Below, piece by piece: positions 1 to 34,236 of a DNA stretch of 34,236 bases. This stretch comes from Pseudomonadota bacterium (GTDB lineage: Bacteria; Myxococcota_A; UBA9160; PR03): contig QEVM01000045.1 in assembly GCA_003576805.1 (NCBI GenBank), positions 1-34,236 on the forward strand, written 5' to 3'. Position 1 is the stretch's first letter. Each line of letters opens with the position of its first letter. Under the pieces are notes generated by a model, which worked only from the letters and a program-made list of their open reading frames with translations, was not told where the DNA came from and did no database searches. The position numbers and the translations under genes are program-made.

Positions 1-667
1 CGCCGTCGTGGCACGTCGCGCAGGCGCCCGTCACGCCCGCGTGGTCGAAGCGCGCGGGACTCCACGCCGCCGACGTGTGGCAGTCCTCGCAGGTGTTCGC
101 GGTGACGGGGTGGTGCGCCGTCTTGCCGGTGGCCTGGAATCCGTCGTGGCAGGTGGCGCACGCGCCCGTCACGCTCGCGTGGTCGAAGGCGGCGGGGCTC
201 CACGCCGCCGTCGAGTGGCAGTCCTCGCAGCGGGCCGACGTCGGCACGTGCCGGGCGGGTTTGCCGGGCGCGCGCTGGCCGTCGTGGCAGGTCGCGCACG
301 ACGCCGTGCTCGTCGCATGATCGAAGCGGACCGGCGTCCACGCGCGCGTGTCGTGGCAGTCGGCGCACGCGTTCGTGCTCGGAATGTGCTCCGCCGTCTT
401 CATCGTGATCGCGCGCGACGCGTTCGAGCCGTGGCACGCGACGCAGTCGTGCGGTGTGCCCTCGAAGCGGCCTTGCACGTGACAGCTCTCGCACTCGAGG
501 CGCGCGTGCGCGCCGGTGAGCGGGAATCCGCTGCGCAGGTGATCGAACGGCTGGGCGCTCGCGGCGGACGCGACGGCGACGAGCGCGAGCGCGACGAGCC
601 GCGCCGCGCGCAGGGTGCGCGCGCGCCACGGGCCTCTCCTGCATCGCGGCGCACGAACGGCCGCCAA
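1..667 (-). CDS. Multihaem c-type cytochrome, C-terminus cut by left edge
   Basis: The minus-strand frame carries eight CXXCH haem c motifs in about 222 codons: CESCH, CVACH, CADCH, CATCH, CEDCH, CATCH, CEDCH, CATCH in protein order. Distal-histidine candidates sit in FDH motifs that recur before CATCH. From the middle the protein is a repeated module (CEDCH-AAWSP-FDHA-CATCHDG), as in the doubled-CXXCH/cytochrome c3-like superfamily. The N-terminus has an Arg-rich stretch, then a hydrophobic segment ending ASAASAQ, a signal peptide for periplasmic haem attachment. I chose the TTG at 667 because GAGGGGGAG lies just upstream and all of the signal peptide is kept; a GTG at 736 and a CTG at 613 are alternatives. 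The protein runs off the window, so the total haem number is unknown. Role inferred: periplasmic or extracellular electron transfer. It is probably separately transcribed, given the 295 bp upstream gap. Confidence 0.75.
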   Translation of the reverse strand, partial: MAAVRAPRCRRGPWRARTLRAARLVALALVAVASAASAQPFDHLRSGFPLTGAHARLECESCHVQGRFEGTPHDCVACHGSNASRAITMKTAEHIPSTNACADCHDTRAWTPVRFDHATSTASCATCHDGQRAPGKPARHVPTSARCEDCHSTAAWSPAAFDHASVTGACATCHDGFQATGKTAHHPVTANTCEDCHTSAAWSPARFDHAGVTGACATCHDG

Positions 668-763
668 GCGCTCCCCCTCGCGGTCCGGGATCGCTGCCTC
701 GATCGGCCGGACGCGGAGGAACCTTTTCGTGCGCACTCGCGTGTGTCACTTGCGCGTAACCCG

Positions 764-816
764 GCGCGGACGCGAGCGACCGCGCAAGACGCGGTCGCAC
801 TGCGCGTAGTCCGCGC
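764..816. repeat. Nested perfect inverted repeat, possible terminator or operator
   Basis: An inner perfect 9-bp inverted repeat, GCGACCGCG (776-784) and CGCGGTCGC (790-798), has a 5-nt loop. An outer perfect 8-bp pair, GCGCGGAC (764-771) and GTCCGCGC (809-816), encloses it. It lies in the 295-bp gap downstream of the aldo/keto reductase and upstream of the cytochrome start, both minus strand. No T-tract follows on the minus strand, so a canonical intrinsic terminator is not shown. An operator or a Rho-type/hairpin terminator are both possible. Nothing else was recognised in 668-962. Confidence 0.5.
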
Positions 817-962
817 GATCTACCGCAGGGTCGGTGGATCGCGACGGCGCCGCGAGAAGCGACGCCGGACGTCCGCACGCGCCGAGTCGGTCCGCCGACA
901 TCTCGGTGGCGCAAGTGCGAGTCGAAGCGCCACGACGCGTCGGCGCGGAAAACGCGCGCTCT

Positions 963-1952
963 TCAGCGGTTCACCGATCCCATGAACGCCGCCGGATAGC
1001 GCGTGCCGGCGGTGGCGCCGCGCGGGGCCGCGGCGTCGATGCGCGCGAGGTCGGCGGGCGTGAGCGCGATCTCGTTCGCGGCGAGGTTCTGCTCGAGATA
1101 CTTGCGGCGCTTGGTGCCAGGGATCGGCACGATGTCGTCGCCCTGCGCCAGCACCCACGCGAGCGCGAGCTGCGCGGCCGTCACGCCCTTCTCCCTCGCG
1201 ATCTCCTCGACGCGCGCGACGAGGTCGAGGTTCTTCTGGAAGTTCTCGCCCTGGAAGCGCGGCTGGAAGCGCCGGAAGTCGTCGGGCGCGAGGTCCTCGA
1301 AGCGGCGGATCTCGCCGGTCAGGAAGCCGCGCCCGAGCGGGCTGTACGCGACGAAACCGACGCCGAGCTCGCGACACGCGTCGAGGACGCCGTCCTCGGG
1401 ATCGCGCGTCCACAGCGAGTACTCGCTCTGGAGCGCGCTGATCGGGTGCACCGCGCAGGCGCGGCGCAGCGTCGCCGGCGCCGCCTCCGACATGCCGAGG
1501 AAGCGGACCTTGCCCTCGCGCACCAGCTCCGCCATCGCGCCGATCGTCTCCGCGATCGGCGTCTCGGGATCGACGCGGTGCTGGTAGTAGAGGTCGATCA
1601 CGTCGACGCCGAGCCGGCGCAAGCTGCCCTCGCAGGACTCGCGCACGTACTCGGGCCGCCCCGAGATGCCGCGCTTCATCGGATCCGTCGGGTGGCGCGT
1701 GATGCCGAACTTGGTGGCGATCACGAACGCGTCGCGCCGCCCGCGGATCGCGCGCCCGACCAGCTCCTCGTTGGTGTAGGGGCCGTACATGTCGGCGGTG
1801 TCGAGGAAGTTGCAGCCGAGCGCGAGCGCGCGGTCGATCGTCGCGAGCGACTCCGCGTCGTCGCGCGCGCCGTAGAACTCCGACATGCCCATGCAGCCGA
1901 GCCCCTGCGCGGACACGACGAGGCCCTGGTTCCCGAGGCGGCGTTGCTGCAT
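963..1952 (-). CDS. Aldo/keto reductase, AKR13-like
   Basis: A 329-residue NADPH-dependent oxidoreductase of (beta/alpha)8 fold, expected to be cytoplasmic. The opening [20 protein letters not shown] and [12 protein letters not shown] are typical of the YakC/AKR13 group. The catalytic tetrad is visible: Asp51 and Tyr56 (LDTADMYG), Lys81 (ATKFG) and His125 (YYQHR). The C-terminal [13 protein letters not shown] segment fits the cofactor phosphate-binding region. The ATG at 1952 has AAGGAG six nucleotides upstream, so the start is well supported; the same frame stays open much further upstream, but that stretch overlaps other genes. It follows the PEP-CTERM gene by 32 nt on the same strand and may be co-transcribed. 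The substrate cannot be told from sequence. Confidence 0.92.
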
Positions 1953-1984
1953 GGCGACTCCTTCGCGGACGCGAGGAGTCGAGC

Positions 1985-3034
1985 TTAGGTCCGCCGTTCG
2001 GCGCGCGCCCGGAGCGCGGCGAGCGCGCCGGCGACCGCAGCGGCGAGCCAGGCGGCGGCCGGCTCCGGCGCCGTCGCGTACGCGAGCCCGAAGCTCGGCG
2101 ACTCGGGCGCGGCGGGCGTCGCGATCGCGAAAGGAGTCTCGGGGTCGAGCGTTTCGCTCGCCGGGACGAGCACGAGCGGCACGCCGAGCGCGGCCACGTT
2201 GGCGCGCGCACGCTCGAGCCCGAGCACGTGCACGCTGCCGCCCGCGTACGGCGCGAGGTCGCCGGTCGCTTCGACGACGTCGTAGAGCGCGCCCGCCTCC
2301 CAGATCCAACGCAGCGCGGGCGGCGCCAGCGGGTCGTCGTCCTGCAGCTCGGTCGTGAACAACCAGAAGGTCAGGACGTTCGCGCAGTATTGCGGCGTCG
2401 CGAACGAGCACTGCCCGACCTCCTGGGGCTGCGCGGGATCGAACTCCCACGGCGCGATCGGCGCGACGCCGTCGCCGCTCGAGCTCGCGAGCGCGAGCAG
2501 GAAGTTCCACGAGAGCGCCGCCATCTCGTCGATGAACAGGAAGTCGCGCCGGCCGAAGCTCACGCGAGAATCCGCTTGCGCCGGCAGCGCCGTGAGCTGC
2601 GCGAGCGCGGCGGAGACCGCCTCGTCGTCGGGGATCGCGTCGCCGGACACCCAGCAGTCGGGCTCCGCGCCGGTCGGGCACGTCGCGCCTTCCGCGGCGC
2701 CGAGCTTCAGCGGCAGGTTCGAGGCGGGATCGCGCGGGAGCACACCGAAGAGCGTCACCGGATCGGCCGCGTGCGCGGTCAGGCTTCCGCCCGGCGTGGT
2801 GAGCTGGAGCGTTCCCGGCGCGGTCCGGAAGTCGAGCTGCGGCGCGGCCGCGTCGAGCGCGAAGCTCCCGGTCGGCTCGCCCGGCGCGTTCCAGACCGAA
2901 GTCCACGGCTCCCCGTAGACGTAGGCGGCGACGGGCCGCAGGTCGCCGTCGAGATGGGAGCGCGTCTCGGCGTGCACCGCGGAAGCGGCGCCCGACGCGA
3001 ACACGAAGAGCCATGCGATGGAGACGGAACGCAC
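1985..3034 (-). CDS. Secreted PEP-CTERM-type protein of unknown function
   Basis: A 349-residue protein with a signal peptide (hydrophobic core to about residue 22, cleavage near AVHA-ET). The last 30 or so residues are Pro-Glu-Pro, an alanine-rich hydrophobic helix and a basic tail (APEP, then RARAERR), which is the layout of a PEP-CTERM exosortase sorting signal. The helix is unusually Ala-rich, so the tag is a divergent one. The middle has no fold I recognise; it contains four cysteines, one in PDCW and others in GQCSF and QYCANV, that may form disulphides after export. The start is a GTG at 3034 with no clear ribosome site, so the exact N-terminus is uncertain. It lies between the lytic transglycosylase gene (57 nt upstream) and the aldo/keto reductase gene, all same strand. 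Expected location: outer surface or exopolysaccharide-associated. Confidence 0.75.
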
Positions 3035-3091
3035 GGCGGCGCACGATACAGCACGCGGTGACGCGCGCGAAACGGCGGGGCCGCGCGCGGG

Positions 3092-4180
3092 CTAGCGCGT
3101 CGCGGCCGCCGGAACCACGCGCGCCTCGGTCTGCTTCGGCAGCGCAGGGTCGAGCACGCCGCTGCGGCGGATCTGGCTCGCGAGACCGAGAACGGTGTCG
3201 ATGTAGGCGTCGGAGCGGTTGTAGTGCCAGATGATCTGGCGCTTCTTGTCGCGGCGGATGCCGGGCTTCCAGCCGTGGCTCGCGAGGAAGCGCGCCGCCG
3301 AGGCGGCCGCGTCGGCCGGCTGGTAGAGCGACACGCGCCCGTCGCCGTCGCCGTCGGTGCCGAAGGCGAAGTAGTTCATGGGCAGGAACTGGACGTAGCC
3401 GAAGGCGCCGGCGCCCGAGCCGCGCAGCGCGATCGGGTCGATGCCCTCCTGGCGCGCGAGCTCGAAGGTCGCGATCACCTGCGGATAGAAGATGCCCTCG
3501 AGGTAGCGCGCGCGGGAGCGCACGCGCTCGGCCAGCTCTTCCTCGATCGAGCCGTCGGCGTCGGTGTTGCGGGCGAGGTTGCGCGCGACGTTGCGCGGCT
3601 CGTTCGCCATCGCGAGGCGCGCGAGACGGTGCAGCACCATCGAGCGGCCCGTGTTGCGGCCGCAGTGCGTCTCGACGTGCATGATCGCGGCGACGACCGC
3701 CGCGTCGACGCCGTGCAGCAGCTCGGCGCGGTTGAGGTCGGGGGCGTGCGCGGCGGCGCAGCGCTCGGCCTGCGCGACGCTGCTCGCGCGCAGGAAGCCG
3801 CGGTACATCGCGTGCGACTCGCGCGGGTTGAGCCCGAAGAGCAGGCCGTCGAAGGCCGGCATGCGCGCATCGGCGAACGCGCGCGCGGCGGCGCGCTCCG
3901 AGATGCCGTCTTCGACCAGCTTGTCCACCAGCCAGCTCCAGCCCTTCGCACGCATCTCGGCGCGGTCGGCCGGATCCGCGGGCCGATCGTCGAAGGGGCG
4001 CGCCACGCGCGGCCGCGGCGCGGGCACGGAGACGACGCGCACCGGCTCGGACGCGACCGCGGGCGCGCGGCGTGCGCTCTTCTTCGCGGGCGGCGGCGAC
4101 GACGCGCACGAGAGCACGAGCGCAATCGAGGCGATGAGCGCTCCCGTTCGAACGGGGACGGGAGCGGAGCAACGTGCCAT
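3092..4180 (-). CDS. Lytic murein transglycosylase B-like lipoprotein
   Basis: A 362-residue MltB/Slt35-family enzyme that cleaves the MurNAc-GlcNAc bond in peptidoglycan, forming 1,6-anhydro ends. The N-terminus is a lipoprotein signal with lipobox LVLSC (Cys25), so membrane anchoring in the periplasm is expected. A Pro/Ala-rich linker follows to about residue 70. The catalytic glutamate is Glu170 in [15 protein letters not shown], which matches the family pattern VETxxGRNTG. [14 protein letters not shown] matches the EF-hand calcium site described in Slt35, and [13 protein letters not shown] matches the conserved substrate-binding segment. The ATG at 4180 has GAGGT six nucleotides upstream, giving a well-formed signal peptide; the open frame continues upstream but without a signal. 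It is divergent from nagB and first of three same-strand genes. Confidence 0.93.
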
Positions 4181-4335
4181 GGACGGACCTCGTTGGGGGG
4201 CCTGCCAGGCGTTATCGACGGTCGGGTCTCGGGGTTGACCGAAGGAGGCGGCATCTTGCCATCGCGCGGCTCGTCGCGTCAAGGCGTACCATGCCCGGCC
4301 GCGGGCGGCGCAACACGCTGGGTCGGGAGGACGAT
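4181..4335. promoter_or_regulatory. Divergent intergenic region between lytic transglycosylase and nagB
   Basis: These 155 bp separate two divergently read cell-wall/amino-sugar genes and must hold both promoters. A TTGACC hexamer is at about 4235-4240 in the plus direction, but I see no matching -10 at good spacing. No operator was recognised. The pairing of a peptidoglycan-cleaving enzyme and an amino-sugar deaminase across one promoter region is suggestive of shared control, which is inference only. Confidence 0.3.
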
Positions 4336-5103
4336 GTGCGGATCGTGATCGAGTCGAGTGCAGAGGCGGGCGCTGCGTTCGCGGCGCAGTGGGTGGCGCG
4401 ACAAGCCGTGCGGCGGCCCGAGTGCGTGCTCGCGCTCGCAGCGGGCTCGACCATGCTGCCCGTCTACGCGGCGATCGCGGCCGCGCACGCCGGCAACGGC
4501 GGCTTGTTCACGCGCTGTCGCGCCTTCGATCTCGACGAGTACGTCGGACTCGCCGGGGACGACCCGCGCAGCTTTCGGCACTTCGTCCGCAGTCACTTCA
4601 CGGCGCGGGTGGGCATCGCCGACGCCGCGCACGACGCGCCGAACGGCCTCGCGGTCGACCTCGAGGCCGAGTGCGCGCGCTACGAGGCCGCCATCGAGGC
4701 CGCCGGCGGCCTCGACGTCGCGGTGCTCGGTCTCGGCCGCAACGGGCATCTCGCCTTCAACGAGCCGGGCGTCTCGCTCGCGGGACGCACGCGCGTCGAG
4801 GTGCTGATGCGCAGCGAGGTGCTCGAGTTCGGCGAGCCGAGCCCGCTGCCGCGCGTCGCGATCACGATGGGCGTCGGCACGATCCTCGCGGCGCGCCGCT
4901 GTCTCGTCCTGGCCTTCGGCTCGCACAAGGAGCGAGCGGTCGCCGAGATGCTGGAGGGCGCCGTGACGTCGATGGTGCCGGCGTCGGCGCTCCAGCTCCA
5001 CTCCGACACGACGGTCGTGCTCGACGACGCCGCCGCCGCGCTGCTCGTGAACGCCGCGCACTACCGCGAGGCGGAGGCGCTGCGGCGCGAGATGGGATGG
5101 TGA
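4336..5103 (+). CDS. nagB: Glucosamine-6-phosphate deaminase
   Basis: A 255-residue NagB-family enzyme converting glucosamine-6-phosphate to fructose-6-phosphate and ammonia in the cytoplasm, for amino-sugar catabolism or wall recycling. Seen: LAAGSTMLPVY phosphate-binding loop (usually GSTPLGLY), FDLDEYVGL with the catalytic Asp67 position, and LGLGRNGHLAFNEPG with Asn136, His138 and Glu143. Asn at 136, instead of the Asp of the E. coli enzyme, also occurs in Bacillus-type NagB, so it does not argue against activity. The GTG at 4336 is chosen because GGGAGG lies five nucleotides upstream and RIVIESSAEAG matches where family members begin; the frame is open further upstream. The stop overlaps the 2OG oxygenase start by 7 nt, so translational coupling is likely. 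Confidence 0.92.
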   Translation: MRIVIESSAEAGAAFAAQWVARQAVRRPECVLALAAGSTMLPVYAAIAAAHAGNGGLFTRCRAFDLDEYVGLAGDDPRSFRHFVRSHFTARVGIADAAHDAPNGLAVDLEAECARYEAAIEAAGGLDVAVLGLGRNGHLAFNEPGVSLAGRTRVEVLMRSEVLEFGEPSPLPRVAITMGVGTILAARRCLVLAFGSHKERAVAEMLEGAVTSMVPASALQLHSDTTVVLDDAAAALLVNAAHYREAEALRREMGW

Positions 5104-6101
5104 GCGCCGCGCCGGACGCCGCCGCGCCGGTCCCGGTGATCGACGTCGGCGCGCTCACCGGCGCGGGCGGCGACCCGCGCGAGGCGGCGCGCGCGATCGG
5201 CCACGCGTGCCGCACGCACGGCTTCTTCCAGATCGTGAACCACGGCGTCGACGCCGCGCTCGAGCGACGGCTCTTCGCGTGCGCGCGCGAGTTCTTCGCG
5301 TGGCCCGACGCGCGCAAGGCCGAGATCGCGATGGCGCGCGGCGGGCGCGCGTGGCGCGGCTGGTTCCCGCTCGGCGCGGAGCTGACGTCGGGCCGCCCCG
5401 ATTGGAAGCAAGGCGTCTACTTCGGCGCCGAGCTCGACGCGTCGCACCCGCGCGTGCGCGCCGGCACGCCGCTGCACGGCGCCAACCTGTTCCCCGCGAT
5501 CCCCGGCTTCCGCGACACGGTGCGCGCCTGGATCGACGCGATGACGGCGCTCGGCCACGCGCTGCTGCGCGGCATCGCGCTCTCGCTCGCGCTGCCCGCC
5601 GACTGGTTCGCGCGCTACACGGCCGACCCGACCGTCCTGTTCCGCATCTTCGAGTATCCCGAGATTCCGCGCGACGCCGCCGAGCCGGCGTGGAGCGTCG
5701 GCGAGCACACCGACTACGGCGTGCTCACGATCCTGCTCCAGGACGACGCGGGCGGGCTCGAGGTGAAGGCCGGCGGGCGCTGGACGCCGGCGCCGCCGAT
5801 CCCGGGCGCGTTCGTGTGCAACATCGGCGACATGCTCGACCGCATGACCGGCGGCCTGTATCGCTCGACGCCGCACCGCGTGCGCAACACGGCGAGCCGC
5901 AGCCGCCTCTCGTTCCCGTTCTTCTTCGATCCGAGCTGGGACGCCGTCGTGCAGCCGATCCCCGGCTGCGCGCCGGCGCACGACGACGCGGGCCAACGCT
6001 GGGATCGCGCGAGCGTGCACGCCTGGACCGGAACCTACGGCGAGTACCTGCTCGCCAAGGTGTCGAAGGTGTTCCCCGAGCTCGGGCGCGAGGTGCTCTG
6101 A
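5097..6101 (+). CDS. 2-oxoglutarate/Fe(II) oxygenase, isopenicillin N synthase family
   Basis: A 334-residue cytoplasmic non-haem iron dioxygenase. The N-terminal DIOX_N-like part holds VPVIDVGAL and HGFFQIVNHGV, typical of the family. The iron triad is visible: His204 and Asp206 (EHTDYGVLTIL) and His260 (STPHRV). The 2-oxoglutarate-binding Arg-x-Ser is Arg270/Ser272 (SRLSFPFF). The pattern GDMLDRMTGGLYRSTPHRV is strongly conserved in plant- and bacterial-type IPNS-like oxygenases. Substrate unknown; related enzymes hydroxylate or desaturate small molecules. The start ATG at 5097 overlaps nagB by 7 nt; GTG at 5100 is the alternative. It sits between nagB and a hydrolase plus P450, hinting at a small-molecule oxidative pathway, but nagB may be there by chance. 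Confidence 0.9.
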   Translation: MVSAAPDAAAPVPVIDVGALTGAGGDPREAARAIGHACRTHGFFQIVNHGVDAALERRLFACAREFFAWPDARKAEIAMARGGRAWRGWFPLGAELTSGRPDWKQGVYFGAELDASHPRVRAGTPLHGANLFPAIPGFRDTVRAWIDAMTALGHALLRGIALSLALPADWFARYTADPTVLFRIFEYPEIPRDAAEPAWSVGEHTDYGVLTILLQDDAGGLEVKAGGRWTPAPPIPGAFVCNIGDMLDRMTGGLYRSTPHRVRNTASRSRLSFPFFFDPSWDAVVQPIPGCAPAHDDAGQRWDRASVHAWTGTYGEYLLAKVSKVFPELGREVL

Positions 6102-6136
6102 TCGCGGCGTAGAATGCCGCGCGAGGAGAGTGACGC

Positions 6137-7327
6137 ATGCCCCACGCGCTCGGTGCGAAGCGCCCGTTCGGCTACGGCTTCTGGCCGCTGCCGGAGGACG
6201 AGCCGAAGGTCGCCGTGCGGCGCGAGGACGTGCGGCTCGTGACGCCCGACGGCGCGCTGGTGCGCGGCCTGCTCTGGACGCCGCCCGCGGGCACGCCGTG
6301 GAAGACCGCCGTCGTGCTGACGCACCCGCGCGGCGACTTCTCGGTGCACTACGCCTGCCCGCTGCTCGCGGCGGCGGGCTACGCCGCGTTCGGCTTCGGC
6401 ACGCGCTACCTCAACAACGACACCGACTGCCTGCACGAGGCGCTCGTCGCGGACGTGAAGACGGCCGCCGACGAGATGCGCCGGCGCGGCGCGGAGCACG
6501 TCGTGCTGCTCGGCAACTCGGGCGGCGGCTCGCTGATGGCGCTGGTGCAGAAGGAGACGCAGTGCGGCGACGGCTTCGTCGCGATCGCCGCGCACCCGGG
6601 CGAGGGCGTCTTCATGATGCAGGCGATCGACCCGTCGGTCGCCGACGAGCGCGATCCGCTGTCGGTCGTGCCCGAGCTCGACATGTACGACCCGCGCAAC
6701 GGCTGGCGCCCGTGGCCCGCCCCGTGCCGTTACGAACGCGGCTGGCTCGCCGCCTACCGCGACGCCCAGCGCGCGCGCGTGGCGCGCATCGACGCGATCG
6801 CGCGCGAGGCGATCGAGGCGTCGGCGCGCGCCGCCGAGATGGGCCGCTCGATCGACAGGAACGCCGAGCCGAACGAGTGGCGCGCCTGGCGCAAACGGGC
6901 GGTGCACCAGCCGACGCTCGTGATCCACCGCACGCTCGCCGACCCCGCGTACCTCGACCCGACGATCGACCCCGACGACCGCCCGCCGGGCTCGCTGTTC
7001 GCGTTTCCCGACCCGTTCGACGCGAACTACGCGCGGCTCGGACTGGCGCGCACGATGACGCCGCGCGGCTGGCTCTCGACGTGGTCCGGCCTCTCGTCGC
7101 ACGCGAGGCTCGCGGAGACGATGCCGCACGTCTGCGTCCCAACCCTGATCCTGCACCCGACCGCCGACACCGAGATCCGCCTGCGGCAAGCGCGCGAGAT
7201 CCGCGACCAGTCGGGCGCGGAGGACCTCGAGTACCACGAGCTGGCGGGCGCGCCGCACTATCTCGAGGGACACCGGCCGGCGGCGATGGAGATCGTCGCG
7301 GCGTGGCTGCGGGAGCGCTTCGCGTGA
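6137..7327 (+). CDS. Alpha/beta hydrolase
   Basis: A 396-residue alpha/beta-hydrolase-fold protein without a signal peptide. The nucleophile elbow is GNSGGGS (Ser128), the acid is probably Asp344 in LHPTADTEI, and the general base is His374 in [10 protein letters not shown] large insertion between about residues 150 and 300, rich in charged and Trp residues, would form the cap/lid and is longer than in small esterases. The sequence before strand 3, [21 protein letters not shown], gives an HPRGD in place of the usual HGxG oxyanion motif. The ATG at 6137 is preceded by GAGGAGAG at good spacing. The stop overlaps the P450 GTG start (GTGA), so the two are translationally coupled, and the pair may act on one substrate. 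Confidence 0.87.
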
Positions 7328-8484
7328 CGGCCGCGCCGCGCGCGACGGAAGGCGTCGACTTCGCGAGCGCGCAGCTTCCGGGCCGCGCGCTCCACGACCT
7401 GCTCGCGCGCGCACGCGAGGCCGGCGGACTCGCGAACGCGAAGCTCGCGGGCCTGCCCGCGCGGCTGCTCACGCGCTTCGACGACGTGCGCGCCTTCCTC
7501 GCCGACGAGGAGCGCTTCCCCGGCGGCCCGATCTTCCGCTCGCGCGCCGTCGCGCGCTTCGTCGAGCGCGACCTGGTCCCGCTCGCGCACGAGATCGTCG
7601 ACCGCTTCGCGGCGCGCGGCGAAGCCGACCTCGTCGCGGAGCTCACGAGCGTGCTGCCGTTCCACGCGATCAGCCGCAAGCTCGGCCTGCCGCAGGGCAG
7701 CGAGGCGCAGCAGCTCGGATGGGCGCGCGACACGCTCTCCTACCCGGTCACGCCCGAGCGCGCGCTCGCCGCGCGCGCCGCCGTGACGCGCTTCCTCGAG
7801 CCGATCGTCGCCGAGCGCCGCGCGAACCCCGGCGACGACGTGCTCTCCCACCTCCTCGGCGCCGAGCACGACGGCGTGCGCATGAGCGACGAGGAGGTGT
7901 TCGCCCACGTGCGGCTGCTCTACGCGGTCGGCGCGAGCACGACGAGCGACGGCATGAGCAGTCTCTTCTGGGCGCTGCTCACGGTGCCGGGCCTGCTCGA
8001 GCGCGCGCAGGCGGATCCCGCCGTGCGGCCGCGCATCGTGCGCGAGATCCTGCGCTGCGAGCCGCCCGTCTCGGTGCTGCCGCGCATGGCGGTGCACGGC
8101 GGCGACGTCGCCGGCGAGACGCTCGCGCCCGGCGCGTTCGTGCTCGTCGCGCTCGCCGCGGCGAACCGCGACCCCGCGGCGTTCTCGGATCCCGACCGCT
8201 TCGACCCCGACCGGCCCGAGCTCGAGAGCATGAGCTTCGGCCACGGCGAGAAGTTCTGTCCGGGCTCGCACCTCGGACGCCAGCAGCTCGCCGCCGCGCT
8301 GGACGTCGTGCTCGAGCGCTTGCCGGGCCTGCGGCTCCTCGAAGCCGCCGAGCCGGCCGGCGCGATCCTGCGCCGCGTGCCGCGGCTCCGCGTCGCGTGG
8401 GATCCGGCTTCCGCTGGGCGGCGCCGTCAGACCGCGAGCTTCGCCGCGAGCTCGACGCGCGAGCCGACGTCGAGCTTCTCGTAG
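7324..8484 (+). CDS. Cytochrome P450, apparently lacking the helix C segment
   Basis: A 386-codon soluble bacterial P450. Seen: I-helix oxygen-activation motif VGASTTSD (residues 202-209), ExxR as Glu241/Arg244 (REILRCEPP), and the haem-thiolate loop [11 protein letters not shown] with Cys312. The fold normally ends at RLRVAWDP (about residue 360); about 26 further residues overlap the 3' end of the convergent luxR gene by 58 nt and look like read-through to the first stop. Between ERFPGGPIF (about residue 71) and RSRAVARF there is a direct join. Relatives have some 30-40 residues here, including the (H/W)xxxR of helix C that binds a haem propionate. This is an in-frame deletion, not a frameshift. 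The enzyme may be impaired or may be a divergent or misassembled form. Start GTG overlaps the hydrolase stop. Confidence 0.85.
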
Positions 8485-9662
8485 ATCGAGCGGATCTGCT
8501 TCTCGACGGTGAGCGGGGAGCTCTCGCGGCGCACCGCGATCGACTGCGCGGTGTCGCCGCGCAGGAGGTCGCGCGCGATGTCGCGCTCGGACGCGCTGAG
8601 CCGGGCGAGCAGATGCTCGGCGAGCAGGCTCTCCGCGCCGGCGGCGAGCCGCTCGCCGCCGAGCTCGAGCTCGACGAGCCGCGCGCGCAGCCCGTCCGGC
8701 GCGAAGAACACCGCGAGGTCCGCGCGACCGGCGAGCCCGAGCTTCTCGATCGCGCGCTGCACCGCGTTCGAGACCGCCGGCGCGCCGATGCCGAGCAGGT
8801 AGCCGATCTCCTTCGAAGAGCGCCCCATGCCGACGTACTCGGCGACCTGCCGTTCGCGGCGCGTGAGCCCGCGCGGATCGCCGACGTCCGGGTCGTTGCG
8901 GCGCGCGACGACGAAGCGCTGGCCGTCGCTCTCCACGCGATCGACGAGCGACCAGCGCCCCGCGACGAGCCCCTCCCACAGCGCGAGCGAGCGGTCCGGA
9001 TCGCCGCGCTCGCCCTGCGAGCGAGCGCTCTCGCGACGCAAGACGGCGTCGCGCAGCACCGCGCGCGCGCGCGAGCTGCGCGCGGGTCCGGTCGCGTCGA
9101 GCAGCGCCGCGCCTGGATCGAGCACCGCCTCCGCCTCGCCGGCGCTGGCTTCCGATTCGAGCGCAATGCGCAACCGCAGGCCGGCGCCGACGTGCGCGGC
9201 GATGCGCGTCCAGCGCCGCCGCTCGGCCGCCGTCACGGCCCGCGTCCCGTCGAGCGCGGCGCCGAGGACCACGATCGCGCCGGTCCCGGTGGGCGCGATC
9301 AGGTAGGCGCAGTCGGACACGCCCGTCGCGCGCTCGAAGGCGCGCCGCTCCTCGGGGAAGCGCGCGAAGAGCTGCTGGGAGAGCGTCGCGAAGAGCGGCC
9401 TGCCCTTGGCGAACACGCTGCTCAGCGCTTCGCGGGTGCCGGCGCGCAGCAGGCGTTCGAAGCGCTCCATGAAGGCGGGCGACACACCCGATTGTCCCGC
9501 GACCGCGACCTGCGGCGCCCACGCGGGGCCGGACAGCACGTACCCGGCGAGCGCCGGCGTATCGAGCAGCGGCCGCGTCGCTTCGACCAACCGGGCGAAC
9601 CAGCCGTCGAGGCTCGGGCCCAGCTCGTAGGCCGCTTCCACGGGAGCGATCCAGTCGCGCAT
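8427..9662 (-). CDS. LuxR-type regulator with two HTH domains
   Basis: A 411-residue putative transcription factor. Residues 1 to about 200 form a GAF-like or other small-molecule sensing region (IAPTGTGAIVVLGAAL, then a long helix); I do not recognise the family. Two LuxR-type DNA-binding segments follow: the first at about 266-320 (LTRRERQVAEYVGMGRSSKE, AVSNAVQRAIEKLGL) and the second at about 354-411 ([36 protein letters not shown]). No receiver domain with phosphoacceptor Asp and no Walker A motif was seen. Two HTHs in one chain is unusual; LuxR regulators normally carry one at the C-terminus. The ATG at 9662 has GCGGAG shortly upstream; the open frame continues upstream to 9956 but that part has no domain. 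It is convergent with the P450 gene and divergent from the propeller protein. Confidence 0.85.
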   Translation of the reverse strand: MRDWIAPVEAAYELGPSLDGWFARLVEATRPLLDTPALAGYVLSGPAWAPQVAVAGQSGVSPAFMERFERLLRAGTREALSSVFAKGRPLFATLSQQLFARFPEERRAFERATGVSDCAYLIAPTGTGAIVVLGAALDGTRAVTAAERRRWTRIAAHVGAGLRLRIALESEASAGEAEAVLDPGAALLDATGPARSSRARAVLRDAVLRRESARSQGERGDPDRSLALWEGLVAGRWSLVDRVESDGQRFVVARRNDPDVGDPRGLTRRERQVAEYVGMGRSSKEIGYLLGIGAPAVSNAVQRAIEKLGLAGRADLAVFFAPDGLRARLVELELGGERLAAGAESLLAEHLLARLSASERDIARDLLRGDTAQSIAVRRESSPLTVEKQIRSIYEKLDVGSRVELAAKLAV

Positions 9663-9719
9663 CGGGGCTCCGCGCCGCCGCCTCCGGCCTGCGCTCGGCG
9701 AGTATAGGAAGGCGCGAGA

Positions 9720-9739
9720 CCGCGCCGGCCGCGGCGCGG
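9720..9739. repeat. Perfect 8-bp inverted repeat in a divergent promoter region
   Basis: CCGCGCCG (9720-9727), a 4-bp spacer GCCG, then CGGCGCGG (9732-9739). It lies in the 175-bp gap (9663-9837) between the divergent luxR-type gene and the propeller protein gene, about 58 bp upstream of the luxR start. It could be an autoregulatory operator or a hairpin in the luxR leader. In DNA of this composition such G/C palindromes also arise by chance, so the confidence is modest. Confidence 0.4.
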
Positions 9740-9837
9740 CGGCCTGCGCCGTGAACAAGTCGGTATGGATGGCGGCGCGCGCCCGCGAATAGAGTCGGCC
9801 GAGCGCTGCCGCCCCGGCGGCGTCGGAGGAGCGTCGA

Positions 9838-12800
9838 GTGCATCGAGGCGCGCGCGGCTCGCGGATCGCCTGGCTTCTGTGTGCAGCGGCTGCGCTCGCG
9901 CTGCCGGCGGCCGGCCGCGCGCAGAACGTCCCCGCCGACTGCGGGTGCTCGCTCACCGGACCCTACGTCGACCCGGATCCGGGCGTCGGCCTGCGCGCCC
10001 CGAACGCGGCGACCGGCCTCTCGCCCGGCGGCCGCTACCGCGTCGTCGTGACGTCGCTGCCCGGGCAGAGCCCCGCGACGCTCGACGTCGTCCGCGTGTC
10101 GGACGGCGCGACGCTGCTCCAGGGCGCCGGCGGCGTGCAGTGGGGCTTCAGCCCGGACGACGACCGCTTCGTGATCGGATCGTTCGTCGGCGCGCCGCCG
10201 GGCCAGCAGTTCGAGTACGCGCTCCACGACCTGGCGAGCGCGACGCCGCAGACGCCGATCTGGAGCAACGGTCCGACGCCTTGGAGCTCGGCGCGCCTGC
10301 GCTTCAGCGAGGACGGCTCGGTGTTCCTGTTCGCCGGGCACCAGCCCACGCTGGGAACGAGCCTCGCGATCATCGAGGTCGCGAGCCGCTCGCTCTTCCA
10401 GACGGGCTTCCTGCCCTCCACCGCGCCCGGCGATCTCGACGCCGACGAAGACCCGGCGGTCGAGGGCTGGGGCTTCGGGCCGAACCCGGCGCGCTTCGTG
10501 TACGCCTACGTCTCGAACGCGGGCGTCGGCACGACAGAATGGGGGCGCGTGAACGTCGCGACGCGGATCGTGCGCGAGGAGACGTTCACCGCCAACACGA
10601 TGCACGCCGTGTTCAGCCCGTGCGGCGACGCGGTCGCGTTCGTCGTGAAGCAGCTCGCGACCTCGGATCTCACCGACGTGTACCTGCACGCGACGGCCGA
10701 CCCGCTCGCCGCGCCGCTCGGCTCGCTGCAGATGCCCGTCCCCGCCCTGCAAGTGCAGTCGACCGCTGCGCAGCACGAAGTCCTGCAGGGCGGCGAGTCG
10801 AGCCGGCTCGCCGACAACCGCGCGGACGAGGCGTGCGCCGCCGCCAACGACCCGCCCGTCGCCGAGTTCGACGTGACGCCGCTCGTCGCCGGCAGCGCGG
10901 GCGGCTTCACGGACACGAGCAGCGATTCGGACGGCCAGGTGGTCGCGTGGCAGTGGGACTTCGGCGACGGCGCGACCTCGGCCGCGCAGCACCCGAGTCA
11001 CACCTACGCGACGAGCGGGACCTTCCGCGTGCGGCTCACGGTCACGGACGACGGCGGCGCGACCGACGCGACCGAGCGCGACGTCTCCGTGTGTGCGTCG
11101 CTCGCGTCGCTCGGCGGGCGCGTCCTCTTCGAGGAGAACCGCGATCTCTTCGTCCTGAACGCGGCCGACGGCTCTCGCGTGCGGCTCACGAACGGCGACG
11201 TCGACACGTACAGCGAGGCGCGCGACGGGCGCTTCTCGCCGGACGGCGCGCGGATCGCCTACGCGGACACCGGCATCTTCCTCGCCGGCATCTGGGTGAT
11301 GGACGCGGACGGCAGCCACCGCCGCCGCCTCACCGACGGAAGCGGACCGACCGGCGACTTCGACTTTCACGAACAGCCGGCCTGGTCCCCCGACGGCGCG
11401 TGGATCGCGTTCCGCAGCGACGACGTCGTGACGCCCGCCGACCAGGGGCTGTGGATGGTGCGGCCGGACGGCACGAGTCCGACCAAGATCGCGAGCACGT
11501 CGTGGTTCGACTTCGCGCCGGACTTCGCCCCGGACGTGTCGCCCGGGTGCGCGGGCCTCTCGCCCGCGCAGCGCGGGCCCGGCTGCTACACGATCTTCTT
11601 CGCGCGCGCGGCGAATCCGGGACCGGGCTCGTTCCTCGTGCGCGCGCAGGGCGACGGCTCGACTGCGACGCCGCTCACGCCCGTCGGCTCCTACGGCAAC
11701 CCCCGCGTCTCGCCCGACGGCGCCCGGCTCGCCTACTCGCGCAGCTTCGGGTTCGGTGGTCCCGTCGGCGGAATCACGCGCGTCGTCACGCGGCTGCTCG
11801 CCACGGGCGCGGAGCAGACCATCACCGAGGGCGGAGACGAGATCTTCACGGATCCGGTGTGGTCGCCCGATGGCCAGGCGATCGCCTACGCGTACAGCGC
11901 GGGCGCCGTGCCGGGCTCGACCACGAACTACGAGATGGGCGTCTCCGACGGCGCCGGCTGCAGCGAGCGCGCACTGCTCAGCGCGCCCGGCCATCAGCAG
12001 CCGCAGGACTGGGCGCCGGGCCACGCGGTGCAAGGCCCCGGCAGCATCGCGGGCCGCGCCGTGCTCGCCACGAACGCGCGCAGCGGCGTCGCGGGCGCGC
12101 TCGTGTCGATCTCGGGCGACGTCTCGGGGACGACGACCACCGACGCGAACGGCGACTTCGTCTTCGAGAATCTCCCGGTCGGCGCGAACGTCACGATCCG
12201 CTTCGTGTCGGCGCCCGGCTACGTCGAGTTCCAGATCCCGCCGTGGAGCGCCACCGGCGTCGTCGGCCATGCGGTCGGCGCGCTCGTCCGGGCGACGCCG
12301 GCGCAGTCCACGGTGCGCGGGACGATCCGGACCGACACCGGCGAGTGGCTCCCCGGCGTCACGCTGACGGCGAGCGGAGCGAACGGCCCGATCGTCGCGC
12401 AGACGGACGCGAACGGGGACTACGTGCTCTCGGCGCTCGCGACCTATCAGTCCTACACGCTCACGCCGTCGCTGGCCGGCTACCGCTTCGAGCCGCCGTC
12501 CGTGACCTTCACCGCGTTCGGGAGCTTCGCGAGCTTCCCGTTCACCGCGACCCCGCTGCCGCCCGCCGGGCGCATCGCATTCGTGCGCAGCAGCGAGGAC
12601 GGCGACGACGAAATCTTCGTCGCCGATCTCGACGGCGCGAACGCGGCGAACCTGACGTCCCACCCGGCGCACGATCGCGATCCCGCCTGGTCGCCGGACG
12701 GTACGCGCATCGCGTTCGCCAGCGACCGCGACGGCTTCTTCGCGCTCTTCGTGATGGATGCGGAGGGCGACGTCGTGACGCCCCTCGACGTCGCCGGTCG

Positions 12801-13698
12801 CGAGCCCGCGTGGTCGCCCGACGGCACGCACATCGTCTTCGCGAGCGACGGCGGCCTCGGGCGGCTGCGCCTCGCCGACGGCGCGATCTCGGGACTCACG
12901 TCGGATCCGTCCGACGCGAGCCCGCGCTTCCGGACCGATCAGCCCGACTGGGTGACGTTCGAGCGGAGCGTCGGCCCCGACGACTCGGACGTTTACGTCG
13001 CGACGCTGCACGGGGACGTGTTCGGCTTCGCCGAGGTGAACACCATCTTCGCCGAGGTCGATCCCGCGTGGGCCGCGACGGGGAGCCGCCTCGCGTACGC
13101 GTCGGTCCTCGGTTCGCAGCCCGGCGTGACCGCGATCTGGATGCGCGACTTCGACTCCGGCGCCTGGCACGGCTTCGGGCCGGGCGCCAACCCGACGTGG
13201 TCGCCCGACGGCGCGTGGATCGCCTACGACGACGCGGGCGCGATCCGCTACGTCCGCGCGGACGAGCCCTTCGCGTTGCCGAGGACCGCGGTCGACTCGG
13301 GGAGCGATCGCGATCCCGACTGGCAGCCGGCGGGCGGCGGCGCCTGCGCGAACGGCGTCGACGACGACGGCGACGGCCTCGTCGACGGGGACGATCCCGG
13401 CTGCACCGGTCCGTCGGACGCGAGCGAGCGCGCGGCGACACCGGGCTGCGACGACGGCGCCGACGACGACGGCGACGGGCTCGTGGACCTCGACGACCCC
13501 GGCTGCGCGGTGGGCGTCCAGCCGTACGAGGACCCGCCCTGCGACAACGGCATCGACGACGACGGCGACGGCTTGGTCGACGGCGACGACCCCGTCTGCG
13601 AGGCGCACTGGCCGTACTGGGAGACGGAGCCGCGCTGCGGCCTCGGCGCGGAGCTGGCGCTGGTGCTCGCCGCGCTCGCGCGGCGACGCGTCAGGTGA
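9838..13698 (+). CDS. Large secreted TolB-like propeller/PKD protein with DGDG repeats and anchor-like tail
   Basis: A 1286-residue exported protein. Signal peptide: residues 1-28 (core AWLLCAAAALALPAAG, cleavage near GRA-QN). PD40/TolB-like propeller repeats with WSPDGxxIAF or VSPDGARLAY recur in two blocks, roughly 440-720 and 910-1165. A PKD domain at about 338-420 contains WQWDFGDG. Two carboxypeptidase-regulatory-like beta-sandwiches lie near 734-800 and 823-905 (TDANGDFVF, TDANGDYVL). From Cys1170 come three copies of C-x-(N/D)G-x-DDDGDGLVD-x-DDP-x-C, a likely calcium-binding, disulphide-bonded stalk. The chain ends RCGLGAELALVLAALARRR: cysteine, hydrophobic helix, basic tail, like a surface-sorting tag. 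GTG at 9838 follows GGAGGAG at six-nucleotide spacing. No enzyme motif seen; surface binding or scaffold role is inferred. Confidence 0.88.
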   Translation: MHRGARGSRIAWLLCAAAALALPAAGRAQNVPADCGCSLTGPYVDPDPGVGLRAPNAATGLSPGGRYRVVVTSLPGQSPATLDVVRVSDGATLLQGAGGVQWGFSPDDDRFVIGSFVGAPPGQQFEYALHDLASATPQTPIWSNGPTPWSSARLRFSEDGSVFLFAGHQPTLGTSLAIIEVASRSLFQTGFLPSTAPGDLDADEDPAVEGWGFGPNPARFVYAYVSNAGVGTTEWGRVNVATRIVREETFTANTMHAVFSPCGDAVAFVVKQLATSDLTDVYLHATADPLAAPLGSLQMPVPALQVQSTAAQHEVLQGGESSRLADNRADEACAAANDPPVAEFDVTPLVAGSAGGFTDTSSDSDGQVVAWQWDFGDGATSAAQHPSHTYATSGTFRVRLTVTDDGGATDATERDVSVCASLASLGGRVLFEENRDLFVLNAADGSRVRLTNGDVDTYSEARDGRFSPDGARIAYADTGIFLAGIWVMDADGSHRRRLTDGSGPTGDFDFHEQPAWSPDGAWIAFRSDDVVTPADQGLWMVRPDGTSPTKIASTSWFDFAPDFAPDVSPGCAGLSPAQRGPGCYTIFFARAANPGPGSFLVRAQGDGSTATPLTPVGSYGNPRVSPDGARLAYSRSFGFGGPVGGITRVVTRLLATGAEQTITEGGDEIFTDPVWSPDGQAIAYAYSAGAVPGSTTNYEMGVSDGAGCSERALLSAPGHQQPQDWAPGHAVQGPGSIAGRAVLATNARSGVAGALVSISGDVSGTTTTDANGDFVFENLPVGANVTIRFVSAPGYVEFQIPPWSATGVVGHAVGALVRATPAQSTVRGTIRTDTGEWLPGVTLTASGANGPIVAQTDANGDYVLSALATYQSYTLTPSLAGYRFEPPSVTFTAFGSFASFPFTATPLPPAGRIAFVRSSEDGDDEIFVADLDGANAANLTSHPAHDRDPAWSPDGTRIAFASDRDGFFALFVMDAEGDVVTPLDVAGREPAWSPDGTHIVFASDGGLGRLRLADGAISGLTSDPSDASPRFRTDQPDWVTFERSVGPDDSDVYVATLHGDVFGFAEVNTIFAEVDPAWAATGSRLAYASVLGSQPGVTAIWMRDFDSGAWHGFGPGANPTWSPDGAWIAYDDAGAIRYVRADEPFALPRTAVDSGSDRDPDWQPAGGGACANGVDDDGDGLVDGDDPGCTGPSDASERAATPGCDDGADDDGDGLVDLDDPGCAVGVQPYEDPPCDNGIDDDGDGLVDGDDPVCEAHWPYWETEPRCGLGAELALVLAALARRRVR

Positions 13699-13732
13699 GG
13701 CGGGTGCGGAGAGCGGCCACGCCGGTGCCCGC

Positions 13733-15292
13733 CTACGCCGGCTGCGGCCTCGGGTCGCCGTGCTCGACGACGAAGCTCACCGCGGTCGAGATCGGCGAGC
13801 TCTCTTCGAGCACCGTCTCGACGAAGCGGTAGTCGGCGCGCCACGCGTCGCGCGTCACCTCGTGGCGGACGTAGCCGCGGCTCACCGCCTCGAAGTACTC
13901 GACGTGCGGATAGCTGTTGAAGAGCAGCTCGATCAGCGACGCGGTGCCCTCGTCGAGGCCGCCCGACGAGATGCCGGTCGCGACGAACTCGCTCGCGATC
14001 GGATCCGAGAAGGTCGACGGCGCGCCGGGCGTCTGTCCGGGTACCCAGCCGACGCCCGACGCGTGGATGTCGCCGGTGAGGATCACGCTGTTGCGCAGCG
14101 GGCGCGCGCGCAAGAAGTCGACGATGCGCTGGCGCGCGAACGGGTAGCCGTCCCACTGGTCGAAGTTGAGGCGGGTGCCGATGGGCGTCGGCGAGAACAC
14201 GACCTGCTGCGCCATCACGTTCCAGCGGGCATTCGAGGCGGCGAGGCCGCCGAGCAGCCAGCTCTCCTGCGCGGCGCCCAGCATGTCGCCGTCCGGATTC
14301 GGGAACGTCGCGCAGATCGGGTCGAGCGCGCGGTCGTTGCAGTCCTGGTCGGTGCGGTACTGCCGCGTGTCGAGCACGAAGAGCTTGGCGAGGTCGCCGA
14401 ACGCGAGATCGCGGTAGATGCGGAACGACGCGCCCTTCGGCGGCAGCAGACGCACCGGCGTGTTCTCGTACCACGCCTGGTACGCCCACGCGCGCAGGTC
14501 GAGGAACGGCACGGGATACGGCGCGCCGTTCTCGTCGCGCAGCTCGCCCGCGTAGTTGTTGGCGACCTCGTGGTCGTCCCACGTCACGAGCCACGGGAAG
14601 CGCCGGTGCGCCTCGGCCAGGTTCGGGTCGCTCTTGTACAGCGCGTAGCGGTTGCGGTAGCCGGCCAACGTCTCGATGCGCGGGCCGTCGTGATCGCGCA
14701 CCTCGCCGCCGACGCCCGACTCGTAGATGTAGTCGCCGAGGAAGGCGACGAAGTCGAGGTCCTCCTGCGCGAGGTGGTGATGCGCGGTGTAGTAGCCCGA
14801 CTTCCAGTTTTGGCACGACGCCGACGCGAAGCGCATCAGCGCCGGCGCGGCGCTCGGCGCGGGGAAGGTGCGCGTGCGGCCGACGGGGCTCACGTGGCCG
14901 TCGGCGTGGAAGCGGTAGAAGTACCAGCGATCGGGCGCCAGCCCGTTCACGTCCACGTGCACGGAGTGACCGAGGCTCGGATCCGCGACCGCCGAGCCGG
15001 CGCGCACGATCGAGCGGAACGCCTCGTCGTTCGCGACCTCCCAGAACACGGTGACGGGGACCGGCGGCATGCCGGCCGCGCCGTCGGGCGCGAGCGGCGT
15101 CGGCGCGAGCCGCGTCCAGAGCACGACGCGGTCCGCGAGCGGATCGCCCGACGCGACGCCGAGCGTGAACGGATCGCCGGGCAGCACCGGCGAGCCGAAG
15201 TCGCAGCCGGCGGCCGTCATCGCCGCGCTCGCCGCCACCAGCTCGAGGAAGCGGCGGCGCGAGATGGGAAGATCGAAGCGATCGCGGCTCAT
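13733..15292 (-). CDS. phoD: PhoD-type alkaline phosphatase/phosphodiesterase, Tat lipoprotein
   Basis: A 519-residue PhoD-family metallophosphatase that hydrolyses phosphate mono- and diesters outside the cytoplasm. The N-terminus has a twin-arginine motif SRRRFLEL (residues 11-18) followed by a short hydrophobic stretch and lipobox TAAGC (Cys30), so Tat export and lipidation are both expected. A PhoD N-terminal beta domain (GVASGDPLADRVVLWTRL) precedes the catalytic domain with FLGDYIYE, WDDHEVANNY and ILTGDIHASG, which carry metal ligands. Length is usual for the family. ATG at 15292 has AAGGAG seven nucleotides upstream. The start overlaps the stop of the preceding PEP-CTERM gene by 4 nt (ATGA), so the two are coupled. 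The gene ends 34 bp from the convergent propeller gene, with no clear terminator between. Confidence 0.93.
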   Translation of the reverse strand: MSRDRFDLPISRRRFLELVAASAAMTAAGCDFGSPVLPGDPFTLGVASGDPLADRVVLWTRLAPTPLAPDGAAGMPPVPVTVFWEVANDEAFRSIVRAGSAVADPSLGHSVHVDVNGLAPDRWYFYRFHADGHVSPVGRTRTFPAPSAAPALMRFASASCQNWKSGYYTAHHHLAQEDLDFVAFLGDYIYESGVGGEVRDHDGPRIETLAGYRNRYALYKSDPNLAEAHRRFPWLVTWDDHEVANNYAGELRDENGAPYPVPFLDLRAWAYQAWYENTPVRLLPPKGASFRIYRDLAFGDLAKLFVLDTRQYRTDQDCNDRALDPICATFPNPDGDMLGAAQESWLLGGLAASNARWNVMAQQVVFSPTPIGTRLNFDQWDGYPFARQRIVDFLRARPLRNSVILTGDIHASGVGWVPGQTPGAPSTFSDPIASEFVATGISSGGLDEGTASLIELLFNSYPHVEYFEAVSRGYVRHEVTRDAWRADYRFVETVLEESSPISTAVSFVVEHGDPRPQPA

Positions 15293-16107
15293 CGAGCGGC
15301 TCCTTTTCGGCGGACGAGCAGCGCGAGTCCGACACCGACGAGCAAGAGCGAGCCCGGCTCGGGCACGACGGTGATGACCTGCGTCTGCGAGAACGAGATG
15401 GGCTGACCCGGCGCGAGCGCGAACAGCCAGCCCGCGGTGACCGTGACGTCGCCCGACGCGGACGTCGCACCCGTGAGGGTGGTGACGCCGCCGTCGCTGA
15501 GGCTCGCCAGCGTGTCGCTCCAGAGCGCGAGCTCGATCGCGTCGGGAGCCAGTCCCCACTCCGCCTGCCAGCTTCCGAGCCCGCTCGCATCGGTGACGGA
15601 CGCGCGGCCGGGCGGCGTGAAGAGCGCCTCGTCGTCGGCGAACGACGTGAAGAGGTCGACGTCGTCGTACGCGAAGAAGGCGATCGAGATCGGCGCCGTG
15701 AGGGCCGTCAGCGTCACGTCGAGAGTCAGGGACGACGACACCGCGGGATCGCCGATGGCAGAGCCGGCGAGCCGCCATGCGAGATCGAGCCGGAAGCGCT
15801 GCCCTGCGTCGGTGTAGGAAGCGGCGAGCGCGTCCTCCTTGCCGTCGCCGTCGGCGTCGCTCGCCGCGGACGAGAGCAGCGAGAGATCCGTGACCGGCGA
15901 CTCGAACGGCGCCGATCCAGGCCGGACGAAGAGCTGCTGCGTGCGCAGATGCGCGACGCCGTTCACGGTCCAGCCGGTGACCTGCTCGAGCGTCGGATCG
16001 ACGTCGACGACCGCGACGCCGCTCTCGAGCGGGATCGCGGCGGCGGGCGATGCGGCGGCGCCGAGCAGGGCCGCAGCGGCGAGCGCGACGAGGCGGGAGG
16101 GCGACAC
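15289..16107 (-). CDS. Secreted PEP-CTERM protein
   Basis: A 272-residue exported protein of unknown function. Signal peptide: residues 1-24 (RLVALAAAALLGAAASPAAA). The C-terminus has a canonical PEP-CTERM tag: VVPEPGSLLLVGVGLALLV followed by RRKGAAR, from about residue 247. Exosortase-type processing at this tag is the known role in the family; no exosortase gene is in the window. The body is Ser/Thr/Ala-rich and beta-strand-like, with a DADGDGKED acidic loop that could bind calcium. The GTG at 16107 is preceded by a near-perfect AGGAGG at five-nucleotide spacing, so I prefer it over upstream starts that would lack a signal peptide. It is first in an operon with phoD (ATGA overlap). Its role beside a phosphatase is unknown. 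Confidence 0.88.
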   Translation of the reverse strand: MSPSRLVALAAAALLGAAASPAAAIPLESGVAVVDVDPTLEQVTGWTVNGVAHLRTQQLFVRPGSAPFESPVTDLSLLSSAASDADGDGKEDALAASYTDAGQRFRLDLAWRLAGSAIGDPAVSSSLTLDVTLTALTAPISIAFFAYDDVDLFTSFADDEALFTPPGRASVTDASGLGSWQAEWGLAPDAIELALWSDTLASLSDGGVTTLTGATSASGDVTVTAGWLFALAPGQPISFSQTQVITVVPEPGSLLLVGVGLALLVRRKGAAR

Positions 16108-16126
16108 GGGAGCCTCCTGGGCAGCA

Positions 16127-16155
16127 GTCCTCCCGGTAGGTGGACGCCCCGGGAC
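16127..16155 (-). repeat. Imperfect inverted repeat in 5' region of the PEP-CTERM/phoD operon
   Basis: In plus orientation, GTCCTCCCGG (16127-16136) can pair with CCGGGAC (16149-16155) with a two-base bulge; GTCC (16127-16130) can instead pair with GGAC (16142-16145). The alternative hairpins lie 20-50 nt upstream of the GTG at 16107, just before its ribosome site, in the 199-bp divergent gap to the TerB-like gene. The two alternatives are mutually exclusive, which is compatible with RNA-level control, but nothing known was recognised. Confidence 0.3.
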
Positions 16156-16306
16156 GCGGGTGGCAGGGCGAAGCGGAGACGCTCGGCAAAGAGGAAGCGC
16201 CGGGCTCGGAATATCTATTGGAACGATGGATCGGCGGTCGCGAGATTCGGGGGCGAGGGAGCGCCGCGCGCCCGCGGCTCGCCGCGTGATGGAAAGGACA
16301 TCCGCC

Positions 16307-16978
16307 ATGATCGACCCGCGCAAGACCGACGTCAGCAAGATCCTCGAGCAGCTCCTCGGCGGCCACGCGCGCACCGGGGTCGCCGGCGCGCTGGCCGGCG
16401 GCATGCTCGCGAGCAAGGCCGGCCGAAAGCTCGGCAAGAAGGCGCTGAAGCTCGGCGGGCTCGCCGCGGTGGGCGGCGTCGCGTGGCTCGCCTACGACCG
16501 CTACCGCCGCGGCGACGCCGGAGGCGCGCCGCTGCTCCAGCTCGTCGAGGGCGCACGCCGCGCCGGCTTCCTGCCGCCGCCCGCGGACGCGCAGGGCGCG
16601 CAGGAGCTCGGCCTCGTGCTGATCCGCGCGATGATCGCCGCCGCGCGCGCAGACGGGAAGCTCGACGGCCGCGAGAGCGATGCGATCCACCGCGAGATCG
16701 ACGAGCTGGAGCTCGGCCCCGACGAGAAGGAGCTGCTGCACGCCGAGCTGTCGAAGCCGGTGGACGTCGATGCGCTCGTCGCGGCTGCCACCACTCCGGA
16801 GATCGCCGCGGACATCTATACCGCGTCGCTGCTCGCGATCGAGCTGGATACGCCCGCGGAGCGCGCGTGGCTCGCGATGCTGGCGGCTCGGCTGGGTCTG
16901 CCGGATGCGCTGCGCGACGAGATCGTGCGTCGCGTCGCGGACGGCGACGCGACGGCTGGCGACTCCGGCGCGAGCTAG
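16307..16978 (+). CDS. YebE/TerB-like inner-membrane protein (DUF533)
   Basis: A 223-residue protein resembling the DUF533/YebE family. N-terminal residues 1-20 (RKTDVSKILEQLLGG) precede a Gly/Ala/Lys-rich hydrophobic segment (AGALAGGMLASKAGRKLGKK, then LGGLAAVGGVAWLAYDRY) that probably inserts in the membrane. The C-terminal half, from about residue 95, is helical and TerB-like (LIRAMIAAARADGKLDGRE, then acidic helices). TerB-fold proteins are linked to metal or stress responses, but the role of this family is not settled. ATG at 16307 has AAAGGA eight nucleotides upstream; an in-frame ATG at 16289 is the alternative. It is convergent with nuoN, and their stop codons share CTAG. Confidence 0.85.
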   Translation: MIDPRKTDVSKILEQLLGGHARTGVAGALAGGMLASKAGRKLGKKALKLGGLAAVGGVAWLAYDRYRRGDAGGAPLLQLVEGARRAGFLPPPADAQGAQELGLVLIRAMIAAARADGKLDGRESDAIHREIDELELGPDEKELLHAELSKPVDVDALVAAATTPEIAADIYTASLLAIELDTPAERAWLAMLAARLGLPDALRDEIVRRVADGDATAGDSGAS

Positions 16979-18468
16979 TAGAGCATCGCCACGCTGGAGC
17001 GCGCCCACTCGAGCGCGCGCACGGCGCCGAGGACGCCCGGCGCGTGACTGGGGAAGAAGCCGAGGAAGAGCACCACCACGGCGCACACCGCGAGCACGAG
17101 CAGCTCGCCGGTCGCGGCGTGGCGGCGCGGCGTCTCCGTCGCGGCCTCGCTCATGTACATCTGCACCGGAAGGCGCAGGTAGTAGTAGAACGACACGACG
17201 CTGCCGAGCACGCCGATGATCGCGAGCACGGTCTGGCCGGAGGCGACGGCCGACTCGAAGACGAAGAACTTCGCGACGAAGCCGGCGGTGCCCGGAATGC
17301 CGGCCAGCGAGAGCGCGAAGAGGGTGAGCAGCGCGGCGAGGCCCGGGCGCTGGCGCGCGAGGCCCGCGAGGTCGTCCAGCGTGTCGCAGTCGCGGCCGCC
17401 CTGCGCGAGCGCCATCAGCACCGCGAACGCGCCGAGATTCGTGAACACGTAGACGAGCAGGTAGAAGAGCACCGCGCCGTAGCCTTCGACCGTGCCGGTC
17501 GCGAAGCCGATCAGCAGATAGCCGGCGTGCGCGATGCTCGAGTAGGCGAGCAGCCGCTTCAGGTTGGTCTGGATCACGGCCATCACGTTGCCGACCACGA
17601 TGGTCAGCGCCGCCAGCACCCAAAAGAGATCGCTGAGGCTCGCCGTGACGGGCCCGAACGCCTGGGTCAGCAGCCGCAGCAGCGCGGCGAACGCCGCCAC
17701 CTTCACCGTGATCGCCATGTAGGCGGTGACCGAGGTGGGCGCGCCCTCGTAGACGTCGGGCGCCCACTGGTGGAAGGGCGCGCTCGCGACCTTGAACGCG
17801 AAGCCGACGACGAGCAGCCCGAGGCCGACGATGCCGATCGGGTTGCCGGGCGGGAAGCCGGCGCGGATCGCGTCGAAGCCGAGCGAGCCGGTGACGCCGT
17901 ACACGAGGGCGATGCCGTAGAGCAGGATCGCGCTCGCGAACGAGCCGACCAGGAAGTACTTGAACGCCGACTCGTTGCTGCGCAGGTTGCGGCGGTCGAA
18001 GCCGGCCATCACGTAGAGCGGGATGCTCATCAGCTCGAGCCCGAGGAAGAGCGCCATCAGGTCGGTCGCGCCGACGAGCAGGAACATGCCGGCGGTCGAG
18101 AGCAGCAGCAGCGCGTAGTACTCGCCGTGGTTGATGCCGACCTGCGGCAGGTACGAGATCGACGCGAAGCAGATCAGCAGCGACGCGATCCCGATCAGCG
18201 CGATCGAGTAGGCGGCGAAGCGGTCGAGCGACAGCATCGGGTTGGCCGGATCGAAGACGCGCGTCGTGCCGTCGGAGAAGGCGGCGCCCGCGCAGTAGAC
18301 CGACAGCCCGAGGAAGCTGATCGAGAGCACCGAGAGCGCGGCGTTGATGAAGTGCTCGTTGGTGCGCCGGCGCGTCAGCCACACCTCGCCGAGCAGCACG
18401 AAGAGCGCGCCGAAGGCGGCGAAGGCGAGCGGCGCGATCGCGGCCATGTCGAGCTGCGGCGCGTTCAT
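16975..18468 (-). CDS. nuoN: NADH-quinone oxidoreductase subunit N
   Basis: A 497-residue antiporter-like proton-pumping subunit of complex I in the cytoplasmic membrane, with about 14 transmembrane segments. Conserved ionisable residues in the expected places: Glu in GLELMSIPLYVMAGF, Lys in AFKVASAPFHQWAPDVYEGA, Lys in MAITVKVAAF, and Lys in GTAGFVAKFFVF. NLKRLLAYSSIAHAGYLL is the family's discontinuous-helix region. The ATG at 18468 overlaps the nuoM stop (ATGA). It is last in the nuo operon. The stop overlaps the stop of the convergent TerB-like gene by 4 nt, leaving no room for an intergenic terminator. Confidence 0.97.
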   Translation of the reverse strand: MNAPQLDMAAIAPLAFAAFGALFVLLGEVWLTRRRTNEHFINAALSVLSISFLGLSVYCAGAAFSDGTTRVFDPANPMLSLDRFAAYSIALIGIASLLICFASISYLPQVGINHGEYYALLLLSTAGMFLLVGATDLMALFLGLELMSIPLYVMAGFDRRNLRSNESAFKYFLVGSFASAILLYGIALVYGVTGSLGFDAIRAGFPPGNPIGIVGLGLLVVGFAFKVASAPFHQWAPDVYEGAPTSVTAYMAITVKVAAFAALLRLLTQAFGPVTASLSDLFWVLAALTIVVGNVMAVIQTNLKRLLAYSSIAHAGYLLIGFATGTVEGYGAVLFYLLVYVFTNLGAFAVLMALAQGGRDCDTLDDLAGLARQRPGLAALLTLFALSLAGIPGTAGFVAKFFVFESAVASGQTVLAIIGVLGSVVSFYYYLRLPVQMYMSEAATETPRRHAATGELLVLAVCAVVVLFLGFFPSHAPGVLGAVRALEWARSSVAMLY

Positions 18469-20090
18469 CGGACGGCGCCCTCGGCGAGCTCGACGCCGAG
18501 CGCCGAGACCGCGGCCTGCACCGGCGGCGCCGTCTGGAGCGCGGCGGCCTTGCGCGTCTCCATCTGGTGGAGCAGGTCGGAGACGGACGCGTCGAGCCGG
18601 CGCAGGAACGGGTTCGGGTTCACGCCGATCCAGAAGATCGGCACGACCACCGCGAGGATCACGAAGCGCTCGCGCCAGTCGAGGTCGATCAGCGCGCGGT
18701 TCTCCGGCTCCTCGACCGGCCCGAAGAACATGCGCCGGTACGCCCAGAGCAGATAGGCGGCCGCGAGCACCACGCCGAACGCCGCCGCCGTGCCGACCCA
18801 CGGGTTCACCACGAACGCGCCCGCCAGGATCAGGAACTCGCCGACGAAGCCGTTGAGGCCCGGCAGCCCGATGCTCGACATCGCGACGATCCCGAACAGC
18901 AGCGCGAACACCGGCATCGGCTTCGCGATCCCGCCGAAGGCGGAGATCTGCCGCGTGTGGCGTCGCTCGTACACCATGCCGACCAGCAGGAAGAGCGCCC
19001 CCGTCGAGAGCCCGTGGTTCACCATCTGGAGGATCGAGCCCTCGAGGCCCTCCTCGTTGAGCGCGAAGATGCCGAGCATCACGAAGCCGAGGTGCGCGAC
19101 GGACGAGTACGCGACCAGCTTCTTGATGTCGGTCTGCACCATCGCGACCAGCGCGCCGTACAGGATCCCGATCAGCGCGAGCGCGAAGATCAGCGGCGCC
19201 GCCTGCTCGGCTGCGATCGGGAAGAGCGGCAGCGCGAAGCGCACGAAGCCGTAGGTGCCCATCTTGAGGAGCACGCCCGCCAGGATCACGGAGCCGGAGG
19301 TCGGCGCCTCGACGTGCGCGTCGGGCAGCCAGGTGTGGAACGGCACCATCGGCACCTTGATGCCGAAGGCGAGCGCGAAAGCCGCGAACAGCCACGGCTG
19401 CGTCTTCCACCACACCGCCTGGCCCGCGAGCGGCACGGCCGTCTCGAGCAGGCCCGGCACGCCGCCGCCCGGCACGCGCACGAGGTCGAAGCTGACCGCG
19501 CCGAACTGCTCCTGGTGCAGCCCGTACAGCACGATCATCGCGATCAGCATCAGCAGCGAGCCGACCATCGTGAACAGGAAGAACTTCACCGCGGCGTAGA
19601 CGCGCCGCTGGCCGCCCCAGATCCCGATGATGAAGTACATCGGGACCAGCATGACCTCCCAGAACACGTAGAACTGGAAGAGGTTCAGCGAGACGAACGC
19701 GCCGAGCATGCCCGTCTCGAGGAAGAGGTTCATGAACAGGAAGGTGCGCGCCTGCTTGCGCTGCTCGTTCCACGCGGCGAGCAGCACGAGCGGCATCAGG
19801 AAGGTGGTGAGCACCACCAGCAGCAGGCTCATGCCGTCGATGCCGACGAAGTAGTGGATGCCCCAGTTGGGGAGCCACGCCACGTGCTCGACGAACTGGT
19901 GCCCGGGCCGCGTCGCGTCGTAGCGGAACCAGAGCAGCAGCGAGAGCAGGAAGGTGAGCGTCGTGCTCGCGAGCGCGACGATCTTCCAGACGCGCTCGGG
20001 CAGGCCGCGCAGCAGCACGAGCAGCACGAGCCCCGTCGCGAGCGGCAGGAACGTCACGATCGTGAGCAGGCGGCCGTCGAGCAGGTCCAT
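18465..20090 (-). CDS. nuoM: NADH-quinone oxidoreductase subunit M
   Basis: A 541-residue antiporter-like membrane subunit of complex I. Seen: Glu in QFYVFWEVMLVPMYFIIG, Lys in AFGIKVPMVPFHTWLPDAHVE, Lys in GVLLKMGTYG, and Glu in GLNGFVGEFLIL, all at positions required for proton transfer in the family. QTDIKKLVAYSSVAHLGFV marks the broken helix. The C-terminal 50 residues beyond the last membrane segment are Ala-rich and soluble, somewhat longer than usual. ATG at 20090 is preceded by TAGGAGG, which overlaps the end of nuoL, 12 nt away. Confidence 0.97.
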   Translation of the reverse strand: MDLLDGRLLTIVTFLPLATGLVLLVLLRGLPERVWKIVALASTTLTFLLSLLLWFRYDATRPGHQFVEHVAWLPNWGIHYFVGIDGMSLLLVVLTTFLMPLVLLAAWNEQRKQARTFLFMNLFLETGMLGAFVSLNLFQFYVFWEVMLVPMYFIIGIWGGQRRVYAAVKFFLFTMVGSLLMLIAMIVLYGLHQEQFGAVSFDLVRVPGGGVPGLLETAVPLAGQAVWWKTQPWLFAAFALAFGIKVPMVPFHTWLPDAHVEAPTSGSVILAGVLLKMGTYGFVRFALPLFPIAAEQAAPLIFALALIGILYGALVAMVQTDIKKLVAYSSVAHLGFVMLGIFALNEEGLEGSILQMVNHGLSTGALFLLVGMVYERRHTRQISAFGGIAKPMPVFALLFGIVAMSSIGLPGLNGFVGEFLILAGAFVVNPWVGTAAAFGVVLAAAYLLWAYRRMFFGPVEEPENRALIDLDWRERFVILAVVVPIFWIGVNPNPFLRRLDASVSDLLHQMETRKAAALQTAPPVQAAVSALGVELAEGAVR

Positions 20091-20102
20091 GTCCGCCGCC
20101 TC

Positions 20103-22114
<2,012 letters not shown>

Positions 22115-22121
<7 letters not shown>

Positions 22122-22420
22122 TTGAGCAGGCTCACTTCCTCGACGTCCACCGACTCGCGGTTGCGGAACAGCGCGATCACGATGCCGAGCCCGACGGCCA
22201 CCTCCGCGGCCGCCACCACGATCACCATCAGCACCATCACGTGGCCGTCGAGCGAAGCCCAGGCCCGCGCGAAGCCGAGGAACGCCACGTTGGCGGCGTT
22301 CAGCATCAGCTCGATCGACATCAGGATCACGACCAGGTTGCGGCGCGAGAGCGCGCCGACCGTGCCGATCGCGAACAAGATCGCGGAGAGCGCGATCACG
22401 TGCGCCAGGGGGACGGGCAT
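22115..22420 (-). CDS. nuoK: NADH-quinone oxidoreductase subunit K
   Basis: A 101-residue complex I membrane subunit with three transmembrane helices. The two conserved membrane glutamates are present: Glu37 in VILMSIELMLNAANV and Glu73 in VVAAAEVAVGLGIVIAL, which form part of the proton path. I chose the ATG at 22420, which shares one base with the nuoJ stop (TGATG); a TTG directly before it is also in frame. Length is typical of the family. Confidence 0.96.
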
Positions 22421-22923
22421 CAATCCAGCCTCCGCTTGGCGAGCACCACCGCGCCGACGATCGCCGCCAGCAGCAGGAACGAGGTCACCTCGAACGGCAG
22501 CACGAAGTCGCGGTAGAGCGTGCGTCCGACCGCGGCGTAGGAGCCGAAGTCGGGCGGGATCTCCTGCACCGTCGGCAGCGCCTGCGGGACGAGCTGGAGG
22601 AACGCGCCGGCGACGCCGAGCGCGAGCACGACGCCCGCGCCCTTGGTGAGCAGCTGGCGCGAGGGCGCGAAGGTGTCGCGGCGCAGGTTCAGCAGCATCA
22701 CGACGAACAGGAACACGACCACGATGGCGCCGGCGTAGACCAGGATCTGGAGCGCCGCGACGAGGTGCGCCTCGAGCGTCACGTAGACCACGGCCAGCGA
22801 GATCATCGTGACGACGAGGCTCATCGCGGCCGCGACCGTGTTGCGGACGTTCAGCACCATGGCGAGCGCCGAGACCACCGCCGCCGCGCCGAACAGGTAG
22901 AAGAAGACGGCGGGCGCGCTCAC
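22420..22923 (-). CDS. nuoJ: NADH-quinone oxidoreductase subunit J
   Basis: A 167-residue complex I membrane subunit with five predicted helices. ALQILVYAGAIVVVFLFVVML contains the conserved pi-bulge region (helix 3) that changes conformation during turnover, and NLR follows it as usual. The GTG at 22923 overlaps the nuoH stop (GTGA); the same frame is open far upstream within nuoH, but family alignment and the overlap support this start. It directly follows nuoH: the nuoI gene that usually sits between them is missing. Confidence 0.95.
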   Translation of the reverse strand: MSAPAVFFYLFGAAAVVSALAMVLNVRNTVAAAMSLVVTMISLAVVYVTLEAHLVAALQILVYAGAIVVVFLFVVMLLNLRRDTFAPSRQLLTKGAGVVLALGVAGAFLQLVPQALPTVQEIPPDFGSYAAVGRTLYRDFVLPFEVTSFLLLAAIVGAVVLAKRRLD

Positions 22924-24080
22924 GACTTGGCTCCCTGGATCAGCAGGATCACGAGCCCGGTGACCAGGATGTTGGCCAGCGAGAGCGGCAGCATGACCTT
23001 CCAGCACAGGTCCATGACCTGGTCGTAGCGGGGGCGCGGCAGCGTCCAGCGGATCTGCATCTGGAGCCAGATCATCACGATCACCTTCACGAAGAAGGTG
23101 ACCACGTGCAGCACCATGCAGAGCGCGGTCGCGACGCCGGCGCCGAAGACCGGCGTGATGCCGCCGATGATGTCGGCCTGCGAGAGCCACGGGATCGACC
23201 AGCCGCCGAGGAAGATCGCCGTCATCAGGGCCGCGATCACCACGACCTCGATGAACTCCGACATGTAGAAGAGGCCGAAGCGCATCCCCGAGTACTCGAG
23301 GAAGTAGCCGGCGATGATCTCCGACTCGCCCTCCGGCAGGTCGAAGGGCGCGCGCTTGTTCTCGGCCATCACGCAGGTGAGGAACATGATGAAGCCGAGC
23401 GGCTGGAGCAGGATGCCCCACGACGGCAGCGTCAGATGGCCGAGAAAGCCGAGGCTCTCGACGAGCCCGAAGTGCTCGAGGAAGCCGAAGATCCGAAAGG
23501 TCGAGTCCTGCGCGACGCCCATGTCGGTGAGGCGCAGCGTCTGGAAGACCATGAAGACGCCCACGACGGACAGGCCCATCGTGACCTCGTACGAGATCAT
23601 CTGCGCCGACGCGCGCAGGCTGCCGAGCAGCGACCAGTTGTTGTTGCTCGCCCAGCCCGCGATCACGGTGCCGTAGGTCGCGATCGAGGCGATCGCGAAG
23701 ACGTAGAGCAGCCCCCAGTCGAGGTCGGCGACCACCAGATTCACGGTGGTGTCGCCGAACTGGTAGATGCCGCCGTACGGGATCACCGCGAACGACGCGA
23801 TCGCCGGCACCGCGGCGATGACCGGCGCGAGCATGTGCATCACGCGGTTGGCGCCGGCCGGGACCACGTCCTCCTTGGTGAGCAGCTTGATCACGTCGGC
23901 GAGCGGGTGCAGCAGGCCGAGCACCGTGATGCCGGCGATGTCGGCGCGATTGGCGCCGATGCGGTCCTGCATCACGGCGCTCTGCTTGCGCTCGATCCAG
24001 GTGATCACCGGCGCGAACGCGCCGACCGCGACCCCGATGATGAACAGCGTCTTCAGGACGACAGGCAGCAGGACTTCCAA
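22920..24080 (-). CDS. nuoH: NADH-quinone oxidoreductase subunit H
   Basis: A 386-residue membrane subunit that forms the quinone-access channel with NuoB and NuoD. Seen: WIERKQSAVMQDRIGANRAD (family WxERKxxxxxQxRxGPNRVG), MAENKRAPFDLPEGESE and GYFLEYSGMRFGLFYMSEF, which hold acidic residues of the E-channel. The start is a TTG at 24080, immediately after the nuoG stop and preceded by GGGGGA; no better ATG or GTG is nearby. It is slightly longer than the E. coli subunit (325), mainly in loops. Its cytoplasmic partners NuoB and NuoD are not encoded here. Confidence 0.94.
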   Translation of the reverse strand: MEVLLPVVLKTLFIIGVAVGAFAPVITWIERKQSAVMQDRIGANRADIAGITVLGLLHPLADVIKLLTKEDVVPAGANRVMHMLAPVIAAVPAIASFAVIPYGGIYQFGDTTVNLVVADLDWGLLYVFAIASIATYGTVIAGWASNNNWSLLGSLRASAQMISYEVTMGLSVVGVFMVFQTLRLTDMGVAQDSTFRIFGFLEHFGLVESLGFLGHLTLPSWGILLQPLGFIMFLTCVMAENKRAPFDLPEGESEIIAGYFLEYSGMRFGLFYMSEFIEVVVIAALMTAIFLGGWSIPWLSQADIIGGITPVFGAGVATALCMVLHVVTFFVKVIVMIWLQMQIRWTLPRPRYDQVMDLCWKVMLPLSLANILVTGLVILLIQGAKS

Positions 24081-24081
24081 G

Positions 24082-25668
24082 CTAGTCCCCCGCGCCCGCG
24101 AGCGGCGCGCCGTCCGGCGGCACGGAGTCGAGGTCCAGGCCCGCGAACGCCGGCACCGACTGCGCCAGCGCCTTCGAGACCGCGCGCACGTCGTAGGGGT
24201 CGTCGAAGCCGGGCAAGCCCAGCGCCTGCGCGATCTGCCAGAGCGCCTCGCCCTCCGAGAGCGCCTCGAAGGGCGGCTCGACGGCCGGCTGCACGCGCTG
24301 CACGCGCCCGGCGAAGTTGGTGAGCGTGCCCTCCTTCTCGGCGGCGTGGCGCACCGGCACCACCACGTGCGCGATCGACTCGAGCGGCGAGCGGTGCGTG
24401 TCGAGCAGCACCAGCGTGTCCACCCGCTCCAGCGCGTCGCGCGACTCCGCGTACGGCGCGGCGAGCACGTCGTGGCCCATCACGACGAGCGCCTCGACCG
24501 CGCCGCCGCGCGTGCGCGAGAGCAGGCCGGCGGCGTCCTCGAAGCCGAGCGCGCGCGCGCCGCTCGCGTTGGGCGCCTTCTCTTCCTTGATCAGCAGGTC
24601 GTCGCCGCGGCCGCGCACCACGGCGAAGCCCGCCTGCGTCGAGCCGATCGCGTCGAGGAAGCGGCGCGCGACGAAGAGGTCCTCGTTGGTCGCGTGCGGC
24701 GACACCAGCAGGCCGACCGCGCCGGCGCCCTTGGTGGCGACGACGTTGCGGATGCGCTCGGCGGCGGCCGCGATCGCCTCCTCCAGCGGCACCGCGACCG
24801 GAATGCCGTCGGCGTTCTGGAGCGCGGCGTGATCGATGCGGTCGTCGGCGCCGATCCGCTTGTACGAGAGGCGGCCGGGATCGCACAGCCAGGTCTGGTT
24901 CACCGCGTCGTTGCGCCGCGGCACGTAGCGGTAGACGCGGTTGTTCGCGACGCCGAGGTAGACGTTGCAGCCGTTCGCGCAGCCGGTGCACACGCCCGGC
25001 ACGTCCTCGAGGAACCACACGCGGATCTTGAAGCGGAAGTCCTTGGTGGTGAGCGCGCCGACCGGACAGATGTCGGCGACGTTCATCGAGTAGTCGTTGG
25101 CGAGCGGCTGGCCCGGGAAGGTCTCGATCACCGAGCGGTCGCCGCGCGAGAACACCGACAGCTCGCCGGTGCCCGGCACCTCGCGGCAGAAGCGCACGCA
25201 GCGGCGGCACAGGATGCAGCGCTCCTGGTCGAACACGATCGTCGGCCCGAGGTCGACGCGCTTCTTCGCGGCCCGGCGCGGCTCCTGCGTGCGCGCGTGC
25301 TGCTGGCCGTACTCGAAGGCGTAGTCCTGCAGCTTGCACTCGCCCGCCTGGTCGCAGATCGGGCAGTCGAGCGGGTGGTTGAGGAGCAGCAGCTCCATCA
25401 CGCCTTCGCGCGCACTCTGCACGCGCTCGCTCTGCGTGTGGATCTTCATCCCCTCCGCGACCGGCGTGTTGCACGCGATCTGGAGCTTCGGGACGCCCTC
25501 GACCTCCACCTGGCACAGCCGGCAGCTCCCGTCGATCGAGAGCTTCGGGTGCCAGCAGTAGTGCGGGATGTCGACGCCGTTCATCAGGACGCCGACGTCG
25601 TCCAGGGCCTGCAGGATGGTGCGGCCCTCCGCGACCTCGTACTCGACGCCGTCGACGCTGATCTTCAT
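24082..25668 (-). CDS. nuoG: NADH-quinone oxidoreductase subunit G, short form
   Basis: A 528-residue iron-sulphur subunit of the peripheral arm of complex I. An N-terminal 2Fe-2S ferredoxin domain (CWHPKLSIDGSCRLCQVEV, then ACNTPV) is followed by the His/Cys-ligated cluster site (NHPLDCPICDQAGECKLQD) and a two-cluster region (CILCRRCVRFC and ADICPVGAL). CTGCANGCNVYLG with a later WLCDPGR matches the N7-type cluster. The molybdopterin-oxidoreductase-like C-terminal half is shortened: E. coli NuoG has about 908 residues. The short form occurs in many bacteria, so this may not be a truncation. ATG at 25668 overlaps nuoF by 4 nt (ATGA). Confidence 0.96.
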   Translation of the reverse strand: MKISVDGVEYEVAEGRTILQALDDVGVLMNGVDIPHYCWHPKLSIDGSCRLCQVEVEGVPKLQIACNTPVAEGMKIHTQSERVQSAREGVMELLLLNHPLDCPICDQAGECKLQDYAFEYGQQHARTQEPRRAAKKRVDLGPTIVFDQERCILCRRCVRFCREVPGTGELSVFSRGDRSVIETFPGQPLANDYSMNVADICPVGALTTKDFRFKIRVWFLEDVPGVCTGCANGCNVYLGVANNRVYRYVPRRNDAVNQTWLCDPGRLSYKRIGADDRIDHAALQNADGIPVAVPLEEAIAAAAERIRNVVATKGAGAVGLLVSPHATNEDLFVARRFLDAIGSTQAGFAVVRGRGDDLLIKEEKAPNASGARALGFEDAAGLLSRTRGGAVEALVVMGHDVLAAPYAESRDALERVDTLVLLDTHRSPLESIAHVVVPVRHAAEKEGTLTNFAGRVQRVQPAVEPPFEALSEGEALWQIAQALGLPGFDDPYDVRAVSKALAQSVPAFAGLDLDSVPPDGAPLAGAGD

Positions 25669-26960
25669 AGCTCGAAGCTCTGCGGGAAGGGGCACTTGCC
25701 GTGCTCGACGTGCGCCTCGAAGTCCTCGCGGAAGTGGCGCAGCAGGCCCTGCACCGGCCAGGCGGCGGCGTCGGCGAAGGCGCAGATCGTCTGGCCCTCC
25801 ATCTTTCCGCACACGTCGAGCAGGATGTCGATGTCCTCGCGCGAGCCGGCGCCGCGCTCGATGCGCTGCACGATCTTGTGCAGCCAGCCGGTCCCCTCGC
25901 GGCACTGCGTGCACTGGCCGCACGACTCGTCGCGGAAGAAGTAGGTGACGACGCACGCGACGCGCACCATGCAGACGCTGTCGTCGATCACCATGACGCC
26001 GCCGGTGCCGAGCATCGTCTTGCGCTCGCGCAGGAACTCGTTCGCCATCGGCACGTCGAGCTGCGACACGGGCAGGATCGGCATCGACATGCCGCCCGGG
26101 ATCACGCCTCGCACCTTGCGGCCGGGCAGCGGCCCGCCGGCGTGCTGGAAGACGATCTCGTCGAGGCGCGTGCCGAGCGGCAGCTCATAGAGGCCGGGAC
26201 GCTGCACCAGGCCCGACACGCCGAAGATGGTGGTGCCCGGGCTCTTCTCGGTGCCGAAGCCTTTGAACCACGCGGGGCCGTTCTTCACGATGTGCGGCAC
26301 GTGCGAGAAGGTCTCGACGTTGTTCACCGTGGTCGGCATGCCGAAGGCGCCGTACTGCGCGGGAAACGGCGGCTTCTTGCGCGGCTGGCCCTTCTTGCCC
26401 TCGAGCGACTCGAGCAGGCCCGTCTCCTCGCCGCAGATGTAGGCGCCGGCGCCGCGCGTCACGACCACGTCGTGCGCGAAGCCGGTGCCCATCACGTCCG
26501 ACCCGAGCAGGCCCTCGGCGTAGCACTCGTCGATCGCGCGCTGGAGCACGTCGGCCGGCTGCGCGTACTCGCCGCGCACGTAGACGAAGGTCTTCGACGC
26601 GCCCGTCGCCCAGGCGCCGATCACGATGCCCTCGAGCATCTGGTGCGGCGCACGCTCGAGCAGCAGGCGGTCCTTGAACGAGCCGGGCTCGGACTCGTCC
26701 GCGTTGCAGACCAGGTACTTCGGCTTGTCGGCGGCCTTCGGCATGAACGACCACTTCATGCCGGTGCCGAAGCCCGCTCCGCCGCGGCCCTGGAGGCCCG
26801 CGTCCTTCACGAGGTTCACGACGTCGTCGGGCGACATCTGGGTGAGCGCCTTGCGCGCCGCCTCCCAGCCGCCGCGCGCGCGATAGCCCGCGAGCGTCGC
26901 GAAGGCGTCGTCGCCGGCGTGCTCGGTCAGGTAGCTGGTGACGAACGGGGCCTTCTGCAC
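25665..26960 (-). CDS. nuoF: NADH-quinone oxidoreductase subunit F
   Basis: A 431-residue NADH- and FMN-binding subunit, the electron entry point of complex I. Seen: glycine-rich GLQGRGGAGFGTGMKW for NADH/FMN, YLVCNADESEPGSFKDR, GAGAYICGEETGLLESLEG, and the N3 4Fe-4S site ESCGQCTQCREGTGW with the fourth Cys in EGQTICAFADAAAWP. Length is typical. Start is a GTG at 26960, four nucleotides after the nuoE stop; the ribosome site is weak, so initiation may depend on coupling. E and F would form the NADH dehydrogenase module with NuoG. Confidence 0.97.
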   Translation of the reverse strand: MQKAPFVTSYLTEHAGDDAFATLAGYRARGGWEAARKALTQMSPDDVVNLVKDAGLQGRGGAGFGTGMKWSFMPKAADKPKYLVCNADESEPGSFKDRLLLERAPHQMLEGIVIGAWATGASKTFVYVRGEYAQPADVLQRAIDECYAEGLLGSDVMGTGFAHDVVVTRGAGAYICGEETGLLESLEGKKGQPRKKPPFPAQYGAFGMPTTVNNVETFSHVPHIVKNGPAWFKGFGTEKSPGTTIFGVSGLVQRPGLYELPLGTRLDEIVFQHAGGPLPGRKVRGVIPGGMSMPILPVSQLDVPMANEFLRERKTMLGTGGVMVIDDSVCMVRVACVVTYFFRDESCGQCTQCREGTGWLHKIVQRIERGAGSREDIDILLDVCGKMEGQTICAFADAAAWPVQGLLRHFREDFEAHVEHGKCPFPQSFEL

Positions 26961-26964
26961 GGAG

Positions 26965-27432
26965 CTACTTCAGCTCGTCGAGCAGCCGCTTCGCGGTCTC
27001 GACGTCGAGGTTCTCGTGGTACTGCGCGCCGATGCGCAGCATGGGCGCCCAGGCGCAGGCGCCCAGGCACTCCTCGTGCCCGAGCGTGATGCGGCCGTCG
27101 GGCGTGGTCTCGCCCGACTCGATGCCGAGGTGCTGCTCGATCTCCTTCAGCAGGTCGCGCGCGCCGCGCAGCGAGCAGGGCAGGTTCGTGCAGACGTACA
27201 CGTGGTGCCGGCCCTGCGGGCGGTCGTAGAACATGTTGTAGAAGGTGACGACCTCCATCACCTCGATCGGGTGGATCTCGAAGATCGCCGCCAGCTCCTG
27301 CGCCGTCTCCGGCGAGATCCAGCCGGTCTGCTTCTGCACGAGGTGCAGCGCCGGCAGCAGCGCGCCGCGCCGCTTCGGGTACTTCGCGATCTCGGCGTCG
27401 ATCGCCGCGCGCGTCTCGGCGGAGATCACCAT
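26965..27432 (-). CDS. nuoE: NADH-quinone oxidoreductase subunit E
   Basis: A 155-residue thioredoxin-fold subunit carrying the N1a 2Fe-2S cluster. The four cysteine ligands are visible: CTNLPC (spacing four) and CLGAC (spacing three). HLVQKQTGWISPE and VVTFYNMFYDRPQGRH are conserved in the family. ATG at 27432 overlaps the nuoA stop by 7 nt. It directly follows nuoA; the usual nuoB, nuoC and nuoD genes are absent between them. Confidence 0.97.
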   Translation of the reverse strand: MVISAETRAAIDAEIAKYPKRRGALLPALHLVQKQTGWISPETAQELAAIFEIHPIEVMEVVTFYNMFYDRPQGRHHVYVCTNLPCSLRGARDLLKEIEQHLGIESGETTPDGRITLGHEECLGACAWAPMLRIGAQYHENLDVETAKRLLDELK

Positions 27433-27779
27433 TCGAGCGCGCCCTTCATCCACACGTAGGCGAGGCCGCCGGCGAGCACGGCGACGAAGGTCAGCATCTC
27501 GACGAAGCCGAACCAGCCGAGCTCGGTGAAGAGCGCGCCCCACGGATACATGAACACCGCCTCGACGTCGAAGAGGATGAACAGCATTGCGACGATGTAG
27601 AACTTCACCGAGAAGCGCTGGTGCGGGGACACGATCGGCCGCTCGCCGCACTCGAACGGCTCGTCCTTCTCGGCGAACGAGCGGCGCGGGCCGACCAGCA
27701 GATGGATGCCGAGCAGCGCGCTCGCCAGCACCAACGCGACGGCGAGGATGACGACCGCGCCCGTGTACTCGGCGAGCAT
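27426..27779 (-). CDS. nuoA: NADH-quinone oxidoreductase subunit A
   Basis: A 117-residue membrane subunit with three helices, first gene of the operon. Seen: FECGERPIVSPHQRFSVKFY loop (with the Cys of the conserved ExG/ECG turn) and LFILFDVEAVFMYPWG, hallmark of NuoA/ND3. ATG at 27779 is preceded by GAGGGGGGAG two nucleotides upstream. A frame continues upstream through a low-complexity repeat, but the family start fits 27779. Promoters of this gene and of divergent gpsA must be in the 251 bp upstream (27780-28030). Confidence 0.96.
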   Translation of the reverse strand: MLAEYTGAVVILAVALVLASALLGIHLLVGPRRSFAEKDEPFECGERPIVSPHQRFSVKFYIVAMLFILFDVEAVFMYPWGALFTELGWFGFVEMLTFVAVLAGGLAYVWMKGALEW

Positions 27780-27854
27780 CTCTCCCCCCTCTGGACACGT
27801 CGCTGCCGACGTCCGTTCGATGGATCGCCGCTCGCAGCGGCGGCGCCGAGCTTC

Positions 27855-27914
27855 ACCGCGAAGACCACCGCGAAGACCACCACGAAGGCCGCCGCGAAGG
27901 CCGCCGCGGAAGGC
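27855..27914. repeat. Tandem 12-bp repeat, about five copies, between nuoA and gpsA
   Basis: Units of 12 bp follow one another: ACCGCGAAGACC twice, ACCACGAAGGCC, GCCGCGAAGGCC and a degenerate GCCGCGGAAGGC. Because 12 is a multiple of three, every frame reads as a short peptide repeat (for example PPRR, KTTTKAAAK or GGLR), none of which I believe is a gene. It occupies the centre of the 251-bp divergent promoter region, so it may affect promoter spacing. Copy number may vary between strains. Confidence 0.7.
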
Positions 27915-28030
27915 GCCGACGAAGTCCGCGCAGATTGGCCGGAAACGCGGGATTTCCAAGCGAAAAGCGGCGCGGAAGCTAGCCGCGGGGGTGGGGGGGT
28001 TCAAGACCGGACCGTGATAGAGTGCGCGCC

Positions 28031-29056
28031 ATGGGCGTGCGCGCTGCAGTGCTCGGCGCGGGCAGCTTCGGAAGCTGCCTCTCCATCCTGTGCGCCGACC
28101 GCGGCCACGACGTCACGCTCTGGGCGCGCGACGCCGAGATGGTCGCTTCGATCGCGCGCGAGCGGCGCAACCCGCGCTTCCTCAAGGACATCGACTTCCC
28201 TGCGGCGATCCGCCCCACGACGGATCTCGGCGAGGCGCTCGCGGACGCGGAGATGGTGATCGTCGCGGTGCCGAGCCACGCGGTCCGCGACGTGATGAGC
28301 CGGGCCGGATCGCTGATGCCGTCCGAGGCGCTCCTCGTGCTCGCGGTGAAGGGCATCGAGGAAGGCACCGGCAAGACGATGGACGCGGTGCTCGCCGAGG
28401 TGCTGCCCGCCTGCTTCGAGCCGCGCATCACGGTGCTCTCGGGGCCGTCGTTCGCGAAGGAGGTCGCGCAGCACATGCCGACCGTCGTGACCGTCGCGTG
28501 CCGCGAAGAGGCCTACGCGATCGCCGTCCAGTCGCACCTCTCGTGTCCGTGGTTCCGCTGCTACTCGGAGACCGACGTGCTGGGCGTCGAGGTCGGCGGC
28601 GCGCTCAAGAATGTGATCGCGATCGCGGTCGGCGTCTCCGACGGGCTCGGGCTCGGCCTCAACGCGCGCGCCGCCACGATGACCCGCGGGCTCGCCGAGA
28701 TCACCCGGCTCGGAGTCCGCATGGGCGCGAACCCGCTGACCTTTCTCGGCCTCTCGGGAATGGGCGACCTCGTTCTCACTTGCACCGGCGACCTCTCGCG
28801 CAACCGCCGCGTCGGCCTCGCGCTCGGCCAGGGCCGCAAGCTCCCCGAGATCCTCGAGGAGATCGGCGAGGTCGCCGAGGGCGTGCGCACGACCTACGCC
28901 GCCTGCGAGCTCGCGGGCAAGCTCGGCGTCGAGCTCCCGATCGCGCAGGGCGTGAAGCTGCTGCTCGACGGCGCGGTCGACCCGCGCGACGGCGCGCGCT
29001 TGCTGCTCACGCGGCAGCTCCGCGGCGAGCGCGATTGGAACTACCCCGCGAAATGA
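28031..29056 (+). CDS. gpsA: Glycerol-3-phosphate dehydrogenase [NAD(P)+]
   Basis: A 341-residue cytoplasmic enzyme reducing dihydroxyacetone phosphate to sn-glycerol-3-phosphate for phospholipid synthesis. Seen: N-terminal Rossmann motif VLGAGSFGSCL (residues 7-17; family usually GSWGTA), VIVAVPSHAVRDV, SGPSFAKEVA, the catalytic Lys193 in GGALKNVIAIAVG, and LSGMGDLVLTCTGDLSRNRR. Length is typical. I chose the ATG at 28031; an in-frame GTG at 28022 is possible, and neither has a strong ribosome site. Phe for Trp in the first motif is a mild variant. The gene stands alone, divergent from nuoA. Confidence 0.96.
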   Translation: MGVRAAVLGAGSFGSCLSILCADRGHDVTLWARDAEMVASIARERRNPRFLKDIDFPAAIRPTTDLGEALADAEMVIVAVPSHAVRDVMSRAGSLMPSEALLVLAVKGIEEGTGKTMDAVLAEVLPACFEPRITVLSGPSFAKEVAQHMPTVVTVACREEAYAIAVQSHLSCPWFRCYSETDVLGVEVGGALKNVIAIAVGVSDGLGLGLNARAATMTRGLAEITRLGVRMGANPLTFLGLSGMGDLVLTCTGDLSRNRRVGLALGQGRKLPEILEEIGEVAEGVRTTYAACELAGKLGVELPIAQGVKLLLDGAVDPRDGARLLLTRQLRGERDWNYPAK

Positions 29057-29060
29057 CCTC

Positions 29061-29149
29061 GTGGGTCGCCGCTCGCCTGCGGCTGCGGGGGTGCATCGCG
29101 CTTGCATGCACGACCGCGAGCCTTGTGGGGTCGCCGCTCGCCTTCGGCT
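29061..29149. repeat. Two direct REP-like repeats flanking a small hairpin, 3' of gpsA
   Basis: A 24-25 bp sequence occurs twice: at 29061-29084 and 29125-29149, differing at two sites. Its core TCGCCGCTCGCCT-CGGCT can fold on itself (GCCGC with GCGGC in the first copy). Between them GTGCAT (29091-29096) and ATGCAC (29106-29111) form a 6-bp inverted repeat. A similar core, TCGCCGCTCGC followed by AGCGGC, occurs at 27825-27840 upstream of gpsA. The rest of the 29057-29292 gap shows nothing recognisable. Short interspersed repeats of REP type fit best. Confidence 0.5.
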
Positions 29150-29292
29150 CGCTACGCGGGAAACGGGCTTCGCGCCGCTAGGGGAAGTGGCGATTCATTA
29201 GCGGAGGGCGGATATCCCCCGCGGGCTGCTGACTCGTGGGGCGGGGAATGTCACTCTGCGGCCGTGCTCGAGTGGGTGGAGGGATCTCCTCG

Positions 29293-30159
29293 ATGAGGCA
29301 TCGACGGCACGCGCGCGCGATCGCGGCGGCGGGGCTCGCGTGGGCGGCGTTCACGGCGACCGGTTGCATGACCAAGACGATCCGCACGCCGGTCTTCGAG
29401 GAGAACTTCGTCGAGGTGTACCTGCGACACCAGGAGCGCATGGGCAGCGCCGTCGACGCCGGCTTCTCGCACCCGGTCACCGTCGCGCCGGTGCGCATCA
29501 CCAACATGCTCGCGCGCATCGAGGTGCGGAAGGAAGGCGACAAGGAGCGCCAGCCCGCGATCCCGACCAACCATCTGTACCCGGTCGGCGAAGGCATCTC
29601 GCGCGCGCTCGCCAAGGCCGACCCGACCCAGGAAGTCGTGGTGATGGCCAAGGAGCGCAAGCGCAGCATGGGCATCTTCACGCAGGACTTCCTGACGAGC
29701 CTGCTCGTGTGGGCGCAGGACGACAAGCTCTACATCAAGATCGGCCAGCTCGACTCGCCGCTCTCGAAGAACCCCAACGACAGGATCCCGGAGCCGAAGC
29801 GCGACGAGATCGTCGGCAAGAGCCGCGTCGTGCCGAGCGAGGGCATCAACGCGGAGAACGTGCAGCTCGTCAGCGCCAACTGGCGCGACCCGCTCTTCAA
29901 GGACTCGGGCGTGATCTCCGTGCGCGCCGGCGGCAAGGTCGTACGCCGGACGGTGTTGATGGACAGCGGCGAGGAGTCCTCGATCCCCGCCGCGCCGCAG
30001 ACGGGCGCGCCCGTCCCGCCCGAAGGCCTCTCGCCCGAAGCGCTGCGCGCGCTCGCCGACCTCGAGGACGAGCGCCGCCGCGGGCAAGTCACCGAAGCCG
30101 ACTACCAGTCGAAGCGACGGCAGATCCTCGCGGGCGAGACGCCGGCCGCGAGCCCGTAG
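29293..30159 (+). CDS. Lipoprotein with C-terminal SHOCT-like segment
   Basis: A 288-residue exported lipoprotein of unknown function. Signal: Arg/His-rich start, hydrophobic IAAAGLAWAAF, then Cys25 in TATGC, a lipobox. The mature part has a beta-rich domain (TRPVF-like start, then VTVAPVRITNMLARIEVRKE) with no recognised active site. Residues about 250-285 (LADLEDERRRGQVTEADYQS, then KRRQIL) match the short SHOCT pattern: two amphipathic helices joined by a G-x-(I/V)-T-E turn. ATG at 29293 has GGAGGG some 12 nt upstream, a little far; a start at 29236 would bury the signal. It is flanked by large gaps and stands alone. Confidence 0.8.
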   Translation: MRHRRHARAIAAAGLAWAAFTATGCMTKTIRTPVFEENFVEVYLRHQERMGSAVDAGFSHPVTVAPVRITNMLARIEVRKEGDKERQPAIPTNHLYPVGEGISRALAKADPTQEVVVMAKERKRSMGIFTQDFLTSLLVWAQDDKLYIKIGQLDSPLSKNPNDRIPEPKRDEIVGKSRVVPSEGINAENVQLVSANWRDPLFKDSGVISVRAGGKVVRRTVLMDSGEESSIPAAPQTGAPVPPEGLSPEALRALADLEDERRRGQVTEADYQSKRRQILAGETPAASP

Positions 30160-30268
30160 CGCGCGCCTTCCACGGCGCCGCGTGCGCGTCGCCTTCCGCC
30201 GCGCTGCGCATCGCGTTGGCGCGCGCTCAGCCCCGATTTGCGAATGGCGCGATGACGGCGCTTCCGTA

Positions 30269-30345
30269 ACCTACCGGGTCCCCCGGGTACCTACCTAGGG
30301 CTCGGGCGACGCCTCGAGAGCTGCGCGCTCTCGCCTAGCCCGAAG
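30269..30345 (+). other. Structured intergenic region upstream of the flippase/sulfatase-fold gene
   Basis: Two structures lie in the 232-bp gap (30160-30391). First, ACCTACCGGG (30269-30278) is followed closely by CCCGGGTACCTACC, giving interleaved direct and inverted copies. Second, GGGCT (30298-30302) pairs with AGCCC (30337-30341), enclosing GAGAGC (30316-30321) and GCTCTC (30327-30332) with a 5-nt loop. The second hairpin ends about 50 nt before the ATG at 30392, so it may be in the mRNA leader. It has no T-tract, so it is not a canonical terminator of the upstream lipoprotein gene. No known riboswitch was recognised. Confidence 0.4.
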
Positions 30346-30391
30346 TGCCCCGTGGATCGCCGAACGGTCCACCATCGCCCGAGGTGCCCGG

Positions 30392-33300
30392 ATGCTGATT
30401 CTCGTCGAGATCCTCGCGGTCGCGCTGGTCGCGCTCGCGGTGTCCCGCCTCGCGCCCGAGCCGTGGCGCGGCCGCCTGCTGAACGTGCTGAAGGCGTGGG
30501 TGACGGTGCGCGCCTTCTGGCTGCTGCTCGATCACCAGGTGAAGATGGAGCCCGACCAGATCGAGGCGCTCCACCTGACGGGCAAGGTGCCCGAGGGCAC
30601 CACGCACATCGCGGCCTGGCGGCTCATCTGGGCGCAGATCGGGCTCATCGAGGCGAGGACGTTCTGGACCTTCGTGCTGCTCTCCGCAGCCGTGAAGTTC
30701 GTCGGCATCCTGTCCTCGATGTACCGCTGGCAGGTGCTGCTGCGCGGCCAGCGCATCGAGCTGCCGTTCCGCCACATCTTCGGCTCGTTCCTGATCGGGC
30801 GCTTCATCGGCACGTTCCTGCCGAGCACCGCGGGCCTCGACGGCTACAAGCTCTACGACGCCGCGCGCTTCAGCGGCAAGACGGTCGAGGTGACGGCGAC
30901 CACCGCGCTCGAGAAGGTGCTCGGCGTCTTCGGCATCTTCCTCTCGTTCCTGGTCGCGCTGCCGTTCGGCATCAAGATCTTCGGCGAGAACGGGCCGATG
31001 GTCGCCGCGATCACCGTGCCGCTCTCGCTCGGGCTGATCGGCGCGCTGCTCGTCGTGCTCTGGTTCCCGGGCCTCGTGCAGTGGCTGCTGACGCACCTGC
31101 CGATCCCCGGCCGGGCGCGCCTCGAAGGCGTCGTGCTGCGCATCTCGAATGCGGCGGCCGCGTACCGCGACAAGAAGACGCTGGTGCTGCTCGCGCTCGG
31201 GCTCTCGTTCGTCGTGCACTTCACGACCGCGGCGATGTACTACTTCACCGCGCTCGCGATCGGCGCGCAGAACGCCGAGTTCTGGCCGATCGCGTTCGGC
31301 TCCTCGATCCAGATCTTCGCGACGGTCGTGTCGCCGTTCACGATCGCGGGCGCCGGCATCCGCGAGGCGGCGCAGTACGTGCTGCTCTCGAACCAGATCG
31401 GCGCGGCCGCGGCGATCGTGTCGGCGGCGCTCGGCTTCTGGGCCGCGGAGGCGCTGACGCTGCTCGGCGGCGTCTTCTGGTGGATCCGCCCGTCCCACTA
31501 CCGGCCGGCGTGGTGCCGCGTGAACGGACGGCAGGTCGACTACGACGAGGCCGCGCGCGCGGCCGTCGCGCTCGAGACCGAGGACGACCGGCGCCGCCAC
31601 GCCGCGCGGCCGGCCGCCGACGTCCCGAGCTTCGCGACGCGCGTGCGCATCGCGGCGAGCGCCGGCTTCGGCGCGGGCGCCCTCGCGGGCTTGCTGATCG
31701 GCGTCGTCGAGGCGTTCGTGATCGCGCAGGAAGGGCTCGGCTCCGACTCCCAGGTGCTCTGGTACGGACCGCTCGTGTACGCGGCGCTGCTCGGTCTCGC
31801 CGGTCTCGCGGGCGGCGTCGCGCTCTCGGTGCTGCCGATGGAGCGGCGCGAGATCCGCGGCTGGGTCGCGAGCCTCGCGTGGATCGCGCTCGGCGTCGGG
31901 CCCGCGCTGCTGATCGCGCTCTTCCGCATCCGCCGTGACGTCTTCCACGAGCAGATGCCGCCGCTGCCCGTGCTCGCCGCCGTGCTCGGCGTCGCGGGCC
32001 TGCTCGTGCTCTTCTTCTTCCTGCTCGGCCCGCGCGTCTTCTCGGGCCGCGTCGGGCGCGTGGCGGGCGCGCTGCCCGCGCTCGTCGCGATGGCGCTCGT
32101 CGCGGGCGGCGGCGCGCTCGTCGGCCGCGCGCTCTACCCGTCCGCTCCGCCGCCGCCAGCGCCGCCGGTCGCGCCCGCCGCGCTCGCGGACAAGCCGAAC
32201 CTGCTGCTGATCGTGATCGACACGCTGCGCGCGGACGTGCTGTCGTGCTACGGCGGGCCGATCGAGGCCAAGGCGATCTGCGGCGTCGCGGAGGACGGCG
32301 GCACCGTCTTCACCGGCTTCTCGCACGCGTCGTGGACGAAGCCGTCGTTCGCGTCGCTGCTGACGTCGACCTTGCCGTCGACGCACAACACGATGGCCAA
32401 GACCGCGACGCTGCCGCAGGACCTCGAGCTGGTCAGCGAGGCGCTCCAGAAGCACGGCTACGCGACGGGCGGCATCGTCGCGAACATCAACCTCGCGCCG
32501 AGCTTCGGCTTCGAGCAGGGCTACGACGAGTACCACTACCTCTCGCCCGACTACCTGTTCGGCGCGGAGGAGTCGTCGTCGAAGCTCATCTTCTACCAGA
32601 TCGGCCGCAAGGTGGCGCTCAAGGTGAAGCCCGGGCACCGCGTCTCGGACTACTACCAGAACGCGGAGACCGTGACGGGCGTCGCGAGCGACTGGCTGAC
32701 GCGCCACAAGGACTCGCGCTTCTTCCTGCTGCTCCACTACATGGACCCGCACGACCCGTACTTCGCGCACCCGTACCGCGGCGAGGCGATCGCGCGCGTC
32801 GAGGCGGAGAACCCGGATCCCGCGCTCGCGGGCCGCATGCGCGAGCTCTACGACGAAGAGGTCCGCTACACCGACGAGTGGATCGCCGAGCTCGAGGCGC
32901 ACCTGCGCTCGCTCGGGCTGTGGGACGACACGATGATCGTGATCACCGCCGACCACGGCGAGGAGTTCTTCGAGCACGGCGGCTGGTGGCACGGCAAGAC
33001 GCTCTACGAGGAGCAGATCGCGGTGCCGATGCTGGTCAAGTGGCCGAAGGGCCGCGTCGAGGCGCCCGCGCGCGTCGACGACCACCCGGTCCGCCACAAG
33101 GACGTGGCGCCCACCCTGCTCGCGCTGGCGGGCGCGCCGGTGCCGCCCGGCATGCAGGGCAAGGACCTCGCCGTGCCGTACGAGCAGCGCAGCGAGACCG
33201 AGCGCCTGCACTACGCCGAAGAGGACCACGAGGGCAACGTGCTGCGCGCGATCCGCACCAAGGACTGGAAGCTGATCGAGGCGAACGCGGGCAACCCGCG

Positions 33301-33526
33301 CGGGCTGCCCGAGACGGAGCTGTTCGAGATCCTCGCGGACCCGCACGAGAAGCAGAACGTCGCGCACGCCCGGCCGGAGAAGACCGCCGAGCTGCGCATC
33401 CACGCCGAGGCGCAGCGCCAGGTCGCCGCCAGCCAGGCCGTCGAGGGCGGCGCGCAGGCCAAGCTCTCGAAGGAAGAGTGCGAGAAGCTGCGCGTGCTCG
33501 GTTACGTGCAGGACTGCGGGGGCTGA
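30392..33526 (+). CDS. Fusion of a lysyl-PG-synthase-like flippase domain and a sulfatase-fold enzyme
   Basis: A 1044-residue multipass membrane protein. Residues 1 to about 380 resemble the flippase-like UPF0104/LPG-synthase membrane domain (VKFVGILSSMYRWQVLLRGQ, GRFIGTFLPSTAGLDGYKLY, SPFTIAGAGIREAAQYVLL). About 420-590 add more helices and a Pro-rich linker. From 600 a sulfatase/alkaline-phosphatase-superfamily domain follows: LLLIVIDTLRADVL (Asp610), TADHGEEFFEHGGWWHGKTL, and KDVAPTLLALAGAPVP. At the nucleophile site the sequence is SWTKPSFASLLTS: Thr649 replaces Cys/Ser of C/S-x-P-x-R, and Phe653 replaces Arg, so formylglycine formation is not expected. A Thr nucleophile occurs in phosphotransferase members of the superfamily. 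Role inferred: modification of a lipid-linked or envelope substrate. ATG 30392 has GAGGTG upstream. Confidence 0.88.
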   Translation: MLILVEILAVALVALAVSRLAPEPWRGRLLNVLKAWVTVRAFWLLLDHQVKMEPDQIEALHLTGKVPEGTTHIAAWRLIWAQIGLIEARTFWTFVLLSAAVKFVGILSSMYRWQVLLRGQRIELPFRHIFGSFLIGRFIGTFLPSTAGLDGYKLYDAARFSGKTVEVTATTALEKVLGVFGIFLSFLVALPFGIKIFGENGPMVAAITVPLSLGLIGALLVVLWFPGLVQWLLTHLPIPGRARLEGVVLRISNAAAAYRDKKTLVLLALGLSFVVHFTTAAMYYFTALAIGAQNAEFWPIAFGSSIQIFATVVSPFTIAGAGIREAAQYVLLSNQIGAAAAIVSAALGFWAAEALTLLGGVFWWIRPSHYRPAWCRVNGRQVDYDEAARAAVALETEDDRRRHAARPAADVPSFATRVRIAASAGFGAGALAGLLIGVVEAFVIAQEGLGSDSQVLWYGPLVYAALLGLAGLAGGVALSVLPMERREIRGWVASLAWIALGVGPALLIALFRIRRDVFHEQMPPLPVLAAVLGVAGLLVLFFFLLGPRVFSGRVGRVAGALPALVAMALVAGGGALVGRALYPSAPPPPAPPVAPAALADKPNLLLIVIDTLRADVLSCYGGPIEAKAICGVAEDGGTVFTGFSHASWTKPSFASLLTSTLPSTHNTMAKTATLPQDLELVSEALQKHGYATGGIVANINLAPSFGFEQGYDEYHYLSPDYLFGAEESSSKLIFYQIGRKVALKVKPGHRVSDYYQNAETVTGVASDWLTRHKDSRFFLLLHYMDPHDPYFAHPYRGEAIARVEAENPDPALAGRMRELYDEEVRYTDEWIAELEAHLRSLGLWDDTMIVITADHGEEFFEHGGWWHGKTLYEEQIAVPMLVKWPKGRVEAPARVDDHPVRHKDVAPTLLALAGAPVPPGMQGKDLAVPYEQRSETERLHYAEEDHEGNVLRAIRTKDWKLIEANAGNPRGLPETELFEILADPHEKQNVAHARPEKTAELRIHAEAQRQVAASQAVEGGAQAKLSKEECEKLRVLGYVQDCGG

Positions 33527-33529
33527 GCG

Positions 33530-34236
33530 TCACCCGAGGCGCGGCGGCACGCGCCAGCGCACCAGCGCGAGCAGCGCGAGGAAGAGCAGCGTCAGCGCGG
33601 CGAACGGAACCAGCACGTCCTCGATGCCGGCGCCGCGCAGCACGAGCCGGCGCAGCCCGATCTGGTACCAGCGCAGCGGCAGCACGCCGCCGAGCTGGCG
33701 GATGCCGTCGGGCATGAGCTGGTAGGGGAACATCACGCCCGAGAGCACGAAGGACGGCAGGATCACGAACACGGTGAGGAACACCGCCTGCGCGCTGGTG
33801 CGCACCAGCGCCGAGACCAGCACGCCCACCGAGAGCGACGCGAGCACGAAGGGCAGCGTCAGCGCGCCGAGCGCGAGCCAGCTCCCGCGCGGCCAGATGC
33901 CGAAGCCGAGGCCCGACACGACGATCGCGAAGGTCAGCACGTAGTAGCTGATCGCGACGAACGGCAGCAGCTTGCCGAGCACGATCTCGAGCGGCGTCGT
34001 CGGCAGCGCGAGCGTCGCCTCGTAGGTGCCGCTCTCGCGCTCGCCGACGAGCCCGAGGCTCGACGCCGAGAAACACAGATTGGTGAGCAGCATGCCGGCG
34101 AGCGCCGAGAGGAAGAAGTCGCGGTCGCGCAGCGCCGCGTTGAACCAGAAGCGCGGGCGCGCGGCGAGCGGGCCGTCGGCCGGCGCGAGCGCGGGCCGGT
34201 CGGCGCGCCGCGCGGGCACGCTGCGCCCGGTCGGGT
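33530..34236 (-). CDS. ABC-2 type transporter permease, N-terminus cut by right edge
   Basis: About 235 C-terminal residues of an ABC-2 family inner-membrane permease (YbhR/YbhS/DrrB-like), which with an ATPase exports drugs, polysaccharides or lipids. Seen: RPRFWFNAALRDRDFFLSAL, then GERESGTYEATLALPTTPLE (the conserved E-x-G-T-x-E segment), and five hydrophobic segments, including SFVLSGVMFPYQLMP, common near the last helices. The frame is open to the right edge, and relatives have some 370 residues, so about 130 N-terminal residues lie outside. A GTG at 34219 is not a convincing start. The stop is 3 nt from that of the convergent flippase/sulfatase-fold gene. Confidence 0.88.
   Translation of the reverse strand, partial: PTGRSVPARRADRPALAPADGPLAARPRFWFNAALRDRDFFLSALAGMLLTNLCFSASSLGLVGERESGTYEATLALPTTPLEIVLGKLLPFVAISYYVLTFAIVVSGLGFGIWPRGSWLALGALTLPFVLASLSVGVLVSALVRTSAQAVFLTVFVILPSFVLSGVMFPYQLMPDGIRQLGGVLPLRWYQIGLRRLVLRGAGIEDVLVPFAALTLLFLALLALVRWRVPPRLG

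Follow-up and report, generated by a model that had tools for sequence, protein, structure and literature searches.

A single gene in the window (the whole 34,236-nucleotide stretch analyzed, contig QEVM01000045.1, GTDB lineage Myxococcota_A; UBA9160; PR03) joins a flippase-like domain, a five-helix membrane module and a sulfatase-fold domain. The chances are about even that its product is a two-part inner-membrane lipid-processing enzyme, made up of an MprF-type flippase and an outward-facing phosphate-ester enzyme with a threonine nucleophile. The reading frame starts with ATG and encodes 1,044 amino acids. The features of the gene and its upstream neighbor are listed in Table 1.

Table 1. 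Features of the fused gene and its upstream neighbor, with positions in the window
Feature	Position	Strand	Evidence
Lipoprotein gene (family unknown), next to the fusion throughout the order	29293..30159	+	Cluster adjacent in 14 other loci
Fused gene: flippase-like domain, five-helix membrane module, sulfatase-fold domain	30392..33526	+	ORF, translation, full-length orthologues across the order
PF03706 (LPG_synthase_TM, MprF-type flippase) domain, residues 79-347	30626..31432	+	Pfam, fold matches, conservation
Arg-rich linker, residues 362-417, predicted cytoplasmic	31475..31642	+	K+R mean 0.12 per residue (38 fused sequences) vs 0.004 in the next loop
Five-helix membrane module, residues 414-581	31631..32134	+	Helices in both models (whole chain; 1-588)
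Glycine ridge and membrane glutamate, G425-x3-G429-x3-G433-x3-G437-xx-E440	31664..31711	+	81-95% conserved in fused and unfused forms
Conserved FRxRRDVxxE loop, residues 511-520	31922..31951	+	Predicted on the catalytic-domain side of the membrane (positive-inside rule)
Catalytic domain of sulfatase fold (alkaline phosphatase superfamily), including an S1-type C-terminal subdomain	32189..33523	+	PF00884, SGSH_C; fold search E 2e-17 vs S1 sulfatases
Asp610 codon, predicted metal ligand	32219..32221	+	Invariant
Thr649 codon, predicted nucleophile	32336..32338	+	Invariant; starts helix 649-658 of the model; falls on position 1 of C/S-x-P-x-R in solved structures
His787 codon (MDPHDPY)	32750..32752	+	Invariant
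Asp854-His855 codons, predicted metal ligands (DHGEE)	32951..32956	+	Invariant
Conserved loop H862 to H867 (HGGWWH)	32975..32992	+	Conservation; low model confidence, pLDDT <50 at 859-870

Domains and distribution of the fusion

The product matched PF03706 at residues 79-347 (E 1.1e-16), PF00884, with its metal-site motifs, at 602-915 (E 4e-44) and SGSH_C at 862-1003. The initial annotation had proposed a flippase-like domain fused to a sulfatase-fold domain, and the fusion is real, as these matches and the full-length relatives show. Its motifs were also placed correctly, with IDTLRAD starting at residue 609, the threonine of TKPSF at 649 and TADHG starting at 852. The five-helix module (approximately residues 414-581) is a separate part that was absent from that two-domain description. 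No Pfam family was matched by the module.

With one genome scanned per species, full-length relatives were found, mostly in Myxococcota bins. Whole-genome searches for homologues with the same fusion, as the initial annotation had suggested, found it at full length in 36 genomes sampled from the same order, with approximately 55-82% identity. Its retention in dozens of independently assembled genomes ruled out an assembly or frame artefact. A second, distant fused clade was present in other families (approximately 36-42% identity). The metagenome bin G300 carried a separate, complete flippase half which was 63% identical to that of the window. The same fusion was not found in a literature search whose coverage left out most subscription journals.

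The flippase half scored 61.6 bits against PF03706, above the curated cutoff of 33.4, and PF03706 matches were strongest in unfused homologues (E 1e-34). The fused protein missed the curated cutoff of TIGR00374 (35.8 bits compared to 43.2). Conserved residues of the PF03706 domain included R137, D150, E174, H276, R324 and E325. For a model of residues 1-588 the best six PDB fold matches were all MprF with a probability of 1.00, and the next match dropped to 0.15. The overall TM-scores of the MprF matches were only 0.34-0.37 with large rmsd, and the way the parts pack together either differs or is mispredicted. The N-terminal half did not match solved MprF by sequence in single-sequence or profile searches, and the likeness comes from Pfam and fold comparison only. 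These results agree with the putative lipid-translocating membrane domain of the initial annotation, with translocation itself a prediction. No Pfam match to the C-terminal aminoacyl-PG synthase domain of MprF proper was obtained, and the sulfatase-fold domain occupies that place.

MprF resembles the fused protein in its PF03706 domain, in being the best PDB fold match and in having a flippase joined to a lipid headgroup enzyme. PaMprF acts as an energy-independent scramblase of many lipids, and a preference for certain substrates is proposed by its authors to come from the enzyme fused to it (PMC11980842). The enzyme part of MprF aminoacylates inner-leaflet lipids (PMC11980842), whereas the enzyme part here is of sulfatase fold and predicted to lie on the outer face. 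The GpgSDF and HexSDF glycolipid systems also partner a YbhN/AglD2-type flippase with headgroup enzymes (PMC12713373), but these are encoded by separate genes and the glycosyl chemistry is done by cytoplasmic enzymes.

The five-helix module goes with the sulfatase half in unfused relatives, where separate C-half genes align from approximately residue 415. The catalytic domain was predicted to lie outside the cytoplasm because lysine and arginine abound in the linker that follows the flippase domain while the first loop of the module and the pre-catalytic stretch (0.04 per residue in the 38 fused sequences) are poor in them. The one exception to this predicted positive-inside topology is the conserved FRxRRDV loop, which falls on the predicted outer side. 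E520 of this loop was 94% conserved. The loop is put forward as a candidate phosphate-binding site near the catalytic domain. LtaS (PMC4192460) and YejM (PMC7576196) have five helices followed by an extracytoplasmic domain with a threonine nucleophile, and the predicted helices and charge bias of the fused protein follow the same LtaS/EptA/YejM plan.

Active site and the meaning of the threonine

T649, D610, D854, H855, H787 and H867 did not vary among the aligned relatives, of which 38 were fused, 12 distant fused and 19 unfused. All six were also invariant in a larger set of approximately 78 sequences, in which H862 was 99% conserved. The threonine of the TKPSF motif in the initial annotation thus holds throughout, but F653 varies (T, A, V and M occur) and the motif of the family is shorter. 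The whole-chain structure prediction had a mean pLDDT of 83.3 and a pTM of 0.69. T649 was the first residue of a helix following a strand, the usual position of the nucleophile in the alkaline phosphatase superfamily. The loop at 859-870, with two conserved histidines, was poorly predicted.

In the fold search the catalytic part matched S1 sulfatases best. In a profile search against solved structures phosphonate monoester hydrolases/phosphodiesterases ranked 2, 3 and 7. T649 was aligned to the catalytic-position serine of 5g2v and to position 1 of C-x-P-x-R in the phosphonate monoester hydrolase 2w8s. The G printed at that position in the PDB sequence of 2w8s is, in our own reading, a modified residue. 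Comparison with solved structures, which the initial annotation had called for, put T649 at the nucleophile position of sulfatases and phosphonate hydrolases by alignment, with S1 sulfatases as the nearest folds. The refuting condition set there, a Thr649 away from the metal site, was checked by alignment and secondary structure. LtaS and EptA were absent among the fold and profile matches listed for the catalytic part. The curated EptA/MCR/YejM family models all scored far below cutoff (e.g., YejM 29.8 compared to 825). LtaS, EptA and YejM (PbgA) share with the predicted architecture of the fused protein the five helices and the extracytoplasmic alkaline-phosphatase-superfamily domain with a threonine as putative nucleophile (PMC4192460, PMC7576196), but the fused protein lies below their family cutoffs and has an S1 sulfatase-type C-terminal subdomain and an extra N-terminal flippase domain. 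The S1 folds and the retained S1-type subdomain count against the reading as a lipid-processing enzyme with phosphate-ester chemistry, and so does the low model confidence of the active-site loop at 859-870.

The S1 formylglycine sulfatases and S1_0 phosphonate monoester hydrolases share the catalytic fold, the metal-site motifs and SGSH_C with the fused protein. It differs from them in having threonine for cysteine or serine, in lacking the formylglycine-stabilizing arginine and in being membrane-anchored. Direct use of the threonine to desulfate a sulfolipid would fit the nearest solved folds and the SGSH_C domain. It is nevertheless highly improbable. The C/S-x-P-x-R motif of formylglycine-dependent S1 sulfatases was not found, its place being taken by T649-K-P-S-F with threonine invariant in all relatives and F, T, A or V at the arginine position. 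Formylglycine is not expected from threonine, the oxidation of which would not yield it (PMC5066984). Cys-type sulfatases and FGE-like proteins are encoded in the same genome, and formylglycine is probably made where cysteine is present.

The threonine is not a rare anomaly, as it is common among the sulfatase-fold proteins of the same genome. Ten of the 13 distinct paralogous frames examined had threonine and three had the cysteine motif. Threonine is also found in 30 of the 59 PF00884 seed sequences, and such Thr-type proteins are not to be called formylglycine sulfatases (PMC5066984). The initial annotation had taken the site to indicate phosphate or phospho-headgroup transfer. Threonine alone does not point to such transfer because 10 of 13 paralogues share it.

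Another reading has the protein sense or regulate lipid balance without catalysis, similar to the regulatory role proposed for PbgA/LapC. PbgA/YejM has the same plan of five helices and a sulfatase fold (PMC7576196), and there was a weak NCBIfam match far below cutoff. Invariance of all predicted metal and nucleophile residues in approximately 78 sequences is unexpected for a pseudoenzyme, and makes such a role improbable.

Separate halves and gene neighborhoods

Among the genomes of the phylum that lie outside the class and have no fusion, 25 had both halves, three had the flippase half only, 13 had the enzyme half only and 165 had neither. The co-occurrence was significant by Fisher test (p 1.4e-19, uncorrected for kinship and with score thresholds set after the data were seen). 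The three flippase-only exceptions were a genome with a truncated enzyme half (G116) and two incomplete genomes (G278 and G160). In G230, one of the 25 genomes with both, the halves were at contig ends and may represent a broken fusion. In other lineages the halves were unlinked genes. In L035 they were side by side. In a Chloroflexi bin (L034:5815-14111) four Thr-type sulfatase-fold genes stood in tandem, the first of them overlapped by the flippase gene, with a PF01663 phosphodiesterase gene ahead.

The two halves probably act jointly on a membrane lipid, given that relatives have both of them in one genome as separate genes. The coupling in cis suggested by the initial annotation gains support at the level of function from fusion, adjacency and co-occurrence, with the coupling itself a deduction from them. 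The enzyme half may work alone because some genomes have it with no recognizable flippase half.

In the trees of both halves unfused forms stood between the two fused clades. In the AU test the flippase half rejected a single fused clade (p 0.0003), whereas the enzyme half did not (p 0.22). Independent fusion is thus supported by the flippase half only, and one ancestral fusion that later split several times may also account for the pattern. A shared pathway with no mechanistic coupling, in which the fusion would just fix the ratio or location of the halves, is compatible with the unlinked genes of several families and with the 13 genomes that have the enzyme half alone. This is unlikely, as adjacent gene pairs occur and, together with fused clades that lie apart on both trees (with statistical support for independent fusion in the flippase half only), favor a physical association.

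The usual arrangement in the order was gpsA - feoB - lipoprotein - fusion, with feoB named by reading the sequence. Neighboring genes were clustered with codon scoring to guard against spurious high-GC ORFs. The lipoprotein matched no Pfam family. Most relatives have the FeoB-like gene between gpsA and the lipoprotein gene, but the window lacks it (29054-29292). The genes gpsA and feoB were uninformative as operon clues, being housekeeping genes separated by large gaps. Elsewhere in the window, the minus strand has genes resembling a NADH dehydrogenase (nuo) operon at 16978-27779, with a nuoA-type gene (PF00507) at the upstream end, and at 13736-15292 a gene with a twin-arginine-like start and a resemblance by eye to PhoD-type phosphatases.

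The neighbors of unfused flippase halves were housekeeping or unrelated genes. Unfused enzyme halves adjoined PF01663 phosphodiesterase genes in L033, L034 and L076, genes of the same cluster in L036, L038 and L075, and glycosyltransferase-like genes in some lineages. These neighbors are suggestive, hinting at surface-glycan or lipid-linked chemistry. In two families a gene with FG-GAP repeats recurred next to the enzyme half or next to the distant fused gene (L074, L098, L103, L104, L105).

Proposed lipid processing

In the proposed mechanism the N-terminal MprF-type domain would shift a lipid between leaflets and the five-helix module would anchor the outward-facing alkaline-phosphatase-superfamily domain. 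A metal-activated Thr649 would attack a lipid phosphate ester, giving a Thr-phosphate or Thr-phospho-headgroup intermediate. This would be passed on to an acceptor, as in LtaS/EptA, or to water. The flippase would either supply substrate outward or bring spent lipid back inward.

Transfer is slightly favored over hydrolysis. As a hydrolase, the protein would be a membrane phosphatase/phosphodiesterase that strips a lipid of its headgroup or of phosphate, and the flippase would recycle the product inward. This is tentatively plausible given the retained S1-type C-terminal subdomain, the phosphonate monoester hydrolases/phosphodiesterases near the top of the profile search, the PF01663 genes and their cluster relatives beside unfused enzyme halves, and the phosphatase activity of the five-helix protein YejM (PMC7576196). 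The conserved membrane module and the flippase are equally compatible with transfer.

A more specific form of the transfer reading is somewhat doubtful. The protein would be an outward-facing counterpart of MprF, in which a flippase and a Thr-nucleophile phospho-headgroup transferase form a repeatedly fused pair in Myxococcota that makes or remodels an uncharacterized surface phospholipid or lipid-linked polymer. What is new here is the pairing of the halves, as threonine in a sulfatase fold was already known. To our knowledge an assigned partner or substrate is lacking for most flippases of PF03706 and for most sulfatase-fold proteins of the Thr type. This conserved, repeatedly joined pair ties together one orphan of each kind, and its single gene lets lipid movement and headgroup chemistry be studied together. 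If the proposal is true, MprF-style coupling would not be confined to the cytoplasmic face.
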